From Byssothecium circinans (Eukaryota > Ascomycota > Dothideomycetes > Pleosporales > Massarinaceae), in contig ML977039.1 of the NCBI GenBank assembly GCA_010015675.1, positions 27,693 through 91,692 of the forward strand: DNA of 64,000 nucleotides, written 5' to 3'. The notes beneath the pieces were generated by a model. The model saw only the letters and a list, made by a program, of their open reading frames with translations, made no database searches and was not told the DNA's origin. How positions within the stretch are numbered: the stretch's first letter is position 1; every line of letters starts with the position of its first letter. Position numbers and translations under genes: made by a program. This document shows positions 1 to 64,000 of this stretch, piece after piece.

Positions 1-1140
1 TTAAATCTAGGCTGCACGCTATAATAACTTAATAGCTACTAACTAATATACTAATAAGTATGTCCTAAAAGTTATATAATCTATTAGTAACGTTTAGCTA
101 TTAATCTATAGGTAAAGGTAGGTTTTACCTAAGATTTCTTCTTTTACTAATAACTATTTTATTACGTAAGCTATAGCTATAAAATTTTAATCGCTATTAG
201 ATTATATATATATATCTATCTAGGTTTAAAATTTCAAAAGAAAACATTAAGGTTTAGCTTTGTTATTAAGATATCCTGTTTTGATTTTCTAATGCCAAGC
301 TTTTGAGCGGTTCGGTGGTGTGGGCGGTTCGGTGGTGCTTTACGTTATAATTTTATTACTTAATTACTATAAATAGTATAAGGTAGGCTTTTATAGCTTA
401 TTAAAGGCGCTAAGTTAATACTATATAGTAGTATATTAATAAAAGCGTATATTAAAAAGCTTAAATAGCAACTTATAGTAATAACTAAGTATAAAATATA
501 TAAATATAAGTATATTTAAAAGAGTAGTACTATAGAGTATAGTTTTATAATAGACTAGAATAGTTTAAAACTATAAAAAAGTAAAAGTAGAAAGTAAAAG
601 TAAGGTATAATAACTATAATAACTAGATATTTAGTACTATAGTAACTATAGTAAGATAAGGTATAATATAAGAACTTATTAAACTAATAAAGAAGGTTCT
701 TTTAAGTTAGAAGCTAGTACTTAGTATATATTTTTAGATAGTAATATAGATAATAATAATAATATAGTTAAGTAAGTTAGTATTACTAAAGAAAAGTAGC
801 TATCTTAGTAGGTTAGCTATCTTAGTAGTACTTTATATTAATACTTTATATTATAAATAAAAGCTAAATAGCTATAAAAAAAAGCTATCTAACTATAAAG
901 ATAAAAAAAAGAAAGCTATTTAAATATAAAAAGAATAATAAAAGGCTAAATAGCTATAAAAATAATAATAAGCAGCTAAATAGTAATAAAAAGAAATAAT
1001 AAGAAGCTAAATAATATAAAGAGAAATAATAAGTAGATATCTAGCTACTAAGATATATAAGAAATTAAGATAAGTATTAGTTAGCTATCTAGCTACTAAG
1101 CTAAAGTACTATTAACTACCTAGTCTAAGGAAAAGCTTAA
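1..1140. repeat. AT-saturated, RIP-like repeat relic
   Basis: This stretch is overwhelmingly A+T with a large excess of TA dinucleotides and stop codons in every frame, and it ends abruptly near 1140 where normal composition begins. That is the look of repeat DNA mutated by repeat-induced point mutation (CpA to TpA) in Pezizomycotina. No open frame or recognisable transposon domain survives. A small GC-rich islet at about 303-338 holds two copies of GCGGTTCGGTGGTG and is the only part not AT-converted. The original element cannot be named. Low-GC isochore or centromere-type DNA is an alternative reading. Confidence 0.75.
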
Positions 1141-2480
1141 AGTTATTACGCTGCTAGATGTTCTTGAATCGCCGCGTTATAATCTACAACAACGTGTGCA
1201 TGCAATAGTTAGCCCCTAAGTGCTTCGCCGCCTGCTTAATTTTTGTATTCTGCATGTGCTGAAGGACTTCCCTGGGTAACGGATGCCTTCCCTTCGTGTG
1301 CGTGCCTATTTTGAACACTAGGAAGACAGATTGTAGGAGCGCGACACTACCAAAGGTGAGGGAATGCAACAGAAAGACAAACACGGACCTGATTCTAGCA
1401 TATTCCTAAGCATCCACTATGATGTGCTTTTTTCCGGCCAGATCACACACGCTGCGCAGATTGGGAAGGTGGTTCTTTATATCGCCGTTTTGCGAGTGCC
1501 ACTACATTTGCGCACCCAATCCGGGAACGTGCGGATCCAAGATGCGGGATTGGTGCCATTTGCCAAAAAGAGCAATACGCAAAGCGCGACAGCTAACAGG
1601 CTCAGCTCTTTGGGGAGGGCGGGCTCATTGGGGTTGTCGTGATGGCGCTGATGAATAGCCTTGAGAATGTTGCAGTAGCGAACACAGTAGCTCAAGGTTC
1701 ACATTTGTCGTCGGTGCGTTGCTGAAGAAGGCAGAAGACCGTGCCCGCTGAAATAAGGGCATACCCGCGAACGAGGTCTCGAGTAGTTGCAAGGCATTTG
1801 TGCGTCCCCTGAGAATCAATGCCCTGAATCGGGGCGAGGGTGGAAATGACCCTTGCAGACGGTCGAATTTCTCTCGTCGGGTAAGCCACCATGGCCTTGC
1901 TTTCGGAACGCCTGGGTCGTATTTCGTATTGCCATGGCGGACGACGGAGGTTGACGTGTTTGACTCCGGCATGGCATTAGCAATCGATGAGTTTGAGGGG
2001 CTGGGAAAGAACAGTGAGGCGTACCTCCTTGGTCGGTATTTTCAGGAATCTCCACCACGTTCACCACCTTGTGTGCAGGTTGCTGGGCTGAGAGAGAAGT
2101 TCCTTGGAGTTGGATGGAGAGGAGCAGCGTCATGCCGGTAGTGGGAATGGATGTCACGAGGTTGACGGCCGTTATTGCTTCGAGGCGAGAGGATGGGGGT
2201 GTGGTGGGTCGGAGAGGCGAGGTCGGATGGGGAGACGCGGTCGGTTGGAGAGAGATGTGGCGGTTGCGAGATGCAAAGATAGTGGCGCAAGATGGGGTAC
2301 GTGGGACAGATAAGACGAAAACAAGAGGGGACGAAGACAGAGGGGATGTAAACAGAGGGACGAAGAAGGAGGGAAAGCAGACACAGGGGCAGAATATAAA
2401 GCAGCAGTGCAGATGAGGTTGAAAGCGTAGATTTCTAGACGATGGGGGGAAGGAACGAGGCGAAAGGGTCAGATATACAC
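1141..2480. other. Normal-GC stretch, no confident gene
   Basis: Composition returns to about 50% GC. Short frames exist on the minus strand (1477-1695, 1692-1892, 1816-2157). One ends in a hydrophobic run (ALCVLLFLANGTN, near 1570) that resembles a membrane anchor, and GT..AG signals could join 2157-2050 to the frame at 1892-1692. The downstream join does not keep phase, so no complete model could be built. I recognise no protein family. It may be a decayed or lineage-specific gene. Confidence 0.3.
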
Positions 2481-2641
2481 TGTTAGGCGCGGGGTCTAGC
2501 GCGCTGACTGATCGTATCTGCGGGGTACGCTGTACCTGCGGGATACGTATATATACTATTCTACGCCATGATAATCTAGTTCTAGATTATTCGTACCTTT
2601 TTGGTTGGCATGGCCTAGTGGCGTAGAGCTAGGTCCTGACA
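2481..2641. mobile_element. MITE-like element, family A copy 1 (161 bp)
   Basis: About 95% identical to 28632-28791. Ends are TGTTAG and CTGACA, inverted termini imperfect here and perfect in the other copy. Flanks TACAC (2476-2480) and CACAC (2642-2646) resemble a 5-bp target duplication. The interior carries a palindrome (ATAATCTAG-TT-CTAGATTAT, about 2570-2590) and TGGCCTAGTGG at 2611-2621, which matches a Pol III A box. It has no coding capacity, so any movement would need a transposase from elsewhere. Confidence 0.75.
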
Positions 2642-2643
2642 CA

Positions 2644-2688
2644 CACGGCTTGCTCGGACACGGCTTGCTCGGACACGGCTTGCTCGGA
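2644..2688. repeat. Three tandem 15-bp units
   Basis: Three exact head-to-tail copies of CACGGCTTGCTCGGA lie immediately beyond the family A element, in the 3' flank of the glycosylase gene. Confidence 0.9.
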
Positions 2689-2787
2689 CTCAGCGCTCCC
2701 CTGTGCAACATGACAAACAATTGAGCCGATACGGGTTCAGGACGAGAATTCATTTCGTTTTGGAGAACAGTGACACAACATGGCACA

Positions 2788-4113
2788 TCACGGCCAGAGG
2801 CGTACTCGGATGCCGGTCTCGATATCATAATCCCAACCTTCTTGGGCCCACTTCCACCTCACATACGGCGCCAGCTCCTTGTCGCGAGGGACGACCCGCT
2901 TCCACTCGGGCTCGACGTCTGGGCAATGGTGAAGACGGCGCAGTCGGTCGCGGGCAAAGATGCGGAACGAGTCTAGGGCATACTCGCCGACGCCGGGGAG
3001 GTGGGCGATTTCCCATCCATCGCGCGCGTCGGCCAAATCCAAGACAGCCCCTTTGCCGGCGTCGCAACCGTGGCCCTGGCTGGGGTAGTGGCGGCGTTGG
3101 TACCTGCGCTCTGGAGATGGCGGTGAAGCGACCCAGACGGCGGCCATGTCGACGAGGCGCTTGGCGCGCTCCCGTTGCAACCCCAAGGTACGTATGATGC
3201 GCTCAATGTCGTCCACGTTCGCAGCAGCCAGGGCTTCGGCGGTTGGGTAGTGGCAGAGCAATTCCCAGAGTATTGGCCGGGCCTGGGTGCCCCGAGTTCT
3301 GTTCCACAGTATAGCTTGCAGAATGACGGCAAACAAATCACCGCAGATGCGCTCCTGTATGAGGTGGCAGCTCGAATGCGCCGGCTGCAGCTCGAAACTG
3401 AGGCCCCGGGGGGTGGGGATGCGGGAGAAGGGGTCGGAGAGGGCTTGGGGGAAGAAGGGCGACGTCGTGGGGCCGCGAGCAGTCGCTTTCTTCTTCTTCG
3501 TCTTCGTCTTCGTCTTCGTCAGCTTTTGCTGCTCCCCCTGCTCCTTTTCCGCCACTTCGTCAAGCTGTATTGTTTGCTCCGGCTCCGGCTCCGGCTCTTC
3601 CGCGAGCACTTTCCTCCTCTTCCGTCGCTGCCTCTGCTCTGGCGCCGGGGGGAAGTGCAGTGAGACGGTTGCCCCCTCGTGCAGCGCCTTCCTCCTTCTC
3701 TTGCCCTCTTTCCTTTCTGACTTTGCGGTCAGTGTCGTTCCTGCCTCGCGTGCGTGTGTCACGGGGGCACATCCAGACGTAATGTCGAGCGCTGCGGAGC
3801 CCAGGATGGCTGCCGCGAGGTCAAACGCGGTGCATGCCCGCTCCAACAGCTTCGTGTTCGGGAGCATATTCGACGGCGGTAGGGGAGGTGCAGCAAACAT
3901 GCTGGTTCCGTATGCGGAGGGAATCGCGGGCTGCTCTCTGGGTTGCATGTGTGGTATGGTGGGTGTTGGCTCTGGTTGATGCGGGTGGTACGGGGAAACG
4001 CCGACGCAAGACGCGGACCCCCGCTGTACTGTGATTGGCCGATGGCACGACCGCGAACTGACATGTAGCATACTTCCTCCTCCATCGTCCGAGCAAAGTT
4101 CTCGTCGTCCCAT
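2788..4113 (-). CDS. MBD4-like HhH-GPD DNA glycosylase
   Basis: Single-exon frame of 441 codons. The C-terminal 200 residues form a helix-hairpin-helix GPD fold like the catalytic domain of MBD4: FAVILQAILWNRTRG, then an IERIIRTLGLQ stretch, then the hairpin LPGVGEYALDSFRIFARD. The Asp of ALDS (about residue 381) fits the catalytic aspartate. Family enzymes excise thymine or uracil from G:T/G:U mismatches produced by deamination of (methyl)cytosine in the nucleus. The N-terminal half is low complexity with Glu-Pro and Lys-Thr repeats, and no methyl-CpG-binding domain is visible. The first ATG of the frame is at 4113, but the segment before Met56 (3948) is poorly protein-like, so 3948 is a plausible start. 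The family is confident; the exact substrate is inferred. Confidence 0.8.
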   Translation of the reverse strand: MGRRELCSDDGGGSMLHVSSRSCHRPITVQRGSASCVGVSPYHPHQPEPTPTIPHMQPREQPAIPSAYGTSMFAAPPLPPSNMLPNTKLLERACTAFDLAAAILGSAALDITSGCAPVTHAREAGTTLTAKSERKEGKRRRKALHEGATVSLHFPPAPEQRQRRKRRKVLAEEPEPEPEQTIQLDEVAEKEQGEQQKLTKTKTKTKKKKATARGPTTSPFFPQALSDPFSRIPTPRGLSFELQPAHSSCHLIQERICGDLFAVILQAILWNRTRGTQARPILWELLCHYPTAEALAAANVDDIERIIRTLGLQRERAKRLVDMAAVWVASPPSPERRYQRRHYPSQGHGCDAGKGAVLDLADARDGWEIAHLPGVGEYALDSFRIFARDRLRRLHHCPDVEPEWKRVVPRDKELAPYVRWKWAQEGWDYDIETGIRVRLWP

Positions 4114-4784
4114 GCTTGCAATTCCCTTTCACCGCCTTTCTTTGGCCATCAATTAAATCGATCGACGCATCACGACCAGAGTTCTCTCCGGCCGTTGTGG
4201 ACATCTGAGCTGTTCCGGAAGCGGCTAGCTCTTCCCCGCGTCGCCCCCACGCCTGGGCTCCGTTCGTCGCGACGAGAAGTCACGCTTCACGCTTCAAAAC
4301 ACCCCAGGCCGACACTGCCAGGTGTTTGCTTCGACAATTCTCCCCTGTACCATGACGGCGCCCTTCATCCGCCACTATAACAGCCAAGACTGGGCCAACG
4401 GCCTGCACAAAGTACGTTGCACAATTCATTCTATTAATCAACAGCCAGCATTGTGAGAACATCTTCACGAAGCAACGTAACAGCATTCTGCATGTGGCTG
4501 TTCAATAATCTCCACATATGCGAGATGCCGGCTGTCTCGGCATGGACGTCGGACTAAATTAATCAGTTCCTCATCACCATCGACGCGAGCGTAGACTGGC
4601 ACGCGATTGAAACAATTCGCCGCACATTCACCCTGTATTTTTCTACGCATAATAAAACCTTTTTAATATCTTCTGATTTATATGTAAAAGAGCATTCTAA
4701 GCTTTATACTTCTATGTTTTATTACATTTAAAAGTAACGCAATTAACGTGTTATTGTAGGTGATATTCAGTGAGAGAGTATTAG
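4114..4784. other. Intergenic, no gene seen
   Basis: Divergent spacer between the glycosylase and the broken acetyltransferase. The part at about 4620-4760 is AT-rich with short A/T runs, possibly a small repeat relic. No RNA gene or long frame was found. Confidence 0.6.
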
Positions 4785-5388
4785 GTGTGCGGGGAATTCT
4801 TTCCACCGCGTGACTGGGAGCCCGCGCGGACCATGGGCTCGTATCTCTGGTATAGGCCTATGTCAGCCTTTCGCCTGAAACGTGCTTTGTGCTCGACAGC
4901 GGCTCCGGCACCGCCGTGGGTTACATCATCGGCACCGCCGACACTGTCGCCTTCGCCCAGCGCTGGATGGATACTTTCACGCCTGTCGTGGATCCAAAGC
5001 TCGTACCACGCCCGGGCCTCGACACCGGAGTTGCTCTCATGGAGCATGCAGAGGCGAAGGATCTCAGAAGGGCAATCTACAGCGGCGAATGCAGCATGCT
5101 GCAAGCCCAACCTCATTTGCTTCGACGTTACCTTCGCACTTCCACATTGACCCCCTTCCCGAACTCCAAGGCAAAGGCTGGGGACCGAAAATGGTGACAA
5201 CATTTCTCGACAGAGTGAAAGCTCTCGGCGCCGGTGGCGTGCATCTTGGTATGGTTGAGACCAACGACAGAGCGAAAGAATTCTACGAGCGACATGGCTT
5301 CCAATTGTGAGAGGAAGTGTTAGATAGACGTGCGAGTGGTAAGGGTGGGCAGCAAGGCGGTGCGATATGCTTGGTCAAAGATATCTGA
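4785..5388 (+). pseudogene. Broken GNAT-family N-acetyltransferase
   Basis: The locus encodes recognisable GNAT acetyltransferase pieces spread over different frames. One frame (about 4860-5130) reads CFVLDSGSGTAVGYIIGTAD and continues to GECSML. The homology then moves to another frame near 5129-5132, consistent with loss of one base, and continues HIDPLPELQGKGWG (acetyl-CoA loop Q/R-x-x-G-x-G/A type) to FYERHGFQL. An in-frame TGA at 5308-5310 interrupts it, after which the same frame stays open through GGAICLVKDI to a TGA at 5386-5388, where the family normally ends. At least two lesions make a functional product unlikely. The N-terminal boundary is uncertain. Confidence 0.7.
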
Positions 5389-5487
5389 TATTGTTCCGTA
5401 CATAAATGAATGTGAAGCTACCCGGAAGTAACAATTTCAAGAGTAAACTTCAAAAACAACCGATGATGCGCAAATGTGTTTTCCAAT

Positions 5488-8335
5488 TTACAACCTCGAC
5501 AGCCCAGTGATCTCACGAGGCGCGTGATATGTCGGCACCTTCATGTCAAGGGCCGAACCAGAGTATCCAAGATCCTCAGCGGTCAGTACGGCGCACTTCT
5601 CTCCAATCAGGAGTGCCGTGGAGTACGTGTTGCATCCCACATTGTCCTTGCGAGAGGGGTCAGCGCGTGTCGCAACGCAAGAACAGTAACAAGATATAGT
5701 AGGCTTACTGGGCAGATGCTAAGGTCCGCAACCTTCAAGTTCTTCACCCCATGAACATTCAAACGCTCGTCGAGAACACCATGCTTCACGATCGAGTTTC
5801 CTTCCTTCGGCGCCATGCTGCACGTTCCGAGACTGTGCCAAGTTGTTTCCTATACGCGGAGGGTCAGCAAAGCTCATCAAGAAGTGTGCCCCTTCACGTG
5901 GTTTCGAGCTTCTGTTTCTTAAAAAAGCAAGATCGATGCGATGTGTGGCCAGGTGGTACATACGACATGGCCTGTTTCAAGTCAGTAAGGATCAGCACAC
6001 CAACTTCAGGGGTACTAACGCTTAACCCAGTCCTGGATATGTTTGATATCTTCGTTCGAATACTTCAGATCCTCCTGCACGTATTGCGTGTTGGAGTTCA
6101 GGAAGGTGGGCTCCGGTGCTCGTCCTTTCTCAACCGGCACGCTCCAAGAACCATGCTGAATCCCAGCAGTTATGTTTCCGGGAAGGGCATACTGAGCGTT
6201 GTGAGTAATGACTTTCGCCACGAGCGGTCTGAACACAACATACCGCTTGGGTGGTAGCAAGGTCCATGTCCTTTGCTCTCGCAGGGCTGTCAAAAGCGTA
6301 GAAGGGGTGCATTGCTTGCACTTCGCCGGCGTAAGCATCCATTCGTCGAGCAGTCTCTCGAGACTTGATGTAACCCCAGACCATGGGCGCCTTTCAATTG
6401 GGAAGAGTCAGCTGATGTTGTGGTGAAAAGACGGCTTGTATTCACTGACCATGTCTCTTTTGTCGTTCATAAAACCAGCATCGAAGTCAGGTGCCTCGTA
6501 CGGGTTCGGTGACACAATATGGGTCGAGCCACGGGAAAATGGATATTCCAGGAAATGGAACATGGTGAAAAATTTCCCGGCGGGCATGAGCATCTACAAG
6601 TTGTCAGTTTTCCTTTGTCCCAATGATGATCAGTCGCACGTCAAACGTCCGACCGCACTCTGCCGAGCCAGGACGCGCAAAGCATTGCGACACTTTTGGA
6701 CCAGATAAACTCACGTGATCACCAAACCATCCCGCAATAACAGCTGCAAGGAATCAGCACAATTAGCAAAAATCTCAGCTATTTGGAAGAGCTCACAATA
6801 GTGCATGACGGGCTTATCCGGCTTGTTCTTGAAATAACTGTCCCATCCAGACCTGAAATCCCGGCACGGCCACGAGTCCATTTCCTTCAGCTCTTCTTCG
6901 GTGGGCCTGATCTTGACGCCGGCTTCAATACCGTTCGTAGCAAGAGGACCTGTTCCGTTCAAGTTCCACTGTTGGAAAACCTTTTCTTGGACCTTTGGGT
7001 CACCCCTTGCGAAGTCGTCGAAAGACTCAACATCTGGTTTGGCGCGAAACACCGAGAATGTCTACATTGTTAGTCTGGACTACTGCGGTTTCATTTGAGA
7101 GAGGGCTCACAAGATAGTGGTCTTGGAAGTTTAATCCAACGCCTGGAAGGTCGACAAGTGGTTTGACACCAGCCTTTCGAAGCTTCTCCGGATCGCCAAT
7201 TCCCGATCGCTGAAGAATGAGGGGCGAGCTCAGCGTACCACCAGAAACGATGATCTGCTTTCGGGCCTTGAAAACCCGGTTTTTTAGCTGACCGGGAGTC
7301 AGAGGCTTGGTAGGGACCGTGTTCACACCAACTGCTCGGCCACCTTCAATGATGATCTTGTCAACCTTGGTATTGGTTGCGAGGTGGAGGTTCTGATGGT
7401 GAGCACGGGTACTGTGGATGTAGCCGTGGGCGGAGTCGCTTCGCCTGCCGGTGTCTCGATTGATCCACTTCAGCCAGTGCTCAGCGCCATGGCCCGTAAC
7501 CAGATCTTGAAGGTCATCGGTCGTCGGTATCCCTTGGGACTCGGTCGCTCGCAAGAAGTCATCCTTGATCGGGTATGTGTAGTTGCCGAATGAGACCTTA
7601 ATAGGGCCCTCGAATCCGTGAATGTCGCGATTGTTGCTGGCTCGCTGTAGGTGCAGTTGGTGAGCATATGTTACATCGATGCATGTTAAGGGAGAAATCT
7701 GCAGTATCCGATGCGAGAAGTGGAACTAACCTGGTAAGTCTCGTGCTTCTTCATCAGGGGAATGAGCTCTTTGGTGGTCCAGCCCTTGGCCTGGAAGTCG
7801 TCGTAATCCGAAGCTGAAGCGCGAGTGTACATCTTCTTGGTGTTAGCAAATTGCTACGAAGAAAGCCGGGTAATCATTACCATGAAGTTGATTGAAGAGC
7901 CACCGCCGAGGATGTGTGCGCAGGGAACGACCGCTCTACGTCCATCGAGCCATTCGGAAGGCCGAGAGTAATAGAACGACGCTGTCTTGCTCGAGAGCTT
8001 CATATTAACCTGTTTAAGCGAGTCAGAGAATGGTGTTGTTGGTCGAGGAAGTCGTGCGGGCTTATTCTGACCGGATAAATCCCAGGACGAAAGACCCTGT
8101 TTGAGTAAGTTGGGGGTTGATGTTGTGGTGGTGGTGGTCACGTGCCATGGATTGTTGAGGTTTGATTCACCCCCCTCGATCAGCAACACCTGGAGATTAT
8201 GATCGAGATTGGCCAGCCGGCCTGCTACGACGCAGCCACAACTGCCACCACCGCACACCACAATATCTACCTGTTTTCATTAGCTGAGGGTGGAATGAAG
8301 TCTTCGTAGGTTGGTACCTCATCGGGAATCGTCAT
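5488..8335 (-). CDS. Peroxisomal alcohol (methanol) oxidase, GMC family
   Basis: FAD enzyme oxidising short primary alcohols to aldehydes plus H2O2 in peroxisomes. The spliced protein is 665 aa, the usual length for yeast methanol oxidase, and is collinear with it throughout. FAD motif GGGSCG at residues 13-18; catalytic TTWHSLGTC (His571) and DNVGCNTY near the end. It ends in SRL, a type 1 peroxisomal targeting signal. Fourteen exons: 8335-8318, 8270-8146, 8096-8072, 8009-7881, 7832-7731, 7644-7111, 7061-6797, 6743-6715, 6593-6450, 6390-6244, 6191-6020, 5971-5964, 5849-5709, 5646-5488. The second intron (8145-8097) must use a GC donor to keep frame ([10 protein letters not shown]), and exon 12 is only 8 nt (RHV). 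All phases close. The GMC/alcohol oxidase call is firm; physiological substrate is inferred. Confidence 0.9.
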
Positions 8336-9415
8336 CGTGGAGTTCGTGCAAGATCCAATTGCAGGGTTAGAAGCACCTGTGAAAGCGAGCCCGCTGAAGA
8401 ATCCTAAGCACTGCGCGTACTGTACGGGGTCTTTATTTCTTCCCATACGGCCCGATGCCAATGACACCAACCCCGCACACGGGGAGTATACGCCCGCCAA
8501 GGACCGTTGAAACACAACGACATGCTTCATCCATGATTATCCAGGGTGTTGCTATTGGATGCTTTGGAAGAGGGGTTTGTACTTCGCCTGCCGGGCAATA
8601 ACGTTTTGAGCCCACATGCTTGCGGATCCGCACTCGCGGAAAGAGAGGGGTTTACTTGTATGATGTGGACAGCGCTCCCATCGATCGGAATGGGTCGGCG
8701 ATGGGTCTTGCTGACAGCTGTCGCATAGCGGAGGAAGCGGATATAACATCCTCCGAGCAAAAGTGCCAGACTCGGAATGCCCCTTGGCCAGGTTTTACGA
8801 AGGATCCCTTTCTAACTTGCTCGAAAATTTGCTTGTAATTGCCTCGACGGGAGCCCTCACTTACATGTCACGTTTCCTGCCTCGTTGGCGAGAGCTGGGA
8901 TGAAGCTCTGGCGTGCTGTGGGGTTGAGCGTTTGACTTGCATGTGGGGTGCAGGGGCTTGTTGCCGGGGGCGGCCCACAACAGCATTCCGACCAGTCCGC
9001 AGTTGCGGTTCCGCAGGGTTGGCTGCGGGGTTGGGCGGCAGACGTCGCAGAAAGGGGAACACGGAGCCGGCAGAGGCATAGATATCGGTGCGGAACCAAC
9101 TTGTCAAGGTTGAATGGCTTTGTACCGCTACATCAATAGGTTTAGTTCCCAGCATTTCCGCTCACACGGGACAAGCAGCTGCCCGGGCTGCGACTCCACA
9201 AATCATGGTGCATTCACAAACCATCATCCGTTCTGCCGGGCCGCAATATCGAGAACAAGCTTGAATTAATCATGTACAGTGTACAGCAAGCCCAGTCCAG
9301 TCGTACCCAATGTGAACCCGGGTATCTAGCATACTGTCTAGAATCCTACCAACGCCAACCAATGCTTTTGAGAGAGCAGAGAATAATGAAAACTACAAAT
9401 TCAGGAAGAAAACGT
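8336..9415. other. Alcohol oxidase upstream region
   Basis: About 1.1 kb between two genes read leftward. It holds the promoter of the alcohol oxidase gene and the 3' end of the alternative oxidase gene. Only short frames without family resemblance are present. No binding site could be assigned with confidence. Confidence 0.6.
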
Positions 9416-10502
9416 CTAGATGACCTCACTTCGGTTCCATCCCGTTGGGCGAGGGAACTTGAGGTCCTTGGAAGGATGTGGCGTCGTGTCGTCCTTGTAC
9501 TCGCTGACGTAGGGATTGGGGTCTTCCACCTGATCGAGGTTGCCAAGCGTATGGTTGACTTCGCGGTGCTTGCTCTCGTCCGCGCGAATATAGAGGAGCA
9601 GGTCTCGCATTTTGCGGCGGCCCTCGGGCATATTCCAGTACTGAACTGCAATCTGGGGAGCTTCCAGCTGCTCCCATTGGGGCAGGCGGCCGGCGTCGAT
9701 GTCCTTGATCTGGCGCGTGTATGTGATGACGGCCTCCTCTTCGAGATAGCCGACGAAACGGTGAACGGTCCGAGGGCTGATGAGGTAGGCGACAAACAGA
9801 GCGTTGCACCATACACCCTGGGCCCCGAGTACCATCAGACGCATGAACCAGCCCGGTTGGCTCATCTTCAGGAACGTGAGCAGGTGCATGCGCTCATTGT
9901 AGCTCTCCTCGAGCAAGCTTTCGATCCATCCGTTGTCTCTCCTCAGTCGCCGCATCGAGTTCAGATGTCGGATCATGCCCGCCACCATGCCCGGTACGCC
10001 AGCCACACTCTCGAGGAAAACATTGCGGATCATGTACTTCTCCTCCGTCATGGCATACTTGGCCTGGGCTGCTTGGGGGTCCGTGGCATGCAGGGCCGCC
10101 GCCTTTTCGTGCTTGTAGCCGGTCGCGAGGTCGAGGCCCCACCGTAGTAGTTTGACCGCCGTGAGCGCAACCTTGTCGGAGAAGGTTTCGGCCTCTCGAT
10201 GTGCGACGCATACGCTCTGCATATCCTCATACGAGTAGACTGGCCGGTCAGCGTTTGCATCTCTCGCAGTCCTGCGCTTGCGTACCTGGATGCGGCCATG
10301 CAGCCGGCGTCTTCCTCACTCTGTCCGTTTCTTTCTGGGCAAACACATCGTGAGCTTTTAGGGTATTGCGCGTGTCCGAGAAGGAGCGCACGCTGACGAG
10401 AGGTGTGATGCGGGCGATGTGCGGCGCGCGGGTACCACTGAGGACCTTGAATAGTTGGGCCGATGCCCGTCTGGATGCTATCGATGTGGTGGACAGGATC
10501 AT
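9416..10502 (-). CDS. Mitochondrial alternative oxidase
   Basis: Cyanide-resistant ubiquinol oxidase of the inner mitochondrial membrane, passing electrons from ubiquinol to oxygen and bypassing complexes III and IV. Two exons, 10502-10286 and 10239-9416, with a 46-nt intron (GTACGC donor, CTGAC branch) joining [11 protein letters not shown] in phase; 346 aa, normal for fungi. The N terminus is rich in Arg/Ser (targeting peptide). Diiron ligands are all present: LESVAG (Glu149), NERMH (Glu188, His191), LEEEAV (about 239-241) and DESKH (Glu294, His297). The hydrophobic helices expected for membrane association lie between them. Three tandem 14-bp repeats stand directly upstream of the ATG. Neurospora symbol style used. 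Confidence 0.95.
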
Positions 10503-10508
10503 GGTGTG

Positions 10509-10550
10509 GGTTCAGTGCTGTGAGTTCAGTGCTGTGGGTTCAGTGCTGTG
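10509..10550. repeat. Three 14-bp tandem repeats upstream of alternative oxidase ATG
   Basis: Three units of (G/A)GTTCAGTGCTGTG at 10509-10522, 10523-10536 and 10537-10550, starting 7 bp upstream of the start codon at 10502, probably inside the 5' leader or core promoter. Copy number could vary between strains and affect expression; that effect is inference. Confidence 0.85.
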
Positions 10551-11030
10551 GTGAGCGGGCAGGCCAGCGGCTTCGGCAGCGTTCTTCAACTCTTTATAGG
10601 AGGGCTTAGTGTTACGCCAGCCAGAGCGGCGGCCATTTATCATCGTCGGAGTCATCGAGGAGGAAGCCTGTGCGGTCGCGTGCGTACACAAGAAGCTGAG
10701 ACTGAGGCGGCGCGCAGAACGCACGAAAACAACCCGGCCGCTCCTCCGGAATGTCTTCGTGACGGGCTTTCGGTGAATCGGCCACTCCCGTTGCAGCTGT
10801 CCGAGGCCGCTTGCTATTGGTCAGTTGCCGGGCTAAACTTGAGCTACCATTCCGTATGGCGACCGCGATGGCTTTTCCAGGCGGTCCCGCTTACAGTGTT
10901 GATGGCTGAGTCAATATTCTTCAGCATGGTCGCGTTGAATGGCATGGCAACCCACTAAGATTACCTTGGAAAGGCTACCACAATAATGGAAGCTAGAGGA
11001 CATGTATTTTTACATGTCGAGACAGAGCCC
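10551..11030. other. Intergenic, no gene seen
   Basis: Spacer between the acylphosphatase 3' end and the alternative oxidase leader, both on the minus strand. No Aod-type CGG-N7-CGG pair was identified in the part inspected. No RNA gene seen. Confidence 0.5.
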
Positions 11031-11458
11031 TTACTTTACATTGAAACTGCCCTCGCCCGACTTGGTGGAAATGCCCGAGTGTTCGACGCCCTTTACGCTT
11101 GCTGCGGATGGGCCCTTGTTAATGTGCTCCACAAACTCTTTGATGGCATCCGGACTGCCTTGGGCTTCGCCCTGAACCTTCTCTCGTCAGCAGGTACACC
11201 TATGGGCTGCGCGGAGCCGCGAGCGTACCGTTCCGTCCAATGCATTCGTTACGTAGCCCGTGACTCCAATGCTCTTGGCTTGCTTGCTGGTGAACGACCT
11301 GAAGTTGACGCCCTGCACGTCGCCGGTAACCTGTCCACCCAGGTAAACAATCCATCATGGGTCATTGTATCAGAATGAGCCGCACCTTGAAGGAGATCTG
11401 GATGCTGTTAACAAACCTCCGTCATCGGGAAACCAGCCCTTACTCGCTTGTCAGACAT
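11031..11458 (-). CDS. Acylphosphatase
   Basis: Very small enzyme (92 aa) that hydrolyses the carboxyl-phosphate bond of acylphosphates. Four exons: 11458-11444, 11397-11386, 11330-11229 and 11180-11031, with introns of 46, 55 and 48 nt. The first two exons give only MSDKR and ISFK. The third encodes VTGDVQGVNFRSF with the phosphate-binding Arg, and GYVTNALDG with the catalytic Asn; the fourth gives KVQGEAQGS as in the family. Total length and motif spacing match acylphosphatases, and every junction is in phase with GT-AG ends. The gene is easily missed because no single exon exceeds 150 nt. Cytosolic location is assumed from the lack of a signal peptide. Confidence 0.9.
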
Positions 11459-12213
11459 TCTGGCTGCTTGGGAGAAGAAGCGCTTCATCAATCAACCTAG
11501 CAATTGCAGTGGACGACGGTGCAGAATGCATGTATGGTCTGCGAAACGTTGGTCAGGCGTAGAGACGCAGAGACGCAGAAACGACGTCATGGTGATCCCG
11601 TTGAGCTGAGGCTGCTGAGCTGAGCGACAGCCCTATGAATATTGACGCGCCGTGAAAGGCAGCCTCACACGCGCTAGCCGCGGCCCTGGCTAAGCCGCTA
11701 AGTGGTGACCCTGGTCTGGCGGGGTTGAGCCGGTGACCATTTCCATTATTTCCATTATTTTGGCAGGCAGAGGTACCTTCGATGTTCCCGAGGTCGTATC
11801 CAACGTACCGACTGTGCAGTGCAGTAGCGGTTGCAGTTGGGGACAGAAAAGGCTGCTCGCGCAAAAGGGTGCGAATGCACCGTACCATTCCTTACTCAGG
11901 CACGATGATTCCACCGTGCCCAGGTGAGCCGGAGCTTCGCAAATTGCCGACCCACGCACGCCCGCTAACCCTCTCGTGTTGTTTGTGCTGAAACCTTTAA
12001 TCAAACACCCTCTGCCGCCACTCTACCAAGCCCGCAACCGCAACCACACACGACCGACTCAACCGCACGGCAGCAACGACAACGACAGCGTCTATGGCCG
12101 CTGTGACCCGCCTGCCTGCGTGACCACAGAGCTGCAACATTCACCTCGCTACCCCTCACGCCGCCTGGCCACGTCGCCCCTATCCACCAACATCCCCCCC
12201 CCCCCCCGTAACC
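11459..12213. other. Divergent promoter region
   Basis: Spacer between acylphosphatase (-) and the gene at 12214 (+). It contains a run of 14 C (12194-12207) ending 6 bp before that gene's ATG, unusual for a leader. No other feature recognised. Confidence 0.6.
12194..12207 (+). repeat. C14 homopolymer before start codon
   Basis: Fourteen C in a row ending 6 bp before the ATG at 12214. Homopolymer length may be a sequencing uncertainty or a polymorphic leader element. Confidence 0.85.
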
Positions 12214-13767
12214 ATGGAGACGACGCCCTCCCCGCCGCCGGAGCGTTGCTTGTCGCCAGACCCGTGGATTTCGCCGTCACTTGCACTCAATGCCGTCCCA
12301 CAGCTCGACCGCTCCGTCTCCACGGCCTCCTCGGTGTCATCAGTGTCCGGCCGCTCCGCCAGCTCGCGCCTCTCAGACAGCGGCATACCCGGGCGGAGGA
12401 GAGGATACATGCGCCCCGAAGGCACCGAGTTCTCACAGTCGGCCAAGAACAGGGAGAGCGTTATGAATCTAGGCACAATTGCCCATTTGCAGTACTACTT
12501 TGCAAGAACTGGCTTGCTGGATGAGGCTACAGGCCGTGTTGCAAAGAAGCGGAAGAACGGCTCGCGCACCGCCAGCGGATCAGAGCGGCCGCTTTCTGGC
12601 ATCGAAGGCGAAATGGCCACACTTTCCGTCTCGGGCGTGGACCAGCTGGGCGACGGCTTAGTGGAGTCGCCCATCGACGATGCGGCTTCGGTCAACTGGG
12701 AAGAGAACGAACCCATGATGCTCCCGCCCACGGTCAGCACTTACAAGAACAACCCCGTCTACGTGCCCCCGCCTCCCGACATGACGATTCTGCGACGCGA
12801 GCTGCGAGAGTCGCTGGAAGAAAGTGCAAAGCATCTTCGGGAGCTGGAGAAAGGTTTTGGGATGACCATGGCGGCTAGCAACGGGCATAATAGGGCAGAA
12901 GCCAGTGACGCGAATACTGCAGGAACAGCTCCCGACGGTGCTGGATCTCGACAGTCGGCCGATGCACCGGGCTGGCATCAGATTCAGGGTCTAAACTTGC
13001 TCGATGTCACTACATTGGCCATTCGAGCCGCGAAGAACTACTACACCGCGCACGAAGATCCCCAGCGACTCTACGCCATCCGATCCGAGCGTGCAATCCG
13101 CAAAGAGCTCTACGATGTGCTGGAAGTGCTCAAACGTCTCGCCATCCGCAATTTCGCAAACGGAGTGCAGCCATCCGAGACGTCCAACATCACAGAGTGG
13201 GTTGAGGGGATCGGCAAACTGCTCGACACGGAAGAAGAGATGGAGCGTGCAGAGCAAGAAGAGAGAGATAGCTGGGCGTGGCTGGATGGAGACTGGACTG
13301 GCCGGGAAAGAGAGCGCGAGCTGCTGTTCCTGAGGTCATTCGATAGCAGCCCGCAGCCATTGCCAGACTGGACCGACCCCAATGGCGCAGAGTTGCCGAC
13401 GCCCTTCCTCGCCCACCTGCAGACTGGCCTGCGGCTAGTCCACCTGCACAATGCTCTCGTCAAAAAGTCCAGGCGACAGTTTGAAGAGATCAAGCAGTAC
13501 CACACGGACACGGCAAAGCCGTACCGCTGCGCCGACAACCTTCGCTACTGGGCCAAGGCAGCCGAGCTGCGCTGGGACGTGAAGCTCGACGTGGATGCGA
13601 TGGGCGTCGTGCATGGCACCGAGGCTGGAGCTTGGGTCAAGTTCGATGCTGCGCTACTCAAGTGGAGCCAAGGGGTGCGCGAGGAGTTGATGAAGGAGTG
13701 GAAGCAGCAGAAGAGTCAGACCAAGACGCCGACGCTACAGATCGACACCGAGTACGAAGCTGTGTAG
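12214..13767 (+). CDS. Conserved fungal protein, function unknown
   Basis: Intronless frame of 517 codons. The first 60 residues are Ser/Pro-rich and likely disordered. A conserved-looking block NLGTIAHLQYYFARTGLLD (residues about 85-103) is followed by linker sequence, then a mainly helical region from about residue 250 to 500 rich in Trp, Leu and charged residues (for example LLDVTTLAIRAAKNYYTAHE and WAWLDGDWTGRERERELLFL). I see no signal peptide, membrane segment or catalytic motif. I recognise the general type as a widespread fungal hypothetical protein but cannot assign a role. The start ATG has a favourable context (ACCATGG). Confidence 0.8.
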   Translation: METTPSPPPERCLSPDPWISPSLALNAVPQLDRSVSTASSVSSVSGRSASSRLSDSGIPGRRRGYMRPEGTEFSQSAKNRESVMNLGTIAHLQYYFARTGLLDEATGRVAKKRKNGSRTASGSERPLSGIEGEMATLSVSGVDQLGDGLVESPIDDAASVNWEENEPMMLPPTVSTYKNNPVYVPPPPDMTILRRELRESLEESAKHLRELEKGFGMTMAASNGHNRAEASDANTAGTAPDGAGSRQSADAPGWHQIQGLNLLDVTTLAIRAAKNYYTAHEDPQRLYAIRSERAIRKELYDVLEVLKRLAIRNFANGVQPSETSNITEWVEGIGKLLDTEEEMERAEQEERDSWAWLDGDWTGRERERELLFLRSFDSSPQPLPDWTDPNGAELPTPFLAHLQTGLRLVHLHNALVKKSRRQFEEIKQYHTDTAKPYRCADNLRYWAKAAELRWDVKLDVDAMGVVHGTEAGAWVKFDAALLKWSQGVREELMKEWKQQKSQTKTPTLQIDTEYEAV

Positions 13768-14389
13768 TTTGCCCCCTTCCTTTCTGTTATAAGTCCTAAT
13801 TTGTACACGATGCATCCGACACATGACGATTCTTCCGCTCTGCGTATTCCTTTCAGAGCAGCCGCAAGCCAGATACCCCACCTGCATATCACCTGTATCT
13901 ATCCTGTACATAGCAATCCAGTAATAGCACGACTACTCCGTAGAGGCAGTTGTATGATATATATCGTGATCACAGCCACACACGCCAGGTGTTTGAGATA
14001 GCGTGCGGATGCCAGGAATGGCTTGCAATCTCTGGTTGGGCGCAGGGGCATGGAGTCGCTCCGCTGAGACGCCACACGTTCGGGCCAAAACGGCCTCATC
14101 ACCAGTAGCAGACTGGACGCAGCGCTCCTCTGAGATGAGAGGACGTGTGCCCGCCTCCCGCTATGGAGTATGAAGGCCTGTTGAGTGCTGCTGTGTTGAC
14201 GAAACAACCTTATTATTGAACAATCCAATCCAATCCGACGCGCCCAAGCACAGGGACGCGCACCACCATCACACACGCACAGCCGCGCGACATTCTGATT
14301 CTTGTCTGCGGACGCATCAAAGTCATACATGCTCCCCTCTGCCATCCCATTTTCCCCGGCCACAGCCTAACCAAGTTGCACTGTCAAGC
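13768..14389. other. Intergenic, no gene seen
   Basis: 3' end of the preceding gene and promoter/leader of the KAR9-family gene, both on the plus strand. Direct repeat AATCCAATCC near 14220. No RNA gene seen. Confidence 0.5.
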
Positions 14390-14401
14390 ATGTCCCAATG
14401 A
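14390..14401 (+). promoter_or_regulatory. Three-codon uORF overlapping the KAR9-family start
   Basis: ATG TCC CAA TGA begins 8 nt before the main ATG, and its stop overlaps that ATG in the tetranucleotide ATGA (14398-14401). Ribosomes would have to leak past it or re-initiate after it, so translation of the downstream frame could be damped. The effect is inference; the arrangement is directly visible. Confidence 0.6.
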
Positions 14402-17400
14402 ACAGTCCTCGCGCGCCCTCGCTCTCGCTCTCGCTCCTGTCCTCGTCCTTGTCCTCGTCGTCGACTCCGCTGCCCGCGTCCGCTGAGGTAGCAGGTGCAG
14501 CCCCGACGTCAACGCCAACGTCAACGTCAACGTCAACACCACCGACCTCAACACACACCGCAACACCCTCGACACATACACACCCATCGACACCCACGCC
14601 CACGCCCACGTCGACACCCACACCCACACCCCCAGCCGTCTCGACGCCGCCCACGCCGCCGCGCCTCGACACCAGCCGCAAGCTTGCGCGCAACGTGTCG
14701 CCGGGCCTGCTGGCCCGCATGAAATTTCTCAACCAGCACCAGCCCCCCGACACCGCCCGCCCGCCGCCGCCGGCCTCCATCGGCCGCATCTCAGAGCACA
14801 AGATCCGCGAGCTCGACGACTTCCACCGCGACCGCAGCGTGCGCGTCCAACGCCGCGGCACCACCTGGAGCGCCTCGGCCAGCCAGGCCAGCACGCCGCT
14901 GATCCCGCAGCTCACGGGCGAGAGCGTGCCGGCCCTGGCCATGGACCAGAGCCCGCCGCCCGGCTTCGAGAGCGACCGCAGCAGCTTCGTGAGCACCAGC
15001 GACAAAGTCGTACCCTCCGACTCCGAGGCCAGCGACGCGCTGAACGAGGACACGCAGAAATACCGCCTGCCCGACATCACCAAGACGAAGAGCCTCACCC
15101 AGTCCATCGCCGAAGCACCACCCCCCGCTGCCGCCGATGAACAGCCGTCCCGTCCCCCCACGCCGCCGCCGAAAGACACACCGCCCGCAGAAGAGCCCTC
15201 CGTGCTGGACAGCGAGAATGCCATCGACGTCGAGGCTTACTTCCAGCGCCGCCACTTCTCTCGCGCCAACTCCATCTACACCCTTTCCCGCCTCAGCTTC
15301 ACCAACCAGATCCAGCAACTGACCTCCATCACCCTCCCGCCGCCAGACTCGCTCTCGTCTGAGATCTCCGCCCTTCCATCGTCGACAGCCGCCGCGCGGG
15401 CTTTGCACGGCGCCGCAAGTCGCATACGGCTATGGATGGCCAAGGCTTCCGAAGTCCTCCATGGCCTCGACGCCGAAGACGACGTGGATTGGGCTGCGGC
15501 TGCGGGAAGGGAAGGCCTGGCAGAGGTGGACGCGGCGATTGGCAAGTTCGAGGGGCTGGTCAATGTCTACATCACCGCCATCGAAGACCTGCAGGCGCGG
15601 TCAGACATTTCGTCTCTTCCCGCCCGAGACTTGACAACGCTGGTGACGCAGATGGAAGAGGTGGTCAGCAGCTGGTCCAAGATCAAGCGCACCCTCAAGG
15701 ACATCAAGGCTCAAGTGGAGATTGCCATGGAGTGGGAAGAGCTGTGGAACATAGTCCTAGGCGAGATTGGCCTCGAGATTGAGAACCTCAGTCGGCTCGT
15801 CTTCGAAATGGAGGAGCGACGTCACCGCGCCATCAGTGACTCCGTTGCCGAGAGCGCGGAGAAGTTTGACATTGCAGAGCTCGAGACAATCGTCGAAGAA
15901 ACGCCGCGTCAGCAGCCCAGGCTGCAGACCAACCGCTTGAGCATGCCACCCTCGCTCTCACTCATGTCCCCCGTCTCGCCCATTCCCCAGATTGAACAGG
16001 AAAATTCAAGGTTGCTCGCTCTGTTTGCCAAACTTCAACCCCTACGCGCCTCGCTCGACTTTTTGCCCATGCGGCTCTCTTCCTTTCACATGCGTGCGAG
16101 TAAAACATTTCCCACCGCATGTGATGATCTGACGAGACGAAAGGACCAACTGGAGAAGATGGAAAAGAAGCTTGAGGCCGATGCAGATGCCTTACGTGAA
16201 GAGCTTGGGGAGGATAAGTGGGTGCACAGCTTCCGCCAGGCTGGCAGCAAGGCCATCGCCATGTACGACTCGCTCATGAAGAGCATCCACCGACTGCGCC
16301 AAGCTATCAACGAGGGCGATGACGAAAAGCTTGGTGCTAGGATATCCACCTACAAGGACCGAAGGGAGCATTATCCGCCCGCGATGAAGCGCGTTCTCCA
16401 GCTAATTGACATTGAGATGAAGCATAGATCCACTGTGAATGGTGAGATTCTGCGCATTCAGCAAGACGTCCGACAAAAGGTATCGGACCTCGAGATGGAC
16501 ATGAAAGAGATGGACATGGTTCTGGAAGAGGTTAATGTCACCCGCAAGCTCAGAGACTCGGTTTCGACGGTGCTCTCGGCCCGCACTGACGCTTCATTGG
16601 GTGGCTCTGCCTTCGACACCCCGAACAGCTCTCCCGCCTCAAGTGTCATTGTCAGTCGGAAGAGCAGCGAACACAGAGCGAGCACACCATCTGGAAGGAA
16701 ATCCCGCCAGATGAGCGCGTCGAGTTCAAAGCCCTCCATCCCGGCCAACCGTCGCTATTCCAGTCTGCCGATGGCTACAGGTACAGCACCTCGCAAGTCT
16801 CTAACTGCATCACGTCTAGATACCGTCTCGTCTGCCTATCCTTCTCGCGCCATGTCTAGCACCCCGACACGGAGTATCCGCTCATCCACTCCGGCCTCGG
16901 AAACGGCATCTGGGAAACCTCGTTGGAACGGGAGCACAAATATGCGAGATACAGTCGTCGGCCACAACTTCAAGCCCCTGGCTCTGACCACACCGTCGCC
17001 TCACCGCAAAGTACCACAGACGCCAGATAGATCCCTAAGGAGCGTCTCTAGCCATTCTGCCATTCCTGTTCGAAGTCCACTCGGCCGCTCCTCGGCAATG
17101 TTGCTGCCTCCGACAGCCCTGCCAGCATCCACTATGCCAGCACAACAGCCTGGAGCTCGGCGTCCGCTGGCAAGTCCAATGCAGTCACCCTCTACGCCTG
17201 CAAGAAACAAAGTTTCAACACCAGGCTCTTCCTCACTTTCCGTCGGGACGCCCACATCCTCCCGTCGGGTGCAAATTGCCGAACCAGAAGGCAGCGGGGT
17301 GGGCAACGAGGAAAGCCCAGTCACGCGTCGGACTACACGACCTTCCAGTGCAATGAATAGCCGTCGTAGCAGCATGCTCCCTACGCCGAAGCAACGCACT

Positions 17401-17547
17401 ACTAGCGGCTCAAGCATCCCCAACACCACCACTCCTGGCCGAAGCACTAGCAGACTCAGCAACATCGAAGAAGGCGGCCGTAAGAGCAAGCTTGGTATTG
17501 CAAGTGGGCGGAAATCCAGTTTGGAAACCAGGCAGATGTGGAGATGA
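14398..17547 (+). CDS. KAR9-family spindle-positioning protein
   Basis: Intronless, 1049 aa. Residues 1-250 are low complexity (Thr/Pro/Ser repeats from tandem ACGTCA and CCCACG units). Residues about 275-720 form the helical KAR9-type domain, starting FQRRHFSRANSIYTLSRLSF and including WSKIKRTLKDIK and EWEELWNIVLGEIG. The C-terminal 300 residues are basic and Ser/Pro-rich with two S-x-I-P motifs, SAIP (887-890) and SSIP (1005-1008), the signature by which proteins bind EB1/Bim1 at microtubule plus ends. In yeast Kar9 links Bim1 to myosin-driven transport on actin to orient the spindle. The family call is confident; EB1 binding is inferred from the motifs. Confidence 0.85.
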   Translation: MNSPRAPSLSLSLLSSSLSSSSTPLPASAEVAGAAPTSTPTSTSTSTPPTSTHTATPSTHTHPSTPTPTPTSTPTPTPPAVSTPPTPPRLDTSRKLARNVSPGLLARMKFLNQHQPPDTARPPPPASIGRISEHKIRELDDFHRDRSVRVQRRGTTWSASASQASTPLIPQLTGESVPALAMDQSPPPGFESDRSSFVSTSDKVVPSDSEASDALNEDTQKYRLPDITKTKSLTQSIAEAPPPAAADEQPSRPPTPPPKDTPPAEEPSVLDSENAIDVEAYFQRRHFSRANSIYTLSRLSFTNQIQQLTSITLPPPDSLSSEISALPSSTAAARALHGAASRIRLWMAKASEVLHGLDAEDDVDWAAAAGREGLAEVDAAIGKFEGLVNVYITAIEDLQARSDISSLPARDLTTLVTQMEEVVSSWSKIKRTLKDIKAQVEIAMEWEELWNIVLGEIGLEIENLSRLVFEMEERRHRAISDSVAESAEKFDIAELETIVEETPRQQPRLQTNRLSMPPSLSLMSPVSPIPQIEQENSRLLALFAKLQPLRASLDFLPMRLSSFHMRASKTFPTACDDLTRRKDQLEKMEKKLEADADALREELGEDKWVHSFRQAGSKAIAMYDSLMKSIHRLRQAINEGDDEKLGARISTYKDRREHYPPAMKRVLQLIDIEMKHRSTVNGEILRIQQDVRQKVSDLEMDMKEMDMVLEEVNVTRKLRDSVSTVLSARTDASLGGSAFDTPNSSPASSVIVSRKSSEHRASTPSGRKSRQMSASSSKPSIPANRRYSSLPMATGTAPRKSLTASRLDTVSSAYPSRAMSSTPTRSIRSSTPASETASGKPRWNGSTNMRDTVVGHNFKPLALTTPSPHRKVPQTPDRSLRSVSSHSAIPVRSPLGRSSAMLLPPTALPASTMPAQQPGARRPLASPMQSPSTPARNKVSTPGSSSLSVGTPTSSRRVQIAEPEGSGVGNEESPVTRRTTRPSSAMNSRRSSMLPTPKQRTTSGSSIPNTTTPGRSTSRLSNIEEGGRKSKLGIASGRKSSLETRQMWR

Positions 17548-17923
17548 TTACGTGTATTGTATAGTCTTCTTTCGTTTGCCTCTCTTTCATGCGGCTGCCT
17601 TTTGCAGTGCATCCGTTTTCGGTCTCGTCCGGGGGAATGTGACATTTTCTCGGTCTGTATCCTATCCATTTACTTCATATTGGCGTTAGTGTAGGAAAGC
17701 TTGTTGTAGGAAGCTATACCCAGGTTTCTGTATTCGCTACAAATTTCTGCTGTTCCATACTTCAGTAATCTGCACCATCAACCAACTTTGCATCTCTCCG
17801 CCAAGCTGTCTCAGGGGAAAGAACAAAATGAACCACTAGTCTGCAGACCTGTAAGCACACAAAGCGCCCGTCGAGTAAATCATAGTTGTCTCTTAAATTT
17901 TCTACTCTCGACTGCACATTGCT
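17548..17923. other. Convergent 3' region
   Basis: Spacer between the KAR9-family gene (+) and the Zn2Cys6 gene (-), holding both 3' ends. No gene seen. Confidence 0.6.
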
Positions 17924-20280
17924 TCAGATTGCAAAATTAATCATACCAGACGGAGTGTCCCACAAAGCTTCCCAGGAAAAGTCGAATGCGTTCGGATCCA
18001 GTAAATCTGATAGAAGGAGTGACGGGTCATCGTCCAGTGTATCATTGCCAGCGTTAGTGCCGCCATAGACGTCCGGGGGCTCTTCAGCTTGAGGTGCCGC
18101 AGTTAACGACGCAACTTTGGAGACAGAGTCAGAGCATCGCTCAAGACAGTAGTTGGCAATCTATAGGAAATATTAGCATGGTTCTCTGCAGACAGCCGCT
18201 TGCAGTGTGCTTTGCGTATCTATACAGCGTACGAAATTACACACGTACATCCCAGTCATAATCATCGCGTGCATGGCGGATATGTTCCATCGCGCGTTGG
18301 AGCTGCGATACAGACGCGTTTCGTGCTTCTACGTTCTCGTTCTCGACGCTGCAGCGGAGGGATACCTGAAATCACGATAAGGTTAGCAGATGGGTGTTTA
18401 ATTAAGGGAGATGACAACGGTACCGTAACCGCATGGACCTGTAGCAGTCAGTAACGATTCTAATAAACGATAGTGCCGGGACACGGGGGAAAGATAAATC
18501 AGTCATGTCTCTCGTAGTAAAGGATTCTTGGGAAACAGGTCAGACGAATTGTTTTGTAAAGCTTATCCAAGTTGGGTACAATACGTAGTACTTGACCCAA
18601 AGAGATATGTCTTATACATTGGTCGATTCCCCAGGTAACCTCTCTGCGAGAGACTTTTCCTTCACTTACAAGTAAATGCGTGGCGTAGGGAAACCAGAAA
18701 TCGAGGAATTGGCTCTGTTCCAACCAAAGTACAAACTCCAGTACGGCAGAAGAAGAAGCACGCAGCTCGTCTAGCCTGGCCTTCTCAAGCCCAGCATCAC
18801 CCGCCAATATAGCCGCACGCAGAGTGACCCGGTTGAGAAGAAGACGCATGGAGAGAAAGCAAAACCAGAGGTTGCTTGATCCCGGTTTCTTCGGGAGCGG
18901 CAGCCACTCCGGAAGTTCACGTTCTAGTTCGTTCAGTCTCAACTTCAATCGGTCGACCGAGTCAGACAGTGCCACGCGATCCGGTTCAATCTCATATACT
19001 AGAGGTAATATTTCCCCCAAAAGCTCGGTAAGCCCACACAGATGAACGAAGCACGTGGTCGCGTATTTCTGCGTGGTCGTCGGCCTAGCAGGAACAAGCA
19101 TCTCGAGCGTCGGTTTTGGCACATCGTAAAAGCGTTTCGATGTGTGGGGGAGTACGCCGTACGCAATACTGCTCCAGTAGTCCGTAATAAGTACGCCCCA
19201 CCACAATCTGATTCGGATCGACTTCTCATGCGCGGTTATCTGGAGAAGCGTCAAGATAAACCAATGGCGAGGGGGACGGATTGAAACGTACATTCCACAT
19301 GGAGGGATCACGATGCAGCCCAAAACTCTGCGCAAGAGACACAGTACGTCCGCAAAGTGTAATGTTGCTAATAATGGAAACACTTGGGCGGCCAATCTGA
19401 TCAAGTATGGCCGAGGATACAGTTGCCATGCTTGGACTCAAGAAGTCTTCCAAGACGGCACTAATGGCCTGCAAACGTCAACATCCTGATCAGTATGTAC
19501 CCATGGAGGACAGCTCACCTTGTTCCAGACGTAGTGCATATCGGGTCTTGGATGCATCTTGAGAGTATCGGAGAAAGCCCAGTGGGCTAAACCCATGGCA
19601 TACACGACGCACAGCACATTGTTGGGCAGCTTTTCAGTTTGACCGCTGCGAACAAGGACGCATGTTTGATTGTCGAGGACGGGAAAGCTTGGATGCACAT
19701 GATCGATATAGAGATCAAGTATCTCGCGCTTGAACGGCCCAGCGAGCTGTTGAATGATTTCCAGCTGTTCTCTCCCAGCACCAAGCTCGGGAGCAAGGCC
19801 TGTGCGAAAGCGCGGCACCGTGAGATATACAATGGGATCCTTGACGTCACGGGATAGAGTCTGGTATGGCTGTGAGGCTGATGCGTCAGTCGTCGGGTGG
19901 TTTGCGATGTGTCGCTGCAAGATATCGACGTCCTCTGCGATATGGGGGGCGAGGATGATGCTCGCAGATGGATGACTGGATGACTTGTGTAGGATGGGTA
20001 CCGAGCTGGAGCGGAGTGGGACGTCTCCATTGTCATGGTTGCTCAGTCGCCGTCGCTTCGAAGTTTGGCGAGAACCGCCTTCGCTGGGCGATGTTTTCGC
20101 GGATTGGTCCACATAATGACACTTTAGGCGTCCTTCTTTGGGCTGCGATGCTGTCCGACACGCGAGGCAGGGCTCACCGGGAATGTCGATATGGCAGCGG
20201 ATCTTGCGTGACCGACAGCGAATGCAAGCTGGAACTCGGTGTGACCGATAGGGACGACTCTGGATGGAACTACTCGCCAT
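17924..20280 (-). CDS. Zn2Cys6 transcription factor
   Basis: Nuclear regulator of 620 aa. The N-terminal binuclear zinc cluster has Cys at 19, 22, 29, 38, 41 and 54 (C-x2-C-x6-C-x8-C-x2-C-x12-C), followed by a basic SKRRRL stretch and the fungal-specific middle homology region. Six exons: 20280-19519, 19468-19292, 19224-18670, 18438-18424, 18365-18249, 18160-17924. Exon 4 is a 15-nt micro-exon encoding VHAVT between LL and VSLRC; it restores the conserved helix and both flanking introns have branch sites. The C terminus is acidic with LLLSDLLDP and FDFSWEALW, resembling an activation segment. Stopping at 18499, where the frame ends if the third intron is ignored, would lose the last 120 residues. 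Target genes unknown. Confidence 0.85.
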
Positions 20281-20716
20281 GAAGCACAGGTTGTCCAGGG
20301 TAGATACAACATGCAGTACTTTGCCTCAAGAGTCGAATCTGGTATAGTTGAGAGGCCAATTCTGGAGTGTTGAAGTGCAGGCTAGAGTCAGTCCGGGTGA
20401 ATGACGAATCACCAGGTCGGCTAACGCGACCGATGCCGCTAAAAACTTCCCGAACCATTCAATCGTTGAATGCTCACCATGCACGGGGATTCGGTGTGGT
20501 GGTGTCATTTCTTACGCGCTTTGGCACCAATAACACTGCGAGAAGAAGAGAAGAGAAGAGAAGAGGTATAGGCATTAAAGGCCTTAGCCAGGCGTTCAAA
20601 GCATAGGCGACCGTGCAAGGGCTGAGCATAGCAATTGATTTAGTGTTGGAGCAATTCTCCCAAGTTTCACATGATCCTTCATTCGAGTTCATATCAATAC
20701 TCATACATGCCCTCAG
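20281..20716. other. Promoter of Zn2Cys6 gene / 3' end of upstream minus-strand gene
   Basis: Spacer with a purine microsatellite of GAAGA-type units at 20540-20566. No gene seen. Confidence 0.6.
20540..20566. repeat. GAAGA-type purine microsatellite
   Basis: Imperfect GAAGA units upstream of the Zn2Cys6 gene. Confidence 0.85.
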
Positions 20717-21598
20717 TTATTCGTCCTCATCATCCTCGACGAATTCGAAGCCCTTGAATGTGTCCACCGGTCGGGCGACTGCGGGCCTCGGCATGCTCTG
20801 CACTGGCATTTCAGTCGGCTGTACGGCTGCGGCCTGGTCGGCGGCGCGCTGGGCGTTGGCAGCAATCTCTTCCTTCTCCTCCTCGGCCAACTTGGTGAGG
20901 TCGACCTGCGTCGGGTCTCGGCCGGTGTCGATGCAGTATTGAATCTGCATCAAATTGCTTCCCCGGATCTTCTCATCGCTCGGCCAGGGCGTCCACGCCG
21001 TGTTGCTTTCCTTGAGCTTCTTCAGCCACTCGGCCTCCTCCGCCGTGACGTCGTTTGGTGTCTCGCCAGACGGATGCAGCGTAGCGTGCTCGTTTGCTGG
21101 TGTGCTGGCTGCTTCGTTGTTGGCGTGATGGTGATGGGGCGGAGGGGTGGGGATGGGCTCGCGATATGTGGGCGGGACAGTGTATTGCGATATGTTCTTT
21201 GCGTATTGGAGGACTTCGTGGACGGGCACGGGGCGTGAGTTGTCGGAGAAGGTAGTCGCCGGCGTCTCGAAGAGCTCGCGGCGCAGACTGGCGAGCGTCG
21301 CAACAGAGGCTCGGAGCTGCGCCTCGAGGGTGTCGGCTTGGGCGCGCAAGGCTTGAATGCGGGCATAGTTGTCCTGGTGCTGCGTGACTGTGCTCGTCAG
21401 CATGCATGCGCTGGATCTGCATTTGCGCTGAATGGTTTGCTGCTTCTTACGCTGGTCCAGCCCGCGACCGAGGTCGTCGTTGGCGGCAATGAAGTCGCTG
21501 GTCGCGTGCGTCGACGGGTTGTAGGTGGCGATGGCGTCGACGAGCGTCTCCAATGCGCCCTCGATGCGCTTGAACTGCGCCTGCAGAGAGACGTCCAT
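20717..21598 (-). CDS. Mediator complex subunit 4
   Basis: Subunit of the Mediator middle module that bridges activators and RNA polymerase II. Two exons, 21598-21451 and 21387-20717. The 63-nt intron (21450-21388) is a multiple of three and open in frame, but it has GTAAGA donor, GCTGAC branch and ACAG acceptor, and its removal gives GLDQ|LTQHQDNYARI, which reads as the continuous coiled coil of Med4. Spliced length 272 aa. The diagnostic block VLQYAKNISQYTVPPTYR lies near the centre, followed by a His-rich linker, WPSDEKIRGSNLMQIQ, and an acidic tail FVEDDEDE. It shares a roughly 600-bp upstream region with the divergent calcium sensor gene. Confidence 0.9.
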   Translation of the reverse strand: MDVSLQAQFKRIEGALETLVDAIATYNPSTHATSDFIAANDDLGRGLDQRKKQQTIQRKCRSSACMLTSTVTQHQDNYARIQALRAQADTLEAQLRASVATLASLRRELFETPATTFSDNSRPVPVHEVLQYAKNISQYTVPPTYREPIPTPPPHHHHANNEAASTPANEHATLHPSGETPNDVTAEEAEWLKKLKESNTAWTPWPSDEKIRGSNLMQIQYCIDTGRDPTQVDLTKLAEEEKEEIAANAQRAADQAAAVQPTEMPVQSMPRPAVARPVDTFKGFEFVEDDEDE

Positions 21599-22194
21599 GA
21601 CGAGCGACGAGCCGCGAGCGCAGGGTGGCGGTTGTGGTTAGGGGGTGGGAGGCTCGAGGCTCAAGAAGATGGGGATGGGGCACTGGAGCAACGAGGACGC
21701 GCAGGGCGTCGGCGGCGTTGATTGGCTGGTTGCCGCATCGATCAGTGCCCGGAGAGGATGCATGCCCGCCCGCCCGTGCCCGCCCGTGCCCACGCCCACG
21801 CCCACGCCCACGCCCACCACGCCCATGCCCCTCATCGCGACCGACAGCCCGTCCTACTACTCCTACAATTATCGCCCTCGGTACATCTTCCTCGCTGCAT
21901 CGCTGCCATAGACGTCCTCCCTGCCCCCACCCTCCCCTCACCCTCCCCTCGTACCGCTTCTGTGCGAACAAACACTGACGGTTGCTGCGCCTCCTCCGAA
22001 CCGCTCCATCGCGTTTGCCCTCCCCGCCACCACCACCACCATCGTCGCCGTCTGCCTGTGCCCTCGCCTCTGCTGAATCTACTCTTCTCTCTCGCCTCTC
22101 GCTCCCATCTACAACACCTCAACACCTCCGCCGTATCCTCCGCCACTATACACGGCGCTCCCGCTCCGTCTGCCGCGACGTCAGCTCTCCAGCC
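21599..22194. promoter_or_regulatory. Bidirectional promoter of MED4 and NCS1
   Basis: Spacer between divergent starts at 21598 and 22195. It includes tandem CCCACG/CGCCCG units at about 21766-21825 and pyrimidine-rich tracts toward NCS1, typical of fungal promoters. Long frames crossing it are composition artefacts. Confidence 0.6.
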
Positions 22195-23268
22195 ATGGGT
22201 AAATCGTGAGTATCCCTCTTTCCTTCTCCCTCTCAGTCGGCAGTCGGCAGTCGGCAGCCATGGTGGGCGCGCCTCAGCCCAGCGGTCCTGCAATCGCAAT
22301 CACACGCGGCGAAACAACACCCAGACATGCTCCCTCTCTCCCCCCGCCTGTCCGAAACGCCGCCCCACATGCCACTGGGCGAGCGCGAGCTGCCTCTGCT
22401 GCAGGGTGCGCATCCTCCGCTCAGGTTTGCGCGCCAGCACCACATCGATATCCCCCGCCCCGACGATCCAGGCCACGCACACTACCAGTATGCACAGAGA
22501 GTCGCCCTGTCCAACGCGGTCAGGCAGTTCGAGGCGGAGCTGGCATCGCGCAGCCCGTTGGAGCACATTGAAGTCAAGGGCGAGATACTGACGGTGCGAC
22601 ACCGCAGCCAGAGCAAGCTCTCCCAGCAGGAGCTAGCCGACCTCCAGAAGGCAACCCACTTTGACAAGAAGGAGCTGCAGCAATGGTACAAGGGTGCGCA
22701 GTGAAGACCGCCAGAGACGGGACCGCGCTGATGCTCGTAGGCTTCCTGAAGGACTGCCCCTCGGGCATGCTCACCAAGGAGGAGTTTCAGAAGATTTACA
22801 AGCAGTTTTTCCCCTTCGGCGATCCGTCGTCGTTTGCAGATTACGTCTTCAACGTCTTCGATGCAGACAAATCCGGCACAATCGACTTCAAGGAGTTCAT
22901 CTGCGCTCTAAGCGTCACGAGCCGGGGCAAGATGGAGGACAAGCTGGACTGGGCCTTCCAGCTGTACGACATCGACGGCGACGGCAAGATCAGCTACGAG
23001 GAGATGCTGGCCATCGTCGAGGCCATATACAAAATGGTAAGCCATGCCCGTCCAAGGCGGCGGCCTGGAGGCTCTGCTAACCGCTCAGGTCGGCTCCATG
23101 GTCAAGCTCCCCGAAGACGAAGACACCCCCGAGAAGCGCGTGCGCAAGATCTTCCGGATGATGGACAAGGACGAAAACGGCAGCCTCGACATGGCCGAAT
23201 TCAAGGAGGGCTCTAAGCGCGACGAGACGATTGTGTCGGCGCTGTCCCTGTACGATGGACTCGTGTAG
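22195..23268 (+). CDS. Neuronal calcium sensor 1 / frequenin
   Basis: EF-hand calcium sensor of 190 aa, the invariant family length, known in yeast to activate the phosphatidylinositol 4-kinase Pik1 at the Golgi. Exons 22195-22205, 22608-22693, 22741-23036 and 23089-23268. The first exon is only 11 nt (MGK plus two bases of Ser), followed by an unusually long 402-nt intron, then [13 protein letters not shown]. The N-terminal MGKSQSKLS is an N-myristoylation signal. Calcium loops [24 protein letters not shown] and [12 protein letters not shown] are intact; the first hand is degenerate (KDCPSG) as in the family. The protein is nearly invariant relative to fungal NCS-1, so junctions are certain. 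Confidence 0.95.
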
Positions 23269-23848
23269 GTGGTGTGGCCGGGCGTGTTGTTTCTTGCCGG
23301 TGTTCTGGGTCACTTGATATCAACAGTGCATTGATTGGGTTTCTTTTTGCATGCGACCTGTCGGGATTATGGGGCTGTTCGGCGATGCGCCCTGTGCTGA
23401 TGTATGTACATAGCAGCGCGTGGGCGCGAGGACGGCACACTGCAGAAATAGCCACCTGGCATTCCCAGATGCGCCGAGTGCACCCGTTGTACCATAGGGT
23501 TGGTGTATGACTTGTACTTTTGACGCAGCCCAGGCTTGCAACACTGAAGATCCAGGTGACGCTGTGCACGTGACAGGCCGTAGGGCTTAGCGGGCGCCAC
23601 GGTCAACCCGTAGTGACCTACACGTACAGCTTGCGGCCGGGTCAGCCAACATTTCTTCCCTTCATCTCAGCGGACAGTTGCCGTCCAGGAAACGTCGGCC
23701 ATTCCTATCGCCCTCGAAGACGCCCATTGCACTAGACACAGCCGGATCGCAGCAGGCTAGCGGGCAAGTGTCATGATATCCCCATTGACGGAAGCTCGGG
23801 CCTGACCTTCTACTTCCACAGTGCCTTGCACCCGTCCCTCCCAAAGGA
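23269..23848. other. Intergenic, no gene seen
   Basis: 3' end of NCS1 and promoter of the TM9SF gene, both plus strand. No RNA gene or repeat recognised. Confidence 0.5.
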
Positions 23849-25859
23849 ATGTTTCCTGCCCGCGCATCCAGCATGCGTCGTCTCGACACGGGCTGCTCCG
23901 GCGCCATCTTCACAGCGCTCTTAGCTCTCGCACCGAGCCCAAGCTCCGCATTCTACTTCCCCGGCGTCGCACCCACCTCGTACAAGAAGGGCGACTCGGT
24001 GCCGCTCTACGTAAACCACCTCACGCCCGCCGACTCGCAAAACGACCCCAAGCTGCGCTCCGTCTTCTCGTTCGACTACTACCACCCGCCATTCCACTTC
24101 TGCCAGCCCGATGGCGGGCCCCAGTACATCCGCGAGAGTCTGGGCAGCATCCTGTTCGGCGACCGCATCCAGACCAGCCCGTTTGAGCTCAAGATGGCAG
24201 AGAACCAGACGTGCAAGGCGCTGTGTCCGCCGCGCGAATACGCCCCCCGCGATGCCTTGTTCGTCAACAGCCGCATCTTCCAGGGCTACGATCTCAATTG
24301 GCTGATAGACGGGCTGCCTGCCGCACAGCTACTCCAGGACCCCAATTCGGAGAAGCCCTTCTACAGCCCTGGCTTTGCGCTCGGCCAGGTCGAGGGCGAC
24401 AGTCCGCAGCTGAACAACCACTACGACATCGTCATCGACTACCACGAGGCCGGCCCGGACAACTTCCGCGTCGTCGGCGTGCTTGTGGCGCCCTTCTCAC
24501 TACGCGACTCCAAGTACACCAGCACCGGCGAGGCCGAGTGCGGCACCGACGAGTCTGCCGTGGTGCTGAGTGAGACGGACAACAACGCCGTCACCTTTAC
24601 ATACAGCGTGCTCTGGCGCCTCAGCCCCACGCCCTTTGCCACGCGCTGGGACAAGTACCTGCACGTCTACGACCCCAAGATCCACTGGTTCTCGCTCATC
24701 AACTCGGCCGTCATCGTCGTCTTCCTAATCGGCATGGTCAGCACCATTTTGGTGCGTACGCTGAAGAAGGATATTGCCCGCTACAACCGTCTCGACCAGC
24801 TTGCTCTCGACGACTTCGGGCCAAACGGTACCGTTGAGGACGGCGTCCAGGAAGATTCCGGCTGGAAACTTGTGCACGGTGACGTCTTCCGGCCCCCGAA
24901 GAACCCGCTGTTTCTTGCCGTGCTGGTTGGCAATGGCGCACAGCTCTTCATGATGGCCGGCCTGACCATTGCCTTTGCCCTCCTCGGCTTTCTCTCCCCA
25001 AGCAACCGTGGCGCGCTTGGTACTGTCATCATCGTCTTCTACACCCTCTTTGGCTTCATCGGCGGATATGTCTCCTCGCGCGTCTACAAATTTTTTCGCG
25101 GCGAGTCTTGGAAGCTCTGCTTCTTCTACACGCCCTTTGCGCTGCCTGGCATTGTCTTTGCCACTTTTTTCCTACTCAATTTGTTCGTCTGGGGCCGCGG
25201 GGCGTCTGGGGCCGTTCCTTTCACGACGATGCTCATCGTCGTCATCATCTGGTTCATCATCAGCGTCCCGCTCAGCTTCGCAGGCTCCTGGGTCGGTTTC
25301 AAACAGCCTGTCATCGAGGCCCCAGTCCGCACGAATCAGATACCCCGACAGATACCCCCTGCCGGCGGTTATTTGCGCCCATTACCGTCCATGGCTCTCG
25401 CTGGCGTCCTTCCCTTTGGCGCCATTTTCGTCGAGCTCTACTTCATCATGAACTCGATCTGGTTTTCCAAGGTGTACTATATGTTCGGGTTCCTGTTCAT
25501 ATGTTACGGTTTAATGATTATGACAAGTGCTGCCGTCACAGTGCTTATGGTCTACTTTCTGCTCTTGGCCGAAAATTACCACTGGCAATGGCGTAGCTTC
25601 TTCACCGCCGGAGCCAGCGCATTCTACGTCTTCGCTAGTGCGCTACTTTACTGGATCAAGGATGTGAGCTTCCTCAGCTGGACCTCTGGTGTCGTCTATC
25701 TCGGCTACAGTGCGCTCCTGAGCATACTTTTCTTCGTACTAACAGGTGAGTCTTGATCCTTTGTCGTGAGTTCAGCATTGACATCTACCAGGCACCATTG
25801 GCTTCTTTGCGAGCGGGCTGTTTGTCTTGAAGATTTACAAATCTATCAAGGTTGACTAA
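23849..25859 (+). CDS. Transmembrane 9 superfamily protein (EMP70 type)
   Basis: Nine-helix membrane protein of endosome/Golgi, 654 aa. Exons 23849-25745 and 25792-25859, with a 46-nt intron that completes the last helix (LTG|TIGFFASGLFVLKIYKSI). N-terminal signal peptide (about 1-36), then a luminal domain beginning FYFPGVAPTSYKKGD, the family's usual mature start. The first membrane helix is at about residue 285 and eight more occupy the second half. The C terminus KSIKVD contains the K-x-D/E signal reported to bind COPI and retain these proteins in the Golgi. Roles in other fungi include adhesion and membrane-protein sorting; the exact role here is not visible. Confidence 0.95.
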
Positions 25860-26251
25860 GCCATTCCTACTTTCGTGTCGTTAGTTCCTCGATGTATTTG
25901 CCGTTGTATGAATATATTATAGACTGCGGGGTGGATAGTGACTGAGTACCAAGTCCACATTTATCGATATTGGTTTTACCACAGGGTAGCCAGATGAAGT
26001 TCATTCACCTGTGCGCTAGATTCCTCCATTATCACTGCAAAGTAAAGACGTCTTTGGATAGCTAAAGAGATAGAGAGCTGACTAGGTATTGGGCATTGAG
26101 GGTATCCCGGCTTGGGGCTGACATATGAGTAGCTTAGAGAGAACCACGCAGACCTGTTGCATGCACCAGCCTTTTTTTGCACATGAGCTGTCCTGTGGTA
26201 TTTATGTGGCGCACGGATGTTCGTGACGCATGGTGATGAAAATCGAATGTC
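25860..26251. other. Convergent 3' region with family C repeat
   Basis: Spacer between the TM9SF gene (+) and the monooxygenase gene (-). Most of it is the dispersed repeat at 25975-26171. Confidence 0.7.
25975..26171 (+). repeat. Dispersed repeat family C, copy 1
   Basis: Similar along its length to 28792-28999 and more weakly to 45606-45772. Shared landmarks in order: TACCACA, GGGTRGC, TGCGCTAGATT, an AGACRTCTTTRGATAGCTA block, CTAGGTATT, then CATGCACC. All three copies have the same orientation. Non-coding; a decayed SINE- or MITE-like element is likely. Confidence 0.7.
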
Positions 26252-28077
26252 TCAACCATCCCGTGTGCGCCGGCGACTGGCACCACTGCCCATCCAAATC
26301 CCTTCTCCAGTTTTGCAATCCCCCCACGCGTCTCCCATTCCGTTTCTGACCTCATCCTCACTCTCAACCACCTTGAGCGGCAAGTCCTTTCCGATTCCAC
26401 AAAGTACAAACGCAGCCCATTTCCACCTGAATGGGTTGACGGTAATGGTGAAGACGAACCAATACAGCAACTCGGAATAAGTGAAGAACTCCAAGCCCCC
26501 ACCTCTTAATGGTGCACAAGACTTGACAAAGCGTGTCATGTCAATCCACCGTTTCATCCACCAAGTGCGAGGCCGGGCTAGAGGGTCAACTAGATACATG
26601 AGCAAGAATCGCGTATAGATTCCAATGTGGTAATTCCCCACGCTTCCAATCCCGCTAACGTACGTGCAGTTGTTGCAACATATGTCACCATACCCTGGAG
26701 GGCTATGGTAAAGGTAAGTCAGCATGTTTTGGTACGCAGCTACGAACATGGGCTTCACTTACAAAACTTGGAGATACCAATTCGGTGGCGAGTACGGCGG
26801 GCGAAAGACCTCGTCTGGCAAGAATTTCAAACTCGGGCGCTCGTAGCCTGTGGCCATGATCACCATGTCGGCTTCGACCAGCATTTCGGTTCCCGGGGCG
26901 TTCTTGGGTGAACCTTGAGAGCGTCGGTTGAAGCGGATTCCCTTGCCAGACTTGTCGTAGCCAAGTATGTCACCACGTAGCCAAGACGCTTTGCCCGAGC
27001 GGACTAGATCAAGCACATGGTCATTCACCATTGGCGTTTCGGTGAAGAGGCCTTTGCCTGAGTTCCGAGGGGGCGACAAATCGTAAAGGTCGCGGTAGAA
27101 GAACAGACGCAGAATGTTCTCGGGGATAAACGATAAGGCAGTCTCAGTCCCAAAAATATTGAGCGCAAGAAGCCCATCAATGAACGGGTTCCTTGGGATG
27201 ATCCCTAAGTAGAGGGTACAAAGTCAACAAAGATCATCCAAAGGGGTGTCAGTGCGCTTCGTCTTGACTCCGAGACAAGGAAATTCCGAAGTCTTAGAGC
27301 CACGTGAAGTGTTCAGCACGCTTCGTACCTAGGAGTTTACTCACATTTTTCAGACCTTGCTAGTATAAAAGCATGTTCGGCCTGCTGCGATGCAACAAAT
27401 TCCAGTGCCTCAACAGCAGAAGCGCCGCCCCCAATAATGGCAACTTTTTTTCCCTTTGCTGACTTGCCATCCAAACTGCTTGAGTGGTGTATCTCGTCCT
27501 CGTTGAAGTACTCCTGGCCGGGAAGCGTAGGCATTTTCGGGTCCCCACACGTTCCCACAGCAGCAATCACCCCCTCGAATTTGCCATATGATGGATCGTT
27601 GATGATCCAGCGACCGTCCGACGGATCTTTGTATACATTGGTGACGCGTGTGTTGAAGTTTGTTTTGGATTCCAAGCCGTAGCGATGCCACAGGTTGGTA
27701 ATCGCCTCAACGATCTCTCCGCGATTTGGATAGCCCTTTTTCCATTTCACCGATGGGTGGAAACGGTACATCAAACTGTGAATCTGCAGTCCCGAAGTCT
27801 GATTCACCTTTGCCCAGATGCCGCCTAAATTTTCCGGGGGTGACGCTTCAAATATACGGCAGTCGAACCCGTGGCCAACACAGTGAGCTGCTGCTGATAC
27901 TCCTGTCAGCCCAGCACCTATTATCGCAATTTTCGGCCTCTTCAGGCGGGCATGCGGTGGTGGCGGCGTCGGGGATAGCAAGACATGTAATGCTGACTGG
28001 ATGAGCTGGTAGAGAATGAAGAGAGCACTTGAGAGCAAATTATGAAGCAAAGATAAGACTCCCATGTTAGCTTTCAA
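26252..28077 (-). CDS. Flavin-containing monooxygenase-like protein
   Basis: FAD/NADPH monooxygenase-type protein of 541 aa. Exons 28077-27345, 27204-26763 and 26702-26252; the junctions read SEK-W-IIPRNPF and WYLQVF-PPGYGD in phase, the first intron being 140 nt. Residues 5-35 are a hydrophobic helix, suggesting membrane anchoring, followed by the FAD Rossmann motif IIGAGLTGVSAA, then ENLGGIWAK, and a second nucleotide-binding motif IIGGGASAVEA. HHSSSLDG precedes the second motif where FMO/BVMO enzymes carry their FxGxxxHxxx fingerprint, here only partly kept. ADMVIMATGYERP is the conserved ATG motif. Substrate unknown; no biosynthetic cluster surrounds it. Confidence 0.85.
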
Positions 28078-28463
28078 ATCGCGGCTGGGATTGGGTTGAG
28101 GTTGACTGAAGCAGAGGGTTTGGCAAGGTTAGTTATATCGTGAGACGCCGTGACGTCATTCTGACATGTGAAAGCATACGTGCGATTGACGTGAACTTTA
28201 AATAGTGTCGCCATGAATTGTGGTTTGGTAAAGAAACATAATCTGCGTTCCGGAATAGAAGTACTAAATACACGGGCCGCCGTGAGGGCCAGTCACCCAA
28301 CTGCTACGTCGATACAACTGTCAGCACCACAATCTACTTACACTAGATTTTGGAGACTTTCATGTTGCAGAAAAGGATGCAAGTGAGCCTTAGCAAGGGC
28401 GCTAGCTGTAGACAAGTCGTTTAGAAATAATACAAATTATTCCCTGTAAACAGGATCTACGTG

Positions 28464-28544
28464 GGGATACAGCGCCTAGTACTTTACTTAGAGGAAGCAC
28501 TCTCACTGCGTCAAAACTAAGGCTGGGTAGCTGCGCTATATCCT
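28464..28544 (+). repeat. MITE-like repeat family B, copy 1 (81 bp)
   Basis: Bounded by imperfect inverted ends GGGATACAGCGC and GCGCTATATCCT. Related to 34325-34405 and 43242-43321. Shared internal text CTAGTACTTTACTTA. Confidence 0.75.
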
Positions 28545-28631
28545 ACCTTTTCTGCTATAAGAGATGCAGTTCTAGTGGTCCTGTAAGTTTGATTCCTGTG
28601 GCCAGTTTCTGCCGCATACCACAAAGGGGTG

Positions 28632-28791
28632 TGTCAGACGCGGGTCTAGCGCGCTGACTGATCGTATCTGCGGGGTACGCTGTACCTGCGGGATACGTAT
28701 ATATACTATTCTACGCCAGAATAATCTAGTTGTAGATTATTCGCACCTTTTTGGTTGGCATGGCCTAGTGGCGTAGAGCTAAGTCCTGACA
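28632..28791. mobile_element. MITE-like element, family A copy 2 (160 bp)
   Basis: Same element as 2481-2641 with seven substitutions and one indel by eye. Termini TGTCAG and CTGACA are perfect inverses. It is flanked by a perfect 5-bp duplication, GGGTG at 28627-28631 and 28792-28796, and sits inside the left part of a family C repeat. Removing it rejoins family C text. No coding capacity. Confidence 0.85.
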
Positions 28792-28999
28792 GGGTGGCTG
28801 GCTGAACCTTGGAAGTTCAATCACCCATGCGCTAGATTGAGGTCCTCTATTCTCATTGCATAGTGAAGACATCTTTAGATAGCTAGAGAGATAGGGATCT
28901 AACTAGGTATTGTGCTGTACCTAGGTAAAGTTATTCCAGCTTAGTGTTGATATATTAGTGGCTTGAAGGAAACTACGCACACTTATGCATGCACCGCCC
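28792..28999 (+). repeat. Dispersed repeat family C, copy 2
   Basis: Right portion of a family C copy; its left edge (TACCACAAAG, ending 28626) lies on the other side of the inserted family A element. See 25975-26171 for shared landmarks. Confidence 0.75.
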
Positions 29000-29625
29000 A
29001 GGTGGCCCAAGGCCAGTATTTACATGTGGCTAAAGTTCATCTGGCCACCATATGGTACATGAAAATCTGCATGATAAACGCCTTAGTGTCGTGTTGCTTA
29101 CAGTGTGTGAGGAAAGCTCGCGCTAGAAGACAGCCACATGATATTAGGACTACAACAATTTGTACAGTGTGGAAAGCAATTTGGCACTTAATATCGCTTA
29201 GATGAGTATTTCTGAGAACATTATTGGCCGGACGTCTTAGAAATTTGCCATTGCGATAGGCAAGTCTCGTCCTTGACTTCCTGTCAGCGAAGATACAAAC
29301 CCTCTTTTTGACCGAAACAACCAATCCTCTACAGCTCTGATGCCTCCTTGACCGGTTTTATCGAATACGAAAGTTAGTTTCATCGTCATGTGAATAGCTG
29401 CATTGCATATGCAGCAGGGGCAGCAAGGCTGACGAACCGCAATAGTGCCCTCACAAGGCTGGAGTTTTGTTCAACTGCCAGCTCATCAAGCATATTGGCA
29501 CACTTACGGTGACAGCGTCCCCTTGAATCTTAGTGGTCCGTTTCTGGATAACAAAAGGATAAAAGGATGGTGGCATCTTGACCTGCGACGAGTTTGCGAT
29601 AGGCTTGAATCAATCCCACTCCGCC

Positions 29626-30849
29626 ATGTCAGCCACTCAGTACTGCCCCTCTTTGAACCTTGTCAACACTGAACAAGCTCTTCGAGCGAACAATGATAAT
29701 GGCCCATCGATGCAACATGTGGACAAAATGTCCCCAAAATCGCCGTACGCTGATACTGATATCATCTCACTCGACGTCGGCGAGAGTCGCTTCCGTGTCC
29801 ATCGTTCGATCTTGTCACAATCAGCCATTCTTGATGGAAATCCCACTCTAAGACTTTGGAATGAGGAGAGAATCAACACTATTACGTTGCCAGACCTGGA
29901 GGAGACGACTGCTCACACATTGGTACACTACCTATACACTGGGACATATCAAGACACATACCACACCTTGGAGAATACAGACCCGCTCTCTCCTTTCCGG
30001 CTCAGCATCAGTGTCTATGCAGTTGCCATACGCACGAAATTGCCTGGACTCGCGAAATTGGCGAGGGAGCAGGTGACAGCACTAGGCGTCTCACTTTCCA
30101 TCTACGACATTCTCACCGTAGCTCGTGAGAACGCATTTCCACTTCTGGCTCCAGACGAGACCTGGCTCCCTTTGTACATTGAAGAAATTGTCAAGAAGGC
30201 TGCCGCCGAAGAGCCTGGGCTGTTTACTAAGGCTGCATTCACGGACCAGATTGAGGGGAATCGTAGATTCCGTCAAGTCGTCATGCAGGCTATAGTGAAT
30301 ACGTACGCGGGGGATTCGGCGAAGGGGAGCCCAATGACAGTACCTCAACCTCCCACCATGGAAGACGGTTTTGGAAAAGCCCACGCGTCACTTCCGGGGG
30401 GAAATGAGTCTGGAACAGGGAATGTGATCATCAGCAAGGGGCCGGAAGCAGTTCGAGAGACGACTGAAACCCCTCCACTTGTTCGCGCAGCAAGTCTGAC
30501 ATTAGACGAGATCGACCCTACTCTGAGGAAAATCGATGCCCCCGAGCCGTTCACAGATGAGCTTGGTTTCGAAAAGAGCAAGACGTGGCAGAACATGGGC
30601 AAAGACCCAAGTGCTGCCTCTTTTGCACACGAGAAAACACACACTCGCACAGACTCTGTCGTGCAATCCGAAGTGTCCCGCTCGCCAACGTCACCGACCG
30701 AGAAACCCAGTCCTACCGCTTTCGAAAGTGCTGATACGGTTTCTGCTGCAGCGAATAGCACCAACGGCGATGTTGGTGCAACCAAAAAGAGCAAGAATAA
30801 GAACAAGAAGAAGAAAGGAAAGGCACTGGGCTTGGCAACTAGTAGCTAA
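29626..30849 (+). CDS. BTB/POZ domain protein
   Basis: Fungal BTB protein of 407 aa from the ATG at 29626 (the frame is open upstream but without ATG). The BTB fold spans roughly residues 40-125: DIISLDVGESRFRVHRSIL, then LYTGTYQDT, then the C-terminal helices FRLSISVYAVAIRTKLPGL. The second half is low complexity and acidic/Ser-rich, and the end is a lysine cluster (KKSKNKNKKKKGK) that could act as a nuclear signal. Fungal BTB proteins of this size often have no other domain; ubiquitin-ligase adaptor or chromatin roles are possible but unproven. Confidence 0.85.
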   Translation: MSATQYCPSLNLVNTEQALRANNDNGPSMQHVDKMSPKSPYADTDIISLDVGESRFRVHRSILSQSAILDGNPTLRLWNEERINTITLPDLEETTAHTLVHYLYTGTYQDTYHTLENTDPLSPFRLSISVYAVAIRTKLPGLAKLAREQVTALGVSLSIYDILTVARENAFPLLAPDETWLPLYIEEIVKKAAAEEPGLFTKAAFTDQIEGNRRFRQVVMQAIVNTYAGDSAKGSPMTVPQPPTMEDGFGKAHASLPGGNESGTGNVIISKGPEAVRETTETPPLVRAASLTLDEIDPTLRKIDAPEPFTDELGFEKSKTWQNMGKDPSAASFAHEKTHTRTDSVVQSEVSRSPTSPTEKPSPTAFESADTVSAAANSTNGDVGATKKSKNKNKKKKGKALGLATSS

Positions 30850-31401
30850 TGCGTCTGCTTCATCCATTTGCGCGTTTACGCATGTGTATCGATGTTAGCA
30901 CGGGGGGATCTGCATCTCTCCAACTTCATTGACTGATGACAAACGTGTTGGTGCGTATGGTTGTGCGATGAATTGCTGGTGGGGTTTGCTCGTATCATAT
31001 AGCATCGTGAATTAGCTAGCTACAAAACTGAATTGGAAACGCCTTTGTCATTCACTGGAAGATTGGGTTTCTTTCACATACAGTCCATAGCAAGTAAGAC
31101 ACCCTTGGAGTAGTTCCCGCTGGATATGATAAAACAAGTCCTGCCAATGGTGTGAACAGGTACAACAGTCATGGAGGCTTTCGTGCGACAGCCAAAGAAA
31201 CAAAGATGAAATGGCAAAGGGCTGGGTATAAGATTGAAGCAATATGAGCATCGGCTGTCCTCCAACTAACCTCGGGATCAATGGTCGTTAGAAGCAGTAC
31301 CGGTAGAATAGAAATTATGAATAATGAAGAGTGTAAGTAAGAGAGAAAGAGGCTCCGTCAGACCAAGTGGACACCATAGAGGAAATTACGCCACGGCCAC
31401 G
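30850..31401. other. Convergent 3' region
   Basis: Spacer between the BTB gene (+) and the SH3 gene (-). No gene or repeat recognised. Confidence 0.55.
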
Positions 31402-33219
31402 TTATAGTGCCTGGCCTGGAAGCGGCTTTCTTGATGGCAGCGGTGCATTGGCGTTGGGATTCATAGGGCTCGGGCCTGGCGGCGGCGCACGGCGTGCCGC
31501 AACCTGACCGGCAGAATTCGAGCGCGGGCGAGCCAGGTTAGGTGGAGACATTTGCGGTCCTCCACCATAAGGGCCGGGAGACATTGAACGAGAAGGACCA
31601 GCGTAAGGGACGTTGCTGTTTGATCGGGCGCGTCCCTGAGGCGATGATGGCATGTGACGTGGGCCAGGGCTCATGGAACGGGGGCTTGGAGATATGCGAC
31701 CGTCGCCCGGAGAGAGGGAGGGCGGATGCGGAGAATTGGGCCCAGTGGCTGGTGAGAGAGGACGCGGGTGGGGGACTCCTGGATGGCCGACAGGGGCTCC
31801 ACGCACGCGAGGGCCAGGTGGACCTTGCCGAGGCGGTCCATTGCGAGGCTTCACGGGATTCTTGGAGAGACAAGTGCGAGGCACCACGCCTTGTTGTGAC
31901 CGGTCCATACGTACACAAAGAGCCCACCCATCGTCGTACTCGTGAAGCATTCGGACCAGCTGACCTGCTCGCAGCTCTAGTTCATCGGCCATGGATGGTT
32001 TGAAGTCTAGCTGAATCCGGTGGACGTTATTCTGTACGGAATTGGGGCCATTGGAAGGGCGTCCAGTTGTAGCAACTGGCAAAGGACCAGATGGAGCAGG
32101 ACCTGGAGAAGCGGGAATATCCTCGGTCCAAGCGGGGCTTGAGGGAATGCTGTCGATGGCAGATTTGACTGTGGAGGGGGTCTGGAGCACTGTAGCATCG
32201 GCGGCAGCGATGGCGAGGGCGGGGTTTGCAAACTCGGCACCGGGCGTAGCTGGTTGATCGACAGTAGTTGGCGTGCTTGGGGCAGAAGTCTGGGCTGCAA
32301 TGGCGGCGTTGTTACTGAAAGGATCCTGCGAACCGCTCGAGCGTGGTTGTGGGTCGTTGAAAGGGTTCGCTGGAGCAGCAGCATTTGTGGCACCTGGGCG
32401 TTCCCATGGGCTCTTCGCCCGATCAGGAGACGGCGAGCGCTCTCGAGAGGGCCCAGTTGCGGCAATGGCAAGCACATTTCCGTTGCTCTTGCGGTTCGGG
32501 AAGGCGGGATCAAATTGGGTGACGGGACGAAGACTCAGACGCGGCGCCGCAGTCACGGAGCGCGGAGTGTGAACGCTCGGGGCGGCCTCGACCTGGGGAG
32601 GCGGCGGGGGTGGAGCGCTGCGCATGGCCGCCTTTTCGTCATCCACCTTCTGCTGGGCAGCATTTTGTTTCTTACGCTTGTAGACGAAGAGCACGGCACC
32701 GAGGATTGCGGCAAGTACGAGCAGGATACCGAGAGTGAGACCGGCTTTTGCTCCGCCAGACATGCCTCCGCTGCTGGCAGCTTCGGCAGATGGACTTGCA
32801 GATGGACTGGTAGATGTTGAGGCGACGCTAGCTGCGAGACTGCTCGCGGCGGTCGCAACGGCCGCCTGGGTGCTGATGTCAGACGAGGACGAGGACGAAG
32901 CAGCAGCCGCCAAGCTGAACGAAGAGTCGTGAGAAGAGGTTGGCTTGGCTGTCTCCTCGGAACGGGTTTCTTTGGCGCTCGTGGAAGCCTTTCTCGAGGT
33001 CGCGGCGGCAGTGGTCGGCTTGGAGTTGCTGCTCACTCTCGTCTGCTGGACCGGGGCGCCGGCCGTCTGTTTCGGCGTCTGCGTGACCCATACCACGTCT
33101 CCCGTGAACGTGTTGGACATGGTCACGATGACAGTGACTTCCTCTTCTTCGTCGTCGTCATTCTGGTGACGGTTGCGCTGTCGGCGCGCGAGATGCGATA
33201 GGCCGTGTAGATGAACCAT
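31402..33219 (-). CDS. Single-pass membrane protein with cytoplasmic SH3 domain
   Basis: Intronless, 605 aa. No cleavable signal peptide; an acidic DDDEEEE patch precedes a Ser/Thr/Ala-rich, probably O-glycosylated region (residues about 60-155). One membrane helix follows (AGLTLGILLVLAAILGAVLF) with YKRKKQ on the cytoplasmic side. An SH3 domain lies at about residues 405-465 (IQLDFKPSMADELELRAGQL ... DDGWALCVR ... QGVVPRTCL), and a long Pro/Ser tail with repeated SMSPGP motifs ends the protein. The layout recalls the yeast cell-fusion protein Fus1 and Sho1-like sensors, but similarity outside the SH3 is not evident, so no symbol is given. A cell-surface signalling or polarity role is inferred. 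Confidence 0.85.
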   Translation of the reverse strand: MVHLHGLSHLARRQRNRHQNDDDEEEEVTVIVTMSNTFTGDVVWVTQTPKQTAGAPVQQTRVSSNSKPTTAAATSRKASTSAKETRSEETAKPTSSHDSSFSLAAAASSSSSSDISTQAAVATAASSLAASVASTSTSPSASPSAEAASSGGMSGGAKAGLTLGILLVLAAILGAVLFVYKRKKQNAAQQKVDDEKAAMRSAPPPPPPQVEAAPSVHTPRSVTAAPRLSLRPVTQFDPAFPNRKSNGNVLAIAATGPSRERSPSPDRAKSPWERPGATNAAAPANPFNDPQPRSSGSQDPFSNNAAIAAQTSAPSTPTTVDQPATPGAEFANPALAIAAADATVLQTPSTVKSAIDSIPSSPAWTEDIPASPGPAPSGPLPVATTGRPSNGPNSVQNNVHRIQLDFKPSMADELELRAGQLVRMLHEYDDGWALCVRMDRSQQGVVPRTCLSKNPVKPRNGPPRQGPPGPRVRGAPVGHPGVPHPRPLSPATGPNSPHPPSLSPGDGRISPSPRSMSPGPRHMPSSPQGRARSNSNVPYAGPSRSMSPGPYGGGPQMSPPNLARPRSNSAGQVAARRAPPPGPSPMNPNANAPLPSRKPLPGQAL

Positions 33220-33902
33220 GGCGATGGCGAACCGGCGGATTACAGTATTACTAGGAGTCGACGGCGCAGGCTGGGGTAGATACAGGCGGTCGATGCCGAG
33301 GAGGTTGAGGGTGGCTGGACTTCGTAAGGAATGTCTCGTACAACTCTTGCGGAATGTAGTACTCTAAGCACTGTACGCAAATAAGGAGTGAATTAGGCGT
33401 AGTAAAAGAGTGACTGCGAGGGCTGCGCTCGATGAACGAAGGGCAAACGACAGCCGGGTCGCGTGGGGAGGCCAACGGAGGGGAGGGGAGGGGAGGAAAA
33501 GGAAAGGAAAAGAGGGAAGAGAGGAGAGCGAAACAGGCGGGCGAGGAAACACGGCAGAACATCGACTGCTTACTGCGGCCCGTGCCATCCTTTCATCCAC
33601 CATGTAGCCGCCGCCCGGGCCCAGGTACGCGTTGCCGGTGATTGGCTGTCACATCCACGAAAGGAGGATTGCCATTTCCACCGCCCGACCGCTAATTAAA
33701 GCTCATTGATGGTGACATTGCTTCCAGAGACGCGGGAAATTGTGGACGGAGGCGACCGAGTTGTGAACTGGGCGCTCTCTGCTGCAGATGACTCCCGCTC
33801 GCACGCCAAAAACCCCCGAGACTGAACACGAATAAGACGAACAATGCTTAAAAACGTTGTCGGCCTCGCTTTTCCCAGATCAGGGAAACCCCGAGCGAAA
33901 CT
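33220..33902. other. Intergenic, promoter of SH3 gene
   Basis: Contains a GGGA/GGAAA purine tract at about 33475-33530 in the leader of the SH3 gene. No other gene recognised. Confidence 0.5.
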
Positions 33903-33912
33903 AAAAAAAAAA
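33903..33912 (-). terminator. Pol III terminator of tRNA-Thr
   Basis: Run of ten T on the minus strand, 40 nt beyond the tRNA 3' end, of the kind that stops RNA polymerase III. Confidence 0.75.
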
Positions 33913-33952
33913 GGAGCGCTCTACCACCGGTGGTGGAATAAGCAGAATCCAA

Positions 33953-34092
33953 GGCCCACAGGCGGAATCGAACCGCCGATCTTCTCATACCGCGAAGGTT
34001 CTCATTACTAGTGAGACGCTATACCTACCATACCAGTCAGTGAATACCAAATCCAATTGGACGGAGCTCGCTCACCACTTAGCCATGCGGGC
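33953..34092 (-). tRNA. tRNA-Thr(AGU) with two inserts
   Basis: Acceptor GCCCGCA pairs with TGTGGGC. D stem GCTA/TAGC, anticodon stem TCTCA/TGAGA with loop CTAGTAA (anticodon AGT), variable loop AGATC, T arm GGCGG-TTCGATT-CCGCC. Removing two segments leaves exactly 72 nt with every stem paired (one G-U). Insert 1 (34075-34025, 51 nt) is in the D loop: it begins GTGAGC, has CACTGAC near its 3' end and ends GTAG. Insert 2 (34005-33989, 17 nt) is at the standard 37/38 intron position and begins with ATGAGAA, which also begins the 3' exon. Box A TGGCTAAGTGG (34085-34075) and box B GGTTCGATTCC (33974-33964) are intact. The discriminator base is C, unusual for Thr. It is either a functional doubly split gene or a disrupted copy. 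Confidence 0.85.
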
Positions 34093-34588
34093 GACGTTCA
34101 ACTTTGATGTCTGAATTGTTGTGAGAATGTGAATTTAATTTTTTTATATACCCACAAAAAGTCATCTCGACTAAGCTCTCGTCTTACAGTCCACCCTTTG
34201 AAGCGTCATTTTGCCGAGGTGCGGGGCCGAGAACCATTACACACAGATACTTGTCTCCCGTGTGGTGGAAAACTAGGATACAAATAAAGGCTCTCACTGT
34301 AGACACCGTAAGACCTATCCAAGAGGGATATAGCCCCTAGAACTTTACTTAGAAGATAAGCTCTTGCTATCTCAAGAGTAAGGTTAGGCAGCTGCGCTAC
34401 ATCCTACTTTTCGTACAACAAGAGTCTGTACTATTAAGTAAGCTTGCACCATTTAGTACAGAGAAGTAATAGTTATAAACGATTAAGTACAGATATAGGT
34501 TCCAAGGTTGTCAATTTGGACGTTGTCGTTGTATAGCGAATAACAAGACTTATACATACCACAAGGAGGAGTCCATAGATTACAGCGC
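34093..34588. other. Intergenic with family B repeat
   Basis: Region upstream of the tRNA gene and downstream of the DLH-like gene. It carries an AT tract (34135-34155) and family B copy 2. CATACCACAAGGAG at about 34555 echoes the TACCACA edge of family C. Confidence 0.6.
34325..34405 (+). repeat. MITE-like repeat family B, copy 2 (81 bp)
   Basis: Ends GGGATATAGCCC and GCGCTACATCCT; same length and order as 28464-28544. Similarity to copy 3 continues about 17 bp to the left (AGACCTATCCAAGA). Confidence 0.75.
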
Positions 34589-35758
34589 TCAATCACCGTT
34601 CATGTTTTTTACACCATTCAAATCATCTAAAAGACCATGCTCCCGAAGTAGGGTGTTGTACCTTTCTTGCCGGGGCTCTACGAGCTGTTTCGCGGCTTCC
34701 GCGCCGGCCACCGGAAGTCGCTTCAGACCTTCGCTCTTCCACTTTTTCGGTACCATCGTAGGGTCCAGGAGGCCGACTTGAAGCAGCACCGAGGCCTGGT
34801 CCCAGTACATGTGCTCCGAGACCAACTTCCCTCCTCTAACGGCCACGATACTAACCATGGCAATCTCGACGAATTTGCCGGTAGGTGCCACCCCGGGCAA
34901 GATCCAATCGATATCGTCAGAATGAGTAAAGGACACGACCATCTCGTCCACGACGCGATCCACGCCGATGGTCCGAGATATTAGACGTATCTTGAAATCT
35001 TCCACTAAACTCGGAACAAAAAACTCACGATAGAATTCTTCCAGCTTCCTCCTGCCCACCCCACCTTCCAAGGTTGGCAGAATAGTAAGATGCGGGCTGT
35101 TCTGGGTCGTGGATTTCACCAGCGCCATGGATGCTCGTTCTGGCGCCGTCTCCTCGTACTTTGCGTTCCATGCAGCCTGGGCTACCGGCTCCAGGTCGAC
35201 TTCCCTTTTCATAGCGCTTCGCACGCAGGCCAGCGCTCGGCTGCTAGCCAGGTTGGCTTCGACTGCTGAGTATGATATCGCGCTCGGGTCTGCGAAGCCC
35301 GTGCTGCAGTGCTCATAACGATAGAGCTTCCAATCGCACATGTCACTCGGTGGGCTGGTTTGAGATTTGCCAGCTGCATGGATCTGTACTTGAAGTAGGC
35401 TCGGAAACTTGGTCTTTGGGGACGGCAACACGGTCGGGTAGAAGGCCACAATCGCACAGCACTTGGCCATGGGCTTCATGGCCACTTTGAGCACCGCAGT
35501 CGCAGCGGAGCCGTAGCAGACAATGGCATAGGACTCGCCGAGGTTGAGGTCATTGTGGAGCGTCTTCAAGGTGCGCAGGTAGTTGGCGTGGTCGTTGGGA
35601 TTGTAGGGGAGATGAGTGATGTCGTATCCTTCGTCGCGCCAGTCGAGGAGGGCACGTTCTGGAGCGTCGACGGACGGGGCCGTGAGCCAGATGCGAGGTG
35701 GGCGCGAGTTGAAGGCCAGGAAGCCGGGACCGGTGTGCGATGGAGCGGTTGTGGACAT
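34589..35758 (-). CDS. DLH-like / SnoaL-like two-domain protein
   Basis: Intronless, 389 aa. The first half (about 20-200) has the alpha/beta-hydrolase layout of dienelactone hydrolase-like proteins, with SYAIVCYGSAATAVL carrying a Cys (81) at the nucleophile-elbow position and VAFYPTVLPSP after it. The second half (about 225-365) is an NTF2/SnoaL-like fold: LEEFYREFFVPSL, RTIGVDRVVDEMVVSFTH, EIAMVSIVAVRGGKLVSEHM. The pairing recurs in fungal proteins annotated as carboxymethylenebutenolidase-like. A complete catalytic triad could not be confirmed by eye. Cytosolic; substrate unknown. It is divergent from the carnitine carrier with under 500 bp between starts. Confidence 0.75.
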   Translation of the reverse strand: MSTTAPSHTGPGFLAFNSRPPRIWLTAPSVDAPERALLDWRDEGYDITHLPYNPNDHANYLRTLKTLHNDLNLGESYAIVCYGSAATAVLKVAMKPMAKCCAIVAFYPTVLPSPKTKFPSLLQVQIHAAGKSQTSPPSDMCDWKLYRYEHCSTGFADPSAISYSAVEANLASSRALACVRSAMKREVDLEPVAQAAWNAKYEETAPERASMALVKSTTQNSPHLTILPTLEGGVGRRKLEEFYREFFVPSLVEDFKIRLISRTIGVDRVVDEMVVSFTHSDDIDWILPGVAPTGKFVEIAMVSIVAVRGGKLVSEHMYWDQASVLLQVGLLDPTMVPKKWKSEGLKRLPVAGAEAAKQLVEPRQERYNTLLREHGLLDDLNGVKNMNGD

Positions 35759-36246
35759 GGGGTGCAGGCGTGGTGGTGGTGATCAATCGGTGGTGATGAT
35801 GGCTTGCAGTGCTGAACACCGACAGACATTCTCCAAAGGGGCCCTTGATGGTGCGCGATTCCTTGGATTGTGTTGAGCGCAATGCACCATGACATCATGG
35901 CAGCCCGGCGTCTGGTCGCCCGGGCGGGTCAATAATCACGTGCGAGGATAGCATCATGGAACCCATTATCGATGCATCCATGCATCGGCCCGGGAGCCGA
36001 GGCAGAAGAGAAAGCCCGGACAGCTGGAACCGCTCGCAGGCACATGTCAATGGTAGTTTTTCCTCCCTCAACCGATGCATCGCTCTCTGCACCGCGTCTG
36101 CTCTGAGCTGTCTGCGTTGACCTTGTCCGCCCAGAGCTTCTGCTGACATCTGGAGAGCGTCCCTCGGTCCCACACAAACTCGAGTACGCCCGACGCCGCA
36201 TCGCGCCCACCACCAAGCCAGCAAGCACCAGTCGACGACGACGACG
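35759..36246. promoter_or_regulatory. Shared divergent promoter
   Basis: Spacer between the DLH-like gene (-) and the carnitine carrier gene (+). No specific binding site assigned. Confidence 0.5.
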
Positions 36247-37293
36247 ATGACGATGACGGGCACAGAGAAGCTGCCCTCGCCGGCGGAGCTCAAGGAGGAC
36301 GTCAAGGCCGCGACCAAGTCGTCGCTGCAGTCGCTCCGGGCGCTCGTGGCCGGCGGCGTAGGAGGAGTGTGTGCCGTCGTCGTGGGCCATCCGTTCGACC
36401 TGGTCAAGGTGCGGCTGCAGACGGCCGAGAAGGGCGTGTACAGCGGCGCCATGGACGTGGTGAGGAGGACCATTGCGCGTGAAGGGCTTGCGCGGGGGCT
36501 GTATGCCGGCGTGTCGGCGCCGCTGGTGGGCGTGACACCCATGTGTGAGTCTCTCCCAGTCCCTCCAGATGCTGCATCGTCGGTGCCGTGCTCTGCTTGC
36601 TGACCTCCCCCAGTCGCCGTCTCCTTCTGGGGCTACGACGTCGGCAAGCAGCTCGTCTCGTCCTTTTCCACCGTCGAACACGGCCAGTACTCGGTCGCCC
36701 AGGTCGCCGCCGCCGGCTTCTTCAGCGCCATCCCCATGACGCTCATCACCGCGCCCTTTGAGCGCGTCAAGGTGCTGCTGCAGATCCAGGGCCAGAAGCA
36801 GCTCGCGCCCGGCGAGAAGCCCAAATACGCGGGCGGCGTCGACGTTGTGCGCCAGCTGTACAAGGAGGGAGGCGTCCGCTCCGTCTTCCGCGGCTCGGCC
36901 ATGACGCTGGCTCGCGACGGCCCAGGCTCTGCCTGTTACTTTGCCACCTACGAGGTCATCAAGAGGAGGCTCACCCCCAAAGATCCCGTGACGGGCCAGC
37001 CGGGCCAGCTCTCGCTGTCGGCCGTCATGGTGGCCGGGGGCGCTGCCGGCATCGCCATGTGGATCCCCGTCTTCCCCATCGACACCGTCAAGTCAAGGCT
37101 GCAGAGCGCCGAGGGCCGCCCCACCATCGGCGGCACCATCAAAGGCATCCACGCCAGCGGTGGGCTCAAGGCCTTCTTTCCCGGCATGGGCCCTGCCATG
37201 GCGCGAGCAGTGCCCGCCAACGCCGCGACCTTCCTGGGGGTGGAGCTGGCCCAAAAGGCAATGACCACCATGTTCGACCGTGATGGAGATTAG
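36247..37293 (+). CDS. Mitochondrial carnitine/acylcarnitine carrier
   Basis: Inner-membrane carrier (SLC25 family) exchanging acylcarnitine for carnitine so that acyl and acetyl groups made in peroxisome or cytosol reach mitochondria. Exons 36247-36544 and 36614-37293, joined as GVTPM|FAVSFWGYD; 325 aa. Three carrier repeats with signatures HPFDLVKVRLQ, APFERVKVLLQIQGQ and FPIDTVKSRLQ; the Glu/Arg variant in the second repeat (PFERVKV) is characteristic of the carnitine carrier. Six helices as expected. Homologue of yeast CRC1 and Aspergillus acuH, the latter needed for growth on acetate and fatty acids. Two in-frame ATGs (36247, 36253) are possible starts. Confidence 0.92.
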
Positions 37294-37604
37294 ATGGTTG
37301 TCACCACATTCATAGACGTATAGACGCGTAGGCATAGAGTCCCAAATTCGAATTCACTACCACGTACGCATGCAGAACTTGTCGTCGCTGGTGCCGAGGT
37401 AGCATTCTTCATCAAGGGACGTTGGAATGCAACAAGACCATTTCGGACAAATGCCTTCTTTGTTTTCCACCTACAACCACTCTAGTACGCCGTCGGGTCC
37501 TTGGCCGTTCAGCTGCTTCGTCTCATTCATCGTGCGTCAGGATAAGACACTGAGGTAGAGCTCTGGTTGATTTCGGCGAGCTACGGACTAGATTACAGTG
37601 CAAC
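37294..37604. other. Intergenic, no gene seen
   Basis: Short spacer between two plus-strand genes. Confidence 0.5.
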
Positions 37605-39560
37605 ATGGACTCTCCTCCCCCACAGGCCCCGAGACAGCCCTCGAACTCTCCAACGCCCCAGGTGCAAACGCTCATCCTAAGTCATCCGTCTGCACGTCTA
37701 TCTTCTAGTCCTGCTTCTTCGCCTCGTTTGGTCGAGCCACCGCCGACACGGAAAAAATCTATCCGACCAGAGACGAGCCATCTCATGGATCAGTACGACT
37801 CCCCTGGTCCTGACTTTTTTGAGGACTCTTCCGACAACAACAGTTCCGAGTGGGAAGATGACAACGAAACGCGCGAATTTTCAGGAACTACGAACCTTTT
37901 AAACCAGGAACCTACCTTTACAGAAGCTGAACTAGATGATTTTTCAAGAGGAAGGCAACAAACCAGTACAACAAGCGACAAGATGCCTGGCGTGATTTCT
38001 GCCCATGCTAACAGCGCTCAAAACCTCTCACCCAAAAGCAAAGGCATCGATCAAGCAAGCCAGATGTCTCTGCGCCGCCTTGGAAAAGTTAGACTTGTTC
38101 ACAATCGAGGCTCAGGATCGGCCGGAAGATGCACCCCCCGTGAAAGCCTAATGAGCAACGACGCTGACAATGGTCATCCAGTGTCAGACTTGCTAGAACC
38201 TTTTCCCAAATTACCGGGGAGAGGCAGCGGCGCGGTAACTCGCTCAAACGCCGATTTTCGAGGCCGACATCGACATAGCACATCGAAAAGCATCCGGACG
38301 GATTCCATTCTCAATGCCCACGTAATCACAATGAAAGCCCTCGAAGCACTCCCTTCCACAACCTCGCTGTCTCAAATTCAGCGCCGTTCTCGCTCCTTCT
38401 CTCACCATCTCGGCATCTTACCCAAATCGAAACCTGCTTCCTTTTCCGAGGACCGCCAAGTAGCCCTTTCACCTTTACAAACCGGACATGCAGACCTAAA
38501 TCGGGCTGCACATCTCCCTCCTCACTTCATCAAGACCCCTTATCCTTTCAGCCCGAGAAAAGAATTTCCGAGGCCAAAGACGAGGCCGCGCCAATCCACG
38601 TACGGATCTGACAAGGAAGAACTCGACAACAAGAAGGGAAAACACGTTCTCGGAATTGTAGCTAGCGAGGGTGAATTTGATCTAAGGAGCAGGCTCGAGA
38701 GAAATGAAGAGGCGCAAGGTATCATACGAACCCGTAGTGGTGATGGTCACGAGCGGGGGCGATGGGACTCTGGCAAGAAAGTAGACGGGGAAAAGGAAGC
38801 CAGGCTATGGCTAACGCTCAGAAAGGAGCCTCGAAATCGAGTAGAACAGATGACGATATCATCTACCCTTAGAAAAGGCTCCAAACGCAGTCGCGGGAAA
38901 AGCAGGAAACCGAGCGGTAGTCCAGCGAAGAATGGGGACGTTGTGGGTGCCTCTATTGACTTTGACGATATGATCTTCGCTGAGCGATTGAAAGCTGCAT
39001 ATAACACACTCGCTGGGCCTTGGTTTCTTCGACTCTTCAGCGCTAGGGGGTTGCGCACGATCCGAGTTGCCCAGCACGCTGTATGGAGCGGAACGACCGT
39101 GGATAACAGCCATAGAGCTACTGGCCGGCTGCTCGCCGCACACGGCGGGTACGATTTAGACCCTGAAGCCCAGACTCCGTTCACCGAGTACAGTCTCATG
39201 AAACTCTATCGAGACCCTAAACTTGGCAAAGCAAGATATACATGGGTGCACTGGGCCAAGAGAGTGGCTGCTTGGAACACATCGGCGGAGAGGCTCGCCT
39301 CTTCAGACAGTATAGTGGCTATTCAATTCGAACAGTGTTTCTCTGTTTGGCGGATTTTGTTGGCGCTGTGGATGATGGTCGTTCTCAGCACAATCAGTGT
39401 CCTAATCTGGATATTTCTGGGAACAAACACCTGGGTGTTGTCGGAGAAGCGCGGTAGGGCCGAGAGGGTGGAGACGGGACTAATCTTGGGCGTATTTGTT
39501 ATGTTAGTTCAACTTGTCGTATTTGCTGGGTGGATTGCGGTCAGCTGGATGTGGTTGTGA
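37605..39560 (+). CDS. Disordered protein with C-terminal membrane helices, unknown function
   Basis: Intronless, 651 aa. Residues 1-450 are Ser/Pro/Arg-rich and probably disordered, with an acidic patch DSSDNNSSEWEDDNE. A folded segment from about 455 to 560 (FAERLKAAYNTLAGPWFLRL, then HGGYDLDPEAQTPFTEYSLM) precedes two hydrophobic segments, ILLALWMMVVLSTISVLIWI and GLILGVFVMLVQLVVFAGWI, at the C terminus. A hairpin membrane anchor with a long cytosolic tail is the simplest topology. I do not recognise the family. The gene is AT-richer than the carrier gene beside it. Confidence 0.75.
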   Translation: MDSPPPQAPRQPSNSPTPQVQTLILSHPSARLSSSPASSPRLVEPPPTRKKSIRPETSHLMDQYDSPGPDFFEDSSDNNSSEWEDDNETREFSGTTNLLNQEPTFTEAELDDFSRGRQQTSTTSDKMPGVISAHANSAQNLSPKSKGIDQASQMSLRRLGKVRLVHNRGSGSAGRCTPRESLMSNDADNGHPVSDLLEPFPKLPGRGSGAVTRSNADFRGRHRHSTSKSIRTDSILNAHVITMKALEALPSTTSLSQIQRRSRSFSHHLGILPKSKPASFSEDRQVALSPLQTGHADLNRAAHLPPHFIKTPYPFSPRKEFPRPKTRPRQSTYGSDKEELDNKKGKHVLGIVASEGEFDLRSRLERNEEAQGIIRTRSGDGHERGRWDSGKKVDGEKEARLWLTLRKEPRNRVEQMTISSTLRKGSKRSRGKSRKPSGSPAKNGDVVGASIDFDDMIFAERLKAAYNTLAGPWFLRLFSARGLRTIRVAQHAVWSGTTVDNSHRATGRLLAAHGGYDLDPEAQTPFTEYSLMKLYRDPKLGKARYTWVHWAKRVAAWNTSAERLASSDSIVAIQFEQCFSVWRILLALWMMVVLSTISVLIWIFLGTNTWVLSEKRGRAERVETGLILGVFVMLVQLVVFAGWIAVSWMWL

Positions 39561-39722
39561 TGTAGGGCTTGGAAAGTTATATTTCAGGAACCAAGAATAC
39601 GCTTTCCATTGTAGACGGGGCGTATTATCATACATGCCCAGTGACTGAATTGTAATTGCTAATCCCACTGATTTCTAAATGCACGCCGTTCATCTTTTTT
39701 CGCAATCTCCTCCCCACCTATC

Positions 39723-41108
39723 TCAGGTGTCGTCGCCATCCCCCGGGAGCTGACCGCCTGCTAGGAGCTCATTGTAGCGCTCCTTGTAGCTTGCGACTAG
39801 ATGCACGCCTCTCCAATCCATATCCGGGTTATCCGACGGCAATGGAAGCAGTGGAAGATCAGGTATCTTGTGTGAAGCTACGTAGTTGAAAGAGTAAATA
39901 ACAGTGTCTGCAAAGCAGCCCTGCTCACCCAAGTCTTCTACCGTAGAGCGCCAGAGCTCGTGCGCATCTCCAGTGATCTCAGCCTTGACTATATCATCGT
40001 CATTGGCTATGAACCAATCGATATGCGCCCAATGGACGTCTTCCTCATTCGTGTCAAAGTTGACTCTGAAATCATTGTCGAAAATGACGATAGCAATCCA
40101 TAGAAGTAGAGAGAGCAAACCGAGAGCTATGTCTTCGTCTGAAGGCGGTGCTTCTGTGGCTTCCGAAGCTATGGAGTTGTCGTTGGCGTGTCGTGGAGTC
40201 AAGGGTGCAGCGGCAGGCTGCTTCGGCGGAGTGGTGGAAGTCTTGGGCGCGGTGGAAGTCTTCAATGAGCGGCGACGGCGAGGTTGCAGATCCTGCAGCT
40301 GTTGCCATTTCTGCAAGCACTGGACCCGACTACGCGTCTGACCAAGCTCGTCGCTAACCTGGGGCCAGGCAATATGGCCAGTCGAGACATCCCGCACCTT
40401 GTCAACGGCCTTGCGCAATCTATTCACTTCTTCATCGGACCAGAGAGCTGTGTTCTTGAGGCGGCTGTGCTGGCCATAGTCGCGCCATCGGTAGAAGCAA
40501 TCGTCTGCTGAGCGGGCCCCAACGACAGAAGCTATCAGCACCCACTTCTTAGGATGGGCGGCGCACGCGTCGGCAAGGCGCTGGTCCTCGTGGGCCGACC
40601 ATCGGCCTGTATTCTTGGAGGCTGCATAGTGCTTGCGCACCCAATCACGGACCGAGCGGGATTTACGAAGCTTGAGCGTGTCGCACACGGCAGCCCAGAA
40701 GGCCCTTACCTGTGTGCGCTCATCGAATGGTAAGGGATCTTTTGGGCCAAGTTGGATGAGGGCCACCAAAGCATCGATCGTGATGCCTTGCTCCCTCTTG
40801 AAGGCCGATAGAGCACGACGCACCAGCTCGACCTCGTCGGCGCTCATTGGGCCGCTGCTGCGGAGATCTGGATTCGGGCTGAGCTCGTGGCGGGAGGACA
40901 GCAGCTTCTGCGCTGGTGATGCAGATGGTGCTGGTGCTGGCGATGATGACGGCATGCTGCGCGTCGCGTTTTCGTTTCGACCCTCGAGATGGCGCGGGGT
41001 GCATCGGGACAGCCAGTCCTCTGGACGGATTCCGAATTCGTGCTGGAAATATCTGGAGTGGGGGAGCAGTGCATGTCCTCGCGTGTGCACGTGACGCAAT
41101 CTTGGCAT
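39723..41108 (-). CDS. Myb/SANT-type DNA-binding protein
   Basis: Single frame of 461 codons. Myb-like repeats lie in the middle: NTGRWSAHEDQRLADACAAH ... WVLIASVVGARSADDCFYRW, then LWSDEEVNRLRKAVDKV ... WPQVSDELGQTRSRVQCLQKW. The spaced Trp residues and the DCFYRW motif resemble Reb1/TTF-I-type Myb proteins that bind rDNA terminators, but this is only a suggestion. After a basic/Pro linker there is an odd hydrophobic run, LLSLLLWIAIVIF (minus strand, about 40085-40125), then an acidic C-terminal region. The start is unsure: Met at 41108 or Met52 at 40955 (context CAGCATGCC), the latter beginning the Ser/Pro-rich N terminus. Confidence 0.75.
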   Translation of the reverse strand: MPRLRHVHTRGHALLPHSRYFQHEFGIRPEDWLSRCTPRHLEGRNENATRSMPSSSPAPAPSASPAQKLLSSRHELSPNPDLRSSGPMSADEVELVRRALSAFKREQGITIDALVALIQLGPKDPLPFDERTQVRAFWAAVCDTLKLRKSRSVRDWVRKHYAASKNTGRWSAHEDQRLADACAAHPKKWVLIASVVGARSADDCFYRWRDYGQHSRLKNTALWSDEEVNRLRKAVDKVRDVSTGHIAWPQVSDELGQTRSRVQCLQKWQQLQDLQPRRRRSLKTSTAPKTSTTPPKQPAAAPLTPRHANDNSIASEATEAPPSDEDIALGLLSLLLWIAIVIFDNDFRVNFDTNEEDVHWAHIDWFIANDDDIVKAEITGDAHELWRSTVEDLGEQGCFADTVIYSFNYVASHKIPDLPLLPLPSDNPDMDWRGVHLVASYKERYNELLAGGQLPGDGDDT

Positions 41109-41689
41109 GTCACATCAATTGATGCTTCACCCCGCCAACACCACATCACACGCTCCGGGTGTCGATGTCCAAGTCGCTCTCGCCCGTGGTGCTGCCACTC
41201 TGCAGACAGACGCTCAGCGAGGCGCGGCCCCCGCTGTACGATGCAAACTTCTTCTTCATCCGCTCGTTCCCTGCATCGAAATGTACATGCACACACCTCA
41301 AGGCTCGCAGAGTGCTTGGCAAGGAGAACGCAGCCCTGATGCGCAACATCTTTACCCTCGCCCACGCCCGGCACGTGCCCTTGAACTGGTCGCTCTGGAT
41401 ACAGACACCTGGTTCAACCTCGCAGATGACAGGAAGAGCACGTGGATCGTCAAAAAGGAGCTTTAGCAGTCGTATTTCGCTTTCAGGCGACACCAAGCCA
41501 GCCTTGCTCTCAGCCTCACGCCGCTGGCAGCCACTCAGCTGGCTGCATTTTCCATCTCAAAGGCTTGGCCCCTCAGAATACGAGCAGCATGCAGCGTGCT
41601 TTATAAATAGGATCCGTTGTGCAAACATATAGTGCAATCGAGCCGTTGTCTCCTCTCTCTCCCCCGATTTCCACTCCTCGAGCTTAACA
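41109..41689. other. Divergent spacer with unassigned frame
   Basis: Between the Myb-type gene (-) and the seven-helix gene (+). A 116-codon minus-strand frame (41146-41496) has no upstream ATG and no family resemblance, so it is not called. CCTC-rich promoter text precedes 41690. Confidence 0.5.
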
Positions 41690-41744
41690 ATGGCGCCCAA
41701 GAAAGGGGGTTCTTCCAGCTCTGGCGGGAGTAGCAGCAGTTCTG

Positions 41745-41793
<49 letters not shown>

Positions 41794-42897
41794 CTCACGC
41801 ATTGATGCTGCCTGCCCTGGTGCTTTCTCCGCCGTGACCTCTACAACCGTGGTTTACTTTGCCAGTTCCTGTCTCTTTTTTGTACTCACATTGGCCGTAC
41901 TGATCAGCTTATGCTGTGTGCGGAAGAGACATGGCAACGCGAAAAGGCTTGTTGGGCCCGTCTACATACTCTCACTACTCTGCATGCTCACGTATGTCCA
42001 TGTTGTCCGGCACAGAAAATCCACTAACATCCTGCAGTGGATACGCTTTGTTAATCACCGCAACAATGTTACGGGAATGCCGGACGACCGATTTGTACAG
42101 CTTTTACGACTGGGCAATTGCCTACATGCTCTTTTTCCGTCTAGGCACCTACCTCCTTCTGGTGGTCGTAGTCTGGAAGGTCAACACATTGCTTCGGCAG
42201 CGCCTCAGCTCAGGCCACGGCATCTTCAAGGCCATCAGTCTTGCTATCCTCGGCATCATGGGCGCTCTCACCTGCGGATACGTAGGCCTCCAGAGCTGGA
42301 ATTTATGGACTTCTACAAAGGCCGGAAGAAGGGCAGACGCAGATCACAAGGGTTTGGAGCAACAGCGGCTTGCCTTAGCATACAACATACTCTATCTCCT
42401 GAGTGTAGTAGCTGGCGCCGCAATGTCCGTCATAACGCTGCTATCTATGCGTTCTCGACAAATTCCCATCGGGGTATGCTAAGCCTCTTCCATATTTAAA
42501 CACAACGATTGACAATTCATAGGACCTCCTTGGCTGGATCATTACTTTGACCACGTCCATGTTTGTCTGGATTCTGCTCGCGCTGATCTTGATAGGCTCC
42601 GTGCTTCGGGATGACGTTCTTAGCCTGGAAGCTCAAGAAGCTTTCGAATATCTCGAGAACTTTTTCCAAACATTTTCGTTCGTGGCGATACTATTCCTTG
42701 CGAAGTCCCATGCTTGGGACGAGAAGCCTCCTGGCCATTCAACATACTCTCAGCAAGCGATACAACCAACACCATTCATCCCACAACAATATACTACCAG
42801 CGGAAAGCCTGGCCAGCAATATTACCATCACCAGCAACCGGTGTACAGTGGCGCACCTCTACCAACAAACCATGGTCACTCTACGTATGTCCGTTAA
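41690..42897 (+). CDS. Fungal seven-helix membrane protein, unknown function
   Basis: Exons 41690-41991, 42038-42473 and 42523-42897 give 370 aa; both introns (46 and 49 nt) have clear branch sites (CACTAAC, ATTGACA) and all phases close. After a Lys-rich start comes a (Gly-Ser)n tract encoded by a TCTGGC microsatellite, then seven hydrophobic segments: VVYFASSCLFFVLTLAVLI, VGPVYILSLLCMLTGYALLI, YMLFFRLGTYLLLVVVVW, ISLAILGIMGALTCGYVGL, ILYLLSVVAGAAMSVITLL, FVWILLALILIGSVL and FFQTFSFVAILFLA. The tail is Gln/Tyr/His-rich. Topology resembles small fungal receptor-like proteins, but no known receptor family is recognised. Confidence 0.8.
41741..41796 (+). repeat. (TCTGGC)n microsatellite in coding sequence
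   Basis: About nine hexamer units encoding Gly-Ser repeats. In-frame expansion or contraction would lengthen or shorten the N-terminal tail. Confidence 0.9.
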
Positions 42898-43651
42898 CGG
42901 TTGCGCACGGTAACCATGCAAGACCTATGGCCACCAGCTACATCGATAACGTTCGTTCTCCAAGCTTGTCAACAAAATGAATGCGGTACTCTTGGGGTTT
43001 GAGCTTCCAAGGGAAAGGGCCATGTGGAGTTATTTTGATAGAGGTGTTAGTCAAAGATTGAAGTATCATTTCCTACAGTGGTTTTTTGTCGCTCGCCGAA
43101 TGGAAGTGTCATGTAGTTGTGCCAAGAAGAGTTGGGCAAAATTGTCATGTAGCCAAGAGTAGGGTCCCATCCTCTCATGTATCAGAAAAAAATCAGATGC
43201 AAGCGAAGGCGCTCTGTAGGCAATGTAAAACCTGTCTAAGGGGGATACAGCGCCTAGTACTTTACTTAAAGGTCAAAACTCTTTATCTCAACAGTGATTT
43301 TAGTTAGCTGCGTTGCATCCCACTTCTCCTGCTACGCAAAAGCCATCCTCTGGCGCAAACGTTGATCTCAGAATATTTAGCGAGAAACTTGTTTGTAGAC
43401 AGTGTACTACGCGCTGTGTTTACCATAGATAAGCTTTGAAAATAATGAATCAGGCTTGTGTCTGGGAATTTCGATACCGCCAGAGGCTGCTAAGTACCGT
43501 GCTACTTTCAACACGAGCAGTAGAATTATAGAAAGATATCTAAACAGTAATTAATTGATATACATGAAGCAAGTGATACCCAATTCTGTATCCAGACAAA
43601 CTATGCCGCTCAAACGACAACCGTCTATTCATGAGAATCAGCGTCTGTCCG
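42898..43651. other. Convergent 3' region with family B repeat
   Basis: Spacer between the seven-helix gene (+) and the App1-type gene (-). Carries family B copy 3; the rest is AT-rich and featureless. Confidence 0.6.
43242..43321 (+). repeat. MITE-like repeat family B, copy 3 (80 bp)
   Basis: Ends GGGATACAGCGC and GCGTTGCATCCC. Same orientation as copies at 28464 and 34325; interior more diverged. Confidence 0.7.
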
Positions 43652-45267
43652 TTATAGGAACGTGAAGACAGAAGCCAACAGGGCGATGAAGACACTCAAA
43701 ATTGCGCTTCCCGTCAACGAATGAGCAGCACCGTGGATACCGAGCACCTCGGCTTGTCGAGTGAAGGTGACATTCTGCGGGATTGTAGAATTGAGACACT
43801 GCCCACCAGAGATGTCGAGATTCTTCAAGTCATTAGGAATCCTGAAGAACATGTAGCTTCGGTTATTCAAGCCTTCAAAGCCGGACGTATCATAAGGAAA
43901 CCAATCTTCCTTATCCGTCGCTGATGTGTTGCGCAGGAGAATGCATTGGACCTGATTTGGATAATCATGCGCGAGTTTCGGATAGTCTTTCATAATATCC
44001 GAGTTGCTAGTATCTGCGACCAGCACGAATTTGCGCTTCGGGAATGTCTCAAACACTTTGGTGAGAAGAAATTGGCGAATGGAGAGGGTAGCTTTGTAAT
44101 CAGAGAAGTTCAGCGGCCGGGTATCGAACGAGCCTCCCGGGTACGTTTTGAAGATGAAGTCCATGTAGTTTCGCGTAACCTGCTCCGGAGTGGTAGTCAG
44201 ATAGTGAAAATGGGTATTGTTCGGTAATGTTCGAGACCAATTAGCGTAAATATCGGGCATGTTCATCCAGGGTGTGAAGGGGCGGGCAAAAGAGTTGAGC
44301 AGGCCCTCCTTGGGATTGTAAATCTTGGTCACCCTCAGAATATCGTCAATGTCGGAGATGATGGTGATGCCCTCTGGAGGCACGAGATAGGCTGTGGCAT
44401 TGCCGGTCAGTGTGCCGTTTGTGTAGACGTTTAGGCGCTGCACATTGTTCGTCTCGTTGCCCGCGAGCAGCCCACCACCAGATACGTTTTGAATGGGGAC
44501 AAAGGCGTCAAAGTCTCCCTGGGCGGTGGTATCATAGGGAAAGGTGAGGTTCTGAGAGCCCCCAGGAGGTGTGACGGCGTTGCCGCCGCCGGGCTGCCCG
44601 GACGCACCCTGCATTGGGGCGGGCTCAAGGTGGAACGAGACATTCTGGTTGGCCTGCTGTACGATGAAGATTTCCCGTGTTAGGTTCCGCGCTTGGGCCT
44701 GCTGATCGGCTGGCAGGTCTTTGATATCGGTGTCGATGAGGAAGATGTTCGCTAGCTCGTCGATTTTGTTCTGTTCAAGCAAAGGTTGCCGGTATACGTT
44801 ACCGTGCAGTCGCACATTCCAGCCGCGTTCGGTCCAGTTGGCATATGGAGGGATGAGGAGGACCTCAGTGGGGCGAGCTGCGAGGTCACTGTCACCCATG
44901 CCGAGCCGCGAGAGCACCTGGGTGCCGGTCGGAAAGTCCTGGAACCAATTGGGGATGCCGTCGGTGAAGAAGCTGGGTAGGTCGGTGCCGCTGTATGAGG
45001 TCAGAGAAGCCCTGGATCGAAAAGCGAACAAGCTTACAGCACGCTTCCCCAGGACTTTGCAACATTGTCGACCCCGCTAGCAATGTCCGACAGGATGTTT
45101 CGCTTGTCGTAGGCATAGCTGCGGTCGCCTCTGAACAGTATGGCCGCCGGCGTGATCTGGGGCGCGCGCACCTCCACGTACGCAAGGGCCGTGGGTTCTG
45201 GGATGGCTATGGCGGCGGCATGGCGCGCAAGGGCAGCGAGCAGCAGCGCTGGCACAGGGGCGTACAT
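43652..45267 (-). CDS. Secreted GPI-type App1/DUF2183 phosphatase-like protein
   Basis: Exons 45267-45038 and 44990-43652 (47-nt intron with CTGAC branch, joining SV|LGTDLPSFF); 522 aa. The catalytic-type domain of phosphatidate phosphatase App1 occupies the second half: GITIISDIDDILRVTKIYNP, then PDIYANWSRTLPNNTHFHYL, then KRKFVLVADTSNSDIMKDYP. The usual D-x-D-x-T motif reads DIDDI, so the Thr is replaced by Ile. N-terminal signal peptide (ALLLAALARHAAA), many N-x-S/T sites, and a hydrophobic C terminus (SAILSVFIALLASVFTFL) typical of GPI anchoring suggest a cell-surface protein, unlike cytosolic yeast App1. Whether it is still an active phosphatase is open. Confidence 0.85.
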
Positions 45268-45837
45268 GGAGATGGTAGAAAAGATAGGATAGCCAGCGGA
45301 GGATAGGAAAAGGGGCAGAGAACTTAGAAAAGAAAGATACGGACGGCCGCACCGGCGAACAGGGCAGAGGAGCAGTTGATGTTTATACTGTTCACGTGCA
45401 TGCACTCGCGAACCTTCAACCTTTGGAAGCGAAGGATACGACGCAGGTACCGACACAATGACGTCATAGCCAACACAATCGTGATAGGGCGAGGGCGTCC
45501 TTGACTTATGACACACTCTGTGGGGTTGGTGCAAACAATGTATGTACCGCCAGTGGCGCCAGTTGGGGTCTCACGCATTACATATACACATGTATGTGGG
45601 ACGCCCCAAGGTCCTCTATCCTCGACATGTGTCTACAGCAACTAAACGTTCTCTGCGAAGTTGCGACATCTCTAGATCGTTAGAGGTAGAAAGTCTAACT
45701 AAGTATTATGCCTTGAAGCTGTTCCTGCTTAGTGTTGATATATTCGCAGGTTGGGGGAAGATACACATAATAGTATTCGGGATTCTACGAGCGCACTGCA
45801 TTTACTTATTTCGGCCATCTCGTCGCTTCCCATTATT
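45268..45837. other. Intergenic with family C repeat
   Basis: Between two minus-strand genes; contains family C copy 3 and the App1-type promoter. Confidence 0.6.
45606..45772 (+). repeat. Dispersed repeat family C, copy 3 (diverged)
   Basis: Shares AGGTCCTCTAT, GACATCTCTAGAT, TCTAACTAAGTATT and GCTTAGTGTTGATATATT with copy 2 in the same order. More decayed than the others. Confidence 0.6.
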
Positions 45838-47365
45838 CTATTCTCCTGACTTGTCGTCATCCATGACCGAAGAAGCACAAGCAGGCACTTGAGACGCTGA
45901 CTGCGAAGGCGTAACTGAACAAGCAGAGACATCGTCCTCATCAACTTCGCGCTGGATACCTCGCCTGCTCCACAGTGCTTCCAACTCATTCGGCGCCTGC
46001 TCCGTCGCAATTGGTGCTCTAAGAGTCGAGCGCCTTACCGCAGCCGGAGGACGCAGACGGTTTCTTTGATCACCGGAAGGCACTGCGAATCCTCCCGATG
46101 AGGTTGTTGAAGGAGCTACGGTGCCTGCAAGTCGGGCTGTAGGGGCTGGTGCTTGTGGACTAAGAGGAGTCATGCATCTATCCGAGGTCTGGGGCAAATG
46201 TTGGCTAGGATGAATAGGCTGGTGTCGAGTCCCTATTTTGAAGCGGCCGTAGTTCTGATCCTTGGTCGTAGCGGGTTGCGAGTAGTCGACACGTGGGGAA
46301 ACGGGCCCTGAAGATGGTGGAGGCGGTAGTGGAGGTGGAGGCGGAGGCGGAGGCGGGGGAGGACTCGCTGTGGTGGAACTAGCGGTCTCAAACCGTTTAG
46401 AATCCTCCGTATGGGAAGTCCGTACTGCAGTTTTCAAAGTGGTAAACGATGGTGGCAGTGGCGGTGGAGGGGGGATTGCAGTTGATGATGAGCTTACTGC
46501 AGATTGTCTTGAGGCGCTTGACTGTATGGATGCCGAGAAAGAGGCGGGAAGAATGGATGGCGGCGGCGGTGGAGGAATAGTTGAGGCCTTGGAAGAAGCG
46601 TAGGAAGCTGACTCGGTGGAGAACAAAGATCGGCCCGTCCGAGGTTCAGTGTCCTGGCGTACTTCGGAAACATGGCGACCTTCTTTCATACTGAAACTTG
46701 AGCTCATTTTCACCTCCAGCTGGGCCGTGACATTTCCTGCTCCCATAGGCTGGCTGCCTCGGAAGTCACTCCACTCTCTGTGCTGGCGATCTACTGTAGA
46801 CCTGTGTTTAATCGCTTCCAATTGTGTGCTCCCATCCTCTAGCACCGCTCCGAAACTGTCCTCCATCCTGTCTAGATACTCCTTGCGAGATACTTCCAAG
46901 GCTTTTGCTTCTGTCTCAGCCAAGTCGAGTTCTGCTCGCCTCCTGCTTTCCTCCAGGACCCTTTTCAAAGTCTGGTCTTCCTCGGAACGATACTCGTGAT
47001 ATGATTGACGCTGGATGCTCTTCAGATGAGATTCATGTACAAGGCGCGATCTCTCCTGCTCCTCTGCATCGAGACGCCGGGCTCTTTCTACGTCTCTCTG
47101 AAATGCCTCTTCCTCGCGACGTGTCCGTTGACGGTCGATGCAACGTGGGCAGAACCCGTCACGGTTCTGGACGTCCACAGAACAGCGTGTCTTTTTGATC
47201 TGAGGGTTGTCGACATCGCAATGAGCCTCTCCGCCCTTGTATCGCCAGCAGCCCTGGACATTGTCCTCGATCCGGTGACCGCACTAAGAAGGGTCAGTTA
47301 CGTCTCACTTGGATGCATATCAGGAGCATTCTTACCTCGTAGAAGGTATATGTGTAACGGCACAT
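45838..47365 (-). CDS. Cys-cluster, coiled-coil, poly-proline protein, unknown function
   Basis: Exons 47365-47336 (MCRYTYTFYE) and 47283-45838; 491 aa. The 52-nt intron has GTAAGA donor and AACTGAC branch. The N terminus holds a Cys/His cluster (CRYTYTFYE-CGH ... GCW ... HCDVDN ... CSVD ... FCPRC) that could bind zinc. This is followed by a strongly charged helical stretch rich in Arg/Glu (about 60-160) and a low-complexity region with several Pro runs of 6-11. The pattern of a small Cys cluster starting at codon 2 is common in fungal hypothetical proteins. No catalytic motif. Function not assignable. Confidence 0.75.
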
Positions 47366-47921
47366 AAAGAAAAGAACAGTATCTGTTTGTGGTTATAGTT
47401 GTTGTTTATCAGGTGTCTGAAAGAACGGGCAGAAGAGACGCTGATGAGGAAATGTCGAGGCATTGCGAGAGACACTTATGTAGGCAGCAGACCGTAGAGG
47501 TGCCGTGAAGAACCGCTGAACTGTTCAAGAGCACAAATGGATGAAGCATCGAAGCCTACGACGACGCATACGTATTGAAGCGTGGACAGCATAGCACATG
47601 CCGCAATGGAATGGCGACGGGGCTCGACAGCGCGAGGGTCATCACCGTCTCCGCAACTACAAAGATGATGAAGATGTTGCAAGCCTACGGGAGCCAACTG
47701 GTGTTTCGAAGATTGCGGTCACGTCGATCTAGATGAACCTTGGAATTCGAGGTGCAGGAGCTTGCATGTTGTTGAAGTGGTGAATGATGGGTATTTGAAA
47801 TGCCTCGGGCTCATTGGCTATAGGCGCAGATTACTAAGCATATGTTCACACGAGAGAGCTTCACTGACACTGTCACTATGCAGAGGACATCGCAGCCACC
47901 ACCTCACGCATCACACACGCA
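47366..47921. promoter_or_regulatory. Divergent promoter region
   Basis: Spacer between the Cys-cluster gene (-) and the complex I subunit gene (+). No gene seen. Confidence 0.5.
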
Positions 47922-48819
47922 ATGGCCTCGAAACTGACCCCGTTCCTCTCGCGAAGCTGCCCCCGAGCCCTGCGACAGTTCCGGCGAAGCCAATGGCGCA
48001 CCTTCAGCGTCGCAGCGCCCGCCCGCAGCGACTCCCTGATGGTGCACCGCGATACACCCGAAAACAATGCCTCGATACCGTTCAAGTTCACGCCCCAGAA
48101 TGAGGAGCTGATCAAGGAGGTGCTCTCCCGGTACCCGTCGCAGTACAAGAAGGCCGCCGTGATGCCGCTGCTCGACCTCGGCCAGCGCCAGCACGGCTTC
48201 ACCAGCATCAGCGTCATGAACGAGGTGGCCCGGATACTGGAGATGCCGCCCATGCGTGTCTACGAGGTGGCCACCTTTTACACCATGTACAACCGCAATC
48301 CCGTCGGCCGCTATCACGTCCAGGTCTGCACAACGGTGAGTAGGACGGCATGCGAGTTGCGCGGGAGCCGCTGACATCCAGAAGACGCCGTGCATGCTAC
48401 GGAACAGTGATGCCGTGATGAAGGCATGTGAGGACTTTCTCGGCATTCACCACGGCCAGACCACCAAGGACGGCCTGTTCACCTTCACCGAAGTCGAGTG
48501 CCTCGGCGCCTGTGCCAACGCCCCCATGGTGCAAATCAACGACGATTTCTACGAAGACCTCACATACGACACTACCGTCTCGCTGCTCAAGGCCCTCAAG
48601 CATTCGGCGGAGGCAACCGGCGCGAAGACGGGTTCCGACAGCGTTCAGAATGGAAAGGCAGTCGAAGAACAAGGCCGTGCCTATGAAGCCGGTGGAGTCA
48701 AGGTACCTACACCGGGCCCTTTGAGTGGGAGGAAGAGCTGCGAGCCGGCTGGTGGCTTGACTTCGTTGACGAGCGAGCCATGGGGGAACGAGACGCTACG
48801 GAAAGACGGAGCTCTGTAG
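47922..48819 (+). CDS. Complex I 24 kDa subunit (NDUFV2/NUO-24)
   Basis: Fe-S subunit of the NADH-binding module of mitochondrial complex I, carrying the [2Fe-2S] cluster N1a. Exons 47922-48335 and 48382-48819 (46-nt intron, CTGAC branch) join QVCTT|KTPCML; 283 aa. N-terminal Arg/Ser-rich targeting peptide, then [20 protein letters not shown] and [19 protein letters not shown], typical of the family. The four cluster cysteines are in CTTKTPC and [10 protein letters not shown]. The C-terminal 60 residues are the variable tail seen in fungal orthologues. The product works with the 51 kDa subunit, not encoded here. Confidence 0.95.
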
Positions 48820-49295
48820 TTTGTATATGCGTATGTTCTTATTCCGCGCTGGAGTACTCGCTCTAACAATGGCATCAGCACTTGTAGAACACAATGTACC
48901 TCATTCTAAACGATGCCAGGCTGGAAGCACACCAGGTCGGTCTACCTTTCGATTACCAGATTCAACACGCAACTTGGATGCATGTTTGTTGGATTATATG
49001 TGAAGCGTCCAGCCGTCTATGAGGTTATGAATCTTGGAACCGTGATGCGTATGCCCTCAAATGTTGAAATAACTCATCACGCCCAGCAAACATGAAAGTT
49101 TTAGCACCCCTATTACTTCTGCCGCTCCAAGTGACGGCTGAACGCTGAATATGTACTTGGATGTTCAGGTTACTGCAGCTCACGTGATTGCAGTTGACCC
49201 GCCAACACCGGGCCTTGGCGCGCCGGCGCGGTCTCTACACTAGTCTCTAGCCATACGCAGTTGTACCTCGGTCTTTTGGCTTCGCTCTCAACACC
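48820..49295. other. Intergenic, no gene seen
   Basis: 3' end of the complex I gene and promoter of the next plus-strand gene. Confidence 0.5.
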
Positions 49296-50323
49296 ATGTC
49301 CACGAAGGAGGCCCTTCGCTTCAAGCGACGCAAGACTACACTCGCCAAACGCCTGCCCAGCGCCTCCGTTTCCGAGTCGCATGACGTGGCCGAGTATACT
49401 GATGCACTGAAAGACGTACTGCGGAATCGAAAGCGGCCGCGACCGCGAGATGAGGGGCCGAAAGCGGAGACAGCGGGTTTGCAGGCGCCCGTTTCTGCAG
49501 ACAGGCCAAAACAGAGCGCTTATGAAAGCCGTTTCGTCGCTCAGACGGGCGAAGTCATACACAGGAATGACCAGCAGATGTGAGTCTTGATTACATGCCG
49601 CAAGCGACGCCAGCCGCGCAGACCGGAGAGGCTAATCAGCCAGGACCGAGTATGTAGAAGCCCGCTTAGCTGAAAAGAACCATCGTCTCTACGGATGGCC
49701 TGTTCCGAAACACCTCGAGGCTACTGTTGCCGCTCTTGCGCTTGAGAATGCGCCCACCGATCGATCGCCGGGGGCCGATAAACACTCCATACCGCAACAA
49801 AACGGTCAAGTGAGCGCCGGGCAGAGCAATCGCTTGGCTGCCGGCATGGGAAAGCTCGAGGAGGTTGATTTGTCCATAGGCGCTGCTTCGCAACGTACAG
49901 AGCACACCGCCAAGGCGCGACTGCACCGCGACGGGAAGCCGCGTCGGGCGCCCAAGCGACGAAATAGCGAGGATTTACGCAGAGACCAGATGGTCGATGA
50001 TGTATTACGAGAGGCCAAGTGTACGTTGCCGCCGTGACTGTCACTAGCGATATTTGCTGACTGCTGAAGTGGACTACTTCGAGGAGGACAAACTTGCCGA
50101 CCCCTCTGCAGCCGGGGAGGCCAACAATGACGACGCCATGGTTGAGAAATTCCGTATGGAGTTTCTTGAGTCTCTGGAAACGCGCCAGCAGCGCAAGCCC
50201 ACTGCAGCAACAGGGGCCAAAGGTGCAAAGGATGTTCCCAAAGGACCGAAACTGGGCGGGTCGAGGAGTGCGAGAGCAGCGATGCGTCTGCAGGAAGAAC
50301 AAGCTGCAAAAAGCAAGAGGTAA
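49296..50323 (+). CDS. Hep59/Tls1-like splicing-associated protein
   Basis: Exons 49296-49579, 49644-50020 and 50070-50323; 304 aa, both introns with good branch sites (GCTAATC, GCTGACT). The protein starts with RFKRRKTT, then YESRFVAQTGEV, then DQQMTEYVEARLAEKNHRLY, GKLEEVDLS and RDQMVDDVLREAKLDYFEE. This order of motifs matches the Hep59/C9orf78 family, whose fission yeast member Tls1 aids splicing of certain transcripts and telomere silencing. The protein is highly charged with no catalytic fold, likely an intrinsically disordered spliceosome partner in the nucleus. The family call rests on motif order recalled from memory; function is inferred from it. Confidence 0.75.
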
Positions 50324-50751
50324 ATCATGTTGCTGGGAGTCGATGTTCAACTATTTTTGTCCCGCTAATTTTCGGACTTGTTGTTCGTATTACCTTGTAT
50401 TAACTGAAGGGCATGCAGGATCAATGATGGGCGACTGCTTCAGCCTGACGAGTGGCAGGCCATGTCAATATCTCAATCCACTTGGTACGCCAACTTCCAC
50501 AAAAGATGAATGGCGCCTCAACCTAGCAAGACGAAACTCCGTCAGTCAGCAAGACAATGAATTGAAATAAGTTACTAGTACAAGACAACAATACTGAACG
50601 AGGTATTCCTTGCATACCAACCCAAGAGAAAAAGAAAAGAAAACGAGACCTTCAAACTACAGATCATCAAAGGCCAAAACAACCCATCATCACACCTAGG
50701 CATCCAATTTCCTCGTCCCGGGTTGTCGAAGAGTTCCATTTCGTTCCTAGC
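50324..50751. other. Convergent 3' region
   Basis: Between the Hep59-like gene (+) and the small minus-strand gene. No gene or repeat recognised. Confidence 0.5.
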
Positions 50752-51313
50752 TCAAGCACCCTGGCGGGCCTTCTCTGCGCAAATGAGTGCGATGATTCTC
50801 GACAACTCCGCACTCTGGTTGAATTGCTCGCGCTTCACACTATCGTCAACATCTTCACTGGCCGCGATATCGTTGCTGACCTTCAGCATTCGGTTCTGCA
50901 GGGTCAACAACTTGGACAGCGTGTTGTCCAGGAACGGGGCGGAGAAAGTGATGTTGGTGGGCGACTGGCCGGAGGAAGGCAGGCGCATTTCGAGCTTGCG
51001 CGGCGGCTTACGGGTTTTGGGAGAAGCGGGCGTAGGTGATGGTGAGGTAGGTCTGGGCCAAGTTAGAGAAGGCGTCTGGTACAGTTTGAGATTGAACGTA
51101 CTTCTCGCGCTCCACAAAAGTCATGTTCTCTGCCATCTCAGCAACGCGATTGGCGATGCGCGATGCCATAATGCCGTACGGTGACGGGTGGGCACCGTTG
51201 ACAGCGCCGTTGGCTGACTTTTGCTGCGGCCTGGCGGCAGGCTTCTTCGTACGCGAGGCGGGCGCCTTACTCGTCGTGCGGTTGACGGGTGCTGAGGCGA
51301 TAGAAGCGGGCAT
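50752..51313 (-). CDS. Small helical protein, unknown function
   Basis: Exons 51313-51102 and 51052-50752, separated by a 49-nt intron with GTACGT donor, CTAAC branch and CCAG acceptor; 170 aa. Without splicing, two overlapping frames each look half-coding; the junction MTFVEREK|PTSPSPTPASPK resolves this. The N terminus is basic and Ser/Thr/Pro-rich (TSKAPASRTKKPAARPQQ), followed by a short helix (IMASRIANRVAEMAENMTFV) and a C-terminal helical region (FLDNTLSKLLTLQNRMLKVS ... EKARQGA) with heptad-like Leu spacing. It could be a small subunit of a larger complex. I do not recognise the family. Confidence 0.75.
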
Positions 51314-51793
51314 CTTGAGCGTACTGATTTATGCTTCGACTACTGGATCAATGGTTTAAGTACTGTTGACGAGCAATTCAATTTGCGGTGAGGTAAGGAG
51401 TACATCAGGGCAAAGATTCAGTAAAGTGACGCTGGGGAACATACCGAATATCTGATTGAAGGACCGAATGCGATATATCAAGGCAAAGTTTAATGGCACT
51501 TCAGAAAGCTATACTTAATAATGCTGTCGACAAAATGCAGACGAGCTCAGGACTTGGTCGAAAGTGGCACAGGAAAGTTGGACAGAAGGCGCCACGCGCT
51601 ACGTCATGTCTCTGCGCGGTATGGACCACAATCATGATCGACACACGGACTTGCCTAGGTCGTCCAACATCTCACTTTAACTCGTCAAAGGCAGAAACCT
51701 GATCATCTCAAGACCGTCTTCGCCAGATTTCGATCCTGACGACAAGCTATGTGTGTGTCTTTCTGATCCAGCCCTCCAACCTTCAAGTTCGCA
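51314..51793. promoter_or_regulatory. Divergent promoter region
   Basis: Spacer between the small minus-strand gene and the acyltransferase gene. No specific motif assigned. Confidence 0.5.
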
Positions 51794-53986
51794 ATGTCGC
51801 CTGCTATGCAGAGGAAGAAAGATGATCTAGGCGGCGGCCTGCGCGTCTCAAAACAGAATATCAAAGAGCATCCGGCAGGCCCTCCCAGGTACGGTGAACT
51901 ATCCAGCGCGGAGCGGGCTTTTACGCTGGCGTCGACGTTCCTGTCTGGGGTTCTCGCGTGAGTACGGACGGTCAACAAGATTCGATATTTCGAGCTTACA
52001 TCCAGACAGTATCAGCGCATCTCAGTTCCTCGGTGCTCCACTGAAGCTCATTGACCCCGTCTTCTACGAGGCTTACATGGCATATACAAAAGAATGCTTC
52101 GCCATCCTCATCACTTGTCTGACCCAGTGGTGGGCACCGACCGTCGTCCGCGTGAGCGGCGATTCCAGTATGATCGGACAGCTCATTCGCAGAAAAGACG
52201 GGAGCCTCAAATGCAATTTTTCAGATCGCATGTTGCTCATGGCCAACCATCAGCTGTACACAGATTGGCTGTACGCAAATCTCGGGGCGATTCTGACCAT
52301 GTTGATTAGCTTGGCTGACACGGTGTAGCTATCTCTGGTGGATTGCTTATACGAACAACATGCATGGATTCGTATACATCATCCTGAAGGAGTCGCTAAA
52401 AAACATTCCCATCATCGGGTGGGGTGCACAATTTTACAACTTCATCTTCTTGGCAAGAAATTGGGAAGAGGATCAGAGACGGTTCAAGAAACACCTTGCA
52501 CAACTCAACAAGCCGACAGATCCCATGTGGCTCGTTATATTTCCTGAAGGGACGAATTTATCTGCGACAACGAGGGAAAAGAGCAGGAGGTGGGCCGAGA
52601 AGAACGGCTTGCAGGATATGAAACACCAGCTTTTGCCTCGAAGCACAGGTCTACGCTTCTGTTTACAAGAACTGAAAGAGACGAGTGAATGGTTGTACGA
52701 CTGCACCATCGCTTACGAAGGCGTTCCTCCAGGACAGTTCGGCCAAGACATCTTCACTCTTCGTTCCTCCTATTTCGAGGGAAGGCCACCTAAATCAGTG
52801 AACATGCATTGGCGCCGCTTCCACATTGATTCTATTCCCATATCGAATGCTAGAGCTTTCGAGGTGTGGCTTCGGAACCGTTGGCGAGAAAAAGATTATA
52901 TGCTTGAGTACTTTAACCGTCACACTCGATTTCCAGCTGAAGAGTTCTGGAAAGAGCATCTTGACATGGGCGACCGCAGTTCACAGAGTCAAAGTATCAG
53001 AAGTGTTCCACGACCAGCCATCACCATTGAGACAGAAGTCAAGTCCGGCAGCTGGAACGAGTTCGTCAAAATCTTTGCGCCCATCACCAGCGTCATGATG
53101 GCCTTGTCGGTGGCTTATGGCGCGTCACCCAAGGATCTCATTCCTGGTGGAACCGAATTCTTTGAACAACACATGAAGGCTTTGCTTGGTGGTGGCGAAC
53201 TAAAGGGTCTACCTTCTCCAGATGAACTCGAGAAGATGATCGAGGGGGCTGCTAGAGTCGGAGCGAAGCAGGGGGCCAATCCAAAAAATGCAGGGAAGGC
53301 GCAACAGCTCACGCAGGAGAACTTGGCGAAATTGGTATGTACACGGACGGAAAACAACACTTGGATCGCTAGATACCGGTGGTAAGAATTGAATATTAGC
53401 TAACACATGTCCAAACGCAAAGGTCAAAGAAACGGCGATCAAAAACGGTATCGGCGTACCGGGAGCGAATCGGCGAGCGATACCCGTCAGAACATTAGCA
53501 ACCGGCGCAACAAAAGCTAAACCAAAGACTCGACCCAAACCTACTCCCACAGTGAAAAAGCCCGTGCTGAAAGCATCCACGAACTCGGCGCTTCCCCAAA
53601 ATCCCACGATTCAGCCAAAGGCGAAAAAGGGCACCCCCAGCGAAATGCAAGAAGTCATGACAAAATCCGGCGTCAAGCTCAAGATCCCGAAGACTGGGGT
53701 TGAAGAGTCCAATAAGACAGGTACAATTGTAACGAGCACTGGTCAAGTCGTTAGAGTAGGCAAGCAGCACACTGAAGAAGCATTGGACGGTGGTTCGTCG
53801 ACGGCTTCGAAGGTCAAGGACAGTTCGGGGCCCAAATATGTGTTTAAGCCAACACCAAAGGCCAAGAATACAGGAACACCCATCACGCCAAAAGAAAAAG
53901 TCGCTTCCAGCGCTCCTCGAAAACTTCTTTCTACAACAGCAAAGGACCAAGCCAAGAAACCGGGGGTCAGGAAATTGGCAACTTGA
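51794..53986 (+). CDS. PlsC-type acyltransferase with basic C-terminal tail
   Basis: Membrane glycerophospholipid acyltransferase, probably ER. Exons 51794-51957, 52010-52270, 52329-53334 and 53423-53986; introns 52, 58 and 88 nt; 664 aa. Catalytic NHQLYTDW (N-H-x4-D) and FPEGTNLS (E-G-T) are both present, followed by TIAYEGVPPGQF and MHWRRFHIDSIP as in the AGPAT/CST26-LCLAT1 branch. Hydrophobic segments flank the first motif. The last exon adds about 190 residues rich in Lys/Pro/Thr, probably disordered; missing the 88-nt intron would truncate the protein at 53385 and orphan the tail frame. Acyl and acceptor specificity not determinable. Confidence 0.88.
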
Positions 53987-54353
53987 GAGCGCATTCAGGA
54001 AGGACGAAATGTCAAGGTCCTGCTCCAATATCTAATGTTAATACATAAATTTGCTGGTAATTGGTTTGTTATACTATCGTATGCTTGTAGAGTACTAGTT
54101 ACATGGATATGTTCAATTTTCCAGTGGTTCACTCAGGATCATTAAGATCTGGCCATTTGAGAAGCTTCGATTAGCGACAAGATCGCCCACATGCCTGTTT
54201 GCGCTAGGGCGCCACAAGCTACGTCATGGTGTTGTACGTACCTAGAGCGGATGGATGCGAAACAGGATCTTGAAAAATGCAGGTGGCATTTGGACAGAAC
54301 CACCGCTCAGCCGACTTCTCCCCATTTGCAAGAGTATCCGTGCACACGTCGCA
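53987..54353. other. Intergenic, no gene seen
   Basis: Spacer between two plus-strand genes. Confidence 0.5.
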
Positions 54354-55096
54354 ATGGCATCTTTCATCCAGAACATGCTGTGGAACTCGGTGGAGGGGTT
54401 CGTTGAAGCGGGAAAGCGGACGGCGGGTGGATATGCTGGCGACGCGTTGATCAAGGCCGGAGACCTGGTAGAGAACTCGGGCAGAAGCGTCGGAAATGGT
54501 AAGCTCTGGATATGTGCAAAGCGTGATGGCACAGCTGAGCAGTGGCAGGCATCGAACGCAAAGCGACGGGCTACAGCACCACCATCTCGGGCCAACGATA
54601 CGAGCCCGCCGCCAAAGCGCTCCCCTCGACAGCACGCAAGCCTGCCATCAAACGCTCCAACTCCTCTCCGGCCGCCACGAGCATCAAGCGCGTGGGACCG
54701 ACGAGCAAAACCCCGCTCGGTGCCAACAAATTCACCGGCGGGAAGCAGCTTGCTTCGGGAGTGTCCAGTGCGAAGAGCGTCACCGGCAACGCAGTGGGCA
54801 GGGCAAAGAGCACCACGACTCCCAAGTCTCTCCCCAAGCCGTATCCGAACAATGTCCCGTCCAGCGCCTCGGCCAAGCCCAACGCCCTCCCAAAACCCTA
54901 TGGGAACAGCAGCGGCGAGAAGAAGACAGCAGTCAGGCCAGGCCAGCCGAAGCCGTTCAAGCCGCAAGAGAAGGCGGAAAAGCCATCATACTCCGGTGCC
55001 GGTAGCAAGACGCCAGTACGCGCGCAGACATACAAGCCCATGAAGCGTGCCGAGCCAACAGCTGAATATGGGAAGGTGCAACACTTTGCCGTGTGA
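54354..55096 (+). CDS. Small basic fungal protein, unknown function
   Basis: Exons 54354-54498 and 54549-55096 (50-nt intron, GTAAGC donor), 230 aa. The N terminus MASFIQNMLWNSVEGFVEAG may be an amphipathic helix; GGYAGDALIKAGDLVENSG then follows and the splice reads VGN|GIERKATGYSTTISGQ. The rest is Lys/Ser/Pro-rich and disordered with repeats of the type LPKPYPNN and LPKPYGNS, ending YGKVQHFAV. I recognise it only as a common fungal hypothetical protein; no role can be given. Confidence 0.75.
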
Positions 55097-55551
55097 GCGT
55101 CCGTCGAGGGCGGGCGGGGACGGCGTTTACGGCGTTCGATGCCGTTTTGCTTTGGACATGACCATGTATAGTATATAGTACGTAGTACCCTTGTAGAGCC
55201 GCACAACATAAATCCACCGCAACTGGCACATCACATGCAGTGAACCACAGTGAACCACAGCACTCCTAATCTGGCTTGGTGTGAATCATCTCATCGCCGA
55301 CTGGGCACCCTTGCACGACCCCGCGCCACCTTCTCCGCTGCGGCGCTCCCGAACGTCCCGTTGTTAGGTAGGCTAAGCTTTTGGGCGCTGATCTTGGTGA
55401 GCTTGATTTCCAATCTTCAAGATGGACCATCTCACACGGCTGCATGTTCAGTCTCCAGGCACCTCACTTTGCACTTTCCCCTCACAGCATCGAAGCACGA
55501 GTGCAGATTACACATACAACAAGTACACGCTCTTGAGCCCCACATCAGACA
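55097..55551. other. Intergenic, no gene seen
   Basis: Contains the short duplicate GTGAACCACA twice at about 55239-55260. Promoter of the MFS gene. Confidence 0.5.
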
Positions 55552-57286
55552 ATGATGTTCACCCAGCCGGCACCCGCAGGTGCCAATTTCGACGTCGAGA
55601 AAGATGCCGCACCGGCCGGTGTCGAAGAGGCCGGAGCTGCGCTGCAAATGCACACTGACGTCGACCCCATGCTGGAAGCGAGGGTGAGAAGGAAGCTCGA
55701 TTGGAACATCATTCCGCTCGTCTCAGCATTGTATATGTTCGCATTTCTAGACAGGTCGAATATTGGGTAAAGTTGGATTATCGCTTTGGTAGGAAACGGG
55801 CTGACTCGTTCAGAAATGCGCGCATCGCAGGCTTTGAAAACGACCTCAAGTTGACGAGCGAGCAGTACGACTGGCTTCTCACAATCTTCTACATATCCTA
55901 CATTGTTTTTGAGTTTCAGGCCATGATGTGGAAACTTGTTCCGCCTCATCGATGGGCGGCGTGGTGCGTCCTTGGGTGGGGACTCGTGTCGACCGCTCAG
56001 GCTGGGATCAATAGTTGGCCCGCCGCGATGGCCCTGCGCTTCTTCATGGGTCTAATGGAGGCTGGCTATGGGCCTGGCATACCGTATCTCTTGTCGTTCT
56101 TCTATCTACGGCGTGAGCTAGGCTTGAGGATTGGTCTTTTTCTCTCCGCCGCACCACTGGCCAATACATTTGCTGGAGCCCTGGCGTATGGCATCACTAG
56201 CGGGAGTCCGAGCATAGCAAAGTGGAGAGTGCTATTCCTAGTCGAAGGATTGCCAACCATTGCAATGGCAGTGGTTGCGTGGTTCTTCCTGCCCGACAGT
56301 CCGGAGAAGGCTCGATTTCTGAACGAAGAAGAGAAGACGGTCGCCAAGGCGCGAGGTGTGAGACAGGCAGGAGCTGCGACACGAGTAGGAGGAATAGACT
56401 GGAAGCAAATGTGGCTCGGATTTGCAGATTCCAAGGGCTGGATCTTTGGTGTGAGTTCATTTCGTAAATGCGTAGAGTTCTACAACCCGAGTTTAAATGA
56501 CCTCTCCACTATATCAACGAACAACTTGCAGTTCGTTGTTGAGTGTCTGGCTCCCTTTTGTAAACTTTGATGGTACTAACAGCGTGTTAGCTCATGTACT
56601 TCTCCTGCAACGTTTCTTTCTCATCCTTGCCGGTTTTTCTCCCAACGATCCTGAGGGAGATGGGATTTTCTTCGGTCAACGCTCAAGGGCTCACGGCGCC
56701 TCCTTTCTTTCTCTCATTTCTCGTCACTATCATCACACCGTACATTGCGGATAGAAGTCAACAGCGCGGTGTCATGCTCATCGTCCTTAGCGTCATCGGT
56801 GGTGTGGGCTATGTGATGCTAGCCACGGCGAAGAGTGTTGGGGCCAGATACACGGGGTGTTTTCTTGCCGCATCCGGGGTATTCCCCGCTATAGCCAACA
56901 TCCTTCCCTGGTGCTTGAATAGCCAGGGCTCGGATACGCGAAGGGGTGTTGGTATCGTGGTGTTGAAGTAAGTGTCGCTAGTCAGGCCGCAGCCGGGATT
57001 TGACTGACTCCGTTGTCCTTTGATCAGCATCCTAGGTCAATGTGGGCCCCTTCTCGGTACCAGACTGTATCCATCTAGCGAGGGGCCTTTCTACGTAAAG
57101 GGCCAGTCCGTCTGCGCGGGCTTCATGTTTTTCACCACATTTTTGGCTATCGTTTTGAGAAGTCTGCTCGCATGGGAAAACAAGAAGCTGGACCGAGAGT
57201 ACGGAAGGTTGGACGAACAGGGAGAGGCGGCTCAGCAGTCGGTAGCCATAGAAAACTACGGCCCTGGGTTCCGGTACGTGCTGTGA
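55552..57286 (+). CDS. MFS transporter, anion:cation symporter (Dal5/Tna1-like)
   Basis: Plasma-membrane transporter of 495 aa. Exons 55552-55766, 55814-56450, 56591-56967 and 57028-57286; introns 47, 140, 60 nt. Typical features: KLDWNIIPLVSALYMFAFLDRSNIG at the first helix with the DRSNIG motif, FFMGLMEAGYGPGIPYLLSF in helix 4-5, WRVLFLVEGLP, and LMYFSCNVSFSSLPVFLPTI opening the second half. The layout is that of the ACS family, which carries allantoate, nicotinate, pantothenate and similar organic anions with protons. The 140-nt intron contains one candidate internal acceptor, but only the full removal keeps the frame (WIFG|LMYFS). Substrate unknown. Confidence 0.9.
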
Positions 57287-57431
57287 ATGCAACGGCAGGT
57301 GATTGTCTAGCAATCCCGTTCAAGATTGACATGTGCAGCGCTCGAGGGGGCTGCAGAGAAGCGGTTTCCCGGAAATAGTGGTAGATGTGATTGTGCACCA
57401 TCCATCTAAGTTATTAGATGTTTAATGTTCA

Positions 57432-57465
<34 letters not shown>

Positions 57466-57719
57466 AATGCCTAATGGATTATGTTGCGATGGATCGTGAT
57501 CCGCGGCTAGCCGCTTTCAGACGCGCTTTGGCCTCTGTTGTCGTCATGGCCGCCAAAGTCGATGGATGTTGAGCAGTCAGCTCTCACTCTCAATCAATTG
57601 ATCCACCCACCTCGACCGCCCTTCGGCCGTTGGAGCAGCCCTTGAGAGAGGGCATCCAGAGTTGCACCGACACACAGCACGTTGCCCATTAGCTGCCCGC
57701 ACCGCCCGCACCGCCCGCA
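57287..57719. other. Intergenic with heptamer array
   Basis: Promoter of the magnesium transporter gene; includes the tandem repeat at 57424-57469 and CCGCCCGCA tandem units just before 57720. Confidence 0.6.
57424..57469. repeat. Tandem heptamer repeat
   Basis: Six units of (A/G)ATGTTC plus a partial seventh. The four central units are identical GATGTTC. Confidence 0.9.
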
Positions 57720-60250
57720 ATGGCCACCACTCCCGCCGACTCGTCCGAGACGGCGAAGAAGCGAAAGCACCGCGGCGGCAAGAAGCGACGCAACCGGCGG
57801 CAGTCGTTCGCTGCCCCCGCCGAATCTCTCGACGCCGGCAACGTGACGGACCAGGCACGCCCAAGCCTAGCCACCATCGCCGACCAGCCTTCGCGCGGCA
57901 GCTCCAGCTTCTACCGGCTGCGCTCAAAGCGTAGCAATGACAGCCTCGAGAGCGAGGCGCTGCTGGACCACCGCGCCCAGCCGCCCTCGCTGCAGACACG
58001 CCGCCCGAGCATGCAGACGCAGATGCAGATGAGCACGCCCCAGCGCCGAAATGCCCCGTATGGCTTTGGCCGCTCCAACCTCTCCCATCAGCAGCGTACG
58101 ACCGACAGCGACGGCGACAGCGATGACAACGATAACGACGCTGATGACCACACTCCGCTGATGGGCGCATCAACACACGACGTGCGCGCCGGCGGCAGCT
58201 ACGGCGGCACCAGCAATCTGTCGAGCGGCATGCGAGTGCCCCAGTTTGCCATGCAGCACCACTCGCAGACCAACCTCGACGACTACGACGTCAACAACCC
58301 GCCGTCGGTGCCTGCCAGCCCCATCCTCGGCCCCGACACTACCTATGGCGATGTCATGCTTCCCGCCGATATGGGCACTGACATATCGCCCCTAGGAAGC
58401 AGGAACAGGTCCCGCGATGTGCTCATCGACATCGGCGAGGAGCCTGTTTCGCAGCCCAACTTCGAGTCCTTCGGGTCGGTGTCGGCTTCGCCGCCCACGC
58501 CAGCCGATTTCCGACGCCGCATGACGATGCCCGCCGCTGAAGACGTGTGCTTCCCGCAGGAAGGCATGTCGGAAATTGGGCATGAAGACTACCTGCATCG
58601 ACAAGACGGCGGGGATTCGCGCGGCCGTCGGCGCCGGCGCCGTTGGCCTGATCTGGGCGCCCTGGAGGCATGGTCGCACGAGGAGAAGGAGCAGCGCACC
58701 ATTGAGGGCATGCGAGCCCGCAAGGTGAGCGAGCCGTTGATGGTAGAAGGCCGGCTGCGGCCGCAGAAACGCCCATGGCACAGGGATGCTGAGGACGCCC
58801 CGTACCGCTTCACCTACTTCAACGAAGAGTTTGAAAACACCATCCACAGCCAGACCATCAGCGAGCTTGTCCAGCCGGGCCAGACATTCCGAAATCTCTT
58901 CATTCCCGATCCTCCCATCATTGAGGACAGCACCGACGACGAGACCGACACCGACGATGGAACCACGCTCGAGCGACCAAGCATGAACGGCCTCTCGCAC
59001 CCCGGAACACGCATTCCCGCCAAATTAGATCCCAAGCAGACTTCTTCTAGGGAGCAGACACGCTCCAGCACTCCTAGTCGTACACCCACACCACGGCCGG
59101 GATATGAAAAACCGAAGCGTTATGGACCGCGACCTGCGTTCTGGTTGGATGTGCTTTCGCCCACAGATGCTGAGATGAAGGTCATTGCAAAGGCGTTTGG
59201 CATACACCCGCTAACAGCAGAGGACATCATGATGCAAGAACAGCGCGAGAAGGTCGAGCTTTTTAAGCACTACTACTTCATCAACTATCGGACTTTTGAG
59301 CAGGACGAGAACAGCGAAGACTACCTCGAGCCCGTCAACCTATATGTTGTAGTCTTTCGCGAAGGCGTGATCAGTTTCCACTTTTCGCTTACGCCACATC
59401 CGGCCAACGTGCGTCGTCGCATCCGCCAGCTTAAAGACTATCTGATTCTGTCACCAGACTGGATATCGTATGCAATCATTGATGACATCACCGATGCCTA
59501 TGCGCCCCTCAGTCAGCGAATCGAAGAAGAAGTTGACGATATTGACGAGGCCATCCTTCGGTCTTACTCCAATGACGGAGAGCAGGAAAGCAGAAAGCAG
59601 AGCTCGTCATTGTTTAACAATCCGCTCTATGAGAAAGAGCCGGATGAAAAGGCAACCAAAGAAGGCGGGAGAGATATGCTTCGCCGTGTAGGCGAATGCA
59701 GGAAGAAGGTCATGAGCCTTTATCGCTTGCTAAGTACAAAAGCGGACGTAATCAAAGGATTTGCGAAGAGATGCACCGAGCAGTGGGAAGTTGCGCCTCG
59801 CAGTGAGATTGGACTGTATCTGGGCGATATACAAGATCACATTGTCACCATGACTGCTAATCTGAGCCATTATGAGACGCAAGTGATAAGCTTCAAATTG
59901 GTTGACATCCACTGACAGCCTGCAGGCTACTATCTCGCGCACACAGCAACTATCTCGCACACGTCAATATCCGCATGAATGAGCGACAGGAGAAGACGTC
60001 AGATATTCTCGGTAAACTCACGGTGATGGGCACCATTGTCCTGCCGATGAACGTGGTGACCGGTATTTGGGGCATGAATTGTAGGAACACTGCTCTCATT
60101 GACCGCATGAAGTGTGACTGACACCTGGCAGGTCTCGTACCAGGCCAAGACATCGAGAACTTGAACTGGTTTTGGTGCATCACATCTGGGTTACTTCTCT
60201 TCGGGCTTCTATGCTATCTCATTGCGAAGCGTGTGTACGGTATCGTTTGA
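57720..60250 (+). CDS. CorA-family magnesium transporter (Mnr2/Alr type)
   Basis: Magnesium channel/transporter of 810 aa, vacuolar or plasma membrane. Exons 57720-59878, 59926-60080 and 60132-60250. The first intron (47 nt) has a GC donor (AC|GCAAGT) with CTGAC branch; only this keeps the frame HYE-T-LLSRAHSNYL. The N-terminal 430 residues are disordered and begin with a basic KKRKHRGGKKRRNRR block as in Mnr2. The CorA cytoplasmic domain follows (FWLDVLSPTDAEMKVIAKAF, HPLTAEDIMMQEQREK). Two C-terminal helices flank the selectivity motif GIWGMN. Mnr2-type proteins release vacuolar magnesium in yeast; assignment between Mnr2 and Alr subfamilies is moderate. Confidence 0.92.
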
Positions 60251-61192
60251 GTGTGTAGCATGAAGGGTGGCCCAATTGTGATTTCATGCAACACTATCCT
60301 CGCAATTAAAAAAAAAGAAGAAAAAGAAAAAAAAGGGGAATTTGTACATCATGTTGTGCAATAGATCTGGTCTTGCATATGCACGTAAACGGAGTCTTTG
60401 TTTTTTGTGCAGTCTCGATCTGCGAAGCGAAAATTGAGTTGGAGGGTAACCAGCACTTTCTGTGGTTCAAGGTTGGTAAAGCGTAACTAGATTATTCATA
60501 CGACTATACTTTGCTTGATGTCATCGGAATAGTCACATTATGTAGGTTGCCACTATTCTCGATCGTAGAGGCCTGAAGACGACTGCATCGGATATTGCAA
60601 CTCAATTGATGATGCTAGGGAGACAAGAGGTAATCAAGACATATTGGCGATTGTCGTGTAAGAGAAGTGCATATTTAAGCCGGTTAGAAACAAAGTTACC
60701 CCTAAGTGTTAGACTCAATGTTATCTGGGTATTCTAATATACTAGTATCTGTTCGAGCTATTGTCGAGACGTGACGAGGTACAACCCCTGCTATGATGCA
60801 CGCGAGTGAAGACTGCGCCGTGGCTTAGGTCAAGAATTCACATTGGCGGCAAGCCAGCCGCCAAGTCAGGTTACGACCAGGCACTCAAGTCTACTATAGT
60901 GTAGGAATAATGAGAGTCCTCAGGGTGTTGGAGGCTGTAGAAGAGCATGCCGCATGGCAAGGTAGAAGTCTATATGGTCATGGGCATCGGATGTACAGCC
61001 GTAAATAGAGACCTTCGCCATGCTTTACAAAGTTTGAGCTTGAAGGAGCAACACATAACCTGCAATGTGAAAAGGAGATGTCCTTTCATACAGGTTGTTC
61101 CCAATGAAGCTAGCGCACCACCATGCGTCCCCGGCTTTCATTTGATCACCATGTGCTGTCAAATGTCCCCTCCCCCATCACAAGCCACCACA
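60251..61192. other. Intergenic, no gene seen
   Basis: About 940 bp with an A-rich tract (60307-60336). The frame of the next gene is open back to 60947 but lacks family similarity before 61193. Confidence 0.55.
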
Positions 61193-61861
61193 ATGCTTGA
61201 GATTGCATGTTTTAACATTCAGTCTGCTCTCGCAGCCGACCAGTCGGGCGCCGATCGACTCGAGCTTTGCGCTGATTATGCCTCCGGCGGAGTTACTCCA
61301 TCAGTCGACACGCTCCATCAGCTTTGCAAAACAACCACGAAGCCCATCAACGTCATGATACGACCCAGAGGTGGCAACTTCGTCTACTCGGACGATGAGT
61401 TTGAGAGTATGAAGGCGGATATTGCGAGCATGAAGGCTCTAGCAAGTGGTTTCGTTTTTGGCATCTTGGACGAGCAGAATCGAGTCGATGAAGTGCGCAA
61501 CAGCGAGCTGGTGAGATTGGCTGGGAACCTACCATGCACATTCCACAGAGCCTTCGATAAGATAGAGGATATGTCCAGAGCGACCGAGCAACTTGTCACA
61601 TGCGGGTTTGAAGCGATTCTTACGAGTGGAAGCCCATCTGGTGCCGTGGCCGGAGTGGACAAGGTCGCAGAGCTCCAGAGAGAGTGGAGAAGTAACATTA
61701 CGTTTATTTTGGGGGGTGGAGTACGGTCTTGCAATCTCAAAAGCTTGTCCGAGAAGACACAGGTGCCATGGTATCATTCCGCTGCTATCACGGCCCCTGG
61801 CGAGACCGTCGATGCAGCAGAAGTCGAAAAGCTCGCACTTGTACTCAAATCAACGGTCTAG
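61193..61861 (+). CDS. CutC family protein
   Basis: TIM-barrel protein of the CutC copper-homeostasis family, 222 aa. The start ATG at 61193 gives MLEIACFNIQSALAADQSGA, the canonical N terminus; an in-frame extension to 60947 is not family-like. Signature elements RLELCADYASGGVTPSVDTL, INVMIRPRGGNFVYSDDEF, FVFGILDEQNRVD, FHRAFDKIED, ILTSGSPSGA and FILGGGVRS are in order and complete. The length is slightly below bacterial CutC. Its role in copper tolerance is debated even in bacteria; in fungi it is unproven. Intronless. Confidence 0.92.
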   Translation: MLEIACFNIQSALAADQSGADRLELCADYASGGVTPSVDTLHQLCKTTTKPINVMIRPRGGNFVYSDDEFESMKADIASMKALASGFVFGILDEQNRVDEVRNSELVRLAGNLPCTFHRAFDKIEDMSRATEQLVTCGFEAILTSGSPSGAVAGVDKVAELQREWRSNITFILGGGVRSCNLKSLSEKTQVPWYHSAAITAPGETVDAAEVEKLALVLKSTV

Positions 61862-62200
61862 AGACATGCTATTTGATTCAAAACGGAGATCATTACAGTC
61901 TTCCAAATGTTACATGCGTCCGATATTGAAGGCTCTAGGCGCTGCATAGCAATTGTAAGGGCCGAAATCTATTCCCCACTTCTATTTGCAAACGGCACTG
62001 ACACGTTTGACGCAGTCCTCTGCAGCGCAACTCTTAGATGTTAAGAAGACCGGACCATCAATGGATGAATTTCCTAGGATTGCTCGCCTTTCACGTTCAG
62101 CAGAACCCTCCGAATGCACGCATCTCGTCGCTCAGCCAGTGCCCGTCTCAGAAATGATCTGTTTTTCCTTTCATATTTGTTATTCCTACATTTCGACAGC
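61862..62200. other. Convergent 3' region
   Basis: Between CutC (+) and the secreted protein gene (-). No gene seen. Confidence 0.5.
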
Positions 62201-63095
62201 TTAAAGATACAAGCCTACGACTTGCAAGAAGGCGGACAATATAGCCAACCCAAAAGACCCCGACCGACTCTTATCTCTTGCTGCTGCTGCCCTAGAGGAA
62301 GAAGAACTCGCTGGGCCTCGCTGACTTGTTGCCGTACTCGTCATGAGAGACGCTGAAGGCGTAATCGTTGTAGGTCCTGTAATCGTTTGCGCTGGTACCG
62401 TAGTTCCACTTCTAGTTGCTGCTGATATTGTTGTAGGAGCCGTAATGGTTGTTCCTCCTACCATCGAAGTTACTACAACAACTGATCCAATCTCCGAGGC
62501 TGGAATAGCACCCCCCACTCCTGTGCCCGTCTACAAGGTTGAGGAACAGAGTCAGTGCATGTCTCACAAGCAGGTCGTACAGTATTTTCCTTACAAATTG
62601 TGGCGGAATGGATAAAGTAGATGTATTCGGTTTTGCTGAAACGTCGTCTGCATACATGTTGCCTATTTCACCTCCTTCCTTCGAGTACTGTCCACTCAGT
62701 AAATTTGCCTTCGAGCCCTGTGAGACAAAATCTCCGGTCGTCAAAGAACCGTACGAACCGTCTGGAAACTGGTAGTTGGTCGTGAACTTGTCGTAACACA
62801 TGGGTATGTTCAAATTCCGAATGTTGACGCAATCGAGTGACTCGCGACAGCAGAAGCCGTCGGCTCGAGCAGAGATGAAGTTGTCCGGCCGGCGCCTCCG
62901 AAAATGTATATCCCTGACGGATGCGAGAAGGTCAATGTATAGAGTTTTCAAGTCGGAACCGACCGTAGGTGACTTAGTACCAGTTGCACCTGATGGATTG
63001 CATGGATTGCAGGGGTCGCGAGTCTCCAAAATCTCGAACTGAATGGCCTGCATTGCCGTTGCTAGGAGAGTGAAGAGCAAGAGCTTAGCAGACAT
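62201..63095 (-). CDS. Secreted Cys-containing protein with GPI-type C terminus
   Basis: Exons 63095-62595 and 62530-62201; the 64-nt intron has GTAAGG donor and CACTGACT branch and joins SIPPQF|TGTGVGG; 276 aa. Signal peptide MSAKLLLFTLLATAMQA from the ATG at 63095 (an upstream in-frame Met at 63140 would bury it). The mature domain has paired cysteines (DPCNPCNP, GFCCRESLDC, IPMCYDKF) and a YQFPDGSYGSLTTGDFVSQG motif. A Ser/Thr-rich stalk and a hydrophobic end (FGLAILSAFLQVVGLYL) follow, as in GPI-anchored wall proteins. The architecture recurs in filamentous ascomycetes as uncharacterised surface proteins; function unknown. Confidence 0.8.
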
Positions 63096-64000
63096 GGCGA
63101 CTAGGATTTCTGGTGCGATTCTCCAGCGAAACGGCAACAAGGAGCTGCTCAGAGCATATAGGTCGCTCCTTCTGCACGCTTAGGGGGAATGATGTTACGG
63201 CGAGTATTAGCCGCCTCAATATGGGGACAATGGGAAGCAACAAGAACGCAAAAATCTCTCCCTGGGGGTAAATGTACTTATCTACGATCCTGAGCAAGCC
63301 CATGCAAAAACTAGGGTTGCGAGTTCATCATACGCCACATGCACTTAGAACGCCCGGCACTTTATTCCCTGTATTCCTCGCTGAAGGTATTTTATAGTTG
63401 GTCGTATTTCCTTTGCCTCGACGTCACACGGTCAGACCTTGGGTGAGGTATCTGCGATCATGCGGGGTCCTTTCAATGCGAGACATGGTCAGCGGATCAA
63501 AGACGAGTGAAACACTTCCGACCCTTGTATTATCGAAAAGCCGGCAAAATCAGGCATCAGGTTACAGACAAACCGATCATCTTGTCACATGTTGTTCGCC
63601 ATTTGCTCCAGACTGATCCGCTTATCAAGGATTGTTCTTTCGAACGAAACCGTGAGCCGAAAAACACATACCTTTAGGTACCACTTCCCAGCTAGACCTA
63701 TGGCGTAATACTACCCTGCAATGGTCTTAACTGGCCAAGTGCGCGTGAGAGCTTTTAATTGACTTTGTTGAGAAGACGAATACGGCTCGGCATGGAGACC
63801 TTGCAGGTGACATCGTCACAACCGCTGGAGTCTAATCCCACTCCAGCTAGTACACCTGTCAGCGGCGCTCTCTGGGAATCTCGGATGCTTTGTACCTGCA
63901 GCATAGTCCCACAGCTTGGAGATCCATGACTTGCAGTAGTGAACTTCCCTAGTAGGTATTGAGAATGCCCGTTGACCTTGAGTCGGGTATCAGCGAAATC
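63096..64000. other. Window end, no gene seen
   Basis: Upstream region of the secreted protein gene. No frame over 75 codons, RNA gene or repeat recognised; a neighbouring gene may begin beyond the window. Confidence 0.5.

Follow-up and report, generated by a model that had tools for sequence, protein, structure and literature searches.

The tRNA-Thr(AGT) gene of the window

The stretch of DNA analysed here, from Byssothecium circinans (Pleosporales, Dothideomycetes), is 64,000 nt in its whole length (hereafter the window) and carries a tRNA-Thr(AGT) gene on the minus strand (34092..33953), which is interrupted at two places. The features of the gene, all on the minus strand, are as follows.

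34132..34150, minus strand: TATA-containing AT run TATATAAAAAAATTAAATT, ending 39 nt upstream of exon 1
34076..34092, minus strand: exon 1 GCCCGCATGGCTAAGTG, with the acceptor 5' strand, the D stem 5' strand and the D loop to G18
34075..34085, minus strand: box A TGGCTAAGTGG, ending in the G with which the insert starts
34025..34075, minus strand: putative 51-nt intron of spliceosomal type (GTGAGC...CTGAC...GGTAG) between G18 and G19 in the D loop
34036..34040, minus strand: CTGAC, the predicted branch site, with the branch A 12 nt before the intron end
34006..34024, minus strand: exon 2, G19 to A37, with anticodon AGT
33989..34005, minus strand: canonical tRNA intron at 37/38, 17 nt
33953..33988, minus strand: exon 3, position 38 to discriminator C
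33964..33974, minus strand: box B GGTTCGATTCC
33903..33912, minus strand: T10, probable Pol III terminator, 40 nt past the tRNA

The original prediction of a 51-nt D-loop insert on the minus strand was borne out: the insert runs from 34075 to 34025, starts with GTGAGC, contains CTGAC and ends in TAG (TTCACTGACTGGTATGGTAG / CACTGACTGGTATGGTAG at its 3' end), and is followed by GTATAGC. Its ends can slide over four equivalent positions that give the same product, GT..AG being one of the four. Without the insert and the 17-nt anticodon-loop intron the tRNA measures 72 nt, counting the discriminator, and its fold of minimum energy is a full cloverleaf, as had been claimed for the doubly excised gene, whereas the minimum-energy fold with the insert retained is not a cloverleaf. 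Box A and box B are intact at the level of the gene and the T10 run is present at 33912-33903, again in keeping with the earlier description.

The removal of nuclear tRNA introns is generally assigned to a dedicated endonuclease, and most of them lie at 37/38; the window insert lies at 18/19, not at this endonuclease-class position. A length of 51 nt is too short for a group I or II intron, and such a self-splicing intron was rejected as an identity for the insert, no ribozyme core being indicated by an Rfam scan of the window, which gave no match at gathering scores. ARAGORN reported a 97-nt tRNA-Thr at 33952-34048 with its start inside the insert; thus tRNA finders can miss or misread such genes, as this program and the Rfam scan did here.

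Comparison with mRNA introns of the same contig

A small yardstick for mRNA introns came from two annotated B. circinans proteins, whose spliced alignment to the DNA, with GT/GC..AG assumed, provided four introns:

Window 59879-59925, CorA-like gene: GCAAGT..CTGAC..CAG, 47 nt, GC-AG, implied by the annotated protein
Same contig as the Thr gene: GTAGGA..CTGAC..CAG, 51 nt
Same contig as the Thr gene: GTAAAG..CTGAC..CAG, 47 nt
Same contig as the Thr gene: GTGAGT..CTAAC..TAG, 140 nt

In donor, branch, acceptor and length the Thr insert resembles these protein-gene introns, which argues for the mRNA-type intron reading first proposed for it. The CorA-like ORF of the window matches a B. circinans protein with 100% identity over 97% of its length; among other named species Massarina eburnea follows, at 80%. 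The fungal branch consensus is given as RCTRAY, 6-36 nt from the acceptor, and most U3 introns have GTRWGT donors and YAG, according to the account of U3 snoRNA introns in PMC5832005.

Survey of tRNA genes in the genome

The genome (48.4 Mb, 109 contigs) was surveyed by an Rfam tRNA search (44 matches, with 63 of 1497 candidates scored) and by box B patterns followed by a T run: GGTTCGANNCC then T5 gave 91 raw matches at 61 places (reversed pattern, 11 raw matches), GGTTCAANNCC then T5 gave 17 raw matches at 14 places, and GGTTCGANNCC then T4 gave 37 raw matches (control, 27). All 44 Rfam matches, all 61 places of the first pattern, 12 of the 14 places of the second and the T4 set except for 11 of its 37 members that were unlike tRNA by eye were taken forward, making 98 short regions in total, of which two surround U2 matches. 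After exclusion of the six SINE-like regions L025-L030, a box-B anchor was present in 90 of the 92 others, and 94 anchors were fitted to the cloverleaf, with a fit score of at least 28.5 defining an accepted gene.

Fifty-three tRNA genes were fitted, of which 37 require at most a canonical intron and 16 call for one or two extra excisions (17 in total); no remaining anchor gave a fit over 26.6 (fits being listed from 26 up). As the survey set is incomplete and favours an intact box B, 16 of 53 is not an unbiased fraction, and the survey yielded no gene for Met, Trp, Tyr, Phe or Lys(TTT). The 17 GT/GC-AG introns lie in the acceptor stem and in the D, variable and T regions; for the 16 that lie outside the window, the positions come from a fit that itself gives 37/38 to a canonical intron.

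Thr(CGT) L013: 3/4
Pro(CGG) L064: 3/4
Arg(ACG) L023: 4/5
Arg(CCT) L024: 16/18 (GC-AG)
Thr(AGT), window gene: 18/19
Arg(CCG) L044: 18/19
Arg(TCT) L063, two introns: 18/19 (GC-AG) and 26/27
Ala(CGC) L104: 20/21
Val(CAC) L037: 21/22
Ser(GCT) L014: variable arm, joining making a TTCG-capped arm (by eye)
Thr(TGT) L017: 50/51
Lys(CTT) L015 and L046: 52/53
Asn(GTT) L041 and L083: 52/53
His(GTG) L016: 52/53

The Arg(TCT) gene has a 19-nt canonical intron as well, and the first pair of the anticodon stem is mismatched in Val(CAC) and in His L016 (by eye). The GT/GC-AG introns are 48-64 nt long (n=17), against 6-33 nt for the canonical anticodon-loop introns (n=44) and 47, 47, 51 and 140 nt for the four mRNA introns of the two protein genes. 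The GC-AG introns among them have a precedent among those four contig mRNA introns.

Splice motifs and controls

When the cloverleaf was fitted without any motif (93 anchors), 16 anchors reached a score of 29 with a gain of 4.5 through some excision, and the leading end pair was GT..AG, at 15 loci; the next, TA..GG, a pair produced by a one-base slide of a GT..AG insert, was counted at 7 loci. For 3 of the 16 genes the best excision in this fit was not GT/GC..AG; another placement was about one point better for Val(CAC) and Ala(CGC), and Arg(TCT) needs two excisions. In several other genes GT/GC..AG was one of many ties.

With GT/GC..AG alone required (94 anchors), 15 loci gained at least 4.5 points and reached 28.5. 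At these loci, which were selected on GT/GC..AG, and with ties averaged, the donor G[TC]NNG[TC] was found in 13.0 of 15 (background 0.127), CTRAY in 14 of 15 (background 0.068) and YAG in 15 of 15 (background 0.420), the background being drawn from 11,368 segments of 45-65 nt from 23 loci of 3 kb. This test is fairer than a tally over all 17 introns (donor 17/17, branch 16/17, YAG 17/17), because the excisions in the tally were pre-selected by a pattern that already required a donor, a branch-like motif and YAG. Where CTRAY is present (16 of 17) the branch A lies 9-12 nt from the intron end; the L023 intron lacks CTRAY and has CTAAA. None of the 44 canonical introns could be read as GT/GC..AG.

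Short motifs, together with several inserts that can slide by a few bases or be placed otherwise, might be expected if the resemblance were due to chance or to an assembly artefact. Against this, none of 600 block-shuffled controls reached 28.5 (best, 26.4), the sequence upstream of the T arm having been shuffled in 3-nt blocks (controls of 230 nt, real fits up to 300); donor and branch motifs at the 15 loci are far over background; and two intronless counterparts (described below) provide empty sites. We therefore give this explanation almost no weight.

Another possibility is that the inserts are ectopic tRNA introns like those of red algae and Archaea, which the tRNA splicing endonuclease would cut at bulge-helix-bulge (BHB) motifs. 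In Cyanidioschyzon merolae, introns have been described in the D loop and the T loop (PMC3978253), and three of the four central BHB pairs could be formed at 8 of the 17 junctions. The full 4-bp central helix was found at none of the 17, a weak test given that only 3 of the 44 canonical introns pass it, and the BHB test was dropped as a discriminator for that reason. Endonuclease cutting leaves GT/GC..CTRAY..YAG unexplained, as it does the difference in length from the canonical introns, and we regard it as very improbable.

The reading that we favour, with a probability of roughly 0.88 judged from sequence features, takes the window insert for a U2-type spliceosomal intron hosted by a Pol III tRNA gene; at least 17 introns of this kind would be present in 16 tRNA genes. 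Pol III would transcribe the Thr gene from the TATA run, box A and box B, and the spliceosome would recognise GTGAGC, CTGAC and TAG in the pre-tRNA and join G18 to G19. The 37/38 intron would be taken out separately by the tRNA splicing endonuclease and ligase, a route of removal that is established for this class of intron.

Promoter elements in the interrupted genes

No intron (0 of 17) lies inside positions 8-15. The introns at 18/19 have their first G in the place of G19 in box A, while in Arg(CCT), with its intron at 16/18, the gene-level box A ends in C instead; those at 52/53 have their last G in the place of G52 in box B, an observation that is biased by the search pattern. Survival may have been limited to spliceosomal-type introns that kept both boxes readable.

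The three acceptor-stem introns push box A down by 51-56 nt, and the genes that carry them have TATA-containing AT runs 28, 41 and 36 nt before exon 1, although in plain genes the distances of such runs vary widely and these three values fall within their range. A TATA-containing AT run within 90 nt upstream was present in 43 of the 53 fitted genes, as well as in L023 and L024 when longer sequence was used, a count made without a background control. Together these features give a hint, and no more, that transcription starts before exon 1 in the genes with acceptor-stem introns.

Intronless sister genes

The spliced window tRNA, used as a BLAST query against the genome, matched three places: the window gene itself, a Thr(AGT) gene (L012, C4:606407) and a Thr(CGT) gene (C37:142635). 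The Thr(CGT) gene has an insert of its own in the acceptor stem, where GCC is followed by GTAAGT...TTGCTAACAGCAAGTAG and then by CGCATGG. The second Thr(AGT) gene has no D-loop insert, which answers the question raised at the outset of whether other genes with this anticodon lack it, and its mature sequence is identical to that of the window gene at 71 of 72 positions, the single difference being the discriminator (C in the window gene, A in the sister). A second empty site is provided by Arg(ACG), for which an intronless gene (L047) is identical at 72 of 72 positions; between His L016 and the intronless His gene only 51 of 71 positions agree.

The existence of this sister bears on the possibility that the window gene is a dead copy, in which an intron landed and which is no longer matured, with tRNA-Thr(AGT) being supplied by the sister. 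The discriminator C instead of A would agree with this, as would the T run of the window gene, which lies beyond the distance allowed by the GGTTCGANNCC and T5 pattern, the gene not being listed by that search. On the other hand, the mature sequence is otherwise that of the sister, the gene retains its AT run, box A and box B as well as its canonical intron, and the same type of intron occurs in Asn(GTT) and Ser(GCT), for which the search gave no other gene. We consider a dead copy unlikely. The original prediction had named such a case, a dead gene with others supplying the cell, as its refutation: for the window gene this stands in part, given the intronless sister and the discriminator C, but it fails for the class, whose 16 genes include those for Asn(GTT) and Ser(GCT), found only interrupted.

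Essential tRNAs found only in interrupted genes

A spliced tRNA-Asn(GTT) query matched two places in the genome, both interrupted (at 52/53 by the fit), and a spliced tRNA-Ser(GCT) query matched one, interrupted in the variable arm. Further copies are likely, though not provably, absent, because the first look of the search is limited. It is established that only Asn(GTT) reads AAY codons in eukaryotes, and only Ser(GCT) reads AGY codons. Since no other tRNA reads these codons, removal of the introns should occur, unless intronless copies were missed by the assembly or by the search. Among the 53 fitted genes, nine more anticodons were present only in intron-bearing genes (Lys CTT, Thr CGT, Thr TGT, Arg CCT, Arg CCG, Arg TCT, Val CAC, Pro CGG and Ala CGC).

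Exons are identical beside differing introns in the Lys pair (73/73) and the Asn pair (74/74), which would fit either selection on the spliced product or gene conversion. Some essential tRNAs of B. circinans thus probably need the mRNA splicing machine. On the gene content described here, we think it quite likely that the spliceosome is obligatory for tRNA maturation in this fungus, with all Asn and Ser AGY decoding, and perhaps that of nine more anticodons, depending on the removal of mRNA-type introns from Pol III transcripts; Arg(TCT) would need two spliceosomal events in addition to endonuclease splicing.

Origin of the introns and comparison with known systems

Introner-like elements are a source of intron gain in Dothideomycetes, among the relatives of this fungus, and are recognised by many near-identical copies. 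In this the tRNA introns differ from them: only the window copy of the window intron was found in the genome, by which an introner-like family was ruled out for it, and the other 16 introns were compared among themselves only. In pairwise alignments of all 17, only the two Lys introns beat every shuffle (18.0 against a maximum of 14.0), and the two Asn introns did not beat shuffled controls. The Lys and Asn pairs could be either old insertions that diverged while the exons were kept, or cases of the same site being hit twice.

Insertion recurs at two G/G sites, 18/19 (3 introns) and 52/53 (5 introns), which would be consistent with reverse splicing, the route put forward for U6, as the mode of insertion. 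Reverse splicing into tRNAs, or some other form of mRNA-type intron gain, is probably how the spliceosomal-type introns arrived. The fungal U6 snRNA, also a Pol III product, has introns that are spliced in fission yeast and thought to have arisen by reverse splicing (PMC10484740, in its treatment of U6). The similarity lies in an mRNA-type intron within a short structured Pol III RNA; the differences from what is described there are that the host is a tRNA, that many genes and sites are involved and that most of the genes also have a 37/38 intron.

In fungal U3 snoRNA, introns are described as GT-AG (rarely GC-AG) with RCTRAY and YAG, and intron-bearing and intronless paralogs coexist in some genomes (PMC5832005, in its sections on these introns). 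The same signals and the same coexistence of intron-bearing and intronless copies are seen here, but the U3 introns described are almost wholly in one stem-loop, whereas those of B. circinans are spread over the acceptor, D, variable and T regions of many tRNAs. Spliceosomal introns of ascomycete rDNA (Bhattacharya 2000 and Cubero 2000, as cited in a passage of PMC11889510) are likewise mRNA-type introns in a structural RNA, although in rRNA rather than tRNA.

Introns away from 37/38, with several in some genes, are described for tRNA genes of C. merolae, the Guillardia nucleomorph and Archaea in the relevant parts of PMC3978253 and PMC4090602. Those of C. merolae are attributed to BHB motifs, while many Guillardia introns form no defined BHB (PMC3978253); the B. 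circinans introns differ in having GT-AG and a branch site, none being so described in those texts. The word stem 'spliceosom' does not occur in the tRNA-intron review PMC4090602, and no earlier report of spliceosomal introns in tRNA genes was found in a search of open-licence full texts.

In this single genome tRNA genes seem to harbour spliceosomal introns at many sites. If this is true, tRNA supply would be tied to spliceosome activity, and splicing would have to act on Pol III transcripts, which lack the links to the cap and the Pol II tail that mRNA has. The identical exons with and without introns, together with the recurrent 18/19 and 52/53 sites, form a natural set with which intron gain by reverse splicing could be tested.

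Other small RNA and tRNA-like loci

No intron was found in the full-length U6 gene of the B. circinans genome. A 5'-truncated U6-like copy (L091, C14:277874-277936) lies near it on the other strand; it was tried as an intron-split U6, but no 5' exon was found within 3 kb and it is most likely a pseudogene. U2 was rejected as a further host, since the best four matches span 194, 194, 198 and 205 nt against a model of 192 positions, leaving no room for an intron; a fifth U2 match is partial.

Two close relatives (L036, C4:183676-184121; L065, C18:251936-252382) are tRNA-like with inserts of about 44-46 nt near the anticodon; considered as intron-bearing tRNAs, they fell below the 28.5 cut-off with a poor fit to both intron types and were excluded from the count. 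In another tRNA-like sequence (L079, C40:94248-94701) the acceptor strands match and the D loop contains a GTAAGC..TTGCAG segment; one or two excisions give no good fit, and the locus could hold several introns or be a broken gene.

The SINE-like regions comprise five related AT-rich tRNA-like sequences with a common downstream sequence (L025 and L027-L030; C20:654169, C2:1722567, C13:318886, C18:721612 and C22:601128) and one that is similar in kind (L026, C98:22455), probably members of a tRNA-derived SINE family of which some copies look RIP-mutated (by eye). Two further related tRNA-like sequences (L020, C43:364649; L021, C10:772867) each have a second box-B-like stretch close behind.
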